A stretch of DNA of 64,000 nt, taken from assembly GCF_024300825.1 (NCBI RefSeq), contig NZ_CP101323.1:372001-436000 (forward strand), given 5' to 3'. Shown here piece by piece: positions 1 through 64,000 of the stretch; the stretch's first letter is position 1, and the number at the start of each line of letters is the position of its first letter. Both the position numbers and the translations under genes were made by a program. Under the pieces are notes generated by a model that was given only the letters and a program-made list of their open reading frames with translations, was not told the DNA's origin and did no database searches. This stretch comes from Natronomonas gomsonensis. Its GTDB lineage: Archaea > Halobacteriota > Halobacteria > Halobacteriales > Haloarculaceae.

Positions 1-58
1 CAAAGTCCTCGAAAGCGTGGCCTCGGATATTTTCTAAGGCAAACTCCAGCTCGTCCAT
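1..58 (-). CDS. Partial gene, N-terminus only
   Basis: A minus-strand frame opens with ATG at 58 and runs off the left edge, giving about 19 residues beginning MDELEFALENIRGHAFEDF. A GGAGT Shine-Dalgarno lies just upstream. It is divergent from the nuclease-like gene at 179. Too little is visible for a function. Confidence 0.5.
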   Translation of the reverse strand, partial: MDELEFALENIRGHAFEDF

Positions 59-178
59 ACTACTCCTGATTTTGCTCTCCACGCCTCAAAATGGTTCGCA
101 ACCCGCCAGTTCTAGGAAGAGGCCGAGAAGTGTTGTCGCTACTTTTGTAAGACCACCTACCCGAAGTAGGGATAATAA

Positions 179-1330
179 ATGCCAAATACCAAACTTGAGG
201 CGAATCTCCGCGGGATTGGAGACGGCGCTAGACTCGAAGAATTAGCTGTTGACCTGTTAGGCCGAGAAGACTATGACGTAGATCCGACCGGTGTTCGGGG
301 ACAGGACAGTGGTCGAGATGCTCTTCTTGAACGATCTGGGAACCAAGGCGTTTTGCACTGCAGTATTCAATCTAACAGGATCGAAGACAAGATCCGTTCA
401 GACGCAGAGACAGCAGCTGGCCTTGCCGAAGACTTCGACTTCTTTATTTTTGCCACCACTACTCAGATGGCGGGTGTTACTCGTGACCGGTTGGAAGATG
501 ACTTGGCCAGCGAGTACGGGTGGCGCGTCCATATCAAAGATTTCGCCCGGTTGAGGAAGGACCTGATGGATATCGAGAATCACGACCTCGCCCAGGAACA
601 TCTAAACGTCGACCCGAGTAACGCCCTTGACGACCCAGAAAAGGACATTGAAGAACTGCACCAGGATCAAATCAGCAGGCTTCAGGAACGCAGGCCACGC
701 CACGGAGAGCTAGTTGAGGACCAGCCTATAGTCGCTGTCCACATCATCCCACTTGAGGCGGTTTCGGATCCGCGAGAAATGATCGCTCCCGAGCTACCTG
801 AACCTCCAGAGTTCCGTTCAAGGTCAGCTGGTGCAGAGGGATTCGGAGATTTTGTAGTTACAGCCCCCTATACTGATCTGTCGGAAGGCCTGTTTTCAGA
901 ATACGTCTGTCTGGATGGAGATGGATGGGTAGAGGCAGTGACAACGAAACTGGTTATCGAACGTAAAGGCCGAGAAGGGATAGCGTGGTACATCGATAAA
1001 GAGATCGTGGAATTGGTTGACCGCGTCTGTGAGATGTACCAGGATTCAGGGTTCTTCCCTCCGTTCTATGTTTATATCACGTTGGTTGATGCAGGGGATT
1101 ACACTATTGAAAAGCCTGAGGACATCTATGGACCGGACACTACCCGTCCGATCAACGACGACGTGTTTCAGTTGAAACGTGCAGAGATAGAGGATTTTGA
1201 CTCTGATGTCGAGTCGGCCTTGCGTAAACCATTGTGTCAGCTGTGGAACCGGGTAGGATGGCGAATCGGTTCGATACATTATTCGCAGAAAGACGATGGC
1301 AGCTTAGAATGGGATCCTTACGAGCCCTGA
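179..1330 (+). CDS. Mrr-like PD-(D/E)XK nuclease-fold protein, candidate defence gene
   Basis: 383 aa. Residues about 15-100 resemble the N-terminus of Mrr/restriction-endonuclease-like proteins: a helix LEELAVDLL, a GxxDxGxD segment (GQDSGRD), a beta strand GVLHCSIQS and a helix with FDFFIFATTT. In the family the catalytic signature is D-x(n)-(D/E)XK; here the third position reads Q (SIQS) rather than a clear lysine, so activity is uncertain. The remaining ~280 residues match nothing I recognise and may sense the target. It sits at the edge of the defence cluster. ATG at 179 follows an A/T-rich promoter-like stretch. Confidence 0.5.
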   Translation: MPNTKLEANLRGIGDGARLEELAVDLLGREDYDVDPTGVRGQDSGRDALLERSGNQGVLHCSIQSNRIEDKIRSDAETAAGLAEDFDFFIFATTTQMAGVTRDRLEDDLASEYGWRVHIKDFARLRKDLMDIENHDLAQEHLNVDPSNALDDPEKDIEELHQDQISRLQERRPRHGELVEDQPIVAVHIIPLEAVSDPREMIAPELPEPPEFRSRSAGAEGFGDFVVTAPYTDLSEGLFSEYVCLDGDGWVEAVTTKLVIERKGREGIAWYIDKEIVELVDRVCEMYQDSGFFPPFYVYITLVDAGDYTIEKPEDIYGPDTTRPINDDVFQLKRAEIEDFDSDVESALRKPLCQLWNRVGWRIGSIHYSQKDDGSLEWDPYEP

Positions 1331-1352
1331 CACTGGGTTAGACAGGCTTTCT

Positions 1353-1589
1353 CTACATCCCCTTCATCGCTACTTGTAGCAGGTTCTGTACGGCACGGTA
1401 GATCACGACACCGAGGAAGAACACCAGTCCGTACTCTTTCAGGAATACATCCAAACTGAACTGTAGCCATGGCATCTCCCCAAGAATCCAGAATATACCG
1501 AGGAAACCTCCGAAAGCAGCGAACGTGACAACGGCCTCAAACAGGAGTCGGTAGGTGATAGGATTATCTAGATAGTCGGTCCAAGCCAT
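1353..1589 (-). CDS. Small two-helix membrane protein
   Basis: 78 aa with two hydrophobic segments (about residues 13-36 and 52-72) and a charged middle. A TATA-like TTTTAAAAATAG lies about 30 nt upstream of the ATG, consistent with a leaderless transcript. Function unknown; convergent with the nuclease-like gene to its left. Confidence 0.6.
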   Translation of the reverse strand: MAWTDYLDNPITYRLLFEAVVTFAAFGGFLGIFWILGEMPWLQFSLDVFLKEYGLVFFLGVVIYRAVQNLLQVAMKGM

Positions 1590-1637
1590 ATATCGTGTTT
1601 GTCAGATACTATTTTTAAAACACGAGGTCCGGAGGCC

Positions 1638-1955
1638 TCAGTGATTCTCTCTGCACGACTCTTTGAAATCCTCTGGTTCAACCACAGTGTACCTGTCAAG
1701 ACCTTGCCTCCTCCGAAACCCACTGCTTCTGTACACCTGCTCGACAATCCAGGTATCCCTCTTCGGGCTGTAGTCGGTCACCACCACCGTCTTCTGATGG
1801 ATGAACAGGAAGCGTTTATCTTCAGTGTCGTACAGCTGCAATCCTTTACCTCGATGAATCCATTTCTCTACGACTTCCTCAGGGAGACTGCATTCAGATT
1901 TTTCGCTACCTACAGCCACATCAAAAGCACCGTCTTCAAACTCTACATCTGTAAT
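1638..1955 (-). CDS. Hypothetical protein with likely AUU start
   Basis: About 105 aa, ending KESCRENH. A canonical start (GTG at 1919) would drop a convincing acidic N-terminus (TDVEFEDGAFDVAV). The frame stays open back to an ATT at 1955, 12 nt after the first base of a GGTGA site, with no ATG/GTG/TTG between. I read ATT as the probable start; GTG at 1919 is the conservative alternative. A plus-strand frame over the same DNA is serine/histidine-rich and unlike its neighbours, so I treat it as a shadow. Function unknown. Confidence 0.5.
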   Translation of the reverse strand: MTDVEFEDGAFDVAVGSEKSECSLPEEVVEKWIHRGKGLQLYDTEDKRFLFIHQKTVVVTDYSPKRDTWIVEQVYRSSGFRRRQGLDRYTVVEPEDFKESCRENH

Positions 1956-2082
1956 AGAGAACTCACCATGTACAACAAATTATGATATACAATTGATAAA
2001 TGTACTCTGGTAGATATGCCTGTAGCATATTTAGGCAAAATCATAAATAGTATACGTCAGGCCTTGGACTGGTTCATAACGT

Positions 2083-2676
2083 ATGGCTACGGTTGACAGA
2101 CCTTCCAGTCATCGGGAAGAGTTGAGTTTGATGATTGAGTCTGCAGGGTCGCGTTTCGCTGGGATAGGTACCTTACTGTTCCTCGGTGCTCCGATCGCGG
2201 CGTACTTGTCGGGCGATGCCAGGATAATGTTTTACGTGCATGTCGCGTTGGGCGCGTTCTGGTTCGGCCTTGATTTCTTCTTCAAATTCGTTCTGGGTCC
2301 GAGCTTGGACGAGGTAGCGGACGAGGTCTCCGGTACCGTGAACCAATATTTGGTGCCGAAGATGGCGTTGGTGGCGGAGCCGTTGAGTGTCGGTGTGGTC
2401 GGCTCCGGGATTGGATTGGCGGAGATGATGGGATATTTCAATTCGCCAAGTATCTGGATTCACGGCGCATTGGGAGTCAGTGCGTTGATGCTGTTGATCG
2501 GTTTTGGACCTATCCACTTCACCACCGCTAAGATGAGTGTAGAGCTATCGATGCCAGAGCCTGACGGTGAACGGATCGAAGACCTGTTCGGGACCACGAT
2601 GAAGTGGGGCCTGGTTCAGACTGTGTTGATGCTGTTGATTATCGCTATGATGACCGGGATCCGCTGGCAGATCTGA
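2083..2676 (+). CDS. Polytopic membrane protein (about 5 helices)
   Basis: 197 aa. Hydrophobic segments lie near residues 26-44, 48-70, 100-118, 125-146 and 172-193, separated by acidic loops. The layout resembles small haloarchaeal DUF2269/CopD-like integral membrane proteins, but no metal-binding signature is clear. ATG at 2083. Convergent with the zinc-ribbon pair at 2682-2989. Confidence 0.55.
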   Translation: MATVDRPSSHREELSLMIESAGSRFAGIGTLLFLGAPIAAYLSGDARIMFYVHVALGAFWFGLDFFFKFVLGPSLDEVADEVSGTVNQYLVPKMALVAEPLSVGVVGSGIGLAEMMGYFNSPSIWIHGALGVSALMLLIGFGPIHFTTAKMSVELSMPEPDGERIEDLFGTTMKWGLVQTVLMLLIIAMMTGIRWQI

Positions 2677-2681
2677 AACAG

Positions 2682-2837
2682 TTACTTGAGTCTGTAGCTG
2701 GCGATATCTTCGCAGCCGCAGTCTGGGCATTCCTCTGCTTTTTCTTCCAAAGTGCATCCGCAGCGCCGGCACTCGTAGATCTCGTAATCGTCAGATTTCA
2801 GGAAACGTTTGACCTCGTTGAGCAGGTATGGGCTCAT
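2682..2837 (-). CDS. Small zinc-ribbon protein
   Basis: 51 aa starting MSPYLLNEVKRF. It has two CxxC pairs (CRRCGC and CPDCGC), a typical haloarchaeal rubredoxin-like zinc ribbon. The start ATG at 2837 overlaps the stop of the upstream gene as ATGA, so the two are translationally coupled. An upstream extension to 2870 is possible but would overlap the partner gene further. Confidence 0.65.
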   Translation of the reverse strand: MSPYLLNEVKRFLKSDDYEIYECRRCGCTLEEKAEECPDCGCEDIASYRLK

Positions 2838-2989
2838 GTTGGGTGTACCACCTCGCCGCAGCCCGGACACTCTGTCCAGGCCTCTTCTTCTCCTGATGTG
2901 GTTTCGTACCTGATTAGGACATGTCGTGGAAGTATCTCTTCACCGCATGATGGGCAGACACCGAGACGGGGTGATTCCTGAGCAGCCAT
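2834..2989 (-). CDS. Small zinc-finger protein, CPSCGEEI...CPGCGEVVHP type
   Basis: 51 aa beginning MAAQESPRLG. Two CPxCGE knuckles flank an RYET strand, a layout common in small haloarchaeal zinc-finger proteins (DUF7837-like). First gene of a two-gene unit with the zinc ribbon at 2682. A longer frame reaching 3172 is proline/serine-rich and unlikely. Confidence 0.6.
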   Translation of the reverse strand: MAAQESPRLGVCPSCGEEILPRHVLIRYETTSGEEEAWTECPGCGEVVHPT

Positions 2990-3051
2990 ACTTGGTGACC
3001 TCCTGAAATGTGAGGGTGAACAGGGGTTCGAGGGTTGGAGCGTGTGACATT

Positions 3052-3073
3052 GAGGGCCTCCGATAACGCCCTC
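3052..3073. terminator. GAGGGC/GCCCTC hairpin between divergent genes
   Basis: GAGGGC at 3052-3057 pairs with GCCCTC at 3068-3073 across a 10-nt loop. It lies in the ~200 bp between the divergent genes at 2989 and 3189, so an operator is as likely as a terminator. Confidence 0.25.
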
Positions 3074-3188
3074 TAACAAGGCCTGATGACTGGAACCCAC
3101 AAATAGGTCAGCCAACCACAGTGAAAGTAGAGGCGGGGAAGGTGCCGACAACAGAGAAACCAATAATTGCACAGGGTCGTTAGCTACT

Positions 3189-3500
3189 ATGTCAATGCCG
3201 GGCCAAGAACCGCGTCAGAAATACATGATCAAAGCCGAGCTTGCAGAAGAAGTTGCGGACATGGTCGGCATCGATACCTACGACCCGGAAAGAGAAGCGC
3301 ATGGGCCGGCTGACTTTCGACGAGAAGAAATCGAGCAAATATACAAGACAGTAACCGGAGAATCCGGAGAAGAGCTATCCCAACGTGAAATGAACAATGT
3401 GATGATGAGAGAACTGGGTACTGATCTTCACTCGAAGTATCCATTCGATCTCTCACGACAGGATCTCAAAGTTCTCCATAAAGCGATTTCTGAGGACTGA
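3189..3500 (+). CDS. Hypothetical acidic helical protein
   Basis: 103 aa, predicted mostly helical, with no cysteines and no recognised motif. ATG at 3189. Convergent with the nuclease-like gene at 3515, the stops being 15 nt apart. Position inside the defence cluster is the only hint to role. Confidence 0.5.
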   Translation: MSMPGQEPRQKYMIKAELAEEVADMVGIDTYDPEREAHGPADFRREEIEQIYKTVTGESGEELSQREMNNVMMRELGTDLHSKYPFDLSRQDLKVLHKAISED

Positions 3501-3514
3501 GGTATACAGAAAAC

Positions 3515-4531
3515 CTATATCTGGCCTTGGAAGTTGCCTACGAAGTCCGAATAACTAGATATATCAATCTCATCGAAGTCAACCGTATCGAACTCTGACT
3601 TTGGGATCATTAGAGTTTGAGTTCTTCCACCAGTCATGCCTGGACCGCCACCTTGGATCTGCCAAGCTGAAGAGCGGACCACGTCTGACAGCCGTATTGA
3701 CTGCCAGTCCACGAACTCTCGGTCAAATACGTGAAGCTCCTCTGCCTCCTCTACTTCCCGGACGATGTAGATCGGATCTAGACCCTTGGTAAGTGCCACT
3801 CGCAACATCACGATCAACCGGCTTACGTCCAGTCCAAACAGTTCTGTTGAGTCCTGATATGCTGTCTTCTCCTTGATCTCGTAGGGTGTGATTTCAGAAT
3901 CGTTGACCAAGAGGCCATCAACGTCGAAATAGGTGCCTGTGAAGCTATATGTGTCCTTCAGATGGTGTGAGAAAAAGTGCTCCTTATAGAACATCTCTTT
4001 CAGAACCTCATCGGAGAAATCAGAAACCGCATCGGTGAACTCATCAAGGTATTCGCCGTCATCTTCAGGGCTTCTTCCCCTTGTTCTCCAGGCCCCGGTT
4101 TCGTCCTCGATATCCACCTCTTCAAGTTCAGAACTGCCAAAGTCGTAAGAACGCCATTCCCACTCCAGCTGGTGCTCAAGCGGTGTATCTCCAGACCCAC
4201 CTCTGAAACTGTTTAGCCCTGATTGATCGCTTTCCTCTACAGAAGGGAAAATAACCGTTGTGCCAGCGCTTTCCATTAATCGTGCTGTCTCTATCTGTCC
4301 CTGAGACAGAGTTTCTTCTTCTGCTGCGTCCAAAATGAAAGTGTAGATGTTTTCCCAAGGCTGAAACTCGTCGTTCTCGGGCTTGGGCTGAAACAGCATC
4401 ACCTCTGACACCGACTCAATATCAGTTGCTTCGAAACGGTTTAGAAAACGAGCCTCAGCAATCATCCCTACTGCCTTTTGCTGCGCCCAATACCTATGGA
4501 GATATTCGAGGTACTCCGCCCTATCTGTCAT
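3515..4531 (-). CDS. PD-(D/E)XK-type nuclease candidate
   Basis: 338 aa. Around residues 195-235 it reads YFDVDGLLV...PYEIKEKTAY: an Asp in one strand and E-x-K in the next, the core of PD-(D/E)XK nucleases, followed by DVSRLIVMLRVAL. The rest is unfamiliar. It is divergent from the restriction-endonuclease pair at 4674, which supports a defence role. It could be a type II or IV restriction enzyme or a nuclease effector; target unknown. Confidence 0.45.
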   Translation of the reverse strand: MTDRAEYLEYLHRYWAQQKAVGMIAEARFLNRFEATDIESVSEVMLFQPKPENDEFQPWENIYTFILDAAEEETLSQGQIETARLMESAGTTVIFPSVEESDQSGLNSFRGGSGDTPLEHQLEWEWRSYDFGSSELEEVDIEDETGAWRTRGRSPEDDGEYLDEFTDAVSDFSDEVLKEMFYKEHFFSHHLKDTYSFTGTYFDVDGLLVNDSEITPYEIKEKTAYQDSTELFGLDVSRLIVMLRVALTKGLDPIYIVREVEEAEELHVFDREFVDWQSIRLSDVVRSSAWQIQGGGPGMTGGRTQTLMIPKSEFDTVDFDEIDISSYSDFVGNFQGQI

Positions 4532-4673
4532 AACTGACAGAAGAATTTCTCGGCCCGAAAGGACAGATTACATTATGCACACAAAATAGACACAGAAAAC
4601 CAGCAACTGTATCTAAAATGTGTTCAAAATGTAACCGATTCTCATTGCATTTTGCTGAGTCGTTGCCAGATAG

Positions 4674-5747
4674 ATGGCAGATTATTCCGGAGACCCCTCC
4701 GAGTTCAAGGTGTACTGGTTCGCCAGAGATCTTGTTGCCTCCAGCTACGGAAGCTATGCTACCAAAGAGACAGCAACGCTCAAGCAACTCTCCTCACAAC
4801 TCGGAAGAGAACTTGAAGGAGAAGGACTCCTGAATGAGACAGATCTTGAGACACAGAAACAGCAGATAAGAGACACCATCACCGGCTCTGTCAACAAAAC
4901 GTATGGTGGCGACATCTCGAAACGCTACCGCCAGACAGAGGACCTTGTCGAAAGGATCCTGCGGCGAATTGAAGAAGAAGATGACGTCCGTGAGTTCCGA
5001 ATCGCCATTGATGCAGTGGTCCGGACCAGCGAAATTCTGGATACAGCACCTAGTTTCGACAAAACGGAGATCATAGAGATAGTCAATGAAACCCTTCAAA
5101 CTGAGTCAGGATCTCTTGACCCGACCAAAGCCTACGATGCCTTGTTCAACGTAGACTTTGAGGGAGAAGCCTACCAGCTGGGAGCGCAACGAGAACCACT
5201 TATCGACTACATCCACGAAAAGATCAACGAGCTACGTGCTGATCCTCACATTGAGAAGAAAGAGGTAGCCCGAATCATCTCAGGAATAGCTCAAGAGTAC
5301 GAACGCCGTGCAGGGCAGAGCCGGGCGTCAACTGCCGGAAACGTGCTTGAAACTGGTCTTCAGCACATCTTCAATCAGTTCCAGATTCCTGCCACTGGAG
5401 ACCCTGCACACTTCGGTGATCTTGAGATCGACAACATGGTGGACGGTCCAGAAGGCAGCATTGGCTTCTCCTGCAAACGAACCCTCCGGGAACGTTTCCG
5501 CCAGAGTCTTTCCAGAGAGGCTGAGATCGGAGTAGATGAAGTTTGGTTCGTCTCCTTACTGATGGCTGATGTTTCCAAGGAGAAGCTTCAGGATATCAGT
5601 AATGACGGGAGCAGGATCTACGTACCCCGCGATTCCTTCGTCTGGAATCGATACAATGAGGATAGTGATCTGTCCTATACTCTACGTCCTGCCGACCAGT
5701 TCATTTCAGATGTAACCGAGTTCACGGGTGTTTCTGCGAACCTATGA
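4674..5747 (+). CDS. Type II restriction endonuclease-like protein (subunit A)
   Basis: 357 aa. The C-terminal half has RASTAGNVLETGLQ (helix), HFGDLEID (candidate catalytic Asp) and GFSCKRTLRERFRQ (xCK plus a basic helix). This matches the EcoRII-C / BsaWI-like nuclease core, where a lysine strand is followed by a T/S-L-x-x-R-W/F-R-Q helix. The N-terminal ~190 residues are helical. Its stop overlaps the start of the next gene (ATGA at 5744), so the two are probably made in equal amounts. It sits beside C5 methyltransferase genes. Recognition sequence cannot be read from sequence. Confidence 0.6.
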   Translation: MADYSGDPSEFKVYWFARDLVASSYGSYATKETATLKQLSSQLGRELEGEGLLNETDLETQKQQIRDTITGSVNKTYGGDISKRYRQTEDLVERILRRIEEEDDVREFRIAIDAVVRTSEILDTAPSFDKTEIIEIVNETLQTESGSLDPTKAYDALFNVDFEGEAYQLGAQREPLIDYIHEKINELRADPHIEKKEVARIISGIAQEYERRAGQSRASTAGNVLETGLQHIFNQFQIPATGDPAHFGDLEIDNMVDGPEGSIGFSCKRTLRERFRQSLSREAEIGVDEVWFVSLLMADVSKEKLQDISNDGSRIYVPRDSFVWNRYNEDSDLSYTLRPADQFISDVTEFTGVSANL

Positions 5748-6451
5748 ACCAAGACGTGAAAAACCGGATTGAACGGTACACCTACTGGGATATCTTTGAG
5801 GAGGATGTCAACCGCAGAAGTGACCGTGAAATCCTCACAGATATAGAGGGCCTGATGACAAATGTGGTCGACGAGGTTACAGAACGAGCACGAGAGAACG
5901 GAAAAGACGTCTCACAGGTCCGATCCAACGTCGCTGGGAATTACTTCCAAGCACTGGTATCATACGCTACTGCCGATGTGGCGGCGGAAAACGGGTTAAG
6001 ACTTCTTCACAGCAAAAAGCTGGAGTCGACAGAACTAGCGGACGCAGTTCCCATAATCGGTGGAGAAGACGAGACTATTCTATCACCAGACTCTGACATT
6101 GTCTACTACGATCCGGATGGCGGACCCATCTTCATAATCTCGTGTAAGACAAGCTTCCGGGAAAGAATGGCTCAGAGCGGCATGTGGAAACTAATGTTCG
6201 AGGTTGCGACCCACTCCTGTACCGATCCTGACTGCCCCACCCACAACTATTCTTTCTCAGGAGAGTTTGAACGGGATATCTACATGGGATTCGGCACGGT
6301 AGATTTCTACGACGACGTCGAATCCAAAGACATTGTAGAACTGTTCGACTTCGGGTATGCGCCTACGGTGGATGAAGGGACTTCTGGGGTAGCATATCCT
6401 ATGGAAAGACTGCTCGATCACATCGAAAATCGGTGGAGCAGCTTTAGATAG
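5744..6451 (+). CDS. Type II restriction endonuclease-like protein (subunit B)
   Basis: 235 aa. The core reads SPDSDIVYY (Asp), IFIISCKTSFRERMAQ (CK strand plus Arg helix) and MFEVATHSC, homologous in layout to the core of the preceding gene. The tail has a C..C motif (CTDPDCPTH). Overlapping starts and shared motifs suggest a two-subunit (heterodimeric) restriction enzyme, or two enzymes paired with the two methyltransferases. Its stop overlaps the convergent methyltransferase-like gene by 8 nt. Confidence 0.6.
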   Translation: MNQDVKNRIERYTYWDIFEEDVNRRSDREILTDIEGLMTNVVDEVTERARENGKDVSQVRSNVAGNYFQALVSYATADVAAENGLRLLHSKKLESTELADAVPIIGGEDETILSPDSDIVYYDPDGGPIFIISCKTSFRERMAQSGMWKLMFEVATHSCTDPDCPTHNYSFSGEFERDIYMGFGTVDFYDDVESKDIVELFDFGYAPTVDEGTSGVAYPMERLLDHIENRWSSFR

Positions 6452-7076
6452 TTTCGCCCCACTGTTTCGCCATCGCTTCTGCTACACCAGGGAAGAACCT
6501 ACTTCTTTCTTTACTTCTTTCTTCGCTGGGAGGCATTCTGTGAACCCTTGCTTCTCTTTTGTCTTTATCCTCGATTACGTCTGTAGCCTCGAGTTTTGGA
6601 AGATTCTTCAACCATAGACATATCCCTTTTTTCTCAGGTTCTCCGAACTGCCACGGTTGTATCGTTTGTTTGTCTTCCTCAGGGTAGTCTTCGATTCCAG
6701 CTACTTTCTTTCCCCATTTGTGCATAACAGGATTCTCTACTGCGATGTGGGGTATTTTATCGCATTTCAGTAGCTTTCTGAAGAAAACTCCCCCTTCAAC
6801 CATGTCTTGCCATCTCTCTTCTTTCTCATAGAGCCATCTGACTCCTGAATTGCTTAGGTATGTACAGGGAGGATGTGCCACCATCAAATCAAATTCTTCC
6901 CCTCGATCCTCTATCAGTTCTAAGACATCGCCCTTGATATGGTGTTCAGGATTCTTCTCTGTTTCTCGCAGGTCACAACTGACAGCATCAAAGCCCTCGT
7001 TTCTGAAAGCGTCTCTAACCACTCCAGAAAATTCGCAGGCAACAAGTACTCTACCGCGATTGCTCTCGGACGACAT
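6444..7076 (-). CDS. Small C5-methyltransferase-like protein
   Basis: 210 aa. N-terminus VLVACEFSGVVRDAF resembles a shortened AdoMet motif I; FDLMVAHPPCTYLSNSG carries the PPC catalytic loop of C5-cytosine methyltransferases; ENPVMHKWG resembles the ENV motif VI. It is much shorter than a normal C5 enzyme and has no clear target-recognition region. Similar small proteins occur in phages, usually annotated as DNA methylases of unproven activity. Downstream of the full C5 methyltransferase, 2 nt away. Confidence 0.5.
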   Translation of the reverse strand: MSSESNRGRVLVACEFSGVVRDAFRNEGFDAVSCDLRETEKNPEHHIKGDVLELIEDRGEEFDLMVAHPPCTYLSNSGVRWLYEKEERWQDMVEGGVFFRKLLKCDKIPHIAVENPVMHKWGKKVAGIEDYPEEDKQTIQPWQFGEPEKKGICLWLKNLPKLEATDVIEDKDKREARVHRMPPSEERSKERSRFFPGVAEAMAKQWGETI

Positions 7077-7078
7077 AT

Positions 7079-8443
7079 CTAATTCTCTTCGACCTTCTGC
7101 GGTTCTTCTTCCTGAACAGACTGATTGAAGATCTCCGTCCGAATAGCCGTCCCGAGGGCCTGGGCAAGCAGGCAGGGGACAGCGTTACCCACCTGCTTGA
7201 AGGCATGAGTACGGGACACAGGGAACTCGAACGTATCTTTGAAGGACTGAAGCCGGGCAGCTTCCCGGACTGTGATTGAACGGGCCTCGTTCGGATGGAT
7301 GAACATGTGGCCGTCCTTGTAGAGATGGGCGACGATTGTGGTGGACGGCTCTTTCGGGTTCTGCTTTTTGAGCTTGTCAGGGAAGATATCAGTCCGGTAT
7401 GGCTGGTGCTCTTCCGGGATATCTCCGATGATATACGAAGTTCCCTCTCCCAGAAGCTTGTAGAGGGTCAGGTCCCGCATATTGTGACCACGGCATTCGT
7501 GGTTCAGTAGGTCCTGTTCTTCCCAATCCTGATCCTCGTCGAGATTGCGCACCCAGTACTGATACTCTGAAACAGGTCCTAATTCGTACTCTTCTGCCTT
7601 GGTAGGCGGCGTCTCACCTTTAGGGGAGACAGGAGGAAGTTCGAGGATCGCATCAGCCACAGTATTCCAAGGCCGTTTGTTCCGCTTGTTCTTACGGAAG
7701 GTAGGGAACTCCTCTTCTTCCCGATCATCGACGAAACCATCGAGGGTGTGCTGGTCCTCTTCAGATCTCTTGGATGGATCCCTCTTGTACTTGATTTTCT
7801 TCTCTTCCTCGTTCTTGGGAGGGCGGTGTGTCTCCCACTGTTCCATATCCGGGTTTTCAGCGCCGATCCGGTTGCCGATAAAGAATAATCGCTTCCGGTG
7901 CTGGGGTACACCGTAGTCTGCGGCGTCCAGAAGCTGGACCCTGACATTGTAGTTCAGGTCCAGATCCATATCCGCTACTTCCCTTTCGCCACGCATTTGT
8001 TCCTTGATGGTGTCGACAACAGGTTTGCCGTCCTCGTTTTCTGCCGAGAGCATCCCCTCGACGTTCTCCATCAGGAAGGCCTTGGGCTGGTAGTGGTCGA
8101 CAAATCGAAGGAACTCCTCGTAAAGGAGGTGACGGTCGTCGCTCTGGTTGTCACGTCCTTCAATCGAATTGATCTTGCTGCGGCCGACGAGGGAGAAAGT
8201 TGGGCAGGGTGGTCCACCTGCAACGACGTCAAGTTCGCCTTCTTCCAAGCCCAGGTCCGGCGGTTCTTCCTCGCGGATGTCCCCCACCGTCATTTCGCAT
8301 TCGTGATTTGCATCGTAGGTGGGCTTCGTATTTTCTTCGTGGTCAATGCCCCAGAGAACTTCGAACCCGGCGTCGTGTAGGCCTTGAGATAGGCCGCCGG
8401 CCCCGCAGAAGAGGTCGATAGCTGTGAGACGTTCCTCAGTCAT
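7079..8443 (-). CDS. DNA (cytosine-5-)-methyltransferase
   Basis: 454 aa, full-length Dcm-type enzyme that transfers a methyl group from AdoMet to C5 of cytosine. Motifs in order: I AIDLFCGAGGLSQG (8-21), IV GGPPCPTFS (catalytic Cys80), VI MENVEG (Glu126), VIII QHRKRLFF (181-188), IX SITVREAARLQSF and X QVGNAVP near the C-terminus. The region between VIII and IX (about 195-360) would hold the target-recognition domain. It heads a minus-strand unit with the small methyltransferase-like gene and is divergent from the winged-helix gene. Specificity is unknown; AGGCCT or GGCC is an attractive guess because AGGCCT is enriched in the element. Confidence 0.9.
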   Translation of the reverse strand: MTEERLTAIDLFCGAGGLSQGLHDAGFEVLWGIDHEENTKPTYDANHECEMTVGDIREEEPPDLGLEEGELDVVAGGPPCPTFSLVGRSKINSIEGRDNQSDDRHLLYEEFLRFVDHYQPKAFLMENVEGMLSAENEDGKPVVDTIKEQMRGEREVADMDLDLNYNVRVQLLDAADYGVPQHRKRLFFIGNRIGAENPDMEQWETHRPPKNEEEKKIKYKRDPSKRSEEDQHTLDGFVDDREEEEFPTFRKNKRNKRPWNTVADAILELPPVSPKGETPPTKAEEYELGPVSEYQYWVRNLDEDQDWEEQDLLNHECRGHNMRDLTLYKLLGEGTSYIIGDIPEEHQPYRTDIFPDKLKKQNPKEPSTTIVAHLYKDGHMFIHPNEARSITVREAARLQSFKDTFEFPVSRTHAFKQVGNAVPCLLAQALGTAIRTEIFNQSVQEEEPQKVEEN

Positions 8444-8559
8444 CTGTTCGGACGATTGTAGCGGCGGTCGTTTAAAGTTCCTATTCGGGGCATGTGTCTA
8501 TCTTGTGTGTATATTGTAACCAACTTAAATACTTCGCCTCGGTCAATCCTCTATACTGA

Positions 8560-8814
8560 ATGGACGTCGAGGAATATTCGTGGGTGAAAGCCAGCGAGTA
8601 CCGTGAGAACCTTCTGCTATCTCTTGAGGACAAGCCTCGAACGCCGAAAGAGCTCTCAGAGATGACCGATTACTATCTCAGCCACGTCAGCAATGTCCTC
8701 TCCGACTTGGATGACCATGGACTCGCAGAGTGCATAACCCCAGACCGGAAGAAGGGGCGTCTATGGCAGGCGACCGAGAAAGGGGAAGAGATAATTGAGG
8801 ATCTGAAAAGGTGA
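8560..8814 (+). CDS. Winged-helix regulator, possible controller of the modification genes
   Basis: 84 aa MarR/ArsR-like winged helix: PRTPKELSEMTDYYLSHVS (helix-turn-helix) followed by LDDHGLAECI and a charged wing. The ATG lies about 28 nt after AACTTAAATACTT, so the transcript is probably leaderless. Divergent from the C5 methyltransferase and overlapping the glycosylase (GTGA), an arrangement that suits a regulator of the modification cluster. Confidence 0.6.
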   Translation: MDVEEYSWVKASEYRENLLLSLEDKPRTPKELSEMTDYYLSHVSNVLSDLDDHGLAECITPDRKKGRLWQATEKGEEIIEDLKR

Positions 8815-9605
8815 CTCAGAGATCAGTACTACCGTTTGGCAGGACCGAGGTCTCCTCTGAGGAACTTGAACAGCTGATCGATAAAGAAGAGGCCGCAATA
8901 CAGGCAGAAAAAGGAGAAGTAGAAAATGCCGTCCAACAGGTCGAAGATTTCGTTGATTCTGTCCCAGATCTGTTGAAATGGCTTGAACAACAAGGGAGAA
9001 AATATCCTTGGAGAGCGACAAACGATCCGTGGAAGGTCTACTTGGCCGAGATCCTGCTTCAACGAACAAGAGGTGATGCCGTCGAAAAGATGTACTCCGA
9101 CGTAGTCCAGCGATTTCCAAACCCGGAAGCACTTGATGAGGCCTCGGAAGAAGAGATCAAAGAGTTGGTTCACTCTCTGGGCTTCGTAAATCATAGACAG
9201 AAAACTCTGAAAGAGGTCGGCAGTATATTCACCGAGCAATTCAATGGAGAAGTGCCGGATTCTGTTGAGGAACTGAAGAAACCGTGGCGGGTTGGCGATT
9301 ACTCAGCTCGGGCAACTCAGCTATTCGCAAGAGGGAGATCTATGGCCTTGGTTGACGCGAACTTTGCCAGAGTCATCGGCAGAGTTTTCGACTACGAGAT
9401 GCCACAGCAACCTCACAAAAGCAAAGATGTCTATGCCCTTCTGGAGGCGCTCACACCGGATGAGCCAGATGTTGCACGCAGTTTCAATTTAGCCATCCTC
9501 GATCTCGGTGCTCTCGTATGTACACCAGATGACCCAGATTGTGAATCATGCCCTATTAGCTCAGCCTGCCACTATTACCAGTCAACAAGGATGGAGGGTA
9601 ACTGA
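8811..9605 (+). CDS. HhH-GPD glycosylase with 4Fe-4S cluster, Mig-like (G:T mismatch)
   Basis: 264 aa. Residues about 70-230 form an endonuclease III/MutY-type HhH-GPD domain. The position that is Lys in endonuclease III is Tyr164 (VGDYSA) and the catalytic Asp is Asp182 (VDANFAR); Tyr plus Asp is the pattern of Mig-type thymine glycosylases. Cys237, 244, 247 and 253 (C-x6-C-x2-C-x5-C) bind the cluster. Mig enzymes remove T opposite G after 5-methylcytosine deamination and are known to sit beside GGCC methyltransferases on Methanothermobacter plasmids. The first 50 residues are an extra helical extension. GTG start overlaps the preceding stop. Confidence 0.8.
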   Translation: MTQRSVLPFGRTEVSSEELEQLIDKEEAAIQAEKGEVENAVQQVEDFVDSVPDLLKWLEQQGRKYPWRATNDPWKVYLAEILLQRTRGDAVEKMYSDVVQRFPNPEALDEASEEEIKELVHSLGFVNHRQKTLKEVGSIFTEQFNGEVPDSVEELKKPWRVGDYSARATQLFARGRSMALVDANFARVIGRVFDYEMPQQPHKSKDVYALLEALTPDEPDVARSFNLAILDLGALVCTPDDPDCESCPISSACHYYQSTRMEGN

Positions 9606-9607
9606 AC

Positions 9608-10057
9608 ATGGCATACTTCTGGCTGAACCAGAAAGGCACGGACGGAAGCAACTATCATGACGAGGTCGGAGAGGTCTACCATTACAGAGGAAATACGCCG
9701 GGAGCAAACCAGCTTTCCGAGGGAGACCACTTCGTCTACTACCGTCCCGGCGATTACGTGATATTCGGAACTGGAGAGATAGATCATATTGAAAGAGAAG
9801 AACGAGACCTTGACTCCGAGTCCGGTATTGCAGTGGAGTACTTCGCACACATCACTAACTACCAGTCTTTTGATCCGCCGATAAGACTCAAAGGAGTCAA
9901 CGAAAGTGCGGTAAAGAATGAAATTTCCTTCCTCAAGGACAAGCCCGGCCTGACAGGAGTTCCTCAACATAGCATACACCAGATGTCCCAAGAAGACTTT
10001 GAGGCAATCATAGAAGCAGGAGAGAAGGAAGTCGGGCCAACAGGGGCAAGAGAATAG
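9608..10057 (+). CDS. Possible EVE/PUA-like modified-base reader
   Basis: 149 aa, starting 3 nt after the glycosylase gene. N-terminal WLNQ...YHYRGN...GDHFVYYRPGDYVIFGTGEI resembles the strand pattern of EVE/PUA-superfamily domains that bind flipped modified bases. No nuclease motif is visible. Co-transcription with a 5-methylcytosine repair enzyme makes a role in reading or guarding modified DNA plausible; this is inference. Confidence 0.4.
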   Translation: MAYFWLNQKGTDGSNYHDEVGEVYHYRGNTPGANQLSEGDHFVYYRPGDYVIFGTGEIDHIEREERDLDSESGIAVEYFAHITNYQSFDPPIRLKGVNESAVKNEISFLKDKPGLTGVPQHSIHQMSQEDFEAIIEAGEKEVGPTGARE

Positions 10058-10081
10058 GCCTCTTGGTGAGAGGGTTAACCT

Positions 10082-10318
10082 ATGGGACAATATGAAGTCG
10101 CCAAGTTGATCCTCGACTCTGATGCAGGCCTAGAAAAGTCACAGCTTGTCCGTCAGATCGACCTATCGAAGAGCGCCATCGAGGCGAGTATTAACGATCT
10201 CTTGGAAAAAGACTACATAACGAAAACTGAAGACGGACGGTTGATCTGGAATCCAGATATTCCCGAGGAGAAGATAGAGAGTATCCGTCCACGCTCGTTC
10301 AGTGAACTGGATTTCTGA
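10082..10318 (+). CDS. Small winged-helix protein
   Basis: 78 aa. EKSQLVRQIDLSKSAIEASI gives a helix-turn-helix and LLEKDYITKTEDGRL a wing. Starts 25 nt after the reader gene, probably in the same transcript. Likely DNA-binding regulator. Confidence 0.5.
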   Translation: MGQYEVAKLILDSDAGLEKSQLVRQIDLSKSAIEASINDLLEKDYITKTEDGRLIWNPDIPEEKIESIRPRSFSELDF

Positions 10319-10323
10319 AGCCG

Positions 10324-10692
10324 TTATTTCTGAACCGGCTCTTCTTTGAGTTCCTCGAGAACTGCCCATTCGAGTCCAGCAGCAAGAGATAACGCGGTAT
10401 AGTCATACCAGAACTCGAAATTTTGCTCCTCGTCGAGGTACTGCATGACATGGTCGTTAGCCGCTCCGTTGTAGAACTCATCAGTGTAGGCCTCTTCCAG
10501 TTCCTGAAGCTCCTTGAGAATATCACCGGTGGTATGCTTCATCAGATAGGACTCATGGGTGAGGCTGTGAACCACATCCTCTACGGACTTCTCTTCCGTT
10601 TCTGCTTTCTTCTTTGCGAGCGCAGCGAACTCTTCCACCTTCTCTTCCATCGAGTCCGCTGTCATTACAGGCTCCCATTCCTCGTTGTACAT
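10324..10692 (-). CDS. Hypothetical helical protein
   Basis: 122 aa, strongly acidic and helical, no cysteine, no recognised domain. ATG at 10692. Convergent with the winged-helix gene, 6 nt apart. Confidence 0.5.
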   Translation of the reverse strand: MYNEEWEPVMTADSMEEKVEEFAALAKKKAETEEKSVEDVVHSLTHESYLMKHTTGDILKELQELEEAYTDEFYNGAANDHVMQYLDEEQNFEFWYDYTALSLAAGLEWAVLEELKEEPVQK

Positions 10693-10768
10693 CGCTGATA
10701 AACTGTAGAACGGGACTAGATAAAGTAGTTGTGCTGCCTTTAAAACAGGCTGTATACCATAGCATCAG

Positions 10769-11299
10769 TCAGAAACTGCTGAGAGTGCTCTGTCCAGTGT
10801 CCCATAGTTCGTAGGGCATCACGGGTTCGTCTTCTTGTTCGACTACTTCGTCCAGGTACTGCTGCTGTTTCCCGATCCCCGACGTTTGAGAGAACGGGTA
10901 TTTCACGTCCGGCGGACTTTCGTCGAGGCCTTGGTCGTCAGCGCAGGGACGGCACACGGTCAGGTCCTCGATACCTGCCAGAGAGAATTGTACGTTGTCG
11001 CAGTAGTCGCACACCAAGTCTTCGAGGTCCCCGGTTTTCTTGACGGGATCTCGGTAGATTACCCTGACCTTCTCGTCGTATTTTTCCCGGTCGATCTCCC
11101 GGGCGATGAAGTCCTCCCGCTTTTCGTGCTCCTTGTCGAGGAGCTCGAAGAAGTACTGGTTGAACTGGAAGACGTCGGGGTGTTCCGAGGTCAAAGAGTA
11201 GGCCTGGTTCAAGAAGTCAGGGACTTTCTCCCCGACGTGCTGACTCCACTTCTCTTCCGCGTTGCTACGCCACTGCTCTTCTAACTCCGGTCTCGCCAA
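10769..11299 (-). CDS. Hypothetical zinc-knuckle protein
   Basis: 176 aa. One zinc knuckle in the middle (VCDYCDNV...VCRPCADD) is preceded by ~90 helical residues. TTG start at 11299 overlaps the upstream membrane-protein gene by 19 nt. Last gene of the unit that contains tnpB. Function unknown. Confidence 0.5.
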   Translation of the reverse strand: MARPELEEQWRSNAEEKWSQHVGEKVPDFLNQAYSLTSEHPDVFQFNQYFFELLDKEHEKREDFIAREIDREKYDEKVRVIYRDPVKKTGDLEDLVCDYCDNVQFSLAGIEDLTVCRPCADDQGLDESPPDVKYPFSQTSGIGKQQQYLDEVVEQEDEPVMPYELWDTGQSTLSSF

Positions 11300-11457
11300 T
11301 ACTCATCTCTCACCTCATCAGAGTCTTGGTGATACAATCCTATTGCGAAGAGAAGATATCCGCCACCGATAACAGTCAGACCCACCGCTAAGTTGATCGT
11401 GACAGCTGTTATCGTTCCGAGAACGAAGTAGAACATCCAGATACCGAATAAAAACAT
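11281..11457 (-). CDS. Small two-helix membrane protein
   Basis: 58 aa from ATG at 11457 (MFLFGIWMFYFVLG), with two hydrophobic segments and a charged tail. A longer frame to 11568 would overlap the zinc-ribbon gene and add a polar stretch, so I prefer the short form. Function unknown. Confidence 0.5.
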   Translation of the reverse strand: MFLFGIWMFYFVLGTITAVTINLAVGLTVIGGGYLLFAIGLYHQDSDEVRDEYWRDRS

Positions 11458-11483
11458 GTTTGAAGGATTCTCATTCTCTGTAC

Positions 11484-11666
11484 TCAGCTGGTACCACCCT
11501 CTGCACGATTCTTTTTCTGGCCGAGGCGGATCATCGAGATCTCGTTGATTTCTCCGCAGCTGCTGCACACCGCTTTGATCCAGTCAGTGTTAGGCCTCTC
11601 GACAGGGTTAACGTACAGAGTTTTCCCGCAGCCGTCGCAGTCCGGCGAGATCTCCTCCCGGTTCAC
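11484..11666 (-). CDS. Small zinc-ribbon protein
   Basis: 60 aa with two CxxC knuckles (CDGCG and CSSCG) 20-odd residues apart. GTG start overlaps the tnpB stop (GTGA at 11663-11666), which places tnpB inside an operon instead of a free-standing insertion sequence. Confidence 0.6.
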   Translation of the reverse strand: MNREEISPDCDGCGKTLYVNPVERPNTDWIKAVCSSCGEINEISMIRLGQKKNRAEGGTS

Positions 11667-12769
11667 TTCGATACCACCGCCTGGCCTTCAGAGCAGAAGG
11701 AAGCACCTCTGCTTGCAATGTTACGAGCAGCGTTAAGATCTCGATTCAACTCAACACCACACCCATCACACCTGTATTGTTTTGCTGCTCCAACATCGCT
11801 TTCCCCTCCACATTTTGAGCATGTCTTAGAGGTTCTTCGTGGGTCTACATATTCTACAGGTATGCCCTCTGCCTCAGCTTTGTACTCTATCTTATCCATC
11901 AGATCCCGATACGCCCAGCGGTGCAGCATTTCCCGCAGGGTCTGAGACGGCTTGCCTTCACGGAGGCCTGTCAGATTTTCAACTGCTATACTATAATTAT
12001 AGTGCTTAGCGGTTTCGACAATGTCTTTGGAGACTTTGTGGTTGATGTTGTGCATGAAGCGTTCTTCTTTCCCGGAAACCTGCTTCAAGCCTTGGTATTT
12101 GTTGTTGCTTCCTGATTTCTGTTTTTGAAGAATCTTCCATCTCTGGTCAAGTTGCCTTCTTCGAGATAGAAGTTCGGAGCCGTAGAACTCGTTCACCTTC
12201 CCATTCGGGTCGGAGACTACGGCGATCTGCCGTATTCCAAGGTCTACTCCCAGAACTCCATTTGGTTCAATCTCGTCCTTGACAGGGTATTCAACGGAAA
12301 CGTAGGCATACCACTTACCGTCCTTTTTCACTACTTGGAGACGGCCTTTATCCAGCTCACGGTACTTTCCGAAGTAGCTGGGCACAATCAACGGTATCCA
12401 TACACGTTCTTTTCCGACTACTGGTATGCCGATGTTCTCACCATCGTATCGGACATCGACGGCTTTGAAGCTCATCGAAGAGGCCTCGTATTCAGGGAGA
12501 GAGCCGTTCCTGTTGCGCATTATTTCGATAGCCCGGTTCATCGCCTCCTGAATCACATTCGAGTACAGTTTCGGAAATTCGTCTTTGATGTCGTGGTACC
12601 CGTATTCGTGGGTGTTCCCTCTCTTCGGGTACTCATCCATTTCGTAGATCTTCTGAATCCATGCGTTGACACAATCCTTGAACCGCTGAATAGACTTCTC
12701 CAACTGCTTTTCCTTCCCTGTATTGGGTTCCCTAATCTTTAGTTTGAACTGCCGGGTCTGAGTCTCCAT
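11663..12769 (-). CDS. tnpB: TnpB, RNA-guided nuclease of the IS200/IS605-IS1341 group
   Basis: 368 aa, normal length. RuvC residues are intact: Asp176 (GVLGVDLG), Glu264 (IAVENLTG) and Asp344 (NRDLNAARN). The zinc finger is C317/C320 and C334/C337. The protein should be catalytically competent. No tnpA is nearby. Unlike typical IS1341 elements, the coding end is followed at once by an overlapping zinc-ribbon gene, leaving no room for the usual downstream omega RNA and right end. The matching RNA-like segment is on the opposite strand upstream (12841-13012). A TATA box at 12791-12802 fits a start at 12769. Confidence 0.85.
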   Translation of the reverse strand: METQTRQFKLKIREPNTGKEKQLEKSIQRFKDCVNAWIQKIYEMDEYPKRGNTHEYGYHDIKDEFPKLYSNVIQEAMNRAIEIMRNRNGSLPEYEASSMSFKAVDVRYDGENIGIPVVGKERVWIPLIVPSYFGKYRELDKGRLQVVKKDGKWYAYVSVEYPVKDEIEPNGVLGVDLGIRQIAVVSDPNGKVNEFYGSELLSRRRQLDQRWKILQKQKSGSNNKYQGLKQVSGKEERFMHNINHKVSKDIVETAKHYNYSIAVENLTGLREGKPSQTLREMLHRWAYRDLMDKIEYKAEAEGIPVEYVDPRRTSKTCSKCGGESDVGAAKQYRCDGCGVELNRDLNAARNIASRGASFCSEGQAVVSK

Positions 12770-12790
12770 AACAAAAATAACTGTTAGTAA

Positions 12791-12802
12791 TATTTATAAA
12801 TT
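12791..12802. promoter_or_regulatory. Near-symmetric TATA element between tnpB and the RNA-like segment
   Basis: TATTTATAAATT reads as a TATA box on both strands. It lies about 25-30 nt from the tnpB start on the minus strand and could also drive rightward transcription starting near 12825, just before the omega-RNA-like segment. Confidence 0.45.
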
Positions 12803-12840
12803 TTGCGTGAAGTTTCCTTCATAGATGGGGAAAGCAGTCA

Positions 12841-13012
12841 TATAAGGCGAGGATTGAATACCCTCGTCGGCTGTTAGTACCGGCGTCCTGCTGGTGGGAC
12901 GATCACAGGATTCCCGTTGGAAGCAGTCTCCCTGTATATCAAAGACTGTGGTAGGTGAAAGCCTAAACCTCAATTCTTTCGGGATGTTCCCGAATCCGTC
13001 CTTCAGGGCGGA
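12841..13012 (+). ncRNA. Omega-RNA-like 3' end of an IS1341-type element, inverted relative to tnpB
   Basis: The segment contains CCCTCGTCGGCTG, CCGTTGGAAGCAGTCT, GGTGAAAGCCTAAACC and finally CCGTCCTTCAGGGCGGAGA, the ordered landmarks that in haloarchaeal IS1341 elements follow tnpB and form the guide-RNA scaffold. GTCC-TTCA-GGGC near the end makes a compact hairpin. Here no tnpB C-terminus precedes it on the plus strand; the only tnpB points the other way. If transcribed, the guide would be the bases after 13012, which lie in the 3' end of the zinc-finger gene at 13020. Either a decayed second element or a rearranged, working guide. Confidence 0.55.
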
Positions 13013-13019
13013 GAGGACA

Positions 13020-13376
13020 TCAGCTTCTCCTATGAGGATTTTTCGTATTCCTTTTCAAGCAATTGCCCGAGCAGTACCTTACTCGTCCATCCGGCACCGG
13101 GTTCCTGCACTTCTTCCTCTTGCATTTGTCCCGTTTCTCGAGGACATCGTCGGACCCACATTCAGGGCAGGAGACCTCGTCAAGTGATTTGTACGTTTCT
13201 CCGTCCACCTCGTACAGTCCATCCTCCCGGATCTTGAAATCGAAACTGTGGGCCTCGTCCCGACATGCGAACGTCAGGGTAGCGGGAAGGCACTTACTGC
13301 AGAGATCGATGAACACCCAGAGACACCCGCCCCCACAGGGAGACTGGTCGGTGCATCCACAGCTGCGGCACTCCAT
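13020..13376 (-). CDS. Multi-zinc-finger protein
   Basis: 118 aa. N-terminal CRSCGCTDQSPCGGGCLW...LCSKC resembles small phage zinc fingers; a second ribbon follows (CPECGSDD) and the tail is Cys/Lys/Arg-rich (CKRKKCRN...CSGNC). Start ATG overlaps the upstream stop (TGATG). Last gene of the operon beginning at 18712. Probably nucleic-acid binding. Confidence 0.55.
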   Translation of the reverse strand: MECRSCGCTDQSPCGGGCLWVFIDLCSKCLPATLTFACRDEAHSFDFKIREDGLYEVDGETYKSLDEVSCPECGSDDVLEKRDKCKRKKCRNPVPDGRVRYCSGNCLKRNTKNPHRRS

Positions 13377-13849
13377 CAGGCAGAGTCACCTCCGAGCATC
13401 CTGGTCTTCAAGCGACGGAACGCTTCTGGATAAGTCAGGATCTCATCTCTCGTCGGAGAACGCTCGAACCACAGCGGCTTCAGGCCTCTACTGAAGTAGA
13501 GCAGCAGAACAGCCGGATAGGAAACGATGTTCAACGCACTGCCGACATACGGCAGGAAAAGCTGCGTGAAGTTTCCGATCGAGAAGGCTGTGAAGAGGAG
13601 CATCGCTATCTCCGCAACTACTGGAGTCCTATCATAGGCCACGTAGCAGAAGCCGAGAACTACAGGTATTGTGGCCATCGTAGCAGCAGGATGCCCCAGG
13701 GACGGTGCGAGATACTGTATCATCGGCCCTATCTCTACCTCCCAGCCATACTTCGAGGCCATGAGTAACGTGCCCGTGATGTCGGCTATCTTCCAGAACA
13801 GGATGTAGGCCAGGTACCGGGTTTTCGACTCAACGAACCACTTCATCAC
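13376..13849 (-). CDS. Polytopic membrane protein (about 4 helices)
   Basis: 157 aa. Hydrophobic segments near 12-32, 55-72, 78-98 and 104-122. Charged C-terminal tail, likely cytosolic. Coupled to both neighbours by overlapping stop/start codons. Function unknown. Confidence 0.6.
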   Translation of the reverse strand: MMKWFVESKTRYLAYILFWKIADITGTLLMASKYGWEVEIGPMIQYLAPSLGHPAATMATIPVVLGFCYVAYDRTPVVAEIAMLLFTAFSIGNFTQLFLPYVGSALNIVSYPAVLLLYFSRGLKPLWFERSPTRDEILTYPEAFRRLKTRMLGGDSA

Positions 13850-14145
13850 CGAGACGGGCCACCTTTTTGTTCTCTGAGTCTCTCGAAAACGTCCTTCTGA
13901 AGCTTTTCAACACTACGCAGAGTCGAGAAGTAGAAACCTCCCACAACAACGGCGAGAAAGAGAGCGACCCATAACGGAAGCTCAGGACTTCCTGTAATCA
14001 CTCCGGAGGCAAAAGCCAGGACCAACGTAGGCCAGATCCTATTATCAATCCAGTGTCTGAAGCAGTATCCGCTGCCTGGAAGCTTTTCCAGGCCACATCT
14101 ACCCATCATACAGTCTGAACGTTTGTCGGTATCTGTATTGCTCAC
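13846..14145 (-). CDS. Membrane protein with short Cys-rich N-terminus
   Basis: 99 aa from GTG at 14145, which overlaps the preceding stop as GTGA with GGAGGAGG upstream. N-terminal C..C..H residues (DCMMGRCGLEK...YCFRHW) could bind a metal; two hydrophobic helices follow, then a basic tail. The longer frame to 14457 is Arg/Gly-rich and out of character, so I reject it. Confidence 0.6.
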   Translation of the reverse strand: MSNTDTDKRSDCMMGRCGLEKLPGSGYCFRHWIDNRIWPTLVLAFASGVITGSPELPLWVALFLAVVVGGFYFSTLRSVEKLQKDVFERLREQKGGPSR

Positions 14146-14948
14146 TCGGAACAACCTCCTCCATCTGAGAACTCGGATAGCGTGGTATCTCTCAGCTCCT
14201 CGAAATCGACGTCCGGTGTTTCCGCCTGCTCCTGTTCTCCTGAGTTTTCGCTTTCCTCGACCTCGTCCTCTGGCTCCTCCACGACCGCGTTGTAGGGATT
14301 CGTCCACTGGTCGTCGTCCAGTTCGTAGACTGACCCTCCGAGAGCGCTGCCTTCCGTAGCCCACACCGTGTGGTAATCCTGAGTCAGGGAATCTCCGTGG
14401 ACCACGTATCCATCCATGTTGAAGAAGCACAGGTTCAACGCGGCCATCTTCGCGCATGTTGAGTCTTTGTCGACTGCGTAGAACTCGGCCTCTCCAGCGG
14501 GCAACTGTTTTGCTGCGGAGATCAAGAGGCGTCCGCTTCCTGCCGCCGGATCCATCACACTGTACGGCTCATCCCTATCCTCATCTGGGTCTTCGTCGAT
14601 CACCATCGAGGCCTTCATATCCGACAAGTTGTGCGGTGTGAAGTGCTGGCCGAAGTGATCGCTGCTGTTGCCCAGTTCCTCGTAGACGACACCGAGGACA
14701 TCGTGATTAGCCTCAGCACTGGCTTTCATCAGTTCTCCTAAGGCCTCACTGTACAGCTGAGCCTCTTCCTCACCATACGTGTCCATCACGTCAAGATAGT
14801 TTTCGTCGTCTCTTTGCAAGGCATTCAGCGATAGATCAAGGAAATCGTCGAACACCTGGTGCCTGTTGTACCCGCCAACGAACTGGATCTGCTCCAATTT
14901 GTCGACAACAGGCTGTGCAGCATCCTTGTATCCTGGCCCAGATGCTAT
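14142..14948 (-). CDS. N6-adenine-methyltransferase-like protein lacking the catalytic NPPF motif; likely AUA start
   Basis: 268 aa. Residues about 90-200 match HsdM-type proteins: GQHFTPHNLSDMKA, then AdoMet motif I MDPAAGSGRLLISA, then LNLCFFNMDGYVVHGDSL. The (N/D)PP(F/Y) loop expected about 15-20 residues later is absent, so it may bind AdoMet or DNA without methylating. The C-terminal third is Glu-rich and disordered. The frame reaches an ATA at 14948 that overlaps the previous stop (ATAG) 11 nt after GGTGA; the first canonical codon is TTG at 14897, which would lose the motif-like ASGPGYKDAAQPVV. Confidence 0.6.
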   Translation of the reverse strand: MASGPGYKDAAQPVVDKLEQIQFVGGYNRHQVFDDFLDLSLNALQRDDENYLDVMDTYGEEEAQLYSEALGELMKASAEANHDVLGVVYEELGNSSDHFGQHFTPHNLSDMKASMVIDEDPDEDRDEPYSVMDPAAGSGRLLISAAKQLPAGEAEFYAVDKDSTCAKMAALNLCFFNMDGYVVHGDSLTQDYHTVWATEGSALGGSVYELDDDQWTNPYNAVVEEPEDEVEESENSGEQEQAETPDVDFEELRDTTLSEFSDGGGCSE

Positions 14949-15565
14949 TCCGCATCACCCTCGGAAGAAGCTTCAGCTATCACTTCTTCAGAATGCTTCT
15001 TATAGGTCACTTCGTACAGTTCTGCAGAACCGTTCCGACACTCAATCCGGTAGACTATTTCCTCCTCCTTGTCGTTCCTGTCCATCATCGAGAGATCTGG
15101 GAAGTTATGTTGGATAGGACTGTGCCAGACGACAAAAGGGTCCGTTGCTAAGCTGATTGTGGCGAAAAATCCGGTCACGATCTCTTTTCCTGTTCCGTAG
15201 GGGATACCGAACCGTTCGATATTGTAGTTGAAGCCGAGACCTCCTGTTTCGTGGTCAATCCACTGATTTCTACAGTGTCTCTTTAGCTCCCGTACAGGGT
15301 TATCAGCATCCCAGATCCCGGTGAACAGGTTCTCGGGTTTCCAAGTCTTGAATCCCTTGAGAACCTTGTACTCTTTCGCCGGATAATCGCCGTAGTCTTT
15401 CTCCTCTTGGATTACAGCGTTGTCCTGAAGCGTTTCTGAGTCGATGGAGACTTTCTCTTTGACTTCCTCCCATTTCTCCATATCAAGGATTCTCGGAGCA
15501 TTGTTCACTGGGTTGTCCTCGTCGTCAAGCCGTCTCATCTGCGAGTAACAGGCTGTGAAGCTAAT
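14945..15565 (-). CDS. Hypothetical protein, likely AUU start
   Basis: 206 aa. The first ATG is at 15538, but the frame continues to ATT at 15565, which overlaps the previous stop as TGATT exactly where neighbours have TGATG, with GGAGG 12 nt before. The body has aromatic-rich stretches (GFKTWKPENLFTGIWD, TDPFVVWHSP). Ends EGDAE. Function unknown. Sits directly before the methyltransferase-like gene. Confidence 0.55.
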   Translation of the reverse strand: MSFTACYSQMRRLDDEDNPVNNAPRILDMEKWEEVKEKVSIDSETLQDNAVIQEEKDYGDYPAKEYKVLKGFKTWKPENLFTGIWDADNPVRELKRHCRNQWIDHETGGLGFNYNIERFGIPYGTGKEIVTGFFATISLATDPFVVWHSPIQHNFPDLSMMDRNDKEEEIVYRIECRNGSAELYEVTYKKHSEEVIAEASSEGDAE

Positions 15566-15840
15566 CAGATATCCTCCTCTCTGCTGGTCCAGTCTTCCAG
15601 GTTTTCCGGGCCGTAGTCTGCGATCTCGTCCAGATAGTCCTGGAGGTCGTCGACGTCGTCGTAACCGGAGATCGTGAGAGACTCTACCTTTTCATCGTCC
15701 TCGTTGAATACGGCGTACTCAGTGTGCTCTGGGTGCGTCCAGTCCACTTTCTCTACGCTGAGGCCTCTATACTCCAGAGACTCGCCGTTGCCCATCATCA
15801 AGGCGTTCTCGTAGAGGTCTTCGATAGAATCGAGTTCCAC
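15565..15840 (-). CDS. Hypothetical acidic protein
   Basis: 91 aa; GTG start at 15840, 14 nt after the GGTGA embedded in the end of the gene before. Acidic, with a possible beta-strand centre (EYAVFNEDDEKVESLTI). Function unknown. Confidence 0.55.
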   Translation of the reverse strand: MELDSIEDLYENALMMGNGESLEYRGLSVEKVDWTHPEHTEYAVFNEDDEKVESLTISGYDDVDDLQDYLDEIADYGPENLEDWTSREEDI

Positions 15841-16496
15841 TACCGATTCTCACCTTCCTCTGTATACTTCTCATCGAGGTTTGGCAGAGCTACATCGGTA
15901 TTCGGCAGCTTCTCAAGCCGATCCTGCCGAGCATTAACCTTCTCACTGTATTCGAATAATTCCTCTTCTACGTGACGGAAGGCCTCAGTAACTCGGTCAG
16001 GGAAAGAAGGCATGTTTATTTCAAAATCCGTAGTGTAGCCTTTTCCATTAACAAATAGGCCTATTCCGTAGGCTCGGGCAGCTGCCACTATCTCCCTCTG
16101 CATCTCTCTGTGGCTGAATCCATAGGGATGGTTGAGTTGACCTGCCCTCTCGACATCGGAGATTTTCTTTACGAGTTGGAGGACGTTTTCTGCTTTCTTC
16201 AAGCGGTCATAGTACCTTTCTATGGTACGCCATTTGTAGCTGTCAGCAACACTCTCATAGTGATTGGAATGCTCCGAGTTCAGAACCTCTTCGTAGTGCC
16301 TTTTCAATTTCTGAACTTGTTTCAAGGCCATCTCGGCCTCTGTCTGATGCCTGCCGTGGGTCATACTTGTTTTGTAAGGAAAGTATAGGCCTGGCTTCCC
16401 AAGGAACTGAGTCACTGTCTTGTGAAGAATCTCTACATGGTCTGGATCAACGCTAGTACGCCAATGCAGAACCGCACTCGATGTATCAGTAAACAC
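15840..16496 (-). CDS. Hypothetical helical protein
   Basis: 218 aa, GTG start overlapping the micro-gene stop (TAGTG). Long charged helices, a central conserved-looking GYTTDFEINMPSFPD, C-terminal GENR tail carrying the SD for the next gene. No recognised domain. Confidence 0.55.
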   Translation of the reverse strand: MFTDTSSAVLHWRTSVDPDHVEILHKTVTQFLGKPGLYFPYKTSMTHGRHQTEAEMALKQVQKLKRHYEEVLNSEHSNHYESVADSYKWRTIERYYDRLKKAENVLQLVKKISDVERAGQLNHPYGFSHREMQREIVAAARAYGIGLFVNGKGYTTDFEINMPSFPDRVTEAFRHVEEELFEYSEKVNARQDRLEKLPNTDVALPNLDEKYTEEGENR

Positions 16497-16573
16497 TACC
16501 GGTTCTCACCTGCGGCCTTGTTACCGAGATTTTGAAGTTTGTCGTAGAAATTCCGTGGTCCGTGTTCTGTCAT
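16496..16573 (-). CDS. 25-residue micro-protein
   Basis: ATG at 16573 to TAG at 16496: MTEHGPRNFYDKLQNLGNKA followed by AGENR. It is overlapped by ATGA upstream and TAGTG downstream, so it is tightly built into the operon; its last codons hold GGTGAG, the SD of the next gene. It could be a real micro-protein or a translational relay. Confidence 0.5.
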   Translation of the reverse strand: MTEHGPRNFYDKLQNLGNKAAGENR

Positions 16574-16857
16574 TTGTATCGTCCTCTTTTCTCCTGTTTC
16601 TGCATTTCAAGATCCATTATGTCGTATTTCTCCTGGCCAAGATCTTCCTCCAGGACTTCTCCATCGACTTCTAAGTAGTACTCTGGGTGTCCCTTGGGAT
16701 TGATATCGCTGTCCAGCGCTACCTCTGTCCCGTACTCCTCATGCTCCATCGACAAGGATTGGAAACGTCCGTTGGACCAAGGAGAGACCGGAGAATAGTA
16801 TCTCTCCTCAAGAACCTCCCAACCCGACTTCTCCTTGATATCTTCCAGCGTCGTCAC
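16570..16857 (-). CDS. Hypothetical protein
   Basis: 95 aa, ATG at 16857, ATGA overlaps at both ends. Tyr/Glu-rich, basic C-terminus (KQEKRGRYK). No recognised domain. Confidence 0.5.
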   Translation of the reverse strand: MTTLEDIKEKSGWEVLEERYYSPVSPWSNGRFQSLSMEHEEYGTEVALDSDINPKGHPEYYLEVDGEVLEEDLGQEKYDIMDLEMQKQEKRGRYK

Positions 16858-17228
16858 TCTGTATCACCCTCTCCGTCGAGCATTTCTGAAACGGGTTCTA
16901 GGTCGTAGTCTTCTCGGGCATTGTCCACAGTACTTAGATTGGTAGACGGTCCTGAACCAAGGAAGACCGCCTTCTTGGCCTCAAAAACGTCGTAATCATC
17001 TTCAATCCCGTACTCCTCGAGCACGTCTTCGATCAATTCCTCCTGCGTATCCTCGTCGAGGAAGTGTTGGAGGTAGATCGGCGGACCTTCTTCCGGCTGA
17101 TCTGCTTCTTCGACCATATCTTCCAATGAGTCCAGTTCGACGCCGGGAACCGCCTCCCTGTAGAGGTCGGTCATAATATCTGTGTAAGCCTGTTCCCAGG
17201 CCTCTCCATACCTGTCCCCGAGACTCAC
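16854..17228 (-). CDS. Hypothetical acidic protein
   Basis: 124 aa, GTG start overlapping the previous stop. Very acidic, helical; ends LDGEGDTE, where GGTGA is the SD for the next gene. Function unknown. Confidence 0.5.
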   Translation of the reverse strand: MSLGDRYGEAWEQAYTDIMTDLYREAVPGVELDSLEDMVEEADQPEEGPPIYLQHFLDEDTQEELIEDVLEEYGIEDDYDVFEAKKAVFLGSGPSTNLSTVDNAREDYDLEPVSEMLDGEGDTE

Positions 17229-17422
17229 TGCTCGCTGTCACCTCTGTCTTTGAGGTGTTCTCGGAGGCATTCTTTGCTGCAGAAGAGGCCGTGGAAGACA
17301 TCTTGTTGAATGTGAGCGTTACCGTGGTCAATGACGACTTCTCCTTCCGTTACTTGGATGCCTTCAGTTCCCTTGATATCGTTCTCACAGGGATCTCTGT
17401 CGCATTCAAAACGGAGCGGCAT
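17225..17422 (-). CDS. Small zinc-binding protein
   Basis: 65 aa with C..C near the N-terminus (FECDRDPCEND) and FCSKECLREHL near the end, a C-C-C-C/H zinc site typical of small treble-clef proteins. Overlaps both neighbours by a few bases. Confidence 0.55.
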   Translation of the reverse strand: MPLRFECDRDPCENDIKGTEGIQVTEGEVVIDHGNAHIQQDVFHGLFCSKECLREHLKDRGDSEQ

Positions 17423-17913
17423 TACAGAGAGTCACCTCCGACTGTGATTTCTTCGAAGCCGAGGCTTCTGACCTGATGATAACTGTCCGGAAGCTCGACG
17501 ACATCACCCACACTCATGGAGCGGATGCCGTGGACGTAATCCGGCTCCCCAAACTCTTCCTCAGGGTCGTATCCGTGGTTCTGGACTGCGTGGGTTACGG
17601 CTTCGTCGCTGCCTTCGATGTAGCTGTCACAAGGCTCGCAGTACCGGGCCTCCAGGAACTCGTCCCACTCGGTGAATCCAGTGGCCTGGAATCCCTTGTA
17701 GATCTCCTCCAAGTCGTCCTCTGAGAAATCTCCCTGCAGTACCGCTACTTCGTCGTACAGTTCGTTAAACTCGCTTTGTGTGAAGGCCTGAGGCGGTTGC
17801 TCGTCTTCCTCAAGCTGATCAGTGACGTGGTACTTGTGGAAGAGCTCTGAAGCAGGACCATGCCCTTCGTCTTCCAGATGCCAACCGAGGTAGTGAACTG
17901 ACGCATCCTCCAT
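17422..17913 (-). CDS. YodL-like-domain protein, paralogue of the gene at 39128
   Basis: 163 aa. The C-terminal RSMSVGDVVELPDSYHQV is a YodL-type SLSVGDV motif, seen in mobile-element proteins. A CEPCDSYIEGSDEAVTHAVQNH zinc-finger-like segment (C..C..H..H) is inserted before it and is absent from the paralogue. The N-terminus YLGWHLEDEGHGPASELFHK also matches the paralogue. Function unknown. Confidence 0.55.
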   Translation of the reverse strand: MEDASVHYLGWHLEDEGHGPASELFHKYHVTDQLEEDEQPPQAFTQSEFNELYDEVAVLQGDFSEDDLEEIYKGFQATGFTEWDEFLEARYCEPCDSYIEGSDEAVTHAVQNHGYDPEEEFGEPDYVHGIRSMSVGDVVELPDSYHQVRSLGFEEITVGGDSL

Positions 17914-18134
17914 TACTGATTCTCACCCCCAGATTCAGAGTTCTCGACCTCTCGTGCTTTGTAGCAATACAGTAGTTTAATCGGGTCAGCAAGATTCTCG
18001 TCCTCAGAGATGTACTTCCAAAGCTGATGTCGCTCATGCAGTCCTTTAAACACCAGGTAGAGCAGATATAGAGCAAATGCTCCAATAAGGAGAAGTAGTG
18101 TGACGGCTTCATAAGTAGCTGTTTCTGCTGCCAT
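17913..18134 (-). CDS. Single-helix membrane protein
   Basis: 73 aa, one hydrophobic helix at about residues 9-29, charged C-terminal domain ending GGENQ; the final GGTGAGAATCAGTAATG both ends this protein and starts the next. Function unknown. Confidence 0.55.
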   Translation of the reverse strand: MAAETATYEAVTLLLLIGAFALYLLYLVFKGLHERHQLWKYISEDENLADPIKLLYCYKAREVENSESGGENQ

Positions 18135-18379
18135 TACTCATTCTCACCTTCTGTGTCTTCTATGGCCTGCCTGATATTGGAGAACCTATCTCTCATCAAG
18201 TACAAGGCTATTACAAGACCTAAGAAAGATACTCCGCCTATCACTGCCGCTGGTGTATAGAGGTTGAAAATCGCCAGCATAAACATACCTATCACTATGC
18301 CGACTAACTCTCCCAGGAGAAAAATGGAATCACGATAGTCTCTCAGTTCTTCCTTGTCGACAACTGCAATATCGCTCAC
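18134..18379 (-). CDS. Two-helix membrane protein
   Basis: 81 aa, hydrophobic helices at about 19-39 and 44-62, charged ends, tail GENE. GTG start. Function unknown. Confidence 0.55.
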   Translation of the reverse strand: MSDIAVVDKEELRDYRDSIFLLGELVGIVIGMFMLAIFNLYTPAAVIGGVSFLGLVIALYLMRDRFSNIRQAIEDTEGENE

Positions 18380-18388
18380 TGCTGGTTT

Positions 18389-18712
18389 TCACCCTTCTGC
18401 TTCAAGGAAATCGACAAGTGCCTCTGCTTTTGCTCGGCCTTTCTCAGTAAGACTATAGACTTTTCTCCGGCCCTGCTTCTCTGACATGACAAGACCCTGT
18501 TCCTCAAACTCGTTTAGCTTCCCTGTTGCGTGACTGCTCGTTGTTCCTATTTCGCGAGCGAGTTTGAATCCGTAGGAAGGGTTTCCTGTTAGTTCTGTCA
18601 GGAGTTTTGTGCTTTTTTCGTTTAGGAATATTTGGTCGTCCTCACCGAGTTCTGGCGAGGTATGGCTTGGTTCTGTTGAATATCTTCCTTCGATACAATC
18701 CACCTTACACAA
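18389..18712 (-). CDS. ArsR/MarR-like winged-helix regulator, first gene of an operon
   Basis: 107 aa. Residues 45-100 form a winged helix (GFKLAREIGTTSSHATGKL, then KQGRRKVYSLTEKGRAKA). A TATAAAAAAG box lies upstream, so TTG at 18712 may be leaderless. The gene heads the 18.7->13.0 kb operon and probably regulates it. Confidence 0.65.
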   Translation of the reverse strand: MCKVDCIEGRYSTEPSHTSPELGEDDQIFLNEKSTKLLTELTGNPSYGFKLAREIGTTSSHATGKLNEFEEQGLVMSEKQGRRKVYSLTEKGRAKAEALVDFLEAEG

Positions 18713-18760
18713 TCATTCCCACACATCTTTTTTATAGGTTGGGACAGACCTGAACGACTT

Positions 18761-19081
18761 CTAAGAACCCGTGAACCGGAGTGGTCCATCACACAGCTGG
18801 AGAACATACTGGGCGTAGGCCTCCACTTGAGCATCTGTCCGAGGTAAAGACGGCTGTTCAGACGATACACAGAGACAACCGTTTCTTATCTGTGGCTGGC
18901 AACGAACCACTTCTGTAATATCGTCGCCGCCATCGACAAACAATTTCACAGCAACTTTACCCTGATTTTCTCGTTGATATGCCTCAAGAATATAGCTCTG
19001 AGTCTCTTTGAAGAATTGGCCTTTTGGCGTCGTGTACCCCGACGCCTGGTCTTCTTCCAAACTCTCCAACCTCGCCCTCAT
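18761..19081 (-). CDS. Hypothetical protein
   Basis: 106 aa with three cysteines (VVRCQPQIRNGCLC) in the middle. ATG at 19081. Stands alone between two operons. No recognised domain. Confidence 0.45.
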   Translation of the reverse strand: MRARLESLEEDQASGYTTPKGQFFKETQSYILEAYQRENQGKVAVKLFVDGGDDITEVVRCQPQIRNGCLCVSSEQPSLPRTDAQVEAYAQYVLQLCDGPLRFTGS

Positions 19082-19140
19082 ACCCCAATATGATTTAGGT
19101 TTCTACGTAAAGTCTAAGGACAACCTTCTCGACCGGGGTT

Positions 19141-19521
19141 CTATAGGTACTCGTCGGGGACTTCAGGATACCCAAGGAAATCCACTTCACCGCCGTACTT
19201 TTCCTCAAACATCTCAACAGCAGCAGGGTAAACCACGCCAAGAAACTCTTCATCACTCATCTCAGGGTAATCCATGGACAAGGTCATATTCGCCGTAGCA
19301 TCCAGGTCAGGATCTCGCAGCCACTCGCTGTTCGTTGCATACACCAAGAGTTCCCAGTGCTCATCCCCCTCAGAAAGCGGCTCGTCTTCAGCGATATCTT
19401 CAAACTCTCTATACCATGGATCCAGCATTACACCCATCTGCTCGTCATCAACACCGAACAAGTCCTGGTAGTGCTCAATCCTGTCGAATGCGTAAGCCGC
19501 AGAGTCCCGTTCTATACTGAT
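19141..19521 (-). CDS. Hypothetical acidic protein, likely AUC start
   Basis: 126 aa. The first canonical codon is TTG at 19461, but the frame is open and protein-like (SIERDSAAYAFDRIEHYQD) back to ATC at 19521. That ATC sits 14 nt after the first G of GGTGAGAATCAGCG, the same spacing as ATG in neighbouring genes with GGTGAGAATCAGTA. It follows the small secreted protein gene. Function unknown. Confidence 0.55.
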   Translation of the reverse strand: MSIERDSAAYAFDRIEHYQDLFGVDDEQMGVMLDPWYREFEDIAEDEPLSEGDEHWELLVYATNSEWLRDPDLDATANMTLSMDYPEMSDEEFLGVVYPAAVEMFEEKYGGEVDFLGYPEVPDEYL

Positions 19522-19536
19522 CGCTGATTCTCACCT

Positions 19537-19941
19537 TTACTGCGTGGAGTTTGTCGAGTTGATGTTATCGCCGGGTTGCTCAGGGCCGCTGATGACGGGA
19601 AGGTTCGCTGAGAGGAAAGACCCAATTCCATCTACTGCAGAACCGAAGGCCTCCCCGATTGTGCTGGTAACCGACCTGGCAACGTTAGAGGCGTTTACCG
19701 GGAGATCAGGCATTTCAGGCGGGCTAATCGTTACTGGCAGAGTCTCGTTGTTGAGACCGGGAATCTTGGACAGGGGGCCTTGGCCTGTTTTGTTGGAGAT
19801 GTTTTCCGGTGCCTGTTCACTGGGGTTCTCAGGTATGGTGTCTTCAGGAGCTTGGTCTACTGGTTGGCCGGCTGCTGAAGTTATCGAGAACAAGAGTAGA
19901 AGGATGCTTGTCGCTACGGCGTAATGCTTCCCGCAAGTCAT
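19537..19941 (-). CDS. Small secreted protein
   Basis: 134 aa from ATG at 19941, which lies about 26 nt after TTTTATAAG and so is probably leaderless. Signal peptide at about residues 5-25 (VATSILLLLFSITSAAG), then a Pro/Asn/Ser-rich exported region with several N-x-S/T sites. The C-terminal half has two mildly hydrophobic stretches (IGEAFGSAVDGIGSFL) that could contact a membrane. Neighbour of the larger exported protein at 20156. Confidence 0.6.
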   Translation of the reverse strand: MTCGKHYAVATSILLLLFSITSAAGQPVDQAPEDTIPENPSEQAPENISNKTGQGPLSKIPGLNNETLPVTISPPEMPDLPVNASNVARSVTSTIGEAFGSAVDGIGSFLSANLPVISGPEQPGDNINSTNSTQ

Positions 19942-20000
19942 AGATACTGTAATACCAAACACTTCTTATAAAATAACGGGCAGAGAAAATGCTGAGGTCT

Positions 20001-20153
20001 TCAGTTGGCACAATCCAAGACACACTTCGCGGCTTCTTGCTCCGAATCATGTTCATCACCGCAGATCTCGCAGACGAACTTTTTCGAGACAAGGCCTAAG
20101 GCCACAGCTACTTCCTTTCCACTGCCTCCAATCCTCTCATCACTGCTTGTCAT
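20001..20153 (-). CDS. Small C-rich protein
   Basis: 50 aa starting MTSSDERIGG; FVCEICGDEHDSEQEAAKC then DCAN give a C2-H-C zinc-finger-like end. ATG is 2 nt after the stop of the exported protein gene, so co-transcribed with it. Confidence 0.5.
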   Translation of the reverse strand: MTSSDERIGGSGKEVAVALGLVSKKFVCEICGDEHDSEQEAAKCVLDCAN

Positions 20154-20155
20154 GG

Positions 20156-21121
20156 TTAGGAGAACAGGCCTGTGAACCAGTTCCAGAAACTGGTCAATGG
20201 GTTAGCTGGCTCAGGGTCAGTCACAGCGGTTTCGTCTTCTACTTTGACACGGACGGTTGAAGTCACGGTATTCTCTCCGTCAGAGACCTCCACGTCTAAT
20301 TCCTTTACACCGGTCTCACCGTAGTTCAGGATGATGCTCTTCCCTTCTTTTCCGTTACTCCAGCTGTAGGTTAGATCTGTACTGTCCGGATCTGAAGCCT
20401 CGACACTGACTGTGAACGGCTCAGAAGCGTTGACTACGAGAGGAGCGTCTATCGACTCAATCTCCGGAGGCTGATTCGTCTCCTCCTCGTCCGATCCACC
20501 ACTGCTTTCGTCGCTTCCGTCTTCTTCGTCACTGCCGTCGTCTCCACCTGAGTCACCATCTCCAGTATCAACGTCTCCAACCGTAAACTTGTATTGAGGC
20601 GTATCAGTCAATACACCACCGCTACCATCGCTTATGTAGCTTGTAGCAGCGTACCAACCTGTCTCCGACGGAACACTATAAGTTGTTGTCCACGTAAAAC
20701 CAGATCCCTGTTGAAGCGTGAAATCCCAAGAATTGAACTCTTTAGCTGCCTCAACAAACTCTCCGTTCTCACAGCTTGAGTCCTGACAACGGTAGATCTC
20801 AACGATGTTCACAGTCCCATCCATATCGAACGACTCCTTGGCATCTACATCAGATCTAAACTCAATCTGCTCCCCCGGTTCTACACTTTCAGGCCCTGAA
20901 ACACTGGATAGGTAAGGGATAGAGAAATCCAGAAACGAGAGAAAGCCCTGTTTTTCGCCTTGGCTCATGTTGATATCATTGTTTTGACTGGAAGCTTTGT
21001 CGGGGTAGGGGATGAAATCGTCAGTATTATTTAGAGAATTTGCGGAGATGAAAACTGCCGACACCAAGAACAGAAGTGCTGCACCGCCTGCTGCCGTTTT
21101 CCAGTTCAGTTTATCGAGCAT
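20156..21121 (-). CDS. Exported Ig-like domain protein
   Basis: 321 aa. N-terminal signal anchor at residues 11-28, then a beta-rich domain (about 60-180) with one CxxxxC loop (CQDSSC), an Asp/Gly/Ser linker (about 185-215), a second Ig/cadherin-like domain (PPEIESIDAPLVVNASE... to VRVKVEDE, 220-300) and a C-terminal amphipathic Trp/Phe segment (LTSFWNWFTGLFS). A TATA box near 21163 and GGAGG precede ATG at 21121. Candidate surface, spike or adhesion protein of the element. Confidence 0.6.
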   Translation of the reverse strand: MLDKLNWKTAAGGAALLFLVSAVFISANSLNNTDDFIPYPDKASSQNNDINMSQGEKQGFLSFLDFSIPYLSSVSGPESVEPGEQIEFRSDVDAKESFDMDGTVNIVEIYRCQDSSCENGEFVEAAKEFNSWDFTLQQGSGFTWTTTYSVPSETGWYAATSYISDGSGGVLTDTPQYKFTVGDVDTGDGDSGGDDGSDEEDGSDESSGGSDEEETNQPPEIESIDAPLVVNASEPFTVSVEASDPDSTDLTYSWSNGKEGKSIILNYGETGVKELDVEVSDGENTVTSTVRVKVEDETAVTDPEPANPLTSFWNWFTGLFS

Positions 21122-21180
21122 CGAAAATCAAGGCCTCCTATCCACGAATTGAAATTTACTACTTATAAAACAAGTGCCAG

Positions 21181-21489
21181 CTATTCCCAGTATTCCAGTA
21201 AGGCCTCGTAGCTGTCGTCGAGAAGCTCTACTGCCTTGTCTTTGTGCCAAGGCGCTCGGTACGGTTCCTCGATCTGGAACTGAGGTCCGCCATCTTCGTA
21301 CGTTACATGGATGCCGAACGGGAGGTCATCATCGCCGTCCTGCAGGTAATCGTCAGAAACGTAGTTTTCGTGGATCCTGTGCTGATCGCGGTCAAGCCAG
21401 TGACCCCAGACGATGTTGTCCTGCAGCTGCTCTTCCAGTGTCCTGCCGAAGTCGTCCTCCAGAGAATACTTTTCATCGATTTCTTGGAT
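21181..21489 (-). CDS. Hypothetical protein with AUC start and no canonical start anywhere
   Basis: 102 aa, e.g. EEQLQDNIVWGHWLDRDQH in the first third and APWHKDKAVELLDDS near the end; composition is typical of the element. The whole frame has no ATG, GTG or TTG. It begins after the TAA of the preceding gene; GGTGA is followed by ATC at 21489, 12 nt from the first G. Third gene of an operon whose other two genes also lack a canonical start. Function unknown. Confidence 0.6.
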   Translation of the reverse strand: MQEIDEKYSLEDDFGRTLEEQLQDNIVWGHWLDRDQHRIHENYVSDDYLQDGDDDLPFGIHVTYEDGGPQFQIEEPYRAPWHKDKAVELLDDSYEALLEYWE

Positions 21490-21501
21490 AGCAGTATCAC
21501 C

Positions 21502-22008
21502 TTATTCGAGGACGGTGTCAACGCCGTACTCGCGGAACCGTACAGCGTCCATTACTTCCTCGTACTGTTCACCGCTGTCAACCGCCTCACGGATACCACT
21601 CTGGAACACGAAGTGAGGGAAATAATCCACAGTATCCTGCTCAGAGGGTGTATGAGGATCGACGTAGCGAGGAGGATGACGGCGTTCGAACTCCTTCAAG
21701 TTCTTCCAGTACTCATGGCTAACTTGCTTCCAGTCAACGCCGCCGTCAGGAAACAGATCTTCGTCATCAACGGCACTACCTCCAGGGATTAGAGAGCTAT
21801 CCTCCATGCCGAGATCCTCTGCAGCATCCTGAACCAAATCCTCGTAAAAACCGAGCGTGTGCTTCGCAGGATCTTCCTTGTAGAATCCTGTCTCGTCGTT
21901 CCAAGGATTCCGCCAGTTCAGGACGTAAGGATGCATCTGCGCCCATTCCTCTGCCTCACTGTACCGTTCCCTCGCTTCTAGGACCTGTTCAAAACCGTCT
22001 TCCGAAAT
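21502..22008 (-). CDS. Hypothetical protein, likely AUU start
   Basis: 168 aa. ATG at 21936 falls inside a well-formed frame (AEEWAQMHPYVLNWRNPW); the frame continues to ATT at 22008, which overlaps the stop of a 4-codon minicistron as TGATT. GGTGG lies 11 nt before. Trp/Tyr/Pro-rich. Function unknown. Confidence 0.55.
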   Translation of the reverse strand: MSEDGFEQVLEARERYSEAEEWAQMHPYVLNWRNPWNDETGFYKEDPAKHTLGFYEDLVQDAAEDLGMEDSSLIPGGSAVDDEDLFPDGGVDWKQVSHEYWKNLKEFERRHPPRYVDPHTPSEQDTVDYFPHFVFQSGIREAVDSGEQYEEVMDAVRFREYGVDTVLE

Positions 22009-22022
22009 CAGTTACCACCCAT
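22008..22022 (-). other. Four-codon minicistron (Met-Gly-Gly-Asn-stop)
   Basis: ATGGGTGGTAACTGA lies between the stop of the 22024 gene and the ATT start of the 21502 gene; its TGA overlaps that ATT (TGATT) and its GGTGG may act as SD. It may bring ribosomes to the non-AUG start. Confidence 0.35.
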
Positions 22023-22023
22023 T

Positions 22024-23049
22024 TCAAGCCTCGATTCCGTAGGTTTCCATCAGTTCACCCAGCTGTTCTTCCTCGCCTTCCCAGTACTCTTCGGCGTCAT
22101 CGTAGTTCGTCAGTTCGTAGGCCCTGTCCTCTATCGTGGCACGGGCCATCTCCTCATAATCCGGAAGCTCCCCGTGGAAATCAACAAGGTCAGCAGCTTT
22201 CTCTTGGGCAGTGTTGATTACGTGCTGCGGAAGATCATCACGAGCGTTGTGGGTCAACTGGTTTGTGGCAACCTGGAGAGTTTCATAGACGGTCGGGTTG
22301 CTCGGATCCTCGACAACCTCGTCATAGGTCTGGGCGATGTCGGCGTGGTCGCCTTCGATATAGAACGGTAGATCCAGCTCGTGTTCAAGGAACTCGAAGG
22401 CCATCCACTCACTGTCAAGTTCGATCTCCTTCATTTGTGTGTACCTGTCCTCGACCATTTCGGCGTTTTCAGCAACAGATCGAGCAGCCTGATGGAACAT
22501 CGTAGGATCCAATTCATCGTGATGGGTCTGCCGGACGCTCATCACGTCAACCGGCAGCGTCAACCCGTTACTGCATACTTCTCTTTCCTCGAAATACTGG
22601 GCCTCAGTAGCTTTCCTCCCGTCGTTCCCTGACGTAATTTTCAAACCGATATTGATCGGGTCATCTGATTCCCCAGGGTTGATTTCGAGACCTTCGAACG
22701 TTCCTTCGTTAGTATAACGGTGTAATGTCGGGCTGGTCTTGATCTCGCCTTGGAAGTTGAAATCATGTCCCTCTTTTAGGGCTTCTACAGCGTCAGCTGT
22801 GTACTCGGTGATGTCTCCGAAGTCGTGGAGAACGAACCTGTTATCGTTAGAGGAGACGATTCCCGTTAGTGTGTCTTCGTCGCCGTCGTTGAACCACAGC
22901 GATCTTTTGTACCCTGCCTGCTGCCACTCATCACCGTTTTCATCTTCGAGGAGTGCAAGGACCTTCCCATCCCTCGTTTCTGGGAACTGTTCTCCGATTT
23001 CGCGGAGTTCGTCGACGTCGTCGTACTGAAGTCTTTCTCCTACTACGAT
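22024..23049 (-). CDS. DUF932-like plasmid/phage protein, AUC start
   Basis: 341 aa. The first canonical start is TTG at 22644, yet 135 codons upstream are open and clearly coding (for example GERLQYDDVDELREIGEQFP and SLWFNDGDEDTLTGIV). The likely start is ATC at 23049, 12 nt after GGTGA. The mid-section (LEINPGESDDPINIG ... REVCSNGLTLP) resembles DUF932 phage/plasmid proteins of unknown function. A TATA box overlaps the end of the upstream HerA gene, so this is the first gene of its own operon. Confidence 0.6.
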   Translation of the reverse strand: MVVGERLQYDDVDELREIGEQFPETRDGKVLALLEDENGDEWQQAGYKRSLWFNDGDEDTLTGIVSSNDNRFVLHDFGDITEYTADAVEALKEGHDFNFQGEIKTSPTLHRYTNEGTFEGLEINPGESDDPINIGLKITSGNDGRKATEAQYFEEREVCSNGLTLPVDVMSVRQTHHDELDPTMFHQAARSVAENAEMVEDRYTQMKEIELDSEWMAFEFLEHELDLPFYIEGDHADIAQTYDEVVEDPSNPTVYETLQVATNQLTHNARDDLPQHVINTAQEKAADLVDFHGELPDYEEMARATIEDRAYELTNYDDAEEYWEGEEEQLGELMETYGIEA

Positions 23050-23084
23050 ACTTGGATCACCACGGGAACGGATTGAGGAAACAG

Positions 23085-23095
23085 TATTTATAAAA
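23085..23095 (-). promoter_or_regulatory. TATA box for the 23.05->21.2 kb operon
   Basis: On the minus strand TTTTATAAATA lies about 36-46 nt upstream of the ATC start at 23049. It overlaps the stop codon of the HerA-like gene. Confidence 0.5.
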
Positions 23096-25172
23096 TAAGG
23101 CTATAGACCGTTGCCTCGTTACCGTACCGTTCCTCAGTATCTGACTCAACCACTCCCTTCTCCTCCAACTGGTCAAGGAGATCGTTGGTCTTGCTTGAAC
23201 CAAACGGACCCTCGCGCCAACATTTCGAGGTAGAGGGCCTCTTATCCTCCCTTTCTGTATAGCTGCGGATGTGCTGAGCCAGTTGCTCTTCCTCCTCCGA
23301 TAAATTATGGGATGTGTTGTCGTTAGTTGCACTGGAAACAGAGGGGTCCTGTTCTCCTGTCCCACGATCAGCTCCCACAACATCCGAGCCAAAGCCCGGA
23401 AGTTGACCTGAATACATGTCATCAACCTCCTGAATTTCCTCATCACTCGGCGTACCCTCCCAGAACCGGGTCAAAACATCCCGGATCTCAACATCCATAC
23501 GAGGAAGCTCACGGCTCTCCGGGAACACAGCCTCACCTGTATCCAAGGAGCGGATAACTTCCTCATCGTCGAGAAAACGGGAGGCGTACTCGAAATACTC
23601 GCCAGCCATGAACACGTTGTACGTGTTCTCCCGGACATGCTTCTGATTGTAGGCGTAGTCCTTCGGTGACTGGCTGATCAAGACAAGATGGACACCGAAC
23701 TTCCTGCTCTCCCTGACGATATCTTGGATAGCGTTCGCAGCCTTGCCAGAGTTGAAGTTATGGGCCTCATCCAAGAAGACGAACAACGGCTTGTTGGTCG
23801 AATCAACATCAGCCAGTTTTCCGAAGAGATCGTTGATGAAGTCCTGCTTCTCAGAATCAGTGAGGCCTCTGAGAGAGACAGCGTTCCGCCCCGTAAACAA
23901 CTTGGTGAGGTCGTCAGGAACGTCAAGAAGCTGGTCACTGCTTTTCCAGTACTGGTCGAATCCTATACTCCTACCATTGCCGTTTTCCTCGTTGGAAAGG
24001 TTCAGGCCTACGTTCTGCAGGTCGGAAGGATTGATAGACAGGACATGGTAGTCCAAGGAGGCTGTGTTCTCAATGAATGTGCGTTTGAGATGTGATTTTC
24101 CTGAACCGGTCTCCCCCACTATGTAGAAGTGCTCGTACTCTCCAGGGTCAAGTCCGACGACTACGTCTGTACCGGTGACAGTTCCGATCATCGGCCCATC
24201 TTGAGGAACGTCCTGAACCTCTCCGACACGCTCGGTCTCCAACCTTTTCAGGATAGAGTCTACAGCTTTCGCTGGGGTCGCGTTCGACCTTTCAACAACA
24301 GACTCCTCGAGTTCCAGGTCTTCTACCGCGTACTCCTCAAACTGCTTCACAGCCTGCTGACGTGCTTCTACCAGGTCGTCATCGACACCGGTGTTTTCGT
24401 ACCTTTTTTCGAGGTCTTCGATAACAGCAGGGTTCAGCAGCATCCCGTATTCCCCTCGCATCAACACAGATGGCTCCTCTAACTCCTCGACCACAAACCG
24501 GAAGTTCTCACCACGGAGCGTCTGCAATACCTTTCGCCGATGATAGTTGAAAGCCTGCTCCAAATGATCCTCTATAACCGAGTTAACTGCATCACCAGAT
24601 GCGACTTCAGCCTCTGTAGAAAACTGGAACAGGATAGCAGATAGAACACCGTTCTCCTCCCACTCTTGAAGTATATCTTTCCGTCTCTCCAAGTCCTGCG
24701 TGACGTGATCAAGCTCGTCGAGAACCCGTTGCCGTTCCTGTTTCTTCCCCTCTAACTTCCTCTTCACCTGTGTCTCCATCGACTCCAGAGAGATCTCGAG
24801 AGACTCCTGCAGATCATCGATTTCCTTGTTGAGGCGTTCAACCTTGGTCAACAACTCTTTCGCCTGACCGGCAACCTCCCGTGCCTCATCCTTAACTCGA
24901 AGTGTTTCACCGGAAACACGGTCTACATAGTCCACTGAGAGACGGAAATTGGAGAACGTGGACTCCAAGTACTCGTTCAGCTTGTTGATGTTCCTGCTCC
25001 AGGATTCCCGGCCTTCCGGATCCTGCTTCAATAACCGGTAGGCCTTCGTCGCACGGACCAAGTACGTATCTTCACCGAGAACAGTTGCTTCGACTAAGCT
25101 GGACGAGTCGGTGTCCCAGAGAAAGACTGTGGGCGGCGAGATTTCGGTCTTACCTATTCGTTCCAGCTCCAT
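23088..25172 (-). CDS. HerA-like ATPase with coiled coil and winged helix
   Basis: 694 aa. Residues 1-330 are mainly coiled coil (KELLTKVERLNKEIDDLQES and following). The ATPase has Walker A GETGSGKSHLK (about 355-365) and Walker B PLFVFLDEAHNF, then a QSPKDYAYN segment and a winged helix at the C-terminus (TSKCWREGPFGSSKTNDLLD). HerA/FtsK-type motors move DNA; the long coiled coil suggests oligomerisation or membrane attachment. Last gene of the 32.3->23.1 kb operon, 37 nt after the JAMM peptidase gene. Confidence 0.75.
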   Translation of the reverse strand: MELERIGKTEISPPTVFLWDTDSSSLVEATVLGEDTYLVRATKAYRLLKQDPEGRESWSRNINKLNEYLESTFSNFRLSVDYVDRVSGETLRVKDEAREVAGQAKELLTKVERLNKEIDDLQESLEISLESMETQVKRKLEGKKQERQRVLDELDHVTQDLERRKDILQEWEENGVLSAILFQFSTEAEVASGDAVNSVIEDHLEQAFNYHRRKVLQTLRGENFRFVVEELEEPSVLMRGEYGMLLNPAVIEDLEKRYENTGVDDDLVEARQQAVKQFEEYAVEDLELEESVVERSNATPAKAVDSILKRLETERVGEVQDVPQDGPMIGTVTGTDVVVGLDPGEYEHFYIVGETGSGKSHLKRTFIENTASLDYHVLSINPSDLQNVGLNLSNEENGNGRSIGFDQYWKSSDQLLDVPDDLTKLFTGRNAVSLRGLTDSEKQDFINDLFGKLADVDSTNKPLFVFLDEAHNFNSGKAANAIQDIVRESRKFGVHLVLISQSPKDYAYNQKHVRENTYNVFMAGEYFEYASRFLDDEEVIRSLDTGEAVFPESRELPRMDVEIRDVLTRFWEGTPSDEEIQEVDDMYSGQLPGFGSDVVGADRGTGEQDPSVSSATNDNTSHNLSEEEEQLAQHIRSYTEREDKRPSTSKCWREGPFGSSKTNDLLDQLEEKGVVESDTEERYGNEATVYSLIL

Positions 25173-25209
25173 CCTTACTTAACGGGGAATAACCCGATCT
25201 CCTTAATCT

Positions 25210-25710
25210 TCATCCAACGATCTTTCCTCGGTATCTGTATTTCAGGGTCGTGACCGAGTCCTCAGTGTCATTTACGGTGTAGAATGAGACACGATCCTCT
25301 GTGGCTATTCCGTGGATCCTCTGGAACATCGAGGTAGCTTTGAACCAGTTCTCATCGGCAACACTCATTTCTGTAGTGCCGCCAGAAGTGCTGCTTGGAT
25401 GAGTGTGAACTGCCCCGATGAAACTGTAGTTATGGGCCGCCAGTTCCGGTAGTCTTCCGGTGATCTCCGGTATACAGGTAAAATCGATTCTACTGCCCGA
25501 GTTCGTCCAAGGAATAGGGTACTTGGTGTGAACTACTTCCTTCACGACAGCTGTATCGTCTTCTATCTCTCCGAACAGGCAGTACCCCTGCTCCAAATCC
25601 GTTTCATAGTGTACTGGTATTTGCCGAAGCTCCTCCCCTTGAACAGCTACAGATTCAGGAGTTCCAAAAGGGTGGAAAAGGAGTAGGTAAAGAGCTATCA
25701 AGTCCTGTAT
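25210..25710 (-). CDS. JAMM/MPN metallopeptidase-like protein, likely AUA start
   Basis: 166 aa. The zinc signature reads GAVHTHPSSTSGGTTEMSVAD, i.e. HxHP-x10-SxxD, longer between HxHP and SxxD than the usual six to eight residues. JAMM enzymes cleave isopeptide bonds, and archaeal ones remove SAMP ubiquitin-like modifiers. The frame starts with ATA at 25710, overlapping the previous stop (TGATA) 14 nt after GGTGA; the first canonical codon (TTG 25701) is three codons on. Co-transcribed with the HerA gene. Confidence 0.6.
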   Translation of the reverse strand: MQDLIALYLLLFHPFGTPESVAVQGEELRQIPVHYETDLEQGYCLFGEIEDDTAVVKEVVHTKYPIPWTNSGSRIDFTCIPEITGRLPELAAHNYSFIGAVHTHPSSTSGGTTEMSVADENWFKATSMFQRIHGIATEDRVSFYTVNDTEDSVTTLKYRYRGKIVG

Positions 25711-25949
25711 CAGTCCAGGTCACCTCCATCATAAGCCGGTTCAAGTACCTCACCTTCCTCTTTCAATGTGGTCGGGAAAATCATCTTGTCCGGGTTCTGC
25801 TCTAAGGCCTCATCAATCGCTTCTTCGTGTTCGTTGATGTAGTCCGGTACACCGACAGAGACGTACTTGATGTCCGGATCTTCCAGATCTGTTCCGTCGT
25901 AAGCCTCAGCGATGTAGTATCCATCAACTTCTCTACCGTCGACAATTAT
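25710..25949 (-). CDS. Hypothetical protein, AUA (or AUU) start
   Basis: 79 aa (VDGREVDGYYIAEAYDGTDL near the start). No ATG/GTG/TTG occurs before residue ~52, but GGTGAGAATCAAGG is followed by ATA at 25949 in the standard start position, with ATT one codon later. Ends GGDLD; its GGTGAC is the SD for the JAMM gene. Function unknown. Confidence 0.55.
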   Translation of the reverse strand: MIVDGREVDGYYIAEAYDGTDLEDPDIKYVSVGVPDYINEHEEAIDEALEQNPDKMIFPTTLKEEGEVLEPAYDGGDLD

Positions 25950-26179
25950 CCTTGATTCTCACCTCTCTGTAGGTCGTTGTTCCATACGTCGTAGACCGAT
26001 CCGCAGCCTCCGCACTGAATCGTGACGCACTGCTTCTGAACAGGATACAGATACACCGCTTCTTCAACCGGTTCACCGCACTCATTACATTCCCTCAACC
26101 GGTCTACGTCGACGAGCGTTTCCTCCTGTATCTCAGAAAGATCCTGCTCCATCTCCCTGAATGCCTCAGCAAAACTCAC
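25946..26179 (-). CDS. Small zinc-ribbon protein
   Basis: 77 aa; CNECGEPVEEA and CVTIQCGGCG give two knuckles of a zinc ribbon. GTG start in standard spacing; tail RGENQG carries the next SD. Confidence 0.55.
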   Translation of the reverse strand: MSFAEAFREMEQDLSEIQEETLVDVDRLRECNECGEPVEEAVYLYPVQKQCVTIQCGGCGSVYDVWNNDLQRGENQG

Positions 26180-26643
26180 TCCAGATCGTCACCTCGCCAG
26201 GGAATCCAATATGGCTCGTTGTTGTCGAATTTCTCCACTCGTTCGAGCTCGACGTCTTCCAGGTACTCGTCAACAGCTTCCTCCGCACGATCCACGGTGA
26301 CTGCTCCGGTACCGGTGCTGTTGAACCGGACATCCATCACGGGACCGTAGCCGCGTTTGTTAACTACTCCTGCACGGCTGCTCCAAGGCCCCTTCAACGT
26401 GATTTCCTCGCCGTCGACCGTCGTTATATCGTAGTGGCGGCCACCGTAGCCGTCCTGCTGCCCTCCATCCCAGGCAAAGTAAGAAGCAAAGCCGTCGTCA
26501 CTCTCAGCGTACCACAGGCCTTCCTCCACAGAACCCTCGTACTCAAGCTCATCTATAGTAGGGATATCATCAGCCCTGAGATGGAGACGCGGATCGTTCG
26601 CCACATCCTCTTTCCAGTCAACGTCAGCGTCGTAGATATCGAT
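26176..26643 (-). CDS. Hypothetical protein, likely AUC start
   Basis: 155 aa. GTG at 26604 is the first canonical codon; the frame extends 13 codons (DIYDADVDWKED) to ATC at 26643, adjacent to the previous TGA and 12 nt after GGTGG. Trp/Tyr/Gly-rich beta-looking protein. Function unknown. Confidence 0.5.
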   Translation of the reverse strand: MDIYDADVDWKEDVANDPRLHLRADDIPTIDELEYEGSVEEGLWYAESDDGFASYFAWDGGQQDGYGGRHYDITTVDGEEITLKGPWSSRAGVVNKRGYGPVMDVRFNSTGTGAVTVDRAEEAVDEYLEDVELERVEKFDNNEPYWIPWRGDDLE

Positions 26644-27015
26644 TCAGGCACCACCCTTCGCCGCCATTTCCTTAGCCGCTTTACTCGGTTTTTCATGTAC
26701 CCCAGAGATATGCGATATCAGCCCTGAACGAGTGGAAATCCCTTTACCGCACAGGGGGCAAGAAAACTGCTTTTCTCCAGTAATGTCCTCCAAGGCCTTT
26801 CTCCGGCACTTTCCTGCCCAACTGCCGAGGCCTGGAGACTCATTTTTTCTAAGCAGGTCAACCAGCTTTTCCTGTTTCACTTTCTTCTTCGGCGTGTTAC
26901 GGGGTAACTGCACGATTGAATGGCCCTTACAGATGCAGTCCTCCTCGCCTTCTCTAAAGATGTGCCAGGTAGAACCGCTTGAACCAGCGTTCGTCACCAA
27001 GAGAAACTTATTCAA
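26644..27015 (-). CDS. C2H2 zinc-finger protein
   Basis: 123 aa. The C-terminal finger FSCPLCGKGISTRSGLISH is a standard C2H2 finger; an earlier CICKGHSIVQ may be structural. Basic and Lys-rich compared with neighbours, so probably DNA- or RNA-binding. TTG start. Confidence 0.6.
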   Translation of the reverse strand: MNKFLLVTNAGSSGSTWHIFREGEEDCICKGHSIVQLPRNTPKKKVKQEKLVDLLRKNESPGLGSWAGKCRRKALEDITGEKQFSCPLCGKGISTRSGLISHISGVHEKPSKAAKEMAAKGGA

Positions 27016-27347
27016 AGACCTTCACCTCTTTGAGGCTGGTCTTCCGAGGCATCAAGCTCCTCGTACTCAGTGACTTTCAGCTTCTCCGTATACTGCATCA
27101 AGCCCTCAAAGTTGCCGAAGGACAGGAAACCTGTATGCTTCTCTGCATGGCCATGAAGAGCCGGAAGACTCTGGCAGATCTTCCCGCACCCGGTACACCT
27201 GAACACGACAAAGTCCTCGCCGTGTCTGACTTCCCGGTGTCTACGAAGGCCTTCAAAGGTCAAGAAAGATTGTTCGCAGTCACTACATTTTCTGGTTCCG
27301 TTCTTAATCAATCTGGACAACTTGACGAACCATGCCTGAATATTCAC
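27012..27347 (-). CDS. Two-finger C2H2 protein
   Basis: 111 aa with two C2H2 fingers (CSDCEQSFLTFEGLRRH and CTGCGKICQSLPALHGH). GTG start overlapping the previous gene. Forms a pair with the gene at 26644; both are likely nucleic-acid-binding regulators. Confidence 0.65.
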   Translation of the reverse strand: MNIQAWFVKLSRLIKNGTRKCSDCEQSFLTFEGLRRHREVRHGEDFVVFRCTGCGKICQSLPALHGHAEKHTGFLSFGNFEGLMQYTEKLKVTEYEELDASEDQPQRGEGL

Positions 27348-27844
27348 TCCGTGTCCTCACCTCCGTCTTCTTCGAGCTCATCCTGAAGCAGTTGCCTGCC
27401 GTGCGTACCAAGTTCAAAGCCAGCCTGCTCCACTAACTTCCGAGCACCCTCAGCCTCCTCCCAAGAATCGAAGTCCATCTCTTTCTTCAGGTCGGCAAGC
27501 CAGAGATGGATCTTGTCCTTCCGGGCAAGCTCCACTTCCCTGACCCGGGTAGACTCGTAGTTGATTAAATCAAGTTGTTTCGATTCGAGAGAGACAGCTT
27601 CAGGCACGCCGTGAAGTAGGGCAAGATACGCTGCCGATTCAAGGCCTTCAACACTGACTTCCTCGGCTTGGAAGAACTGTTCCGGTATTCTGTCTGTGGC
27701 CCAGATCTCGACGGACACCAAGTTTCCGTCCTCGTCGAAATCCAAGTTGACTCCTGTATCCGTATCCACGGTCTCCGCAATTTCAGCATCCTCTACGAAG
27801 TCAAGAGCGGCAGTTCCGTTCTCTGGATCATGTACCAGCCTCAC
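27344..27844 (-). CDS. DUF2283-like N-terminal domain protein
   Basis: 166 aa. NLDFDEDGNLVSVEIWAT matches the DUF2283 signature (D-x-D-x-x-G-x-x-V-x-x-E-I). The C-terminal half is helical and acidic. Function of DUF2283 is unknown. Coupled to the ATPase gene upstream. Confidence 0.5.
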   Translation of the reverse strand: MRLVHDPENGTAALDFVEDAEIAETVDTDTGVNLDFDEDGNLVSVEIWATDRIPEQFFQAEEVSVEGLESAAYLALLHGVPEAVSLESKQLDLINYESTRVREVELARKDKIHLWLADLKKEMDFDSWEEAEGARKLVEQAGFELGTHGRQLLQDELEEDGGEDTE

Positions 27845-29598
27845 TCGCTATCACCTGCCTCCTTGACCTTCTGGAGAATCCGCTTCTTCACATCCCCAAC
27901 GTCGCCGTCATCAGGATCATAAGGACTCAACTCGTCTCTGACCTTCCGCTCCGTAGCAGGCTTGACGTTCCCGGCTGCATTCTTCTCGACGAATCCTCGC
28001 TCTTGTAAATCGTTCATATCGTTGTAGACGTCTCCGTTGACGAATCCGAGAGCTCCGTTGGCCCACTCCTTCTTCGAGGGCAGATTCTTACCCTTCGCTT
28101 CTATGAACAACAGTAGCTTCCTCTGTCGCTCGGACAGGTCCTCTACTTCCTCCATCAGGCTATTGACTGCATCTTCCTGGAAGTCTGAAAGCACAAGATC
28201 CTCTATATCTGAGACAGATTCGCCGGTCGAACCAGCGTCGAAATCACTGAGCTTGTCCTCGACGATGTTCTCGACGTCGTCCTCGGAGACTCCGCCGTCT
28301 ACCGTGACTTCGCCTTCAGAGGCGAGGCCCAATTGCTGGAACGCGGAACGCAGAGAGTTCAAACCCTGAAGCCGGGACTCGAATTTCTCTTCCAAGGCCT
28401 CGTATTCTTCTTGAAGGTGGTCACGTTCCTCACGGAGCTCCTGAAGCTTGTTTTCCTTCACTTCCAACCGGTTCCTGAGTTCCTCATTTTCTTCCTCCAA
28501 CTCCTCAGCTCTCTCAGAGATCTCCTGAACGTCCTCACTTGAGGAAGAATCTGTCTCGTTCAGGCCCTTCAATGCCTTTCGCAACTCCTCACGGTTCTCC
28601 AAAGAATCCTGCATCTCCTCTTTCTCATCCTGGAGCTGTTCGACCTTTTCTTCAAGTTCTTCAACACGGCTCTTCTCCTCTTCACGTTCCTCTTTCCGTT
28701 CCTCGATCGATTCCTGAATTTCATTCAGAACTTCTTGCTTCTCCGCACTGGTCTCAGGGATCTCAAACTCCTCCTCACGAGGATCAGGACTGCTACGCTT
28801 CCGGACCTTCGTAGGCCCAACTAATTCGCCACTGGTCAGGTTATCTCCACGGGCCAAGATCTCTCCGACACCGAGCTCGTCAATCAGATCTCTGTCGATA
28901 TTCAGCTTCTTCGCTACCTTCGCTGCATCTTCATTCGCTAAGCCGTGGACAATCCAGTCCTTACATAGAGAGATGACGCCGTTGTGGAGGAAGGCCCTCC
29001 TTTGGTAGGAGACAATGGTGCTGATTCCTTTGTTCCCTCCCTCGGTGCAGGCCTTGATAATCTGGCCTCTGCACATCTTCACGTTGTCATCCAGCTCCGG
29101 CTCCGGAGCGTTGTCCTTGGGAGCCATATAATGCGCCTCGTCGATGACGAGAAGTGACTTGGTCCTGCTCCCGGCCTTGTATTTTTCCTGAGCACGGTCG
29201 TTCAAGGAGCGGACAGCTTTTCCAGCTGCCAGGTGGACCCTGCTTTCCTCCTGACTGTAGTCCGAATAGGTGGAGACATCGAGAAGGACCTTCATTCCCT
29301 TGTCGAGAACCCAGTTCCCGATCTGGTCAAGCTCTTGGAGAGGAACAACAAGATCGACCGCTTCCTCTTCCTTCCCACCGACAACAACGATATCGTCGTC
29401 CTCGTGCCTGACCGTAGAGAGAGCGCCGACACGCTCCACAATCAACGTCGGGATACTGACCTCAGCCAAGTCCTCAAGGATAACGGCTAACGAATTAGTC
29501 TTTCCAGTGTCACTCGTTCCCTCCACAGAGAGTCTAAAGTCCTGTATTTCGGTAGGATCGAAAGAGACTTCGCCAAGTTCGATTCTGCCATCACTCAC
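27841..29598 (-). CDS. HerA/VirB4-like ATPase with long coiled coil
   Basis: 585 aa. Walker A EGTSDTGKTNSLA (about 28-39); Walker B LLVIDEAHYMAP (about 147-158); then SYQRRAFLHNG. From about 290 to 400 it is one long Glu-rich coiled coil, followed by a C-terminal winged-helix region (QRKLLLFIEAKG... LQERGFVEKN). Architecture differs from the 23088 protein, where the coiled coil is N-terminal. Likely a DNA motor or a structural partner of DNA. GTG start in the operon. Confidence 0.7.
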   Translation of the reverse strand: MSDGRIELGEVSFDPTEIQDFRLSVEGTSDTGKTNSLAVILEDLAEVSIPTLIVERVGALSTVRHEDDDIVVVGGKEEEAVDLVVPLQELDQIGNWVLDKGMKVLLDVSTYSDYSQEESRVHLAAGKAVRSLNDRAQEKYKAGSRTKSLLVIDEAHYMAPKDNAPEPELDDNVKMCRGQIIKACTEGGNKGISTIVSYQRRAFLHNGVISLCKDWIVHGLANEDAAKVAKKLNIDRDLIDELGVGEILARGDNLTSGELVGPTKVRKRSSPDPREEEFEIPETSAEKQEVLNEIQESIEERKEEREEEKSRVEELEEKVEQLQDEKEEMQDSLENREELRKALKGLNETDSSSSEDVQEISERAEELEEENEELRNRLEVKENKLQELREERDHLQEEYEALEEKFESRLQGLNSLRSAFQQLGLASEGEVTVDGGVSEDDVENIVEDKLSDFDAGSTGESVSDIEDLVLSDFQEDAVNSLMEEVEDLSERQRKLLLFIEAKGKNLPSKKEWANGALGFVNGDVYNDMNDLQERGFVEKNAAGNVKPATERKVRDELSPYDPDDGDVGDVKKRILQKVKEAGDSE

Positions 29599-29930
29599 TC
29601 CATATCACCTTCTTCAAGGACAAGCCTGGATTCAGGGAAGCAGTACCACTTGAGACTCTTATCCATCATACCGTGATAGAGATCTTCAGGGTCGTCGACG
29701 TCTTTCCACTCAGGCCACTGTTCATCCAGATAGTCTTTGAAGCCTACGAGAACTGTCTCCTCGTCCTCATCGTATTCTGGATTAGTGTCGAAGACTGTCG
29801 TGCCGGATTCAACCTCCCAGTCCTTGATCCGCATATCGGTCTTCCGGACCACGACCGCTTTATCAGGATTTTCGTCTTCTTTATCTACAACGATATCGCC
29901 AACTGCGTAATCAGATTCGTCGTCAGTCAT
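29595..29930 (-). CDS. Hypothetical acidic protein
   Basis: 111 aa, ATG at 29930. N-terminal YAVGDIVVDKEDENPDKAVV looks like a small beta-barrel. Function unknown. Confidence 0.5.
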   Translation of the reverse strand: MTDDESDYAVGDIVVDKEDENPDKAVVVRKTDMRIKDWEVESGTTVFDTNPEYDEDEETVLVGFKDYLDEQWPEWKDVDDPEDLYHGMMDKSLKWYCFPESRLVLEEGDME

Positions 29931-29935
29931 AGCAT

Positions 29936-30244
29936 CTATACACCTTGTTCTGCCGGACTGCGGCTCCGGCGTTCCGCTTTCTCCAGGTTTTCTCTGGCCG
30001 TCTCGATCTGGTTCTCAGCCTTTTCCAAGGATTCCAGCACTTCCTGAAGATATTCGGTTCCTCCAGCACTGCCGTTGATGAAACTGTTAGCGATTTCTTG
30101 GATCTGGAAGGCGCACTCCTCACAGAGGTCTCCGAATTGCTGCATCCGGTCGTCTTCATTGCTAAAGGAGATTCCGTGTGTGTCTCCTGGCCGAATCTCT
30201 TCACCACATGAACGGCACTCCTCTCGTTCGTCGGCCTCACTCAT
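29936..30244 (-). CDS. Zinc-finger plus coiled-coil protein
   Basis: 102 aa. CRSCGEEIRPGDTHGISF...CEECAFQ is a four-Cys zinc site; the C-terminal 50 residues form a coiled coil. Function unknown. Confidence 0.55.
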   Translation of the reverse strand: MSEADEREECRSCGEEIRPGDTHGISFSNEDDRMQQFGDLCEECAFQIQEIANSFINGSAGGTEYLQEVLESLEKAENQIETARENLEKAERRSRSPAEQGV

Positions 30245-30591
30245 TGCTGGCTCTCACCTCCTTCGTCCTCACCACTATCGTGTGACATCGTTTGGAGGAT
30301 TTGTTCTGCCTCTTTCAGGCCGTCGAAAGTTCCGTACAGGTCGTCTTCCGAGACGTCCTCGCTCTTCGCTAATTCCTCGAGATTCAGTTCGATCTCTCCT
30401 TCAACCCAGGCCTGACCAGTTTCGGACAGGTACCAGGTTTGTTCTCCATCCTCCGGTTCACCGTTCTTCAGAACACCGGTCTCACGGAGGTCATACATCG
30501 AGGCCAAGGTAACTACTCCATCGGAGGCCTCCTCTTGGTCATACTCGTCCTTCGGAGGAAGCTTTTCAGAAATATCCTCTACCTCACTCAC
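30241..30591 (-). CDS. Hypothetical protein with possible winged-helix region
   Basis: 116 aa. GVVTLASMYDLRETGVLKN and WYLSETGQAWVEGEI look like the recognition helix and wing of a degenerate winged helix. Tail GGESQQ carries the SD for the next gene. Confidence 0.45.
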   Translation of the reverse strand: MSEVEDISEKLPPKDEYDQEEASDGVVTLASMYDLRETGVLKNGEPEDGEQTWYLSETGQAWVEGEIELNLEELAKSEDVSEDDLYGTFDGLKEAEQILQTMSHDSGEDEGGESQQ

Positions 30592-31259
30592 TGAGAACTT
30601 TCACCTCCGATTGTCTGCCTAAGTTCTTCCCGCTTATCCGTGTCAGTCAAGGCCCGGAAGTCAACAGGCATGGATCCGCTCCAGTCCTTCCTGAAGTCGA
30701 AATCGTGCTCCTTTCCAAGTTTTTCAGCGTTTTCGAGGACTTCTTGGTAGGAGCCAAGATGGAAGAAGACCTTGTCTTCACCTGAATCGGGCGTTGGCAG
30801 GCCTTCGTTTTCCCGTATGGTTTCCTCGTCAGGGCCTCGCCTGTATGCCCACTCGTCTTTGTACCTGCCGTCGTCCCTGTGCTTCACGAAGATGTGAACT
30901 TCCTGCAGAGGGTTTTCCTTCAGCATCCACTTTTTCAGCCTAGACTTCACATCGTCGTCTTCTATATCGCTGACGTCGATGACCTCTGCTTCGTACTGGT
31001 GCTTCATTGTGTCGTGAAGCGCCTGTTCCGACCAGAAACCCTCTTTATTGAAGATTTTCCCTGTGGCGTAGGTCATGAACATCTCCCCGTCTTTCTCAGG
31101 AAGGTCGTACAGCTTTGTGGCGTAGACATCCTGAAACTCGGAGTCATTGTGTTTAGGGGCGTCAACCTTGATTTTGAGAAGTTTATTTTCCTCTCGACAC
31201 TCGTCGATGAGCTCTAAGATTTCATCATACGTCTTGTCTTCTGCTCCTGGTAATTCCAT
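30588..31259 (-). CDS. Hypothetical protein
   Basis: 223 aa, mixed alpha/beta, no cysteine signature. Segments such as EVHIFVKHRDDGRYKDEWAY look structured. Tail GGESSQ. Function unknown. Confidence 0.5.
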   Translation of the reverse strand: MELPGAEDKTYDEILELIDECREENKLLKIKVDAPKHNDSEFQDVYATKLYDLPEKDGEMFMTYATGKIFNKEGFWSEQALHDTMKHQYEAEVIDVSDIEDDDVKSRLKKWMLKENPLQEVHIFVKHRDDGRYKDEWAYRRGPDEETIRENEGLPTPDSGEDKVFFHLGSYQEVLENAEKLGKEHDFDFRKDWSGSMPVDFRALTDTDKREELRQTIGGESSQ

Positions 31260-31264
31260 AGCAT

Positions 31265-31447
31265 CTATTCTCCTTGTTCAGCGTGCTCCAGCCGTGGCTC
31301 CAAGTGGTAGACCTCTTCTCCGTCGACCACGAGCTGCGCTCTCTCGATTTTACCTTCCAGATCTTGCCTATCCTCGGCGTCGATCTCCGGGATCGTGATC
31401 CCGACCTCAACTTCTTCAAATGTCGTCTCTTCCTCGTCCTCACTCAC
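31265..31447 (-). CDS. Hypothetical small acidic protein
   Basis: 60 aa, GTG start, strongly acidic with a beta-like core (VEVGITIPEID, AQLVVDGEEVYHLEPR). Coupled to neighbours. Function unknown. Confidence 0.45.
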   Translation of the reverse strand: MSEDEEETTFEEVEVGITIPEIDAEDRQDLEGKIERAQLVVDGEEVYHLEPRLEHAEQGE

Positions 31448-31773
31448 TGCTGGATTTCACCTCTCTCTGCGTCCTTGTAGAGGGCCTCGTCAGGGACTTG
31501 GCCCTTGTAGAAGTGAACCCGGATGGCTGTCCGTAGTTTCTTGAGGTCTACATCTCGTTCAGAGAACATCTTCGGTAGTATCTGTTTCTTCAACTTGTAG
31601 TACTCCGGACCGGTAAGCCGAGGCTTTTCAGCCATCTCCTGCTCTGAGTAGCTGGCAAGTTTGCTGATGTACTTCTCAAGAATCTCTCGGCCTTCCTCAT
31701 CCAGATCTTCCTTGGCCTCCACGATCTCCTCTTTGTACAGGAGGCTGTCTCGATCCAGCGTTGCCTCACTCAC
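31444..31773 (-). CDS. Hypothetical helical protein
   Basis: 109 aa from GTG at 31773 (SEATLDRDSLL), inside the overlap with the regulator gene. Tail GEIQQ. Helical, function unknown. Confidence 0.45.
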   Translation of the reverse strand: MSEATLDRDSLLYKEEIVEAKEDLDEEGREILEKYISKLASYSEQEMAEKPRLTGPEYYKLKKQILPKMFSERDVDLKKLRTAIRVHFYKGQVPDEALYKDAERGEIQQ

Positions 31774-32275
31774 TGCTGGTCTCACCCTGTCGCTTCTCCT
31801 CTACAAACTCGAGGACATCATCACGGTTCTCACCGTCTCTCTCGGCGCTTTCAACGGCGTCAAGGAAGTCCTCTGCACCGCCAAACTCGTCCAGGCGATC
31901 ATCGGAAAGGGTTCTCTCAACATAGTTCTGAACTTCCTCAACATCAAGGCCTACAAGGTGTTCCTGCATCCTGCTTTTCTCTCCAACTCGAAGGTCGTAG
32001 AGAAGTGACCCAAGATTATCCGCGATCGAAGAATCGGAGTTGAGCCGCCAGTGGTCAGTTTCCGACTCTACCTCTGCTTCTTCGATGAGGCCTGTATCTT
32101 TGAAAGAGTCCCACCTCCGGTAAAGTGCGTCTCTGGAGACTCCTGCTGCTTCTGCAAGAGAGGACCGGTTGTACGCAATTTTCGGATTTTCCAGTAAGAC
32201 TTCCGTTATCTCCTTCGTGACTGAGTCAAGGAAGTGCTGCGGATTTACTTCGTATTCCTTTGTCGCCTCTGACAT
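31766..32275 (-). CDS. Helix-turn-helix regulator, first gene of the 32.3->23.1 kb operon
   Basis: 169 aa from ATG at 32275. SSLAEAAGVSRDALYRRWD is a clear helix-turn-helix, followed by DTGLIEEAEV. A TATA box (GGTATAAAAAAG) lies about 30 nt upstream, fitting a leaderless start; the longer frame to 32347 would run through it. As the first gene it probably autoregulates the 16-gene operon. Confidence 0.65.
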   Translation of the reverse strand: MSEATKEYEVNPQHFLDSVTKEITEVLLENPKIAYNRSSLAEAAGVSRDALYRRWDSFKDTGLIEEAEVESETDHWRLNSDSSIADNLGSLLYDLRVGEKSRMQEHLVGLDVEEVQNYVERTLSDDRLDEFGGAEDFLDAVESAERDGENRDDVLEFVEEKRQGETSSE

Positions 32276-32360
32276 AATAACTGTCTGTGTGAACGACTTT
32301 TTTATACCTAATCCCAGCTGGTCCGATGCCTTCAGGTTACCAACCACTATACAACCGCTT

Positions 32361-33155
32361 ATGTCTCAAAACCCTATGGAAGCTCTCATCGGCCAGTTCT
32401 CCCGGTTCGCCGTTCAGAAAGACTTGGAGACAGATGACTGGGTGATGGCTGCTACAGAGTTCGGCGTCAACGACACCCTGAGAGATATCGATCGTTTCCA
32501 CGCCAGCTGGGACCACAGCGACAACGACAAGCAGGCCAATACGACCCAGTTCCTCAGAGAGGTAGCCGAGGAGGACGAGGAGAAAGCAGTCGGGGTCATG
32601 AACCGGATTTACACCTTGGCCGACACCAACTCAGATACACTGGAAAAGTACCCGGCTTTGGAGATCTTGGAGAACGAGAATCCTGGTACGGGTGTACTGC
32701 ACTCTACGTTCCGCTCCGCACAGTTCATCGACATCGACAACATACCCGGAACGTTCTATCCTGACCTTGTCGAGAACATCAACCAGTGCTACAGTATCGG
32801 GGTCAACGACGCCACCCTCGTCTTGACACGGAAGCTTCTGGAGAATCTGCTTATCGACATCCTTAGAGAACAGTACGGGAAACAGGAGATAAATCTGTTC
32901 TACCTTCCGGAGAACCGGCGGTTCAGAAAGTTCAGCGATCTCATCGACAACTTCGAGAAAAATATTGATGACTTTCAGCATCTGTCCGGAAGCCTTGACA
33001 GCGACTTTATCGATGAATTGAACGCTTTCCGGCAGAACGCGAACGCAGAGGCTCACTCTATTGAGACCAATATCACCGAAGAAGAGATGCAGGACTACCG
33101 AGAACAGGCAAGACACGCTTCTCGAGTTCTGTTCCGGGTCAAGGAGAATATCTGA
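32361..33155 (+). CDS. HEPN/DUF4145-like protein
   Basis: 264 aa from ATG at 32361. The C-terminal half (CYSIGVNDATLVLTRKLLEN... LNAFRQNANAEAHSI) resembles DUF4145/HEPN-type helical domains, where a conserved R-x-x-x-N...H motif may be an RNase site; here R, N and H are all present. Similar C-terminal domains occur in abortive-infection proteins (AbiJ group). Divergent from the operon regulator. Defence or regulatory RNase is possible. Confidence 0.45.
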   Translation: MSQNPMEALIGQFSRFAVQKDLETDDWVMAATEFGVNDTLRDIDRFHASWDHSDNDKQANTTQFLREVAEEDEEKAVGVMNRIYTLADTNSDTLEKYPALEILENENPGTGVLHSTFRSAQFIDIDNIPGTFYPDLVENINQCYSIGVNDATLVLTRKLLENLLIDILREQYGKQEINLFYLPENRRFRKFSDLIDNFEKNIDDFQHLSGSLDSDFIDELNAFRQNANAEAHSIETNITEEEMQDYREQARHASRVLFRVKENI

Positions 33156-33166
33156 ATAGTCCAGAT

Positions 33167-33310
33167 TTACACTATCCAGCCTCGCCACTGAGCTACGAGG
33201 AACAGAGAAACCCCTATCAGAAAACCAACACCGCTGTTATCCAAGAAGTACGCCCAGAGAACGCCAGAAGCCGCTGATAAAGCCAGTGTGTAAGCCAGAT
33301 CAGGTGCCAC
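33167..33310 (-). CDS. 47-residue membrane protein
   Basis: GTG at 33310 to TAA at 33167; two short hydrophobic helices (YTLALSAASGVLWAYFL and FLIGVSLFLVAQW). Follows the small membrane protein at 33344 by 33 nt, so probably the same transcript. Confidence 0.5.
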   Translation of the reverse strand: MAPDLAYTLALSAASGVLWAYFLDNSGVGFLIGVSLFLVAQWRGWIV

Positions 33311-33343
33311 AAATCAAATCCCTCTTTTTCTCTTCTTTGTAGG

Positions 33344-33541
33344 TTAGAACGGCAGCCAGCCTTTCATCCCGGCAAAACTCAGGAAGAAGGTAGCCCCAAA
33401 CACTGTCAGCCCTGCCGGCGCAACAGAAGCCGCCCCAAGAGACTCAACGCCTCCGAAAAAGTACTTCGCACCAGCGTAAGACGCCGTAACCAAACCAGAT
33501 GTAATCGTACTTGAGATCAGCGCTGTCTTCGTAGAAACCAT
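33344..33541 (-). CDS. Small two-helix membrane protein
   Basis: 65 aa from ATG at 33541, which lies about 30 nt after the TATA-like TTTTAAAAAC and so fits a leaderless transcript better than the ATG at 33550. Gly/Ala/Ser-rich helices with no charged centre. Function unknown. Confidence 0.5.
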   Translation of the reverse strand: MVSTKTALISSTITSGLVTASYAGAKYFFGGVESLGAASVAPAGLTVFGATFFLSFAGMKGWLPF

Positions 33542-33616
33542 AATCACCATACCGGAAATACTGTTTTTAAAACACAGTCCTGGAAAGGGAAAACAACGTC
33601 ATCCCACCACACAACT

Positions 33617-34300
33617 TCAATAGAAGTGCCGGTTACAGCTTTGTTCGTGGTGAGGACCGGCTACAAACGGCTTCGCACCACACTCCTTACACTCGTACTT
33701 GTGCGCCAGCTTTGTGGAGTACGCAGTGTAACTCCAGTTGCGCTTACAGCCCAGTTCGTGGTGAGGGCCTTGAGAAAACGGCATCGCACCACAGTGCTTG
33801 CACTCCGTTGAATACCCGTATATTCCTGAAGCATCTTTTTCAACATGTTTCTTAACACGGCGAGGACAGTCCCGACGATGGTGAGCGCCGGCTACATAGG
33901 GCTGAGCACCGCAGTGCTTACACTCACGCCGATGCGCCAAGGAAGAACTGATTGCCAGTGCTCCCTGATTTTTGGAACAGCTGTTATCGTGGTGAGGCCC
34001 TGCTACCGACGGCTTGACTCCACAGCTCTTGCATTTGTACTTGTAAGCACTGGAGGACACCTTGCTCAGAGCTAAGTCTGTGTGCTTAGCGGCTGTGGAA
34101 AGGATCTGATCCTTCAACCCATCAGACCAGTTATCGGAGGACGAGTCCTCCTGTACTGGGACAGGATCTTCAGGAGGATATGCTCTTTCGGCGTGTATCT
34201 GATGCTCTAATTCACTCAGTTTCTCAACTTTCCCCCATTGACCGTGTAGCTGTGCTTGTTCCTTGGCACGCTTGATTTGACTAAGGGATGGTCTACCCAT
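33617..34300 (-). CDS. Protein with four CxxCG...GxHHxxxC zinc repeats
   Basis: 227 aa. Four repeats, each about 22 residues within a ~40-residue period, follow CxxCGxxPxxxGxHHxxxC: CKSCGVKPSVAGPHH, CKHCGAQPYVAGAHH, CKHCGAMPFSQGPHH and CKECGAKPFVAGPHH. Each would bind zinc with C-C-H/H-C ligands. N-terminal 80 residues are helical and start with a MGRPSLSQIKRAKEQ segment. I do not recognise the family. Likely nucleic-acid binding. Confidence 0.6.
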   Translation of the reverse strand: MGRPSLSQIKRAKEQAQLHGQWGKVEKLSELEHQIHAERAYPPEDPVPVQEDSSSDNWSDGLKDQILSTAAKHTDLALSKVSSSAYKYKCKSCGVKPSVAGPHHDNSCSKNQGALAISSSLAHRRECKHCGAQPYVAGAHHRRDCPRRVKKHVEKDASGIYGYSTECKHCGAMPFSQGPHHELGCKRNWSYTAYSTKLAHKYECKECGAKPFVAGPHHEQSCNRHFY

Positions 34301-34368
34301 AGATGACAGCGGAAAGTTACTGTCGCATTCGACATAATAGTTGGGAGCGTGGGGGAAATTAGAAGATA

Positions 34369-34386
34369 TTTAGGGATCTCCCTAAA
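34369..34386. promoter_or_regulatory. Palindromic operator upstream of the 34432 gene
   Basis: TTTAGGGATCTCCCTAAA: 8-bp arms around a TC centre. The right arm runs into CCCTAAATTAGAAGTATCCA, which is 17/20 identical to CCCTAAATTAAGAATATCCA at 57423-57442 before the regulator gene at 57448. Confidence 0.5.
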
Positions 34387-34431
34387 TTAGAAGTATCCAC
34401 GAACACTACAGGCATGTAGCAGGTCCAACTC

Positions 34432-34785
34432 ATGACTGATACACCGCCCGTCCCCGAAGAGTTCGAAACAGAGGGAGAGCTCAAAGCCTACATCGACCAA
34501 TTACACGACCAGATCGAGTTCCTTGAAGAAGAATTGGAAGATGCTGAAATGCAGAATCTTGAGGAACAGGTCAACGAAGTCCGGGACAACGTAGAAGAAT
34601 TAGAGACAATAGAGGACTACCTCGATTACAACGCAGAAAACGATCTCGGACAAATTGACGCGATTATCAACAGATTCCAAGACAGACTCGACGAAGTAGA
34701 CACCAGCAACAGAGGAGGTATCAGCGACAGCAATCCTGTCGCAGAAACCGTAAGCGACATCACAGGAAACGACTACGGAAAATGA
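34432..34785 (+). CDS. Coiled-coil protein, tandem paralogue 1
   Basis: 117 aa. The first ~45 residues (PPVPEEFETEGELKAYIDQL and following) are nearly repeated in the next gene; a coiled coil follows and the tail is polar. ATG at 34432; ATGA overlap with the paralogue. Function unknown. Confidence 0.6.
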   Translation: MTDTPPVPEEFETEGELKAYIDQLHDQIEFLEEELEDAEMQNLEEQVNEVRDNVEELETIEDYLDYNAENDLGQIDAIINRFQDRLDEVDTSNRGGISDSNPVAETVSDITGNDYGK

Positions 34786-35168
34786 CTGAAGCACCCAACG
34801 TCCCTGACGAGTTCGACAGCGAGGAAGAACTGAAGGCCTACATCGACCAACTACACGACCATATTGAGTTTCTGGAGGAAGAACTGACGGAGTCTGAGAA
34901 GGAGAAGCTGGAACTGAAACAGGAGCTGAACGACATCGAAAACCAGGCCTCACAGATCCAAGCCGGAGGCAAAGGTTTCGCCTCGATTATGGGGCCGTTG
35001 GAGTCGATGCGGCAACGCCTGGAAGAGTTCGAAGAAGGATACCTGGACGACGACAGCGACTACGGTCTTCCAGACGATTCCGAAGGAACCGAGGCGCTAT
35101 CCGAAGCATTGGGCGCGGACATCACTCAGGACCCAGAAGACTTCAAAAAAGAACTCGAAGACAACTGA
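34782..35168 (+). CDS. Coiled-coil protein, tandem paralogue 2
   Basis: 128 aa. Shares VPDEFDSEEELKAYIDQLHD with the preceding gene, then a longer coiled coil and a distinct C-terminus (EALSEALGADITQDPEDF). Likely arose by tandem duplication; the two could form a heteromer. Confidence 0.6.
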   Translation: MTEAPNVPDEFDSEEELKAYIDQLHDHIEFLEEELTESEKEKLELKQELNDIENQASQIQAGGKGFASIMGPLESMRQRLEEFEEGYLDDDSDYGLPDDSEGTEALSEALGADITQDPEDFKKELEDN

Positions 35169-35196
35169 CCGCAACACCAACAGAGAGGAACTTCTT

Positions 35197-35340
35197 ATGG
35201 ATCCTATGCCAGGACAGACCTGTGGCTGCGGAAAAGAACCAGAAGAACAATCCAACTGCTGTAGCGAATGCGGCACGGAAAAACAGTGGATCAGCCAAGG
35301 CCCCCACAGCGAAATATACGCCTGCCCCAACTGCAGTTGA
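35197..35340 (+). CDS. 47-residue zinc-ribbon protein
   Basis: ATG at 35197. CGCGKEPEEQSNCCSECG then CPNCS supplies two CxC/CxxC pairs. Follows the paralogue pair by 28 nt and precedes the FtsZ-like gene by 6 nt, so same operon. Confidence 0.5.
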   Translation: MDPMPGQTCGCGKEPEEQSNCCSECGTEKQWISQGPHSEIYACPNCS

Positions 35341-35346
35341 AACAGC

Positions 35347-36132
35347 ATGAATGAGAAGCCTTCCTGGACGCCCAAAGTCTCTGTCGCAGGACTTGGAAAA
35401 ACCGGCAGGAAAACCATACAGCACATCCAGACAGAATCCTCCGCCCAACTCCTCGAAAACCCCTCACCCTCGGACATACCCGAGGACACCGACTTCCTCT
35501 TCCTAACCGCTGAAGTCACCGACTTGGAGATTCATCCACGCCTAAACCAGTTGCTCGAAGAAACGGAAGCGGTCAAAATACTGTTCGCTGAAGGCCTAAC
35601 CAGTACACCGGAGAACCTGATGGAACAGGTGAACCTTCTCGTCCCCATCAAACTCAAAGCTCTTTCTCGAGGCCTGTTGCCTTCGTTCATCGCAGACATG
35701 TTCGAGGCCATGCTTCCCATGACCGTCCAAGACCTGGGGAATGGAGAGATCGCAGCGGTAGCCGGAAACAACAGGATGGGGAAGCTGTATATCGATACGC
35801 CGAACAACGAATACAGTGCTGTAGGCCTTACACCAGGAGTCAGATACGAGACCCCTGAACACCTCTTGTTCTTCCACTGCAGCGGAGAAAAGCAACCGCC
35901 GGGCAAGGTCCAGAGGAAGATCGACGAATACCAGTTCTCCAACGACCTGCCTGTGCTCTGGGATCAAAGAGTTCATCCCCGGTACATCGGCAAACCCCAC
36001 GTCAAATACTTGATCACGTTCGACGCCGGCGACGACAACGTACACTGGGACAGAGAAAAACAAGAGAGAAAAGGAGAGACGGACTGGAGCGTGGAAGACA
36101 ACCGGTTCATCGAAAGGAAAGAAGACGGTTAG
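35347..36132 (+). CDS. Degenerate FtsZ/CetZ-like protein
   Basis: 261 aa. The order of elements follows the FtsZ GTPase fold: VSVAGLGKTGRKTIQHI (first nucleotide loop), DTDFLFLTAEVTD in place of the strand before GGGTGTG, VNLLVPI in place of the IVIPN strand, then ADMFEAMLPMTVQDLG and AAVAGNNRMGKL. The tubulin signature GGGTG(T/S)G is missing, so GTP hydrolysis is unlikely. Non-canonical FtsZ/CetZ-like proteins are known in haloarchaea. May act in partition, shape or as an inhibitor of host division. Confidence 0.45.
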   Translation: MNEKPSWTPKVSVAGLGKTGRKTIQHIQTESSAQLLENPSPSDIPEDTDFLFLTAEVTDLEIHPRLNQLLEETEAVKILFAEGLTSTPENLMEQVNLLVPIKLKALSRGLLPSFIADMFEAMLPMTVQDLGNGEIAAVAGNNRMGKLYIDTPNNEYSAVGLTPGVRYETPEHLLFFHCSGEKQPPGKVQRKIDEYQFSNDLPVLWDQRVHPRYIGKPHVKYLITFDAGDDNVHWDREKQERKGETDWSVEDNRFIERKEDG

Positions 36133-36446
36133 ATGGACAGTTTGTTCGTGGCCTCACCTTCTGTCATCTTCTCACGGATCTTTCCGATCTTCCCACTGAC
36201 GTTGCCCTCAGAGATACCCATCTCCTCAGCCGCCTCCGCCGCAGTAAGTTCCTCATGTTCTTCGCTGACCAGGAGATAGGCCTCTGCCTGCCTCTCACTG
36301 AGAAACGTCAGCTTTTGCAGGCCTTCCACAGTATCCATCCTGTACATCGTACCGCTACACTTTACACGGTCACAGAACCTGGTATCCCTGTCCGGGTCTT
36401 CCTCGTGGATCTCAAGGCCACACTTCTTACAGCGAAACACTGTCAC
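36129..36446 (-). CDS. Zinc ribbon plus LuxR/sigma-type helix-turn-helix
   Basis: 105 aa. FRCKKCGLEIHEEDP...FCDRVKCSG is a zinc ribbon; LTFLSERQAEAYLLVSEEHE and TAAEAAEEMGISEGNVSGK form a sigma-4/LuxR-like helix-turn-helix. Probably a transcription regulator. Last gene of the 39.8->36.1 kb operon; its stop overlaps that of the convergent FtsZ-like gene. Confidence 0.65.
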   Translation of the reverse strand: MTVFRCKKCGLEIHEEDPDRDTRFCDRVKCSGTMYRMDTVEGLQKLTFLSERQAEAYLLVSEEHEELTAAEAAEEMGISEGNVSGKIGKIREKMTEGEATNKLSI

Positions 36447-36628
36447 TGCTGGCTCTCACCCTTCTCTTCTTTTTTAGGCAGGTGAGGGAATCTCGCTCCA
36501 CAGTGCATACAATGCCACACCTTGTCAAAAGCACTGACATCATCAAACTCCTCTGCGTCTTCTCCAGTAGCGTCCATCTGGGCGAAAGCTGTCTCCTCTT
36601 CCTCTTCAGGACACCAATTATATCTCAA
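36443..36628 (-). CDS. Small zinc-finger protein
   Basis: 61 aa, TTG start inside TTGA. CPEEEEE near the start and CMHCGARFPHLPK near the end; tail GESQQ carries the next SD. Confidence 0.5.
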   Translation of the reverse strand: MRYNWCPEEEEETAFAQMDATGEDAEEFDDVSAFDKVWHCMHCGARFPHLPKKEEKGESQQ

Positions 36629-37353
36629 GGCCTCTCACCTCTGATTTCGTCGCCGGGTGTGTGGTAGAACGGTTCCAACAAGTCGTGGACCTGAGAGAGG
36701 TCCTCAGGCTCGACGATGAAACTGCCCCACGCCACCGAGTGACTGCCGAGATCTTCCTCCTGCAACTTCTCGCCGACCAGCTGGTCAGCGTGACTGTGGA
36801 ACAACCGAGGTACACCGTAGAACCCCTGTGGGAACTGATCGACCTCGAACATCCGAGGCCTCCGAGTCCCGGTAGCATACTCGGCTAAACTATCGTTGTC
36901 CCACGCCGATTTCAGTGCGCCGTACAGGGCCTCGTACTCCCTGACCGTCTCACTGTTACTCTGGAGCTCCTCGAAGGAGTCGTACTGGTCGATCTCTTCC
37001 TCGAGGCCTGGAAGCCTACGTAGCTCGGAAAGCAGTTCTTCGATCCGTTCAGCGTCCTCAGGATAGTCTTCCCGATCAACTTGGATGTCGAAGATCTTGT
37101 ACTCCGACCGGCTTCTCCCATCGTAGTAACCGGTGAACTTGGAGACGTCGTAGTGGTCCCGGTCTCTTGGGTACTCTACCTCTGGGGCACCGATCTTTGA
37201 CGATGTCTCCTGCAGATCTAGATGCGAATCCTCGCCGGGGAGCTCATCGATGACCTGACGATGACCCCCATCCCAATACTTCTCAACAATCAGTTCCTCG
37301 TCAAGAACCGGAGAGTCACCCACAATGGTTTGCTGATATCCTCCATCACTCAA
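36625..37353 (-). CDS. Hypothetical protein
   Basis: 242 aa, TTG start 14 nt after GGTGA. Mixed alpha/beta; the segment RLFHSHADQLVGEKLQEEDL has an HSH motif but no full metal signature. Ends RGERP, encoding the SD for the next gene. Function unknown. Confidence 0.5.
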   Translation of the reverse strand: MSDGGYQQTIVGDSPVLDEELIVEKYWDGGHRQVIDELPGEDSHLDLQETSSKIGAPEVEYPRDRDHYDVSKFTGYYDGRSRSEYKIFDIQVDREDYPEDAERIEELLSELRRLPGLEEEIDQYDSFEELQSNSETVREYEALYGALKSAWDNDSLAEYATGTRRPRMFEVDQFPQGFYGVPRLFHSHADQLVGEKLQEEDLGSHSVAWGSFIVEPEDLSQVHDLLEPFYHTPGDEIRGERP

Positions 37354-37718
37354 CTATGGTTCTCACCTCTCAGGTTGATGGTGTTCTCCACGTCAAACCT
37401 GTTCTCTAACCTGAAACACTCATTGTGTGTCTCCAGATCATCTTCAGGGAAGAGACGTCGATGGATTTCTTCGCTGTATTTCTCACTACTTGTTCCGTGG
37501 AACTCGATTTTGGCTTTCTCGGCGTCTTCTCTTTCGTAGATCTCTATCTTCACAAAATCCTTGTAGCCGTCTTCCTCTCGATCTATCCAGCCATAGATTC
37601 CGATGGCTTTGAGGCCGTCTCCGTAGGTCCATTCTGTTCCTCTATCCCACTCTACAAACGGCAAATCAGTCATAACGTCTTTCACTATAGAGTTGAACTG
37701 TTCCTCACTCAGGGTCAC
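37350..37718 (-). CDS. Hypothetical protein
   Basis: 122 aa, GTG start in standard spacing. The centre (YGWIDREEDGYKDFVKIEIY) looks like a small alpha/beta domain. Tail RGENHS. Function unknown. Confidence 0.5.
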   Translation of the reverse strand: MTLSEEQFNSIVKDVMTDLPFVEWDRGTEWTYGDGLKAIGIYGWIDREEDGYKDFVKIEIYEREDAEKAKIEFHGTSSEKYSEEIHRRLFPEDDLETHNECFRLENRFDVENTINLRGENHS

Positions 37719-38107
37719 TTAGAGTTCTCACCTTCCTTGTTTTCGTACTTTTTTCTTGCTTCAGAGCGTGCTTTTTTGATCTTCCGCAGATCGTCAGCGG
37801 ATAGCATTTCTCCACAGTGAGGGCAGCATTGATTCTGTCTCATCTTCTCTCGTTTCCGAGCCTCTCTACTACAGTTTCTACACTTAGTTACAGTCCTGTG
37901 GTCGTCCGATATATCCTTACCACACCAAGTGCATGGATAACCATCGGCCTCTCTCTTCATCAACTGCCAGTCAGGGGTGTAGCCGCACTCCTTACAGCTC
38001 CACTCAGGTAATTCAATACCTTCCGTGTTGATACGGTTCTCTGCACCGCATTCAGGACACTCTATATCTGCAAGCTCTGTAGCATACTTCCCAACAACAT
38101 CATTCAC
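37715..38107 (-). CDS. Protein with several zinc ribbons
   Basis: 130 aa with four CxxC-type pairs: CPECG, CKECG, CTWCG...CRNCS and CCPHCG, then a basic helix (DLRKIKKARSEARKKY). Likely nucleic-acid binding. Tail EGENSK carries the next SD. Confidence 0.6.
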   Translation of the reverse strand: MNDVVGKYATELADIECPECGAENRINTEGIELPEWSCKECGYTPDWQLMKREADGYPCTWCGKDISDDHRTVTKCRNCSREARKREKMRQNQCCPHCGEMLSADDLRKIKKARSEARKKYENKEGENSK

Positions 38108-38400
38108 TGAACAGCCACCTCATCCGGACTCTCATCTTCTATAAAGAATCCTTCCTCGATCTCAGGGTCTTCGAGCTTCCCCAAGATCTCTTCCAGGGCG
38201 ATCACGTCATACCCGTTCTCGCATTTCCTGATCTTGACCTTGTTCGACCCCTTCTCAGCCGCAACGAACCAGGCCTCCATCTCTCTTCCCCGTTTCCTGT
38301 AACGGATGACATCACCCTGCTCAAGCTCCACTATGTTCTGATCCGCAGGATCACCGATATACGTAAACAAGGACTCCTGAGAAAATCCGGCGTCACTCAT
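38104..38400 (-). CDS. Hypothetical small beta-barrel-like protein
   Basis: 98 aa from ATG at 38400 (MSDAGFSQES), 14 nt after GGTGT. LEQGDVIRYRKRGREMEAWF is typical of a small SH3/OB-like barrel. Longer frame to 38448 is less likely. Confidence 0.5.
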   Translation of the reverse strand: MSDAGFSQESLFTYIGDPADQNIVELEQGDVIRYRKRGREMEAWFVAAEKGSNKVKIRKCENGYDVIALEEILGKLEDPEIEEGFFIEDESPDEVAVQ

Positions 38401-38690
38401 TTTACAGTTACACCTCTGAATTGCTCGTTCTGATCCTTGTTCTCCCATTCGGCTACAACCCTGCCTAACTGATCCTGTGCATAGTGGTTGCCATCATGTC
38501 CTTTCTCACGGCTACAGAAAGCAGTTGCCGGGGATCCGCTACCAGCCGTCTCACCCTTCCTATGAGAATCACAATGATTTTTTATCAGAGGGGTAACCTC
38601 GACCGTGCCAACAGGACGTTCGTAAACAATCATATCCCCGGTCTCATACAAGACAGGCCCACTGTCCCTATGATCAGGCTCAAAACTCAC
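38397..38690 (-). CDS. Hypothetical protein
   Basis: 97 aa, GTG start. Contains HCDSHRKGE and FCSREKGHDGNH, a possible C-H-C-H metal site. Function unknown. Confidence 0.45.
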   Translation of the reverse strand: MSFEPDHRDSGPVLYETGDMIVYERPVGTVEVTPLIKNHCDSHRKGETAGSGSPATAFCSREKGHDGNHYAQDQLGRVVAEWENKDQNEQFRGVTVK

Positions 38691-38926
38691 TGAGATTTCA
38701 CCTCTTCCGGTTTCTCAATAGTGCCTTTGATCTCTTCTTCAAGCTTTTCTACAGAGTCTTCTCCTTTTGTGCCCAAGAGCTCAAGGACGAACTGGTCGAT
38801 GGCATCATTCCACCCATCTCCATACTCTGCCCCTCGCTTATCCGCATATCCTTCGTAGCCGATTAAAGCCTCTCCAGTATCTCTAATCTCTTCGGCAACT
38901 TCTTCCAGCAATTCTTCATCACTCAT
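38687..38926 (-). CDS. Hypothetical acidic helical protein
   Basis: 79 aa, ATG at 38926, acidic helices. Function unknown. Confidence 0.45.
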   Translation of the reverse strand: MSDEELLEEVAEEIRDTGEALIGYEGYADKRGAEYGDGWNDAIDQFVLELLGTKGEDSVEKLEEEIKGTIEKPEEVKSQ

Positions 38927-39131
38927 TGGAAGCGTTCACCTCGCCCAGGAAATGGAAGATCATCGCCGGCATACCGGCCGAGATAAGCAGGCTTGCGATG
39001 AGAGAACCCAGATGCGGCAAATCCATAAACGCCGCAAATGCGAAAAAGAGGAATCCTGTCCCAGCAGATGCCAGAACGGCTACTACACTGCCAAGAGCTT
39101 CATAAACAGAGTTTTCATCAATAGCTTTCAC
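38919..39131 (-). CDS. Two-helix membrane protein
   Basis: 70 aa, helices at about 13-33 and 38-58. Coupled to neighbours. Function unknown. Confidence 0.55.
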   Translation of the reverse strand: MKAIDENSVYEALGSVVAVLASAGTGFLFFAFAAFMDLPHLGSLIASLLISAGMPAMIFHFLGEVNASNE

Positions 39132-39538
39132 TGAGGATTCTCACCTCTGACTTCGATTTCCTCGAACCCGGCGTTCTGAGCCTGGTAGTAGCTGCCGTCG
39201 ATCTCGATCACATCACCGACCGACATGGAACGCTCCTCGGCTTCGTAGAACTCTTGACTTTCTTGCCTGCTGCCGGCATTCCACTCCTTCCAGAGCTGCC
39301 CCAGATTTTCCTCACTGTATCCTTCCAGCTCCGTGACTTCTCTGTACAGCTCGTCAAACTCTTCCTCAGAATACTCCATGGACGGTTTCTCGTCCTCATC
39401 GAGAACCTCCATAACGGTGAGTTTGTGGTGAAGCTCTCCAGCAGGCCCCATTCCAGGATGGCCGTCGTAGTCATCATCCTCTCTTAGTTCTTTAGCTTCC
39501 TCATCCCAGTTCAAGTAGTAAATCGTCGCATCCCCCAC
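39128..39538 (-). CDS. YodL-like-domain protein, paralogue of the gene at 17422
   Basis: 136 aa. C-terminal RSMSVGDVIEIDGSYYQAQ matches the YodL-type motif and aligns with RSMSVGDVVELPDSYHQV in the paralogue; N-terminal YYLNWDEEAK...GPAGELHHK also aligns. It lacks the inserted zinc-finger segment. Tail RGENPQ. Function unknown. Confidence 0.55.
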   Translation of the reverse strand: MGDATIYYLNWDEEAKELREDDDYDGHPGMGPAGELHHKLTVMEVLDEDEKPSMEYSEEEFDELYREVTELEGYSEENLGQLWKEWNAGSRQESQEFYEAEERSMSVGDVIEIDGSYYQAQNAGFEEIEVRGENPQ

Positions 39539-39840
39539 TACTGATTCTCACCTTGGAAACCTATCTCTTCGAGATCAGAGATTTTGTGGCAAGTGTACAT
39601 CGTGCCAACTACCTTGTCTTTCTCAAAGGCCTCCTTCTTCATCCTCCTCTTTGAACCCGCCATCACTATCTTTCCCTCTCTAACGTGTTCAACCGGTGAA
39701 CTACGTACTACTGCGAACTCGTCACTGTCGTAGGGTAGTTCGGTTTCAGGATGTTCAGCAGATAGGCTGCCAGCCTCAGTGTTCTGTCCTTTGTCGGCGG
39801 TTGGGCCGCCACCCTCCTCAGATTCGGTTTGCGTTGACAT
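39538..39840 (-). CDS. Hypothetical protein, first gene of the operon
   Basis: 100 aa, ATG at 39840 shortly after an A/T-rich TATA-like stretch. Disordered, acidic N-terminal half; C-terminal EFAVVRSSPVEHVREGKIVM. Tail GENQ. Function unknown. Confidence 0.5.
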   Translation of the reverse strand: MSTQTESEEGGGPTADKGQNTEAGSLSAEHPETELPYDSDEFAVVRSSPVEHVREGKIVMAGSKRRMKKEAFEKDKVVGTMYTCHKISDLEEIGFQGENQ

Positions 39841-39941
39841 CTTTTACTATCTAAACAACAACTATCTCCCAAATCTTTTATACTAATCCCCTGTCAGGGG
39901 ATGAACTCAATACCTTTTTCTCAAAAACCGTCCGGCGAAAC

Positions 39942-40502
39942 TCAGGAAGTACTGAGACCTTCAGGAAACTCCTCCATCAAAAAGCCGCCCAAGCCTTGAT
40001 CCGAGACCACTTCAACAGCCAGCTGCGAATCATGCTGCCCGATCTCCACGAGGGCTTTCACCGAGCAACGGACCACATCTTCCACAGAACCAGTTTCAAC
40101 GTCTTCCCCGGCCAGGACTTGTAGACCATCGTCCAGAACACGTCCCAACAAAACTGCCACATCCTCCGCTACACCAGGGTTCAGTTCCACGGCTTTCCGC
40201 AACCCCTGCACCACTCCCAAACGTACAAACCAAGAATCAGAACTCGCTCCCTTTCCGTAGATCTCTAAGGCCTTCTCCCAGTCCTCTTCGCTGCTGACCG
40301 CTGTATACGCCAAAGACACGCCCGCACAAACCCGGGCCTCACCGTTCTCCTCCAGTAAGGCGTGTTCCAGGGAGTTCCACGCTGCCTCGCTGACAGCTGA
40401 GTCAGTCGCTGCTACCGCCTGCAAACCTAACGCATCATCCAAGCCACCGCCTTCACCGACTAAGCGGTTTCCGAGTTCCTCGACTACTAGATCCAAGGTC
40501 AT
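39942..40502 (-). CDS. HEAT-repeat-like protein
   Basis: 186 aa, ATG at 40502. Repeated two-helix units such as AWNSLEHALLEENGEARVC and WFVRLGVVQGLRKAVELNP suggest HEAT/Armadillo-type repeats. ATGA-coupled to the phosphoesterase, so likely its partner. Confidence 0.5.
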   Translation of the reverse strand: MTLDLVVEELGNRLVGEGGGLDDALGLQAVAATDSAVSEAAWNSLEHALLEENGEARVCAGVSLAYTAVSSEEDWEKALEIYGKGASSDSWFVRLGVVQGLRKAVELNPGVAEDVAVLLGRVLDDGLQVLAGEDVETGSVEDVVRCSVKALVEIGQHDSQLAVEVVSDQGLGGFLMEEFPEGLSTS

Positions 40503-41164
40503 CTTCCACTTTCCAAACGAGTCCCGATCTCGCTCGGAAGGCCTTGCTCCTCAACCATATCTTGCACCTTTCCGATATCATACTCCACACGACGCAACTC
40601 GGCACTCCAATCCTCGGTTTCGACTACTGCATAAGCTGCTCTCGGATCACCATCTCTTGGTTGACCAACGCTTCCCGGGTTCAGGATGAGGCGGTCGTCG
40701 ATCACCGCTTTATGCTGGATATGAGTATGACCGAGGAAACAGGCCTTGTAATCGTCGAGGAAAGCCCTGATCTTCGGAAAGTCACGGGGAACCACGTAGT
40801 AGTCGATCTTCTCTGGATGGCTGTGGACCAGGAAGATGTCTTCATTGTAGCTGGTCTTCTCCGGAAGGTTTTGCAGCCACTCACGATAACTGCCCTTCAC
40901 TTCCTTCTTGGCGTATCGGAGGCCTTCCATCGCCTGCCCGTTATCAGTATACCCTTCCGGATCCACGAACTCCCGGTCATGATTCCCCTGGACAACCACA
41001 TCACAATGCTGCCACACTTTCCGGAGACACTCCAACGGCCACGGCCCGTAGCCGACTACATCTCCGAGGCAGACTATGTCGTCGACGTCCTCCGGGATAT
41101 CCCTGAGGACAGCTTCCAAGGCAGGTAGATTGCCGTGGATATCTGAGATCACACCCAACTTCAT
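40499..41164 (-). CDS. Calcineurin-like metallophosphoesterase
   Basis: 221 aa. All five motifs are intact: SDIHGNL, LGDVVGYGP, GNHDRE, LVHSHPEK and GHTHIQHK. YfcE/DUF1555-type phosphodiesterases bind two metals and hydrolyse phosphate esters; substrate unknown. Co-transcribed with the HEAT-like gene. Confidence 0.85.
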   Translation of the reverse strand: MKLGVISDIHGNLPALEAVLRDIPEDVDDIVCLGDVVGYGPWPLECLRKVWQHCDVVVQGNHDREFVDPEGYTDNGQAMEGLRYAKKEVKGSYREWLQNLPEKTSYNEDIFLVHSHPEKIDYYVVPRDFPKIRAFLDDYKACFLGHTHIQHKAVIDDRLILNPGSVGQPRDGDPRAAYAVVETEDWSAELRRVEYDIGKVQDMVEEQGLPSEIGTRLESGR

Positions 41165-41248
41165 ACAGATACATATTTAGGAGAAGACCTAAAGAACTTG
41201 CGAGAAGAAGAGAAAGAGAAGTCAGGGAAGAGCGTTTTCCCATCCTGA

Positions 41249-42289
41249 TCAAAAGAAGTCGAACTTTCCCTCAAGGAAGGCCTCCGCCGATGTGTCGTCC
41301 ACCCATTCAACCTCTATCTGCTCGTACTGACTTTTCTCAAATACGTGAGGATTCTTCAACTCTTCCTCAGTCAGAACGTCGTTCCGGGCATTCCAAAGAT
41401 CCTGAAGCGTGCCTTCGTTTGTGGCCTCAACATTGACTTGGATGTCTCTTTCTGAAACTTCATCTTCTGTTTTTGACGTTGCATCAACAACATCGTTGAC
41501 CACATCTTGTTTCGATAAATGGTAGTTCCTACCTCTAAGCGAGACAGAAGACAGGTTTTCGTAGCCTAAGGTCGCAACAGGACCCTTTCCAGAGTAGTAC
41601 TCTCCACTACTCTTCCATTTCTCCTTGACTGCTTCCTTGTGATCCCAGACCTCCAGAACGAAGCTCTCACTTCTACCGGTAGCACGAGAAAGCATCGCCT
41701 GATGGAAGTCCTCGAATAGCTGGCTCTTCTTAATTTTGACTTCCTTGGTCTGCGAGATCTCTGTCGCGTTTCCTTTCTGGATCGTGCCGTAGCTTTGTAG
41801 CCTGTTGTATCCCTGTCCGCTGCCAGAATCTTCTACGGCGTAGTCGGCTCCGGAGAGACGTGCTCCTTTGACCGTGAACAGGTCTCCGCCGACTTTAAAT
41901 GCGATTCCCTTCCCCGTGTCTTCAAATCTGGATGGACTGTAGGTGTCATAGAACCACTCGCCATTGATCTTCAGGCCTATCGCGTTTGATGTTCCCATCG
42001 ACCTTGGAGCGTCACGTTTTACGTCCGTAATCTCGCCTGAGACCTGTTGTATCTGTGAGCCTCCTTTCTCGACCTGTTTCTGCGAGGTTGAGTGACTGGT
42101 TTGTGAGGACGTGCTGCGGTTTTTGTCCGGTAGTTCGCCTTTCTCGTTCAAGCGCTGGGCCTTACTTTCTACTGCTTCCTCGGTACGCCCAGGAAGCATA
42201 TTCGAGATTTCTTCCGCCGTGTTGTCCGGCCATTTGTTTTTGAGTTTTTGTGTTTCGCGTTTTGACCATCGATCTCCTTTATGAGCCAT
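41249..42289 (-). CDS. SANT/Myb-like DNA-binding protein with large C-terminal region
   Basis: 346 aa. Residues 7-50 (RWSKRETQKLKNKWPDNT...ISNMLPGRTEEAVESKAQRL) form a SANT/Myb-like helix-turn-helix with three spaced aromatics or their replacements. A Ser/Thr-rich linker follows, then a ~230-residue domain with many beta strands (SFVLEVWDHKEAVKEKW). Monocistronic. Probably DNA-binding; function unknown. Confidence 0.55.
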   Translation of the reverse strand: MAHKGDRWSKRETQKLKNKWPDNTAEEISNMLPGRTEEAVESKAQRLNEKGELPDKNRSTSSQTSHSTSQKQVEKGGSQIQQVSGEITDVKRDAPRSMGTSNAIGLKINGEWFYDTYSPSRFEDTGKGIAFKVGGDLFTVKGARLSGADYAVEDSGSGQGYNRLQSYGTIQKGNATEISQTKEVKIKKSQLFEDFHQAMLSRATGRSESFVLEVWDHKEAVKEKWKSSGEYYSGKGPVATLGYENLSSVSLRGRNYHLSKQDVVNDVVDATSKTEDEVSERDIQVNVEATNEGTLQDLWNARNDVLTEEELKNPHVFEKSQYEQIEVEWVDDTSAEAFLEGKFDFF

Positions 42290-42426
42290 TAGTAAAGTAT
42301 CACCAATACTAAATAACCACCGATGGTCTTTTTTATACTTTGTTGACTCTTATTCGCAGATTTTTGCGAATACAGGCCCTGTATTCTCACTTTTCTGAGA
42401 AAATTACCCGACCCTTTATAAATAAA

Positions 42427-43299
42427 TCACAAAACTTTAACAAGAGCATCTGCCACTGCCTCAGGCAAACTGTGGAACTTCTTGTGAGCTACACGGCGCG
42501 GCATCTCAATCTGGATCCCTTGGTAGTCCTCCGCGAAATGGTTCATCGACATCGACGTTCCCTTCCCGGTCAGCTTCATCTCCTCGTAATCCGTCCTGAC
42601 ATCGTACTTCGACGGCACAGGACCTCGAATACTGTCCGCTATTCTTTCCCGGATCTCACGATCCGCCATGCCACCGACGCCGACATGATCCGCCTTCTGA
42701 ATATGGAAACCGATACCGTACCGAAAACTTCTGTCCTCCTCCTTCAGCTGTTTCAGGCCTGGGTACGCATCGTAGCCCTTGACCGGCTTGCTGACGTGCC
42801 AACGCTTCGTCGCATCCTTCCCCTCCGGAGAATAGTACCCGTGTAGGCCCCAGAACGTGCTCGGGATTCCCTGACCAAGCAACTGCTTGAACAGGTACAT
42901 CCCCATCTCATCAGTGTTATACTCGACATCGCCGCCGTGAGGACAGGAGATGAAGACTTCTGCCGCGGTTTGATGCCAGAACGTCTCCGCAATATCACCA
43001 CGGGGAAAGGCCTCGTCCTTATCCTCGAGCGGGACAGTGGAACGCAGCTGGACCTCGTCGCCTGGTTCCATCCCGACTCTTTCACGGCCTCTCTTACTGG
43101 TACGGAAATCTACAGAACTGTCGCTGTGAACTTCTTCTACGACGTAGTACGCATTCAAAGTATCCGATTCAAGCCGGACATGGCCTTTCCGACTCTTCCC
43201 CAGCTGGTGCGCCAGTTTCTCAGAGAGACTGCAGCGGTACCGCTTCTCTTTGACCGCGTCCTGATCAGTACGGGCCTTGGAAACAGTTGCACGGACCAT
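42427..43299 (-). CDS. Poly-gamma-glutamate hydrolase-like zinc enzyme (PF05908-like)
   Basis: 290 aa. FISCPHGGDVEYNTDEM, then STFWGLHGYYSPEG, KRWHVSKPVKGYD, RYGIGFHIQK and VGVGGMADREIRERI follow the order of the phage-type poly-gamma-glutamate hydrolase (carboxypeptidase-like) family; His and Glu of PHGGDVE and His of GFHIQK are likely zinc ligands. The N-terminal ~100 residues form an extra basic domain. In phages such enzymes cut capsule polymer; several haloarchaea make poly-gamma-glutamate, so a role in reaching or leaving the host surface is plausible. Confidence 0.6.
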   Translation of the reverse strand: MVRATVSKARTDQDAVKEKRYRCSLSEKLAHQLGKSRKGHVRLESDTLNAYYVVEEVHSDSSVDFRTSKRGRERVGMEPGDEVQLRSTVPLEDKDEAFPRGDIAETFWHQTAAEVFISCPHGGDVEYNTDEMGMYLFKQLLGQGIPSTFWGLHGYYSPEGKDATKRWHVSKPVKGYDAYPGLKQLKEEDRSFRYGIGFHIQKADHVGVGGMADREIRERIADSIRGPVPSKYDVRTDYEEMKLTGKGTSMSMNHFAEDYQGIQIEMPRRVAHKKFHSLPEAVADALVKVL

Positions 43300-43307
43300 G
43301 GATACCC

Positions 43308-44297
43308 TTAGATATCGGGCAGTTTCTGAGCACTCCGCCCGATCTGGGAATCCACCTCGACCACTCCGGAGTCTTCATCCTTGTACTCATCCTGCAGCTC
43401 GATCATGCCCTCAACCATCTCCATCATCTTATCCGCCTTCTCCCAGCGATGCTCGTCACGTTCAAACTCGAGCTGGCTGCGCGCCTTCTCGATCTCCCAG
43501 TCCTGCTGCTCCCACTCCTTCTCCAAACGTTGTTCATCTAGATCCATCCTCCGCATATCCTCCTCATGATCCAGCTTCCGTTGCATCCGCTTCCGGCCAT
43601 CCTCCTTCCGGATCTTCTCCTTCTTCGTCTCCTCCTGAATACGGGTCTGCTCTAACTGCCGTTCCTGCTTCATCTCAACCTTCTCCCTCTCCAACCGATT
43701 CTTCATCCTCTCTTTTTTCATCTCGAACTCCTTCTGCAGCTCAGCCTCCTCTAACTGCCGAACTTGTTGAACCTGTTCCTGCCACGCTTTGAACTGCATC
43801 TCCCAGGCCTGAAGCCTGCGGTTGAACTCGACTTCCTCGTACACGTCCTGGAGACAGTCCCAGCAGTAGGCCTCCTGGTGAGGCCCGTAACCATACCTGT
43901 GCTCCTGGCACAGGACTGTATCACAGGCCGCACAACGCCCTGCACAGATTTCACACGTCCTCGTCTTGCACTCCACACACCGGCCGTGAAGCTTGTTAGA
44001 AAACTCCTGGCCACCGGTAACAGTCTTACAGGAAGGGCAGATAGGCCTTTTCCGGATCTTTATCTCGAACTGATCTCCATTCTTCATTCCCCGCAGAACT
44101 ATGTTCGAGGCCTTCCCGTTCCCTGCCTCGACCGGTTGCAGAATATTCATCTCTGCCGAGAGCTTGTCGGTACCGTCATCCAGCTCTTCGATTTCCGGAG
44201 GATCAACGGCTACATCTTCGACAGAGGAGACATCGATGTCTAATCCGAGATCGTCGACAGCTGACTCAAGCCGCTTCTGCAATTGGTTTACGGACAT
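43308..44297 (-). CDS. B-box-like zinc finger with long coiled coil
   Basis: 329 aa. Residues about 85-150 carry many Cys/His pairs (CPSCKTV, CVECKTRTCEICAGRCAAC, CQEHRYGYG, YCWDC), like a cross-brace or B-box finger. From about 155 to 305 it is one Arg/Glu/Lys/Gln-rich helix. The layout resembles a scaffold. Second gene of a three-gene operon. Confidence 0.6.
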   Translation of the reverse strand: MSVNQLQKRLESAVDDLGLDIDVSSVEDVAVDPPEIEELDDGTDKLSAEMNILQPVEAGNGKASNIVLRGMKNGDQFEIKIRKRPICPSCKTVTGGQEFSNKLHGRCVECKTRTCEICAGRCAACDTVLCQEHRYGYGPHQEAYCWDCLQDVYEEVEFNRRLQAWEMQFKAWQEQVQQVRQLEEAELQKEFEMKKERMKNRLEREKVEMKQERQLEQTRIQEETKKEKIRKEDGRKRMQRKLDHEEDMRRMDLDEQRLEKEWEQQDWEIEKARSQLEFERDEHRWEKADKMMEMVEGMIELQDEYKDEDSGVVEVDSQIGRSAQKLPDI

Positions 44298-44303
44298 AGA
44301 TAT

Positions 44304-45050
44304 CTACATCCCTCCGCTGTCTCCCATGCCGCCGACGTCTCCATCTGCTACGCCCCCACTATCTCCCATGCCTGCTACATCACCACTGTCCCCTGCGTCT
44401 CCAGATCCGCTGTCTCCTGAGGAAGCGTTTGCAGCTTCTGCATAGGCGTCTACGTCCGTCGAAGGCCCGAGGTTGTCTGCTACACTCACCTCGCCGCTGT
44501 CACCGGCTTCTCCACTGTCTCCTGAGTCTCCTTCCGCTGCTACATCGCTGTAACTGGTGCTGGTGTTGCCTGGCTGGGCGGCGTCGATCATCGCCTTGGC
44601 CTCGACCCTGCTGTCCGCATCAATAATAGACGGGTCGTTCATCACGTCGCTCATGATGAACCGGTTGTTCCCTGCTTTCCGAGCAGTCTGGGAAGGAAGC
44701 TCCTGACTGTAGCTGTACTGCCGGGCCTCAGATATCATCTGCTTTCCGTAATCCAAGTGTGTAGATCTTCTCGGATTATCGGCTTGATCCATCAGCTTCT
44801 TTTCGTCTTCATCGTCGAGATCGTCGTCGGGTTCGACTTCAGGCCTTTCCTCGATTTCATCTTCTTCCATCTGTCGGTGCTTCCCCCGGAGCTGATCTTC
44901 GGGGACTTCGCTGCGGTGGACCAGATCGACCTTGGACTCGCCCCGGATCCTGGTGTAGTAGTAGGAATCGTACTTGTCGTATAGGACATCCCGGTCTTTC
45001 AGCAGATCTAGAATCTTCCTCTTGACCTTCCGAGCAGCAGAACCCAGCAT
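44304..45050 (-). CDS. Protein with Gly/Asp/Ser low-complexity tail
   Basis: 248 aa. The basic N-terminus (SAARKVKRKILDLLKDRD) is followed by an acidic helical part and a C-terminal tail of repeated GDSGDSG/GMGDSGG units, possibly flexible or sticky. First gene of the operon; ATG at 45050. A structural role is possible. No family recognised. Confidence 0.55.
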   Translation of the reverse strand: MLGSAARKVKRKILDLLKDRDVLYDKYDSYYYTRIRGESKVDLVHRSEVPEDQLRGKHRQMEEDEIEERPEVEPDDDLDDEDEKKLMDQADNPRRSTHLDYGKQMISEARQYSYSQELPSQTARKAGNNRFIMSDVMNDPSIIDADSRVEAKAMIDAAQPGNTSTSYSDVAAEGDSGDSGEAGDSGEVSVADNLGPSTDVDAYAEAANASSGDSGSGDAGDSGDVAGMGDSGGVADGDVGGMGDSGGM

Positions 45051-45156
45051 GACTGTTTCTTACTTCTAAAGTAGAGTCTCACTCCGTGTTAAAAATTTGC
45101 AGTGTAAAGGTTTCGCGTTCCCTATGATTAATCGTGATAGAAATAGGATGAGAAAG

Positions 45157-45291
45157 CTGGAGGCACTGAGGCTTCTGAACTATGGAAACCACTCACCGAC
45201 AAAGACGGTGTGATACAAGGCCTCACTCCATGGGCACGCCGTGAGTGAAGTCAGAATCTAAGTGGTGATTCCAACCGCCAATAACCTCCAG
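45157..45291. ncRNA. Structured RNA candidate
   Basis: No gene covers 45051-45787. Within it, 135 nt fold into a closed structure: P1 CTGGAGG (45157-45163) with CCTCCAG (45285-45291); P2 ACCACT (45188-45193) with AGTGGT (45261-45266); P3 CACCG (45194-45198) with CGGTG (45206-45210); P4 TCACTC (45223-45228) with GAGTGA (45243-45248). TTCTGA (45173-45178) can pair with TCAGAA (45251-45256), crossing P2 as a pseudoknot. No protein frame fits. Strand unknown. It does not match tRNA, and I see no RNase P or SRP signature. Confidence 0.5.
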
Positions 45292-45487
45292 ACTGTATCA
45301 TCAACTTTCTTACTTATGTTTAAAAATCTATTCTGGGGGTCGGAACCGAGATTTCAGTATAATCATTCTGAGGTGTACAAGTAGACCCTGGACTGATTTA
45401 CTGCATCAGCTGCACACTCTCATGACGGGTAGGCCTGTGGACGTCGTCGATCAACCTCCATCGGACATATTGCGTTCTGCGCTGAAG

Positions 45488-45670
45488 GTACACCCGTGTA
45501 CTACACCCCTGTACTATTGACGGAACACCCCGTGTACTGGATGAAAACGGTATAGGCCTTAGAACAGGGTTTCACACAGTGTAGAACAGGAAAATCGGGT
45601 GGAACAGGGGTAGGCCTTTACGGGGAATACCCCGGTATAGAGAGGTAGGCTGGTATAGAGAACACCGGGG
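45488..45670. repeat. Cluster of short iterated repeats
   Basis: Three related units ACACCC(C)(G/C)TGTACT at 45490-45502, 45503-45515 and 45525-45538, the first being a palindrome GTACACCCGTGTAC (45488-45501). Three (A/T/G)GAACAGG copies at 45561, 45584 and 45601. GGTATAG at 45549, 45634 and 45653-45658. CCCCGGT (45630-45636) is inverted at 45664-45670 (ACCGGGG). Dense iterons like these mark replication, partition or operator sites. Confidence 0.45.
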
Positions 45671-45787
45671 ATTCAATCGGTGCTGAAATTCTGGGCGGTA
45701 TCTGTTTTTCGGGACGGGTATGGAAGTGTGATGAGAGGAAGATAGAAACGGGAGAGAGGATGTGGAGAGAGGGAGAGGTTCCCGGTT

Positions 45788-45898
45788 TCAGTTCTCTGAA
45801 TTGTTGAGTGCTTCGAGGTTTTCGTTCAGCCTCTCCAATTCCTCTGTCAGTTTGTCGAGTCGATTACGGTCGTGCTTGTTGAGATTGAGTTGTTCCAT
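45788..45898 (-). CDS. 36-residue leucine-rich helical peptide
   Basis: ATG at 45898, TGA at 45788: one amphipathic helix rich in Leu, Asn and Glu (RLDKLTEELERLNENLEAL). Lies 7 nt after the stop of the 45905 gene. Could form a coiled coil with a partner. Confidence 0.45.
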   Translation of the reverse strand: MEQLNLNKHDRNRLDKLTEELERLNENLEALNNSEN

Positions 45899-45904
45899 AG
45901 TGGT

Positions 45905-46153
45905 TCAAGGCCTCGCTGGTTCGGGGTTTTCTTCCATCCATTCGAAGGCCTTTGTCCGGGCTTTTTCGAGGTCGCTGATTCCGGTGTCTTCGACTAATCC
46001 TTCTTCGTGTCCTATAATGAGGAAAAGGTCGAATCCCTCTGTATCTGATTGTCCGGTATGCCTGATTTCGAGGGTTCCTGTTTTCTGGTTTCTCCATGCT
46101 TCTACTGCTGTGCCCGGTTCCTCTACGGGTTTCCAGTTTTCTGGTAAGTCCAC
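45905..46153 (-). CDS. Hypothetical small protein
   Basis: 82 aa, GTG start at 46153. The layout of strands (TGTLEIRHTGQSD, FDLFLIIGHEEG) and helices suggests a small alpha/beta fold. Follows the zinc-ribbon gene by 16 nt. Confidence 0.5.
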   Translation of the reverse strand: MDLPENWKPVEEPGTAVEAWRNQKTGTLEIRHTGQSDTEGFDLFLIIGHEEGLVEDTGISDLEKARTKAFEWMEENPEPARP

Positions 46154-46169
46154 TTTGTATCAGGCCCTT

Positions 46170-46403
46170 TCAGTCTACGAATTTCTCTGCTATTTTTTCG
46201 GCTTTTTCGTGCATCTGGTCGGTGTGGTCGATGTTGCTTCTCTTGATTACACCTACTCTTCCGAAGTCCCGGCCACAACCGCCGTCATCCTCTTCGCATT
46301 TGACGTAGACTTTCCAGATTGAGCTATTTTCTTCTGTGCTTGAGTATACTGCTTTTTCGCCGCAGTTGGGGCATTTTCCATCTTTTATTTTGTGTGCTAA
46401 CAT
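46170..46403 (-). CDS. Zinc-ribbon protein
   Basis: 77 aa. CPNCGEKAVYSS and CEEDDGGCGRDFG form a zinc ribbon resembling the phage Ogr/Delta or Tn3-type small fingers. Divergent from the ArdC-like gene; an A/T-rich promoter region (46404-46470) lies between. Confidence 0.55.
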   Translation of the reverse strand: MLAHKIKDGKCPNCGEKAVYSSTEENSSIWKVYVKCEEDDGGCGRDFGRVGVIKRSNIDHTDQMHEKAEKIAEKFVD

Positions 46404-46470
46404 ATTCTAACCAACTATTCTTTAGATATGTTTAAACTTTTTTAAATATTTAGATATATGTAAACTATAG

Positions 46471-47436
46471 GTGGTTAGGATTACACAACAAGACAATTTA
46501 CCACAAGAATACGAAAAAGCAGAAAATCAGCTTGAAGAAATATACGAACTGTTCAAGTCAGGAGAGATTGAGGAAAAGGCCTCAAAAGCGTTAATCACTC
46601 CTAAAGAAGGAGATGAAAGGCCTCTACACGACTGGAGCTTCAGAAACCGGTTGATGGTTATGATAACCGGTACAAGAGACGCCAGAGGCTACAACCAGTG
46701 GCAGGAAGTAGGGCGGCAAGTAAAGGAAGGAGCAGAATCAGTTAGAATCCTCGCACCCAGCACCTACACCAAAACTGTAGAAACAGATTCAGAGATTGAA
46801 AGACTCCGTGACAAAGGCTATGCGTCTAAGATAGAGGAAACCGAGGACGGAGTACAGTTCGAGATTATGAACGGTTACAGGGCTGTTCCTGTTTTCCCTG
46901 TAGAAGACACGAAGGAGATGGAAGACTTCGATGGAGAACCGTACAGGCCTGAACACCTCGATTACACACCGGACAGCGACGATCTCCCGGAACTGCTTCC
47001 GCTCGCTGAAAAACTCGGTGTAGAAGTGGAATACGACGCCGTCAGAACCCGGAAGGCCTACGGCAGTTACGGTAACGACAAAATCCGACTTCACACTGAG
47101 GAACAGCAGACGTTTTACCACGAACTTGCCCACAAAGTAGATGAAGAGATTCAAGGCGGCTTGAAGGCCGGACAAGACCGGGAACAAGAGGCCTGTGCGG
47201 AACTCGCCGCCGCCGTTCTCACAAGACTGTATGAGGGAGAGGAAGTGGCACAAGAGGCTTACAGCTACGAATATCTCCAGAACTACAGTGAGAAAAACGA
47301 AGAGGCCTATGATTTGGCTCTGAAAGTTCTCGGAAGAGTCGAGAAAATCCTGAAGTACGTGATAGAGAAAGCCGGGGAAGAGGAGCAGATTAACTCGGGA
47401 ACACGGGCGGTCGTCCGGGAAACAGTAGAAGGGTGA
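46471..47436 (+). CDS. ArdC-like antirestriction protein with zinc metallopeptidase domain
   Basis: 321 aa from GTG at 46471. Residues 50-100 (WSFRNRLMVMITGTRDARGY then WQEVGRQVKEGAESVRIL) match the ArdC N-terminal ssDNA-binding domain. FYHELAHKVDE (HExxH) with a downstream E (EQEACAELAAAV) is a zinc peptidase signature like that paired with ArdC and TraC-type proteins. ArdC proteins protect incoming plasmid DNA against host restriction. Strong TATA-like A/T stretch just upstream. Confidence 0.75.
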   Translation: MVRITQQDNLPQEYEKAENQLEEIYELFKSGEIEEKASKALITPKEGDERPLHDWSFRNRLMVMITGTRDARGYNQWQEVGRQVKEGAESVRILAPSTYTKTVETDSEIERLRDKGYASKIEETEDGVQFEIMNGYRAVPVFPVEDTKEMEDFDGEPYRPEHLDYTPDSDDLPELLPLAEKLGVEVEYDAVRTRKAYGSYGNDKIRLHTEEQQTFYHELAHKVDEEIQGGLKAGQDREQEACAELAAAVLTRLYEGEEVAQEAYSYEYLQNYSEKNEEAYDLALKVLGRVEKILKYVIEKAGEEEQINSGTRAVVRETVEG

Positions 47437-47915
47437 AACCGTTGGGAAAGGAACACGAGATAACGGTACACCGAACGAAGGTGCAGAAGGCCACGGTAAG
47501 GCCTGATCCTTCCTCTTCCTCTTTCCTCACCGAAACAGGAGAAACTGAAACCGTGGACTACAGCAGTGACAGTGGCGGGAAGCGGTACACCTGTAGTTGC
47601 GGGGAAGAGTTCCAAACCGAGGGAGAGGCCTACGACCACCTGAACAGTAATCAAGAAAGATACGTGGTTTTACGGACTGAGGCCTCCGACGCCGACTGTT
47701 TAGACTTCAGAGCAAATGACTTCCCGTTCAAGGCCCGGAGTAAGGAACACGCCATCAAGAAGTACATCGACGAACACGTTGAGGACCTGGATCCCGAGGA
47801 GATCGAGCAGGCCAGCTGCATGGAGATGCAGCACTACTTCGCCGTCAAGTGGGACGACATCAAGGCCTTCGGACACCCTGAAGAAGTACCGGTACACGGA
47901 GTTCTCGGGAAGTAA
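47433..47915 (+). CDS. Hypothetical protein with zinc-finger segment
   Basis: 160 aa, GTG start overlapping the ArdC stop. YTCSCGEEFQTEGEAYDHLN is a C-C-H type finger; the C-terminal half ends with MEMQHYFAVKWDDIKAFG. Co-expressed with the ArdC-like gene, function unknown. Confidence 0.5.
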   Translation: MKPLGKEHEITVHRTKVQKATVRPDPSSSSFLTETGETETVDYSSDSGGKRYTCSCGEEFQTEGEAYDHLNSNQERYVVLRTEASDADCLDFRANDFPFKARSKEHAIKKYIDEHVEDLDPEEIEQASCMEMQHYFAVKWDDIKAFGHPEEVPVHGVLGK

Positions 47916-47973
47916 GGCCTACCAGATTTTTTCTCTTTCTTTTTCTCTGCCTGTCTTACCAGACAATGACTGA

Positions 47974-47988
47974 TATAACACCGTTATA
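47974..47988. promoter_or_regulatory. Palindromic operator TATAAC-ACC-GTTATA
   Basis: 15-bp palindrome with a 3-nt centre, about 110 bp upstream of the 48101 gene. The same arms occur twice in the origin region at 50482-50498 and 50500-50516. Confidence 0.5.
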
Positions 47989-48100
47989 CGCAAGGGTTTG
48001 TCTGTTAAGGACTGCAGACGCCTCGTATTATGCTACATTTTCCATAGATATTAAAAATATCTTTACATATATTCAAATAAAGAAGCAGGTGAACCACAGA

Positions 48101-48403
48101 ATGACCAAAGACATCAACGAAATCCTATCAGAATTTCCAACACCACGCAACGGCAAAACACAGATAGAAAACCTCGCAGACTACTTCCACGCCAAGAAAA
48201 CTAGTCACAAACACGAGGCCTCCAAAGAAGTTCAGATCGCCCACCAGACAGGAACACAGTTCGAAGAAACCTACGAAAAACTCACCCAAGAAGAACAGAA
48301 ACTATTCGACCTCCACCTTATGAGCAAAAGACTTGGACAATCGGAAAACACTACAATCGAGACATTAGCCGCCAGCCACCAATCATTAACGATTAATAAT
48401 TAA
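48101..48403 (+). CDS. Hypothetical helical protein
   Basis: 100 aa from ATG at 48101, with AGGTGA 8-13 nt upstream. Helical, Lys/His/Gln-rich for this element. Preceded by a long A/T-rich leader with the TATAAC operator. Function unknown; co-regulation with the origin region is suggested by the shared operator. Confidence 0.5.
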   Translation: MTKDINEILSEFPTPRNGKTQIENLADYFHAKKTSHKHEASKEVQIAHQTGTQFEETYEKLTQEEQKLFDLHLMSKRLGQSENTTIETLAASHQSLTINN

Positions 48404-48425
48404 GGAAATTGCTAAGACGTTCATT

Positions 48426-49010
48426 CTACCTTTCTTGTACTTCCACCAAGTTAGTCCACTCCCAACCCCCGCCAGACAGATCCCGTGCATAACCATCCAT
48501 CTTCAAATCCTGTAGATCTCCTACATAGTAGCTGAACTCCGGATCAGCAACCAACCAAAAACCAGTCTCAGCACTCTCCTCCTCAAAGAAGATCTCATCC
48601 GCATCCCTACCCAATTCTTGACGATAGAATTTTCGCAAAACACTACACACCAGCTCAGTGTCCGGAACAGGACAATACACCTCCGGAAACACATGCTGAT
48701 TCTCACCCAAAGGATCCCTGACAACAACAAACCGGACATCAAGGCCTACACTCTGATACAGACTTCCCAACAACACAGATTGATCCTGACAGTCACCATC
48801 CAAACGATCCATCATCTCCCCAGGAGACGGAACATCAGGGCCTGAAAGAGAATAGCTCGAACCACTTTCCACGAAAAAATGCAGAGCACAGGCCTCAACC
48901 ATCCAATCGGGGAACTCACTGCCAGCAAAAACACGTCTAAGCTCACTAGGAACGTGAGGAAACGCCTCCGGCTCCAACTCCGAAAAATACGCTACAGAAT
49001 CAACAACCAT
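48426..49010 (-). CDS. Transglutaminase-like cysteine-protease-fold protein
   Basis: 194 aa. LDGDCQDQSVLLGSLYQSVG (Cys), NQHVFPEVYC (His) and WLVADPEFSYYVGD (Asp) supply the Cys-His-Asp triad of the transglutaminase-like superfamily. In prokaryotes these are mostly proteases or peptide-bond-modifying enzymes. Coupled (6 nt) to the gene at 49017. Confidence 0.6.
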   Translation of the reverse strand: MVVDSVAYFSELEPEAFPHVPSELRRVFAGSEFPDWMVEACALHFFVESGSSYSLSGPDVPSPGEMMDRLDGDCQDQSVLLGSLYQSVGLDVRFVVVRDPLGENQHVFPEVYCPVPDTELVCSVLRKFYRQELGRDADEIFFEEESAETGFWLVADPEFSYYVGDLQDLKMDGYARDLSGGGWEWTNLVEVQER

Positions 49011-49016
49011 AACCCT

Positions 49017-49850
49017 TCAATCCCTGAACCGGTTCAACATCTCATCTAACTTCTCAACCTCCGGATCACTACTTTCACCGCCCTGATCAGGGAACTTCCC
49101 AGTCATCTCACCGTAACTATCCTCAGTAGAGGCAAGGCCTCCACTTCCTTTACTCTCTTTCACCTTCATCAACAAACTCTCAGCCTCCATCTTTGAGACC
49201 TTACCTTCCTCCACCATTTGCCCCAAGAGAGACAGCAACTCCTCAGAACTCAACTCACCGTAATCAAATCCCTGCCCTCCGGAACTTCCATCAATTTCAC
49301 TGCCGCTTTCATAGTAACTGATAGGCCTCCGACGAATATCTGCCATTATTTCTCCGTCAAGAATCTCCTTGCACTTCTCATAAACGAACTTGTACATCCT
49401 ATCCTCCGAGCGGTGAGACCGAAGTTCTGAACGATCCAAGTACTCATGCCGATCAAGCCACCTAACCCACTGATCCCGGCCGTTGACGTTTATAATATCT
49501 CTCTCATACATCGTCTCGAAATCAGCTCTAGAAACACCGTCCTTAGGCCTGAAATTCATATCCACGCCAGTACCGCCAGTATCATCCCTCACCTGCTCTC
49601 CCTGGCCTCGACCAGGTCCGACGTCAACATCAATATCATCCAGTGACGGAGGATCAGGGATCTCACGGCCACCACCTCCCAATCCAGCTGGTTCAACGTC
49701 CTGATTCACTTGATCATTTCCTTGCCCAAACTTACGATCTAGCTCATCACGAGCAACCTCCTCACGATCCTCAGGACGAGTATAGTCTACACCCTCGTAA
49801 CTATCTAAGAAACCCTGCGTGAACTCGATCAGCGGATGCTTGTCTCCCAT
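49017..49850 (-). CDS. Hypothetical protein
   Basis: 277 aa. N-terminal acidic disordered part (to about 100), a central helical domain (RADFETMYERDIINVNGRDQ) and a C-terminal SHOCT-like hairpin (LSSEELLSLLGQMVEEGKVS). Possible scaffold partner of the transglutaminase-like protein. Confidence 0.5.
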   Translation of the reverse strand: MGDKHPLIEFTQGFLDSYEGVDYTRPEDREEVARDELDRKFGQGNDQVNQDVEPAGLGGGGREIPDPPSLDDIDVDVGPGRGQGEQVRDDTGGTGVDMNFRPKDGVSRADFETMYERDIINVNGRDQWVRWLDRHEYLDRSELRSHRSEDRMYKFVYEKCKEILDGEIMADIRRRPISYYESGSEIDGSSGGQGFDYGELSSEELLSLLGQMVEEGKVSKMEAESLLMKVKESKGSGGLASTEDSYGEMTGKFPDQGGESSDPEVEKLDEMLNRFRD

Positions 49851-49899
49851 AGCTATCTGAAAGCCTCGTTCCTTACCATGTAACTACCATTCTCCAACA

Positions 49900-50743
49900 C
49901 TATAAGACATCAGGAAAGATGGGGCTTCCAAACCCCTGAGTACAGAATCGGTTCGAAACGGTAGGGCAAAACAGCATATACAGGCCTCAACAATCCGTAA
50001 TGTAGGAGTGCGTTTCGATTTAAACACGGAGGATTTCTAACCGGTAAAAACCACTCATCAACCAGTACAGGAACTCTGAGGCCATACCATCTCAGCGTTC
50101 ACCCTGCTCTTTGGTGTGGTACTCGTTCTATGACACCCTCGAACTCTAGTAAAGACGATTCAGAGAGAAACATCCCTTGGAAATTTTTTTTTGGGGATGA
50201 TACACCCCACTGATGACAAAATCTTAGAATTATTCAAGTTTTTAGGAAATGGTGGCAGAAATAGAGTGTTATAGGCCTTAACGGCTTGAAATATAGGAGC
50301 AGATTTTCAGGCTGACTCAATTAATTTCCGAAAAATTTGCTACCGGCATGTGATGAATAGAGGGGTAAATCAAAGGTAAAAGAGCTAAAGATGTCGATAT
50401 TGCTTCTCAGCAGTTTTTTTAAAGACGTCAAGTATGTGTGTGTGACCATTTCCGAAAAAACTACTTTCCCAAAGAAATTTGATATAACACTGTTATATTA
50501 TATAACGCTGTTATATTCTATATCACTCCTCACCTCATTTAAAAAGGTCCGATATTTTCCAGGTCTCACACCTCTCTTCTCTTGGATATTTAGGAAATGG
50601 TCACACACAGGCAAATCTCTCACACACAGTTGAGTACAGATTTGGAGAATTGGATTGTCGAGCTAAGATCCATGAGATCTTTTCCGAACTTACAGAACAA
50701 ATTGAACCAAAGGAATAAAAAAGGAAATTGTCCAGAAATAAAT
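49900..50743. other. Candidate replication origin upstream of orc1/cdc6
   Basis: About 840 bp without a convincing gene. TTTAGGAAATGGT occurs twice in direct orientation (50241-50253, 50589-50601) and once inverted with one mismatch (50445-50457). ATTTCCGAAAAA occurs at 50324-50335 and 50448-50459. The stretch is A/T-rich from 50340 to 50590. Inverted repeats next to orc1/cdc6 are the hallmark of haloarchaeal origins; the sequences differ from the usual ORB consensus as I know it. Confidence 0.55.
50482..50516. promoter_or_regulatory. Two tandem palindromic operators
   Basis: ATATAAC-ACT-GTTATAT (50482-50498) and ATATAAC-GCT-GTTATAT (50500-50516), centres 18 bp apart. Same arms as the site at 47974. 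Likely binding site for a dimeric repressor controlling orc1/cdc6 or origin firing. Confidence 0.55.
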
Positions 50744-51946
50744 ATGTCTCAAAGCGACAATACAACTAACCTCTTCGATGACTATTCAGAAAATAAGATC
50801 TTCGAATCAACACGGCCACTCGGATACGAGTTTTTTCCTTCACTCGAAAACATAGTAGCCAGAGAAGAAGAGATCAAACAGATAAGAAAGAAACTGAAAG
50901 GAATACTCAAAACAGGATATGGAGAAAACTTCGTAGTAACAGGGAATACAGGGCTTGGAAAGACAACCTGTGTCAAAGCTGTCCTCAACCAACTTGACGA
51001 AAAGATGCAGGAGGAAGACCAAGATCTCACTGTATCTTACATTGAGGCCTGTACCAACGAGCGGCAAGTACTCAGAAAGTTAGCTCACGACATAGAAATC
51101 GATTACAGAGGAAGTGATCTCAGCAAGTACTACCACGAACTGAAGAACAAGATAGTCGAAGAGGACGCTTCATACATCCTTGTTCTTGACGATATCGATC
51201 ACCTGTTCAGCGATAAAAGCCAGAACGACCATGGAAATTCACTTCTCAAGAAACTATATGAAGTAAGAGAATACGCCTTGAACAATAGCGATGGAGGCCT
51301 TGTAGTTGGAGGAGTCACCAACAATTCAGACATCTATGATCAGTTTAACCCGAAAAATCGCAGCCGCTATGCCGATGATACTATAGATTTTTCAGAATAT
51401 GACTCTCACCAGCTTAGGAAGATCCTGGGGAACAGAGCTGAGAAGGCCTTCAAACAGACTGCACTGCAGAACGGTGTTCTCAACAAGATAGCTGCCTACG
51501 TGGCGAAAAATAGCGGGGACGCCCGGAAGGCTATCCGCGTACTAAAGAAAGCTGGGCAAATAGCTGAGGAGACTCACGAGCAGGTCAAAATGGATCACGT
51601 CGATGAGGCTATTGACGAGGTGGAAACCAATCAGATTCTCAAATCCGTCAAACAGCTTGCTCTCACGAAAAAGTACGTTCTCTACTCGGTGATGGAGGAA
51701 AGAAGAAAAAAGCCCAGCTTCAAACAGGTCTACGACAAGTACGAGAAAGTCTGCAGTGAGTGGAATAACGAACCGGTCAGCGAAAGACAGGTCCGGTATG
51801 CTATTGATGATCTCGATATGTTTGGGCTTGTAGAAACAGGCTCAAAGAGCGGTAGAGGAGGGAAAAAGTACGCAAAGGCCAGGATCAAGGATGATGTGGA
51901 AGATGACATCTTGGGTTATATGGAGGAGGAGGTATTTGATAGCTGA
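50744..51946 (+). CDS. orc1/cdc6: Orc1/Cdc6 replication initiator
   Basis: 400 aa from ATG at 50744 (MSQSDNTTNLFDDY), which lies about 30 nt after an AATAAAAAAG box; the upstream in-frame extension to 50597 is not protein-like. Walker A VTGNTGLGKTTCVKAV, Walker B YILVLDDIDHLF, sensor-like GGVTNNSD and a C-terminal winged helix (QVRYAIDDLDMFGLVETG). It binds origin repeats and starts replication. Adjacent repeats suggest an autonomous replicon. Confidence 0.9.
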   Translation: MSQSDNTTNLFDDYSENKIFESTRPLGYEFFPSLENIVAREEEIKQIRKKLKGILKTGYGENFVVTGNTGLGKTTCVKAVLNQLDEKMQEEDQDLTVSYIEACTNERQVLRKLAHDIEIDYRGSDLSKYYHELKNKIVEEDASYILVLDDIDHLFSDKSQNDHGNSLLKKLYEVREYALNNSDGGLVVGGVTNNSDIYDQFNPKNRSRYADDTIDFSEYDSHQLRKILGNRAEKAFKQTALQNGVLNKIAAYVAKNSGDARKAIRVLKKAGQIAEETHEQVKMDHVDEAIDEVETNQILKSVKQLALTKKYVLYSVMEERRKKPSFKQVYDKYEKVCSEWNNEPVSERQVRYAIDDLDMFGLVETGSKSGRGGKKYAKARIKDDVEDDILGYMEEEVFDS

Positions 51947-51974
51947 GAAGCACTCCTGCAGAACTTGCAAAGAA

Positions 51975-52005
51975 TTTATAAATAAATGTAAACAATTAGT
52001 TTACA
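51975..52005 (+). promoter_or_regulatory. TATA box and TGTAAAC palindrome upstream of the 52008 gene
   Basis: TTTATAAATA (51975-51984) is followed at once by TGTAAACAATTAGTTTACA (51987-52005), arms of 7 bp around AATTA. The palindrome covers the expected transcription start, so a repressor there would block the six-gene operon. Confidence 0.65.
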
Positions 52006-52007
52006 CA

Positions 52008-52238
52008 ATGACAGAACGTAGTCGGACTATGGTCCGGGTTCAACCCGAGCCTAGAATCAGTACCGTTCCAGAAGCGGTTCAAAACCACAGACAGCAGCGA
52101 AAAGCAGACAAAGAGGACGACGAGCTGGGCATAGTGAAGCGGGCCAAGGATTCGGATTTCACGGCAGTCAGTATGCAGAACAGTGCCTCCACAGATTCCT
52201 CATCAAAACCGGACTCATCACTGGAGGATTACCTCTGA
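52008..52238 (+). CDS. Small polar protein, first gene of an operon
   Basis: 76 aa. Basic start (TERSRTMVRVQPEPR), Ser/Asp-rich disordered end. ATG directly after the operator, so leaderless. Could be the repressor or a short-lived regulator; no helix-turn-helix is clear. Confidence 0.5.
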   Translation: MTERSRTMVRVQPEPRISTVPEAVQNHRQQRKADKEDDELGIVKRAKDSDFTAVSMQNSASTDSSSKPDSSLEDYL

Positions 52239-52248
52239 GGTGCCGGCA

Positions 52249-52506
52249 GTGAAGAAGGAGCGTTTGAAGGGATTTTTCGTAGCAAAGCTCAACAACTCGC
52301 TTTTCCACGATAGAGATAGCTTCGTCCAGAAGACTGAGGATCATCTGGAAGCAGTGAAGGTTGAAGCTGATATCGAGGAGTGTGTTGAGGAGCTTATCGA
52401 GGAAGGCTGGATAGAGTACATTGAGGAAGGTGATAATCTGAAGCAGGTTGTTCCTGAGTCAGAGAGAAAACAGAAAACACTGCCTGCAGGTGGATCTCAG
52501 CAGTGA
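52249..52506 (+). CDS. Small winged-helix-like protein
   Basis: 85 aa from GTG at 52249 with GAGGTG upstream. Helices (CVEELIEEGWIEYIEEGDNL) fit a degenerate winged helix. Tail GGSQQ. In the same operon. Confidence 0.45.
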   Translation: MKKERLKGFFVAKLNNSLFHDRDSFVQKTEDHLEAVKVEADIEECVEELIEEGWIEYIEEGDNLKQVVPESERKQKTLPAGGSQQ

Positions 52507-52583
52507 GTCAGGGTCTTCTTCCGCGTGCAAGCTTGGAAGCATTGGTCGGAGGTTTTCAGGATCCGGCGGTGGAACAGCCATGA
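52503..52583 (+). CDS. 26-residue micro-protein
   Basis: GTG at 52503 overlapping the previous stop, ending in ATGA with the next gene. Sequence starts SQGLLPRASLEAL. Probably real only as part of the coupled chain of small genes. Confidence 0.4.
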   Translation: MSQGLLPRASLEALVGGFQDPAVEQP

Positions 52584-52699
52584 ACTTTGTTTTGTGGCTT
52601 GCGTTTGATGTGCAGGAAACTCTTCTTATGAGCACGGAGAAATGGGAGATTCAGCCTCACAGCACTGAGAAAATACTGTATCCGCGGGTGGTGCCCTGA
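52580..52699 (+). CDS. 39-residue protein with hydrophobic N-terminus
   Basis: ATG at 52580 (MNFVLWLAFDVQETLL), stop overlapping the ATT start of the next gene (TGATT). Hydrophobic start may insert in the membrane. Confidence 0.4.
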   Translation: MNFVLWLAFDVQETLLMSTEKWEIQPHSTEKILYPRVVP

Positions 52700-53022
52700 T
52701 TACGGACTATGTCGAACCACGCTATAATCCGGAGTTGAACGAAGGCCTCGGAGGGACGATCGAGTTCGGAGAAGACTACCTATTTCCTCGTGACTTGCCA
52801 GCTGGGAAAGTCCGGCAGATCCTGGAGGAAGATCAAGGGGCGGAGGTCTATGGTTCTCAGTTCCCACAATTTGGAGTTGAGACAGGTGATGGAGTCCGTT
52901 ATGACCTTATCCGGTTAGACGAGAACGAACCTGTTGACGCAATCGGGGTCTACGATGTCGACGATAGTGAGGTCTTGGACTTCTATGAAGTGGATGAGCT
53001 CGTCGACGGGGTGGTAGAGTGA
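52699..53022 (+). CDS. Hypothetical protein, likely AUU start
   Basis: 107 aa. The first canonical codon is TTG at 52735; the frame reaches ATT at 52699 overlapping the previous TGA, 12 nt after GGTGG, adding TDYVEPRYNPE. Acidic beta-rich protein. Function unknown. Followed by the MarR-like gene with GTGA overlap. Confidence 0.55.
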   Translation: MTDYVEPRYNPELNEGLGGTIEFGEDYLFPRDLPAGKVRQILEEDQGAEVYGSQFPQFGVETGDGVRYDLIRLDENEPVDAIGVYDVDDSEVLDFYEVDELVDGVVE

Positions 53023-53291
53023 CCGATATCGGTGATTCTTCTGTTGTGAGAGGTGGACGCGCTGAAATACTGTCTGCGGTGGCGGAGGAAGATCGGCAGT
53101 CCGTCTCGAGTGTATTAGATAGAGTTTCGCTCTCCCGGCAGTACGTAAGCAGTACGCTTCAACGCTTAGAAGACGAGGGCCTTGTAGAAAAGGAGAGGTC
53201 AGACGATGATAAGCGGGAAAAGCTCTATTCAATCACGAGTGAAGGCCAAGCCTTGATTGATGTACTGGACGGGATCTACGCTGAGGCCTGA
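53019..53291 (+). CDS. MarR/PadR-like winged-helix regulator
   Basis: 90 aa. SVSSVLDRVSLSRQYVSSTL (helix-turn-helix) and LVEKERSDDDKREKLYSIT (wing). GTG start overlapping the previous stop. Last gene of the small-gene operon and a candidate ligand for its operator. Confidence 0.65.
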   Translation: MTDIGDSSVVRGGRAEILSAVAEEDRQSVSSVLDRVSLSRQYVSSTLQRLEDEGLVEKERSDDDKREKLYSITSEGQALIDVLDGIYAEA

Positions 53292-53342
53292 TCATGCTTT
53301 TTTCTCTATGTTATAAAAGCATAATTTCAGTAAACTGTTGAT

Positions 53343-55331
53343 GTGTCTCTTCACGATCGGCTTCTGCAGGAGGCTAAGGATGCGAACATCGATGATGACC
53401 CTGAGGTTCAAAAGTATCTGAAATTGGTCAACCTCGCTCCAAATGACCACGTCAAGAAACTGTATGCGAAGAAACTGAAGGCCTTGATAAGGCAACACCG
53501 CAGTCATCCTTTCCCCGGTGAGCAGTCACCTGTAGTACCGCGGTCCTCGATTAATGTTGGGAGGGGTTGGAAAGGGGGGTTGGTCTCACTGCCTGTCGAC
53601 GACCTTACGAAGCACTTTCTGGCAGTCGGTCAATCCGGTTCGGGAAAGACCACATTGTTCTATAACTTGATGTCGGAGCTGGACGATCTGGATATCCCTT
53701 TCTGGGCGTTTGACTTGAAGCAGGACTACCGGCACCTGGTGAAGTCAGAGGAGCTTGATGATATCTTGGTGCTGCCGGTGGAGAAACTCAGGTTCAATCC
53801 ATTAGAGGCTCCGCCAGGTGTCGAACAAGGGGACTGGCTTTCCGCTTTCATGGAAGTGTTTTGTGAGACTCAGGAGTTGCTGGGAGGGTCTGACCGCTTC
53901 CTCGATGAGCACCTACACCAGTTTCAGAATAAGAAGGAAGGCCAGCCAACGCTGCTTAACTTGAGGAACTATATTCAGGGTCTTTCTGTTCATCCTCAAC
54001 GGCAAGGTTTCCAGAACAGGATAAGGACGAGTATCGGACGACTGCTGAGAGATGCACCTCACACTTTCAACGTAGAGCAGGGTTATGAATTGGAAGATCT
54101 ACTGCAAAGGAACGTCGTCTTCGAGTTCGGGGGTCTGAAGAAGTGGACTCAGAACTTCCTGATGGAGATCCTGATAGCATGGATATACGAGTATAGGAAA
54201 GCGCAGAATCATAGGGGAGACGGGTTGCGCCACGTTACGTTCCTGGATGAGGCCAAGACCATATTTTCAGTTTACAAGGAGAAACAGGTGGCTTCTGGAC
54301 TGCCTGAGAGTGATAAGAAGATAGCGAAGGTACGGGAGTTTCAGGAGTCATTCATCGTGGCAGATCAGGAGGCGAACAAATTGACTGACTCGATCAAGGC
54401 AAACACGTATTTCAAGGTACTATTGGCTACAGGTGATGCCAAGGAGTTCAGGTCAATCGCAGAGTCGCTGAAGATGGATGGCCTGCAGAAGCGGTGGGCG
54501 AAGAAGCTGGCAGTGGGTGATGCCGTTATTCAGAAAGGGGAGAATGAACCGGTCCCGGTGAAGCTTCCTGATTTTGATTTGGAGAAGGACGTGACTGATG
54601 ATGACCTGGTTTCCTACATGAGTGAGGAGTGGAGGGATCTGTCTTTCCAGCCTATAGATTCCTCTATTTCAGGTCATGTAGAAGACTCCGAACAAGTGGA
54701 TAGATCGGAGCAAAATAGCTCTAAGCCTGCCGAAGAACCCGAACTGGACGTTTCTGAGAGAGCGGAGCGCTTAGTGAGAGATATAGTGGAAAACCCGTTC
54801 AGATCTGTTACTGAAAGATACGAGGATTTCTCCAGTAGATACCAGGGGGACAAGGCGAAGAAGGAACTACTGGATAAGGAACTGGTTGAGGAGAAAAGTG
54901 CGAAGGTGAAGCAGGGCAGGGTCAAGCTGTTCGAGCTCACTGATCGAGGGGAAGACGTCGTCGAGGATCTTGATGTAGAGTTTGAGAGATCTGGCAGAGG
55001 TGGCGTGGTCCACAGGTACTGGCAACACCGTGTTTCCGATAGTCTTGAGGAAGAGGGCCTGAACACGGTTATTGAGAAAAGCCATGCTGATGTCTACGTT
55101 AACGTTGATGGGGAAGCTGTAGCAGTCGAAGTCGCAATGGGCAGGAACGATAGAGAGGTTGAGCACATCTCTGATCGCCTGGATAAAAAGTTTGACAGAG
55201 TGGTGACCCTATGTAGAAACGAATCGATCAAGGGATTCATTGAGAACAGGATCTCTGATATCGACGTATCTACTGAACAAGTAGAGATCCGTCTTCTTCG
55301 TCAGTTCTTAAACAGGGATAGCTTGTTGTGA
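53343..55331 (+). CDS. HerA/TraG-like ATPase with winged helix and nuclease-like C-terminal domain
   Basis: 662 aa, GTG start. Walker A AVGQSGSGKTTLFYNL (94-109), WAFDLKQDYRHL, Walker B RHVTFLDEAKTIF, then FIVADQEANKL. After a linker (about 435-485) come a winged helix (485-560) and a C-terminal domain (ADVYVNVDGEAVAVEVAMG) that looks like a PD-(D/E)XK fold with E-x-A in place of E-x-K, so probably inactive. Such ATPases pump DNA in conjugation or packaging. Confidence 0.75.
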   Translation: MSLHDRLLQEAKDANIDDDPEVQKYLKLVNLAPNDHVKKLYAKKLKALIRQHRSHPFPGEQSPVVPRSSINVGRGWKGGLVSLPVDDLTKHFLAVGQSGSGKTTLFYNLMSELDDLDIPFWAFDLKQDYRHLVKSEELDDILVLPVEKLRFNPLEAPPGVEQGDWLSAFMEVFCETQELLGGSDRFLDEHLHQFQNKKEGQPTLLNLRNYIQGLSVHPQRQGFQNRIRTSIGRLLRDAPHTFNVEQGYELEDLLQRNVVFEFGGLKKWTQNFLMEILIAWIYEYRKAQNHRGDGLRHVTFLDEAKTIFSVYKEKQVASGLPESDKKIAKVREFQESFIVADQEANKLTDSIKANTYFKVLLATGDAKEFRSIAESLKMDGLQKRWAKKLAVGDAVIQKGENEPVPVKLPDFDLEKDVTDDDLVSYMSEEWRDLSFQPIDSSISGHVEDSEQVDRSEQNSSKPAEEPELDVSERAERLVRDIVENPFRSVTERYEDFSSRYQGDKAKKELLDKELVEEKSAKVKQGRVKLFELTDRGEDVVEDLDVEFERSGRGGVVHRYWQHRVSDSLEEEGLNTVIEKSHADVYVNVDGEAVAVEVAMGRNDREVEHISDRLDKKFDRVVTLCRNESIKGFIENRISDIDVSTEQVEIRLLRQFLNRDSLL

Positions 55332-55338
55332 CTATTGT

Positions 55339-56412
55339 TCAACTTTCCCAGTGTTTGAGGCTTGGCTCGGTATCCTGGACTGTTTCCCGTAGATGACGTT
55401 GACTGACTGGCTGTAGCTCATCTTGCTCCACGGATTCGATGTGTGCCGTTTGAGCAGCCTCCTCCACTATTTTCTCGAGGTCGGAAGCTGAGAACTCCTC
55501 GGTTAATTCGGCTAACCGGTGAGTGTCGACATCTTCTGCAGTGGTCCGGTTTCCTAAATGGATCTGTAGTATTTCTTCGCGGGCATCCGGTTCTGGTGGT
55601 GGGACTTCTATCTTCTGGTCGAATCTGCCGCTCCGGCGGATAGCGCCGTCGACGTTGTCCAAAAGGTTGGTTGCCGCGATCACGACGATATCCTCGCCCT
55701 GGACTTCCTGAATGCTTTGAATCATTTCGCTGACAGCGTTGCTGTAGGCCTGTCCGTCTCGCTCCAGACTCTGCCGGTTGGAAGCGATAGAGTCGATCTC
55801 GTCAATAAAGATGACGCAGGGCTGCATCTGCAGGGCCTCATCGAACAAGTCGGCTACGTTCTTCCCGGTCTCTCCGACGTAGCTGGAGATAAGATCGGAA
55901 CCTCGGATTTTTGCGTAGCTGTAGCCAAGTTCGCCGGCGAGGGCTTTGGAGATATACGTCTTTCCGGTTCCTGGTGGGCCGTGGAGAAGAATGCCGTTCG
56001 TAGGGCTGACTCCAAGCATTTCACGGTACTCAGAGTCCTCGAACTGGTGGATGACGTTGTGCTGAAGCAGTTTTTTCAAGTCTGTCATCCCGCCAACGTC
56101 GTCCAGGTCCAGATCTGGAGGCTCCTGGAAAAACTCAGAGCCATCCATCTGACCGTTCATCTCCTTCTTCCCTCGACGCTCTTTCCGACCGTTACCGTTG
56201 TTCACTTCATTTTTAGCGATGTCGTCGAACGAGTCACTCATATACTCAAGTTCACTTGCTCGTTCGTCCTCGATCTCCTCGGAGACCTTCTGCAGGTACT
56301 TCTTCGCCTTCAAGAGTTTCTTCACTCGTTCTTCTGAGGAATCGGCTTCATGAGCTTCGTCGACGGCCTGCTTGAACTGCTTCGTGTAATGAGACTCACT
56401 GGACAAGCTCAT
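55339..56412 (-). CDS. AAA+ ATPase with MIT-like N-terminal hairpin (Vps4/katanin-like layout)
   Basis: 357 aa. N-terminal ~50 residues (YTKQFKQAVDEAHEAD...VKKLLKAKKYLQKVSEE) form a three-helix hairpin resembling the MIT domain. Then a linker and a classic AAA module: Walker A GPPGTGKT (145-152), pore loop IRGSDLISSYVGET, Walker B IFIDEID (201-207), sensor AATN and RRSGRFDQK (259-267). The arginine-finger segment is of PAN/Cdc48 type instead of the RRRF of true Vps4. Last gene of a three-gene operon with a Snf7-like coiled coil. Confidence 0.7.
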   Translation of the reverse strand: MSLSSESHYTKQFKQAVDEAHEADSSEERVKKLLKAKKYLQKVSEEIEDERASELEYMSDSFDDIAKNEVNNGNGRKERRGKKEMNGQMDGSEFFQEPPDLDLDDVGGMTDLKKLLQHNVIHQFEDSEYREMLGVSPTNGILLHGPPGTGKTYISKALAGELGYSYAKIRGSDLISSYVGETGKNVADLFDEALQMQPCVIFIDEIDSIASNRQSLERDGQAYSNAVSEMIQSIQEVQGEDIVVIAATNLLDNVDGAIRRSGRFDQKIEVPPPEPDAREEILQIHLGNRTTAEDVDTHRLAELTEEFSASDLEKIVEEAAQTAHIESVEQDELQPVSQRHLRETVQDTEPSLKHWES

Positions 56413-57095
56413 GATCCTTGCTTCATCTCCTCGATTTTCTCGTACTCTTCCTCTATCGCCCGGTCAATCTCTTCCTCAGTCTCCAAGCTGCGGTCAGACA
56501 GATTGATTCCATTATCCTCTTCTTTGACCTCTGATTTGATGTCAGAGATATCTACTCCAGAGAGTTCCTCGTCTGCTAAATCCATCGCTTGATCCAAGTC
56601 ATCCATGTTTTCAGAGGCATCAATCAGCTGGTCTTCCCCTTCCTCAATTGCAGATTCGATATCTCTGGTTGAGAGTTCGGACAGGTCAATGTCGAGGCCT
56701 TCGATAGCTCCGGACCTGATGTTGTTCTGCAGGTGCTGTAGCTTCAGCTGAGTCAGAGTCAGCTTCTCGCTGCGGAGGTGATCCAGGATTTTCTCCTTTT
56801 TTTCTCCGGCGACTTTGTGCTCTTTCGCTTCCACCATGTAATCATTCTTGTCAGACTCTGTGGAAGCTCCCCGCGCCTTGTCGAAGGCTTTCTCCTTTTT
56901 CTTTTGATGCCGGGAAACTTCGCGTTCCAGTTGGTCTATGGTTTCTTCCCGGCTTTCGATATCTTGCTCGAACTGTTGGATATCGTGTCCTGATTCGAGG
57001 ACTTCGCCGTCGCCGTCGAGTTCGAGGCCAGCCACTTCTACTGGTTCATCGGCCTGTTCTTCTTTGTCGCTGGTCAGCCAACTTCGTAGTTTCAT
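56409..57095 (-). CDS. Snf7/ESCRT-III- or PspA-like coiled-coil protein
   Basis: 228 aa. A Glu/Lys-rich helical hairpin (about 35-115) is followed by further helices (about 116-215) and a last helix EEEIDRAIEEEYEKIEEM that could act as an MIT-interacting motif. This is the order of ESCRT-III subunits. Similarity is by layout; PspA or a generic coiled coil cannot be excluded. ATGA-coupled to the AAA gene. Confidence 0.45.
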   Translation of the reverse strand: MKLRSWLTSDKEEQADEPVEVAGLELDGDGEVLESGHDIQQFEQDIESREETIDQLEREVSRHQKKKEKAFDKARGASTESDKNDYMVEAKEHKVAGEKKEKILDHLRSEKLTLTQLKLQHLQNNIRSGAIEGLDIDLSELSTRDIESAIEEGEDQLIDASENMDDLDQAMDLADEELSGVDISDIKSEVKEEDNGINLSDRSLETEEEIDRAIEEEYEKIEEMKQGS

Positions 57096-57364
57096 GTTTC
57101 TGTCTCACCTTTGTTTTCTGAGTCGACGAAGAGCACAGTTAGTCCGGATCCAAGACCTGTTACGGTGACAGCGAAGATCACTGTTAATACGTTTTCCGGC
57201 GTCTGAATCCCTGTTCCAAGAGAGATTACGAAGAAACCTGCTGCAGTGCCGATCAGCAGGAATAGAATGCCTCTGTATATGTTTTCTGTTTCTATGCCTT
57301 TGAGGCCGCTCATAGTTGTCAGCATTCCTGTTGCCAGGCATGCTGCGTATAGTGGAGTGTTCAT
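57092..57364 (-). CDS. Three-helix membrane protein
   Basis: 90 aa. Hydrophobic segments about 5-22, 30-50 and 57-80, ending DSENKGETET. First gene of the operon with the Snf7-like and AAA genes; a natural membrane anchor for that machine. Tail GETET carries the SD of the next gene. Confidence 0.6.
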   Translation of the reverse strand: MNTPLYAACLATGMLTTMSGLKGIETENIYRGILFLLIGTAAGFFVISLGTGIQTPENVLTVIFAVTVTGLGSGLTVLFVDSENKGETET

Positions 57365-57447
57365 GACTGGTTTGTGTCCTACCTCTATCTGGTTGTTAAT
57401 GGGTCCTCAAATTTATGTGTTTCCCTAAATTAAGAATATCCAGATCA

Positions 57448-57981
57448 ATGGATAGTGCAGAATTATCCCAACGCCTTTTTACGCAGTACCTTGTAGCGTT
57501 AGAAGTAATGGAGCCTGATCGTTGGCAGAAAACTGATTTGGAGGCTGTGTCAGCCCTGTTTCAAGGCCTTGCTCATGAGGCTCGGTTGGCTCTTTTACTG
57601 GGGATTTATCAGGATAAGTCTTTGAACGATATCGCCGAGTTTCTGGACATCACCCGTGGAGGGATGCAAGATCACTTGGAGAAATTGATAGACTGCGAGT
57701 TGCTCTACAGGCCTGAGGATTCTGGGAAGACATATGATCTAACGCCATTCGGAGTGTTCTTTGTCGAGTTTCTACTGAGTAATGAGAACATGTTTTCGGA
57801 TGCGGTCGGCCAGTTGAGGTCGGAGGAGATGAAGGTGGAGAAAGCTGTGCGAGAGGTCCGAGATAAGGTTGATGAGGCGGATGTCCCTGTGTCGGAGAAA
57901 GATTGGGAGAGGAAAATCCATTCTAAGAAGTGGGAACAGGCCTGGGATGATATCGAAGAGATCCTCGAAGATGACACGTAG
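57448..57981 (+). CDS. ArsR-like winged-helix regulator
   Basis: 177 aa from ATG at 57448. ALLLGIYQDKSLNDIAEFLDITRGGMQDHLEKL is a winged helix; C-terminal half is charged coil. Shares the promoter motif CCCTAAATTAAGAATATCCA with the 34432 gene. Divergent from the membrane/Snf7/AAA operon and probably controls it. Confidence 0.6.
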   Translation: MDSAELSQRLFTQYLVALEVMEPDRWQKTDLEAVSALFQGLAHEARLALLLGIYQDKSLNDIAEFLDITRGGMQDHLEKLIDCELLYRPEDSGKTYDLTPFGVFFVEFLLSNENMFSDAVGQLRSEEMKVEKAVREVRDKVDEADVPVSEKDWERKIHSKKWEQAWDDIEEILEDDT

Positions 57982-57984
57982 CCT

Positions 57985-58872
57985 CTAGATCCCGGTGAGA
58001 TTTTCGCGGTACTCGATAAATTTCTTCTCGACTTCGCTTCGAAAAGCCATCTTACCCCTGTCTTCGTAATGCCCGACATAGGCCTCCTCGAGATCTTTGA
58101 TACTACCGATAGGGTCTCCGCCCTCATCCATCCAGATCAGTTCTTCCGGTTCTTCAGTTGGTTCACCGTACAACTCAACTGGCTCGGTCTCCGGCCACAG
58201 ATCTTTCTTTTGCCAGAACTCCTTGATCTCCTGGTATGAGCGACGGGCAGTCTCTCGAGGCGTCAAGTGTCCGTTGTCGATCCACCCGTCGGGTGTCCAG
58301 TATTCCCAGTGCGCCATCCGCAGCGGTAGATTACAATCGTAACCGACGACGTTAGCAGGAGGCCTTCGGTCTACAGTCGGTTGAGTCAGTTTTTCTATGG
58401 CGTCATAGGCTTCGTGAGGGTTGCCACCTAAGATATGCACGTCCCAGGCACGGAACTTCGCAGGCCCCAAATCCTCTGCCTGAATCTGACTGTTCCCGTT
58501 TGCGTATCCGAGGGTCGTCGTTTCTGGATCAAGGAGATCAAACGTTTCCTCAGATTTTGGAACGACGATAAATCGGCGTCGTGGATAGTCTTCGAGAAGA
58601 TCCTCGACTACTTTCTGGTATTCTCTGGCCTGTTCTGCGTTGTAGGCGTCTCCGATCACAGCGACTTGCGGCTCCCGTTCCTGAAATTTGTCGAGAAACC
58701 GTTCCAGATCCGGGTCTTCGTATTCATTGTCCATGAAGCCTTCAGGAAGATCGACATTGACGTGCTCATCCGACAACTGGTAGGTGCTGTCTTCACGGTT
58801 TCCCGGAAGATATCCAAGCTTCATTCCCTCAGTCACTATTGGGTGCCGACCGGTGGTTGCGACGTATTCCAA
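57985..58872 (-). CDS. Haloarchaeal DUF6610-like protein
   Basis: 295 aa from TTG at 58872. YVATTGRHPIVTEGMKLGYL, PQVAVIGDAYNAEQAREY and RRRFIVVPKSEETFD look like a nucleotide- or base-processing Rossmann-type fold; similar haloarchaeal proteins are listed as DUF6610, function unknown. The frame is open further to an ATT about 48 nt upstream, so a longer form is possible. Confidence 0.5.
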   Translation of the reverse strand: MEYVATTGRHPIVTEGMKLGYLPGNREDSTYQLSDEHVNVDLPEGFMDNEYEDPDLERFLDKFQEREPQVAVIGDAYNAEQAREYQKVVEDLLEDYPRRRFIVVPKSEETFDLLDPETTTLGYANGNSQIQAEDLGPAKFRAWDVHILGGNPHEAYDAIEKLTQPTVDRRPPANVVGYDCNLPLRMAHWEYWTPDGWIDNGHLTPRETARRSYQEIKEFWQKKDLWPETEPVELYGEPTEEPEELIWMDEGGDPIGSIKDLEEAYVGHYEDRGKMAFRSEVEKKFIEYRENLTGI

Positions 58873-58962
58873 CTGCTGAGATTCTTCGATTTCTTTTCTG
58901 TCGACCGATTGAATCCGCTATCTACCCTTGCAAGCTGAAGATATGACAGAACATTTTTGACG

Positions 58963-59097
58963 TTACTCCTCAGCCAACTTGATCTCGACAGATCCTGTCT
59001 CTCGGAGTTCCTCTACTTCCTCTGGGGAAAGCCAGATAGGTGCTCCTACAATCTGTCCAGTTTGGTCTGTCGAAGCTTCGATTTCGTGTTCACCGAT
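58963..59097 (-). CDS. 44-residue protein with AUC start, overlapping the integrase end
   Basis: Frame with no ATG/GTG/TTG except a TTG four codons from its end, yet protein-like (APIWLSPEEVEELRETGSVE). ATC at 59097 follows GGTGAGAATCACGA, standard spacing. It overlaps the last ~17 codons of the integrase in another frame. Function unknown. Confidence 0.45.
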   Translation of the reverse strand: MGEHEIEASTDQTGQIVGAPIWLSPEEVEELRETGSVEIKLAEE

Positions 59098-60095
59098 TCG
59101 TGATTCTCACCTCCGCCGTCAGTTCTAGCGTACAGATTCAAGGGTTTGATGTGCTTCAGATACTCTTCTCGGACCTCGTCACGCGGAATCTTCGTATACA
59201 GGTCCATGACCTCTTGGTCGCCGTCTCCACGCAGGTACCGGGTGTAGTGGTCGGGCATTCCGTTGTTCCTCATTAAGCTCGTGAAGATCGTCCTGTAGTA
59301 GTGAGGAACGAATTTGTGGTGCCATCGTTTCTCGTCTTCTTCTTCCATGACTTCTGCCTGGACAGCTGCACGGCGAACGGAACGGCGGATTCTCTCCCGA
59401 TCGATTCGGCCACCTCTGATCGACGTGAAAAGATAATCTGAGTCGTCAGATGAGATCGCCATCAACCGGGTCAGGGCCTGCACAGTCTCTTCATCGATCG
59501 GATTGACTGTGTTCGATCCTCCCTTCCGGTCTCTGAAACGGACAAATCCATCCTCCAGCATCAAGTCGTCTTCCTTCAATGAGAGAACTTCATCGGTGCG
59601 AGCACCAGTCTTTGCCATCAGTACGGCTGCTGTCTTATCCCGTGGATCCGAGATATTCTGGATAATACTCCTACCCTTCTCCCAGGTTGCCGTATCAGGC
59701 CTTTCTCTACGTACACGGCCCAGCTCTTCTAAGACGACGCCAGCAGGATTGCCGGTGATATCATCGAATCTTGGACGTTTCATCGCCCAGTCATAGAAGC
59801 TGGAGAGGGACTCGACGTATCTCCTCTTCGTGTTATCCGCTACGTCTCGCTTGTCGATGATCAGGACGTACTGTTCGATATCCCCCACGACCACATCTGA
59901 GGGATGAGTGTCCGGGAAGTGTTCGTGGAAGAATTTCGCAGCGGTACGGCTATAGGAGTTCAGAGTCCGTCTACTCGCTCCGGTGGAGTCCTTCCGACGA
60001 AGCCACTGATTGATGCAGTCGTGCTTGTTTTTGAAGACTTTATGATCCCAGACATCAGCGTCCAGCAATACTTCGTGTTTCTTTTCGCGTGGCAT
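59046..60095 (-). CDS. Tyrosine recombinase (integrase)
   Basis: 349 aa from ATG at 60095, 14 nt after GGTGA. N-terminal SAM-like DNA-binding domain (about 20-110) and C-terminal catalytic domain: TGARTDEVLSL (Arg), HYYRTIFTSLM (His..Arg) and VMDLYTKI (Tyr nucleophile). XerC/D-type; integrates or excises circular DNA. Its position 0.7 kb from the composition break fits an integrated element. Confidence 0.85.
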   Translation of the reverse strand: MPREKKHEVLLDADVWDHKVFKNKHDCINQWLRRKDSTGASRRTLNSYSRTAAKFFHEHFPDTHPSDVVVGDIEQYVLIIDKRDVADNTKRRYVESLSSFYDWAMKRPRFDDITGNPAGVVLEELGRVRRERPDTATWEKGRSIIQNISDPRDKTAAVLMAKTGARTDEVLSLKEDDLMLEDGFVRFRDRKGGSNTVNPIDEETVQALTRLMAISSDDSDYLFTSIRGGRIDRERIRRSVRRAAVQAEVMEEEDEKRWHHKFVPHYYRTIFTSLMRNNGMPDHYTRYLRGDGDQEVMDLYTKIPRDEVREEYLKHIKPLNLYARTDGGGENHESVNTKSKLRQTKLDRL

Positions 60096-60097
60096 TT

Positions 60098-60610
60098 TCA
60101 AGCGTCACCTCCGTTGTCCGAGTCGACGAGTTTCCAGCCCCAGCCCCGTTCGTAGTCGACTTCGTCCTGAGCTGCGAGGAAGTACAGCTGGTTCTCTACT
60201 GGCTGCCGCAAGGCCTCGTCCAACACGCCGGACTCAACGATACTCCGGAGGATCTCATCCAACTCTTGGTAGTTATCGGTGAGGACGGTTCGCAGAGTAG
60301 CCGGTTCGAAGCTGATGACTGCTGAGCTTTCTGACTCCTTTTCTTCTAACCGTTGCTCCAGTTCCGCAACCTCTTCCTTGAGTTCCTGGATCCGTTTCTG
60401 GTCGCCGCCAGACCTCATCGCTCCGTGCTCTCTGTAGGCCCGGCCCTCCTGGATCAGTTTGTAGAGGTACTTTGAGCGGGAGAGGTCTGCCTCGTCTGCT
60501 TCCTCATCCCACTGTTTGATATCTTCTTCTTTGCATACGACCTGTGCGACGTCGCTGTCTTCTGCGAAGCCGCCGGTCTCTTTCCACTGCTTCTTATTTT
60601 CTTCTGACAT
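60098..60610 (-). CDS. Integrase-partner coiled-coil protein
   Basis: 170 aa from ATG at 60610, with GGAGGT upstream. LSRSKYLYKLIQEGRAYRE then a coiled coil (QELKEEVAELEQRLEEKE). Similar proteins commonly sit next to haloarchaeal provirus integrases; may regulate excision. TGA overlaps the integrase region. Start at 60610 chosen over 60679 because of the SD. Confidence 0.6.
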   Translation of the reverse strand: MSEENKKQWKETGGFAEDSDVAQVVCKEEDIKQWDEEADEADLSRSKYLYKLIQEGRAYREHGAMRSGGDQKRIQELKEEVAELEQRLEEKESESSAVISFEPATLRTVLTDNYQELDEILRSIVESGVLDEALRQPVENQLYFLAAQDEVDYERGWGWKLVDSDNGGDA

Positions 60611-60671
60611 TGTGTTCGTCGACCTCCGATATGCCAGGAGAAGAGCGGGTTCGCTCCCTCGACCTCGGACA

Positions 60672-60713
60672 TGACACAATTACGTGTCAACTCTTTTATG
60701 TCCTAGATAGGAC
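60672..60713. promoter_or_regulatory. Two inverted repeats upstream of the integrase unit
   Basis: TGACAC-AATTAC-GTGTCA (60672-60689) and GTCCTA-GA-TAGGAC (60700-60713). On the minus strand an ACATAAAAGAG TATA-like box lies between them. These may be operators for the integrase unit or arm sites; the composition change to GC-rich DNA starts just to the right. Confidence 0.5.
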
Positions 60714-60831
60714 TGATTCTTTATGAGTGCCGAGGCCAGCTTTCTACCCGTGCATCTACGAAGGGACGTGAAGTGGACGACCGTCCGACTCGCTCGCAAA
60801 CACTCAAATCCCCGACGCACCTAGAGGACAC

Positions 60832-61259
60832 GTGAAAAGTCGCTTCTCGTCTACGACGGTAGCAACCCGCTGTTCCGCGCGGCCGTCGAGGCGGCGACCC
60901 GTCGGTCGGACGAACTCGTGGCCGCCCGCTGGGACTCCGAGCCAGTACAGGCGTTCCTCGAAGCGCAGTTCGACGCCCGACCCTTCGCGTTCATCTTCGT
61001 CGAGGATGACGACGTCCACGTCGGCGAAGAGACCGTCGGGCGGGTACTCGGTCGGATGGGCTTCGCTGACTCGCTCGTCGACGGGCTGGAACGAACCTAC
61101 GCTGTCGGGGGCGCTACGTTCGGCCGGTTGGTACACGGACGAACGGTAGCGGACCTCAGCGGAACGTTCCCGCTGTCGGCGGATGCCGAAGCCCATCTCG
61201 CGGAACTCCGTCGGGTTCGAGCGATACCGGTTCAGGAGGGCCCTCCCGTGGGGCCCTGA
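60832..61259 (+). pseudogene. DUF393 (DCC)-like protein gene, frameshifted after the start codon
   Basis: The frame to 61259 reads EKSLLVYDGSNPLF... like DUF393 thioredoxin-fold proteins (LVYDG...), but has no start: TAG precedes it. GTG at 60832 is followed by AAAAGTCG; one more A would give GTG AAA AAG TCG CTT in frame. The first in-frame canonical codon is GTG 60918, which would remove the core strand. So either a 1-base deletion in an A run or an assembly error. The Cys pair of DUF393 (CPLC) is replaced by NPLF. Confidence 0.55.
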
Positions 61260-62144
61260 TTAGCCTTCTGCAAGCGCTTGCTGGACTGCCACCTCGACCG
61301 GCGTCTGTTCGATGGGAACGACCGACTGCAGGTCCCGCTTGGGGTCGACGGTCACGGGGTTTCGCATACTCTCGACTAACGGCCGGGCGATGTCGTACTG
61401 GACGTCCGTCGTCAGTCGGAGCCAGTGTGAAGACAGTGCCGGAGACATTATCGGAACCGGCACGATTAGGACACGCTTTCCTTTTTCTTTGGCGGTCAAT
61501 TTGAGCAGTGACTCGTAGGACCACACTGTCGGCGCGCCGATGTCGTAGATACCGCCTCGAGTCTCTTCGACGTCGAGGACGCCGATTAGGTAGGCGATGG
61601 CATCGTCGATGCCAATCGGCTGACACGGCGTCCGCACCCACTTCGGGACCGTCATCACGGGCAGGCGGTCGGTGAGGTCGTCGACGATGCGGAAGCTCGC
61701 GCTGCCGGAACCGATGATAATCGCTGCTCGGAGGACGGTCAAATCGAAGCTCCCGGTTTCGAGCACCGACTCGACCTCTCGACGGGAGGCGAGGTGTGGC
61801 GAGAGGTTTCGTTCGTCGCCGCTGATGCCGCTCAGGTAAATCACTCTGTCGACGCCGGCTTCCGATGCTAGTTCTCGGAACCGGCGGGCGTAGGTCCGGT
61901 CTAACTCCGCGAAATTCTCGGCCGTCAGCGAGTGAATCAAGTAGTAGGCCGCGTCGATTCCCTCACAGAGCCCCTCCAGCGATGCCGGATTACTGAGGTC
62001 ACCTTGGAATATTTCAACGTCGTCCGGGAACCTCGACTGACTCGCGCTTCTGGAGAAGGCAACGACTTCGTGGCCGGCCGAGCGCAGTGACTCGACGAGC
62101 CGCCCGCCGACGAACCCGGTCGCTCCAACGACGAGAACACGCAT
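61260..62144 (-). CDS. NAD(P)H-binding, NmrA/SDR-type protein
   Basis: 294 aa, GC-rich codon use, clearly host chromosomal. VLVVGATGFVGGRLVESL is the NAD(P)-binding P-loop; AYYLIHSL and VIYLSGISGDE follow, then RAAIIIGSGSASF. Atypical SDR family (complex-I NDUFA9/YlbE-like group); substrate unknown. Convergent with the DUF393-like gene. Confidence 0.75.
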   Translation of the reverse strand: MRVLVVGATGFVGGRLVESLRSAGHEVVAFSRSASQSRFPDDVEIFQGDLSNPASLEGLCEGIDAAYYLIHSLTAENFAELDRTYARRFRELASEAGVDRVIYLSGISGDERNLSPHLASRREVESVLETGSFDLTVLRAAIIIGSGSASFRIVDDLTDRLPVMTVPKWVRTPCQPIGIDDAIAYLIGVLDVEETRGGIYDIGAPTVWSYESLLKLTAKEKGKRVLIVPVPIMSPALSSHWLRLTTDVQYDIARPLVESMRNPVTVDPKRDLQSVVPIEQTPVEVAVQQALAEG

Positions 62145-62360
62145 TGATGTCTATACGTGCCGCGATGACATGGATGTTCGGTTGGTTCACTGGTGCCGGC
62201 GCCGCTGGCGGCAGTGCCGAACCGAGTGGCTCCCTGCGGCGTGTCGGGAGCGACCATACATAGAAGACGAGTCGTGAGACCGGTGCCAGTCTCTTAGGTG
62301 ATTTCTGACGTGAGGTCGTTTAACGACGTGTGGTGGCGTCCTCGCTGTCGTTCGGGGTGC

Positions 62361-62594
62361 TCAAAGGAGAAGCGAAATCACAGCCAACACCAAGAAGATG
62401 ATGACGAACCACTTTGCGATGGTCATCGTGACTCCGGCGACCCCGCGTGCACCGAGGACTGCTGCGACGATTGCAATTACGAAAAATATCACCGCCCACT
62501 GAAGGAAATCGCCTGACAATTGTAGCGGGACCAAGCTAGCAACCCCGGCCGACAACTGGTGTTTGACCGACGCCGCGATTGTAGTGGTCTCCAT
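62361..62594 (-). CDS. DUF1328-type small membrane protein
   Basis: 77 aa. Two helices ([18 protein letters not shown] and [19 protein letters not shown]) joined by [10 protein letters not shown], the DUF1328 pattern. Function unknown. Chromosomal flank. Confidence 0.7.
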
Positions 62595-62816
62595 ATCGGT
62601 AGCAGTAGGGATACGTCATTAGTTATGGAGTCTCAAAACCGAGCGGGCGTGAGTAAGTCGAGTCCCAGCAGCGATAGAACGTGACCCCCTCGAGGTAGAA
62701 CAGTCCAGTCGAATCCGCTAGTGGATTGACGACTGCGAACGGTTCTGACGCTCGGTAACCCGGTGGTCCCCGGGGCCAGTGAACAGTTCTTAGCCCACTC
62801 GGTCCGTTCGTCGGGT

Positions 62817-63785
62817 ATGTCACCGGAACCCACTGTCGACCGGGAGATAAGCGCCCGAGACGAGAACGTCCACCGAGGTTGGAGTGCCGCTTTCGACCCC
62901 ATTGCGTCGGTCGAACCGGGGTCAGTCGTGCGATTCGACTGTCGAGGGGCACCGGACGGGCACTTCGACAGCGAGTCGACGGTCGAAGCCCTCGAAACGA
63001 TGTCCTTCGAGGGGCATCCGTTGACCGGCCCCGTTCGGGTCGAGGGGGCCGAACCGGGGGACGTACTCGCCGTCGAGTTCCTCGAGTTCCAGCACAAGGG
63101 GTTCGGTGTGAGTTACTTCTATCCGGGCGATGCGGGGAAGGGACTGCTTCCGGAGTCCTTCGAGGACCCCGGACTCCACGTGTGGGACCTCGACGGCGAA
63201 GTCGGACGGTTCGTCGACGGAATCGAAGTCCCGCTGCATCCGTTTCCGGGCGTCGTCGGCGTCGCGCCGTCGGAACCGGGGACCCACAGCACCGTCCCAC
63301 CGAGGCGGGTGGGCGGGAACATAGACATCAAACACCTCACCACGGGGTCGACGCTGTACCTCCCGGTCGAGACCGAGGGCGCGCTGCTCAGCATCGGCGA
63401 CTGCCACGCGGCACAGGGTGATGGGGAGGTGTGCGTGACCGGTATCGAGGCTCCGATGTTCGTCACTGCTCGACTCTCGGTGCGGTCGGATATGAACGTC
63501 GACGGTCCACAGTTCGAGACGACGGGACCGTTCACGGCGAATGGGGTGGACGGACCGACGTACGGAACGGCGGGTGTCGCCGACGAACTCATGGAGGCGA
63601 CCAAACTGGCCGTCCGTCACATGGTCGACCACCTCGAAGCGGTGCGGGGACTCACTCGCGATGAGGCGTATCTCCTCTGTTCGGCCGCGGTCGATTTGAA
63701 AATCAACCAGGTCGTGAACCGACCGATGTGGACGGTGTCAGCGTATCTTCCGAAGAGCATCTTCCCGGGCGACGATACGGTATGA
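62817..63785 (+). CDS. Acetamidase/formamidase family protein
   Basis: 322 aa from ATG at 62817; the in-frame extension to 62763 is less likely because the family usually starts shortly before the HRGWSAAFDPIASVEPG segment. DLDGEVGRFVDGIEVPLHPF, GVAPSEPGTHSTVPPRRVGG and LLSIGDCHAAQGDGEVC are typical FmdA/AmdA motifs. Hydrolyses short amides. GC-rich codon use, host chromosomal. Confidence 0.85.
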   Translation: MSPEPTVDREISARDENVHRGWSAAFDPIASVEPGSVVRFDCRGAPDGHFDSESTVEALETMSFEGHPLTGPVRVEGAEPGDVLAVEFLEFQHKGFGVSYFYPGDAGKGLLPESFEDPGLHVWDLDGEVGRFVDGIEVPLHPFPGVVGVAPSEPGTHSTVPPRRVGGNIDIKHLTTGSTLYLPVETEGALLSIGDCHAAQGDGEVCVTGIEAPMFVTARLSVRSDMNVDGPQFETTGPFTANGVDGPTYGTAGVADELMEATKLAVRHMVDHLEAVRGLTRDEAYLLCSAAVDLKINQVVNRPMWTVSAYLPKSIFPGDDTV

Positions 63786-64000
63786 TGTAGAGACACCACC
63801 GGCGAAAATCGAATTCTCGTGCCGCGTAGACGCCGGTCAGAACCGCGCCCACCCATGACAACAGTCCACAGGAAATGTCGGATGCGTTAGAATTGTGGGT
63901 TCCACCGAAGTATGCGTTGGTTGTGATGAATCGGACATTATTTCTCAGATATGGCCATTATGGTCCGTTCTGTGTTTGAAAAAGCGTCTACTTTGGATGT
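63786..64000. other. Intergenic region, nothing recognised
   Basis: The last ~215 bp becomes A/T-richer after 63880. No gene, tRNA or clear repeat is seen. Confidence 0.4.

Follow-up and report, generated by a model that had tools for sequence, protein, structure and literature searches.

A predicted ESCRT-like operon carried by a fusexin-type integrative element of Natronomonas gomsonensis

Can a mobile element of a haloarchaeon carry a membrane-remodelling kit of the ESCRT-III/Vps4 kind and, if so, what could such a kit do for its carrier? This question is raised by three adjacent genes in a stretch of 64,000 nucleotides of the Natronomonas gomsonensis genome (NZ_CP101323.1, positions 372,001 to 436,000; called here the window), to which a preliminary description, made from the sequence alone, had ascribed this composition. 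Below, we consider the predicted folds of the three products, the element that carries them, their relatives in other haloarchaea, and the functions that may be proposed.

The operon and the predicted folds of its products

The three genes are overlapping open reading frames of the minus strand, with a 4-bp overlap at each junction, and they form one operon in the order described previously: small membrane protein, helical protein, AAA ATPase (Table 1). Among 293 genomes, relatives of the helical protein were found in Haloferax sp. Q22 and Natrinema altunense AJ2, one at 57% and one at 24% identity, and both loci share the order divergent HTH gene, membrane protein, helical protein, ATPase. 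This recurrence of gene order and size in other haloarchaea indicates that the operon is not a chance arrangement. A scan of genome contigs gave full-length relatives only from Q22 and AJ2, the rest being generic AAA matches; further full-length relatives were found with a profile of three ATPases. The operons of the window, Q22, AJ2 and genome G328 are referred to as the narrow subtype, and all other relatives as the wide family. The first gene product had been taken for a three-helix membrane protein. Its hydrophobic stretches at residues 32-50 and 62-80 are clear, and a third is weak.

Table 1. Features of the operon and of the neighbouring part of the carrier element; coordinates are positions in the window
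Feature	Position	Strand	Evidence and remarks
Small membrane protein, 90 aa, operon gene 1	57092..57364	-	two strong hydrophobic stretches; counterpart at this position in 12 or more relatives
ESCRT-III-like helical protein (predicted), 228 aa	56409..57095	-	AF2 hairpin; Foldseek/VIA matches CHMP1B, Snf7, Vipp1, PspA; family profile
MIM1-like motif D-x-x-I-x-x-x-Y-x-x-I, last helix, residues 211-221 of helical protein	56433..56465	-	once per protein, near C-terminus, in 4 of 4 subtype members
AAA ATPase, 357 aa, Vps4-like architecture	55339..56412	-	PF00004 E 3e-39, AAA_lid_3; CdvC model; tree
MIT-like N-terminal domain of ATPase (predicted), residues 1-73	56194..56412	-	VIA: 2w2u Z 10.7, 2v6y Z 10.5, 71 residues, 1.8 A
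HerA/DUF87-type ATPase, element backbone, ends 8 bp from operon	53343..55331	+	PF01935; conserved in G328, G007, G319, G104 and G211 elements
Divergent winged-helix protein, probable operon regulator, true start possibly further in	57415..57981	+	weak HTH_20/MarR matches
DUF6610 protein, backbone	57985..58872	-	PF20314 E 1e-43; conserved in G284, G007, G319
Tyrosine recombinase (XerC-like integrase)	59046..60101	-	PF00589 E 2e-18; conserved in G007, G319, G123
Right attachment repeat TATGAGTGCCGAGGCC	60722..60737	.	exact 16-bp repeat, one copy at each composition boundary; left copy G000:C1:330287, 41.7 kb before window

The AF2 model of the helical protein, built on an alignment of three sequences only, consists of helices a1 (residues 39-76), a2 (80-133) and a3 (144-180), and a last helix at 207-227, the a1-a2 hairpin having for the most part a pLDDT of about 90; a long a1-a2 hairpin core with further helices after it is the arrangement expected of the ESCRT-III superfamily. 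The top 20 Foldseek matches of this model were mostly chains of that superfamily (CHMP1B/IST1, Snf7, CHMP2A-CHMP3, Vipp1, PspA). Their E-values were 0.09 or worse and no single one was significant, so that it is the consistency of the ranking, and not any one match, that carries the signal. Superposition by VIA gave CHMP1B (6tz9; Z 11.2, 98 residues, 1.8 A) and Snf7 (5fd7; Z 10.9, 1.9 A); unrelated hairpins reach similar Z values against this protein, which makes VIA less specific here than the Foldseek ranking. Many proteins contain long helical hairpins. The model points to a predicted ESCRT-III-like hairpin, in line with the earlier designation of the protein as Snf7-like.

At the level of sequence, no significant match of the helical protein was found in Pfam (Snf7 included), PHROGs, NCBIfam or PDB sequences, and searches of IMG/VR, phage and plasmid collections gave no relative of it. 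Two conserved segments mark its ends. The N-terminal start, M-x-L-R-x-W, has a low pLDDT and, when checked as a possible amphipathic membrane helix, a low moment. The C-terminal pattern D-x-x-I-x-x-x-(L/Y)-x-x-(L/I), which lacks the usual Arg, constitutes a putative MIM. Snf7 matches do occur among 150 haloarchaeal genomes, and those inspected were mostly PspA-like proteins of ~280 aa, unrelated to the operon; one further candidate relative (L012) was rejected, being a sensor kinase that matched by chance.

In the AF2 model of the full ATPase (three sequences), the AAA part had a mean pLDDT of 41, and the N-terminus alone was used. It is modelled as a three-helix bundle (helices 5-22, 26-46 and 50-73), for which VIA ranked the archaeal Vps4 MIT structures 2w2u and 2v6y first, followed by MIT domains of Vps4, MITD1, NRBF2 and VPS4A/B, with 4niq and 4a5x also among the top matches. 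The N-terminal family profile matched the Sulfolobus MIT structure 2w2u (E 5e-4), as well as TPR-like designs; Pfam MIT was matched by the N-termini of 7 of 16 members, in each case under the Pfam cut-off. Taken as a model, the N-terminus is a predicted MIT domain. The MIT-like character suggested before is supported, with a bundle of three helices in place of the two-helix hairpin.

The remainder of the ATPase is one AAA cassette, in which all the motifs looked at are intact: GPPGTGKT (Walker A), VIFIDEID (Walker B), the arginine fingers and the pore loop (SSYVGE). A Cdc48/PAN-type arginine-finger segment, against which caution had been advised, is indeed present (AIRRSGRFD). This Cdc48 form occurs in the narrow subtype and in few wide-family members; in most of the latter the finger region is shortened (AAWRRFDERI), which we take to resemble Vps4. 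The CdvC model aligns to residues 12-353, with 131 bits against a cut-off of 650, below the PAN and CDC48 models. In a tree that contains several long-branch rows and no CdvC or Vps4 reference, the operon ATPases, together with double-AAA haloarchaeal proteins, are split from the Cdc48 and PAN rows of their own genomes (support 100/100), and the ATPases of the window, Q22 and AJ2 form one clade (99/96). The double-AAA proteins placed with the operon ATPases, apart from the Cdc48/PAN rows, are L030 and L032-L034.

The ESCRT-III-like gene lies directly upstream of the ATPase gene and overlaps it, as in the neighbourhood looked for in Vps4/CdvC systems. The outcome that the preliminary description had named as contrary to its reading, generic coiled coils as the only matches of the helical protein and a non-MIT fold of the ATPase N-terminus, did not occur: MIT structures rank first, and ESCRT-III-superfamily chains lead. 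The ESCRT-III/Vps4-like composition is supported by the folds predicted, by the matches to MIT domains and by the synteny conserved among relatives, and the operon is very probably a module of the ESCRT-III/MIT-AAA type.

A fusexin element as the carrier

Nearly the whole window lies inside an integrated element of 102.4 kb. GC content falls from 0.6 to 0.5 in the part of the contig that extends from 330 kb to 433 kb, and an exact 16-bp repeat, TATGAGTGCCGAGGCC, is found at both composition borders, which substantiates the mobile-element setting proposed earlier. The left copy forms the last 16 bases of an sR-tMet C/D box RNA (snoRNA) gene (G000:C1:330231-330302; L117:18231-18302). In AJ2, G319 and G104, the stretches bordered by this repeat measure 94.8, 103.6 and 97 kb, respectively, and at least one copy of the 16-mer was present in all nine genomes checked, which agrees with a host site that is conserved. 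Elements of this family attach at the 3' end of the sR-tMet C/D box RNA gene.

Inside the element, 33 kb before the window, a gene encodes a 653-aa protein (G000:C1:338657-340618) that matches Fusexin1 (PDB 7p4l, E 1.1e-70 in a PDB sequence search); the Pfam HAP2-GCS1 search did not detect it. It is 72% identical to the copy of Haloferax Q22, whose contig also shares much of the left arm of the element. Fusexin elements were described previously, and their mobilisation was proposed to depend on cell fusion (Moi et al. 2022, PMC9259645). With those elements the window element has in common Fusexin1, a XerC-type tyrosine recombinase, HerA/VirB4/VirD4-type ATPases and a low-GC island, and direct repeats are likewise present; it belongs to the same family. 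The difference is the ESCRT-like operon, since neither ESCRT nor AAA occurs in the main text of that report (PMC9259645).

The operon and Fusexin1 lie within one att-flanked element both in the window genome and in AJ2, whereas in Q22 they share a contig of 56.5 kb. From the coordinates, they would be ~12 kb apart once the window element is excised as a circle. Fusexin1 was found in 8 of 391 haloarchaeal genomes, as compared with three of the four genomes that bear the narrow operon (P 2e-5), a co-occurrence that in part reflects descent of one element family. Of the eight Fusexin1 genomes sampled, three carry the ESCRT-like operon. In the fourth narrow-subtype genome, G328, where the operon adjoins VirB6/VirB4/VirD4 genes, Fusexin1 was looked for and not found. 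VirB4 together with VirD4 was detected in Q22, G007, G328 and G319, and in the window element a HerA-like and a divergent VirB4-like ATPase only.

The operon occupies a site between the DUF87 ATPase gene and the HTH gene. The latter, coding for the winged-helix protein, adjoins the operon in G284 and G007, and G319, G104 and G211 have retained it. In G319, Fusexin1 and the divergent HTH gene are kept and the operon is absent. In G211, the slot held elsewhere by the operon is occupied by a ubiquitin-like/JAB-E1 set: beside the HTH gene of this Fusexin1 element (G211:C1:83600-85951, L152), a 109-aa ubiquitin-like protein and a 498-aa protein combining JAB and E1/ThiF parts were recognised by reading of the sequence. 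Absence or replacement of the operon in some fusexin elements marks it as accessory; a role in transfer becomes less likely on this account, though a case for it is left. In the att-flanked Fusexin1 element of G104 (G104:C1:706837-708745, L137), the HTH gene is divergent from a gene for an ESCRT-III-like helical protein (E 6e-9), with no AAA gene; the gene after it reads as a dual-specificity phosphatase.

Relatives in haloarchaea and known systems

A helical protein of ~220 aa is encoded upstream of an MIT-like AAA gene in 17 of the 18 loci examined, and the small membrane protein precedes it in at least 12 of them. The profile of the four narrow helical proteins matched the wide family with a probability of 95, and the G328 protein bridges the two groups (98 to the narrow three). 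As controls, reversed profiles reached 2 and profiles shuffled in heptad blocks no more than 3. The window's other coiled coils stayed below 3 against the wide profile, while one of them (43308-44297) reached 43 against the narrow profile. No member of the wide family was found in IMG/VR or plasmid collections.

About 14 of the operon relatives lie outside fusexin elements. The wide-family neighbourhoods examined (L047, L043, L056 and similar) contain genes for SPFH with zinc ribbon, PP2C and protein kinase. In G396 (L057:2559-3227 and 4667-6145), an additional helical protein and one with a DO-GTPase2 domain are encoded near the divergent ESCRT-like pair.

The machinery had been thought not known in haloarchaea. 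This claim is outdated, because the systems Halo_FHA, Halo_adaptin and Main clade were published by Makarova et al. (2024, PMC10936438), and the relatives outside fusexin elements also speak against it. The operon resembles those systems in having an ESCRT-III-type gene upstream of that for a Vps4-type ATPase, and in the MIT domain, present in most of their clades; it differs in its minimal set of genes, the small membrane protein, the Cdc48-type finger segment and the mobile-element carrier. The wide-family operons are possibly the published Halo_FHA or Main clades, but an FHA domain had no match in any of the 18 carrier genomes at E 0.001. With CdvB/CdvC of Sulfolobus, the operon shares the closest MIT structures (2w2u, 2v6y) and the proximity of a helical hairpin protein to an MIT-AAA gene. 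On the other hand, CdvA was not found here, no similarity to CdvB could be detected in the sequence of the helical protein, and its motif is MIM1-like instead of MIM2.

Possible function on the element

The mechanism that we favour would start from the helical protein as an ESCRT-III-like polymer former. The MIT-bearing ATPase would probably recruit it via the C-terminal MIM-like helix and remodel the polymer, and the small membrane protein would probably anchor the assembly. The operon is cargo of the fusexin-type integrative element; most likely, Fusexin1 would fuse the donor with a neighbouring cell, DNA transfer would be aided by the HerA/VirB4/VirD4-type ATPases, and the module would then remodel or cut the connecting membrane, so that the cells part, possibly by closing the mating bridge. 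Haloarchaeal mating involves cytoplasmic bridges between cells (PMC7838353). The analysis establishes the order and conservation of the genes, the predicted folds, the integrated element and the presence of Fusexin1 on it; that the MIT domain binds the MIM-like helix, that the helical protein polymerises, that membranes are cut, and where the module acts, are inferences. To the whole statement, an ESCRT-like module which is cargo of a fusexin element and remodels or cuts the connecting membrane after fusion and DNA passage, we assign a probability of about 0.45; that it acts on the fusion bridge, resolving the fused membranes, is put forward tentatively.

Several other explanations have to be weighed. 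Budding of virions, suggested earlier, is not supported, since the carrier is an integrative element of the fusexin type that encodes conjugation-like ATPases and is not recognisable as a virus. The module could instead bud DNA-carrying membrane vesicles, similar to plasmid vesicles, from which Fusexin1 would fuse with the recipient, with no bridge to be cut. ESCRT-dependent vesicles are known in Sulfolobus (cited in PMC10927574) and plasmid vesicles in Halorubrum (PMC10818511); compared by description, the several large secreted proteins and the HerA/VirB4-like ATPase of the element make it broadly similar to the core of pR1SE and other haloarchaeal plasmid-vesicle plasmids, whose core genes, on the same basis, are described with no mention of ESCRT or AAA (PMC10818511). 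The T4SS-like set in three of the four carriers points to cell contact, and we consider vesicle budding unlikely. Repair or sealing of membranes in the manner of PspA/Vipp1, which would shield the host against harm done by the fusogen or the transfer channel, is rather unlikely too. PspA and Vipp1 belong to the ESCRT-III superfamily, the divergent regulator would fit stress induction, and the combined profile of the helical proteins shows a weak resemblance to PspA of haloarchaea (probability 75 against shuffles), a link that is only suggestive; but the narrow profile alone gave no PspA signal (probability 1), and bacterial PspA works without an MIT-AAA partner.

If the HTH-flanked slot, empty in G319 and filled with the ubiquitin-like/JAB-E1 set in G211, simply accommodates variable cargo, then the operon might serve defence, anti-defence or exclusion and be unrelated to transfer; such cargo of elements is often defensive. 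This seems quite unlikely in view of the three divergent elements (24% identity of the helical protein) that retain the operon in the same order and place, and of the chromosomal relatives, which adjoin SPFH, PP2C and kinase genes and no defence genes. Very improbable, finally, is an AAA unfoldase that acts on a coiled-coil substrate through a TPR/MIT-like adaptor-binding domain and remodels no membrane. The finger segment and pore loop (SYVG) of Cdc48/PAN type and the matches of the N-terminal profile to TPR designs would agree with it, and general coiled coils can yield hairpin matches; against it are the first rank of MIT structures for the N-terminal model, the separation of the operon ATPases from Cdc48/PAN rows in the tree, and the small membrane protein in the operon.

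Returning to separation of fused cells, what is new is the coupling of the ESCRT-like module to a fusogen on one mobile element, as haloarchaeal ESCRT itself was already published (PMC10936438); our literature search gave no publication joining fusexins and ESCRT in one system. Since an ESCRT-like kit and a fusogen of the sperm-egg type are located on the same element, it may encode both halves of a fuse-then-separate mode of spread. The strongest form of this idea, a single element that unites a eukaryote-type fusogen (Fusexin1/HAP2 family) with an ESCRT-type fission module and spreads by programmed fusion, DNA transfer and ESCRT-driven separation, appears somewhat doubtful. Fusexin1 gave archaea a gamete-type fusion protein, and the ESCRT-like module is a testable candidate for the parting of fused cells; if true, this would be a prokaryotic counterpart to the fusion of gametes and the abscission that follows. 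It would also show that membrane-remodelling machinery of eukaryotic kind moves between archaea on mobile DNA along with a fusogen, and the joint travel of such genes bears on how they could have gathered before eukaryotes.

Other genes of the element deserve a brief mention. Within the window, an ArdC-type anti-restriction protein (46471-47436), a transglutaminase-like protein (48426-49010) and Cdc6/Orc1 (50597-51946) are encoded on it, of which the transglutaminase-like protein is also found in the Q22 and AJ2 elements. Two proteins of 1125 and 1199 aa (G000:C1:344285-347662 and 362465-366064; L075, L074), with a predicted signal/TM start and no Pfam match, are common to the window and Q22 elements.
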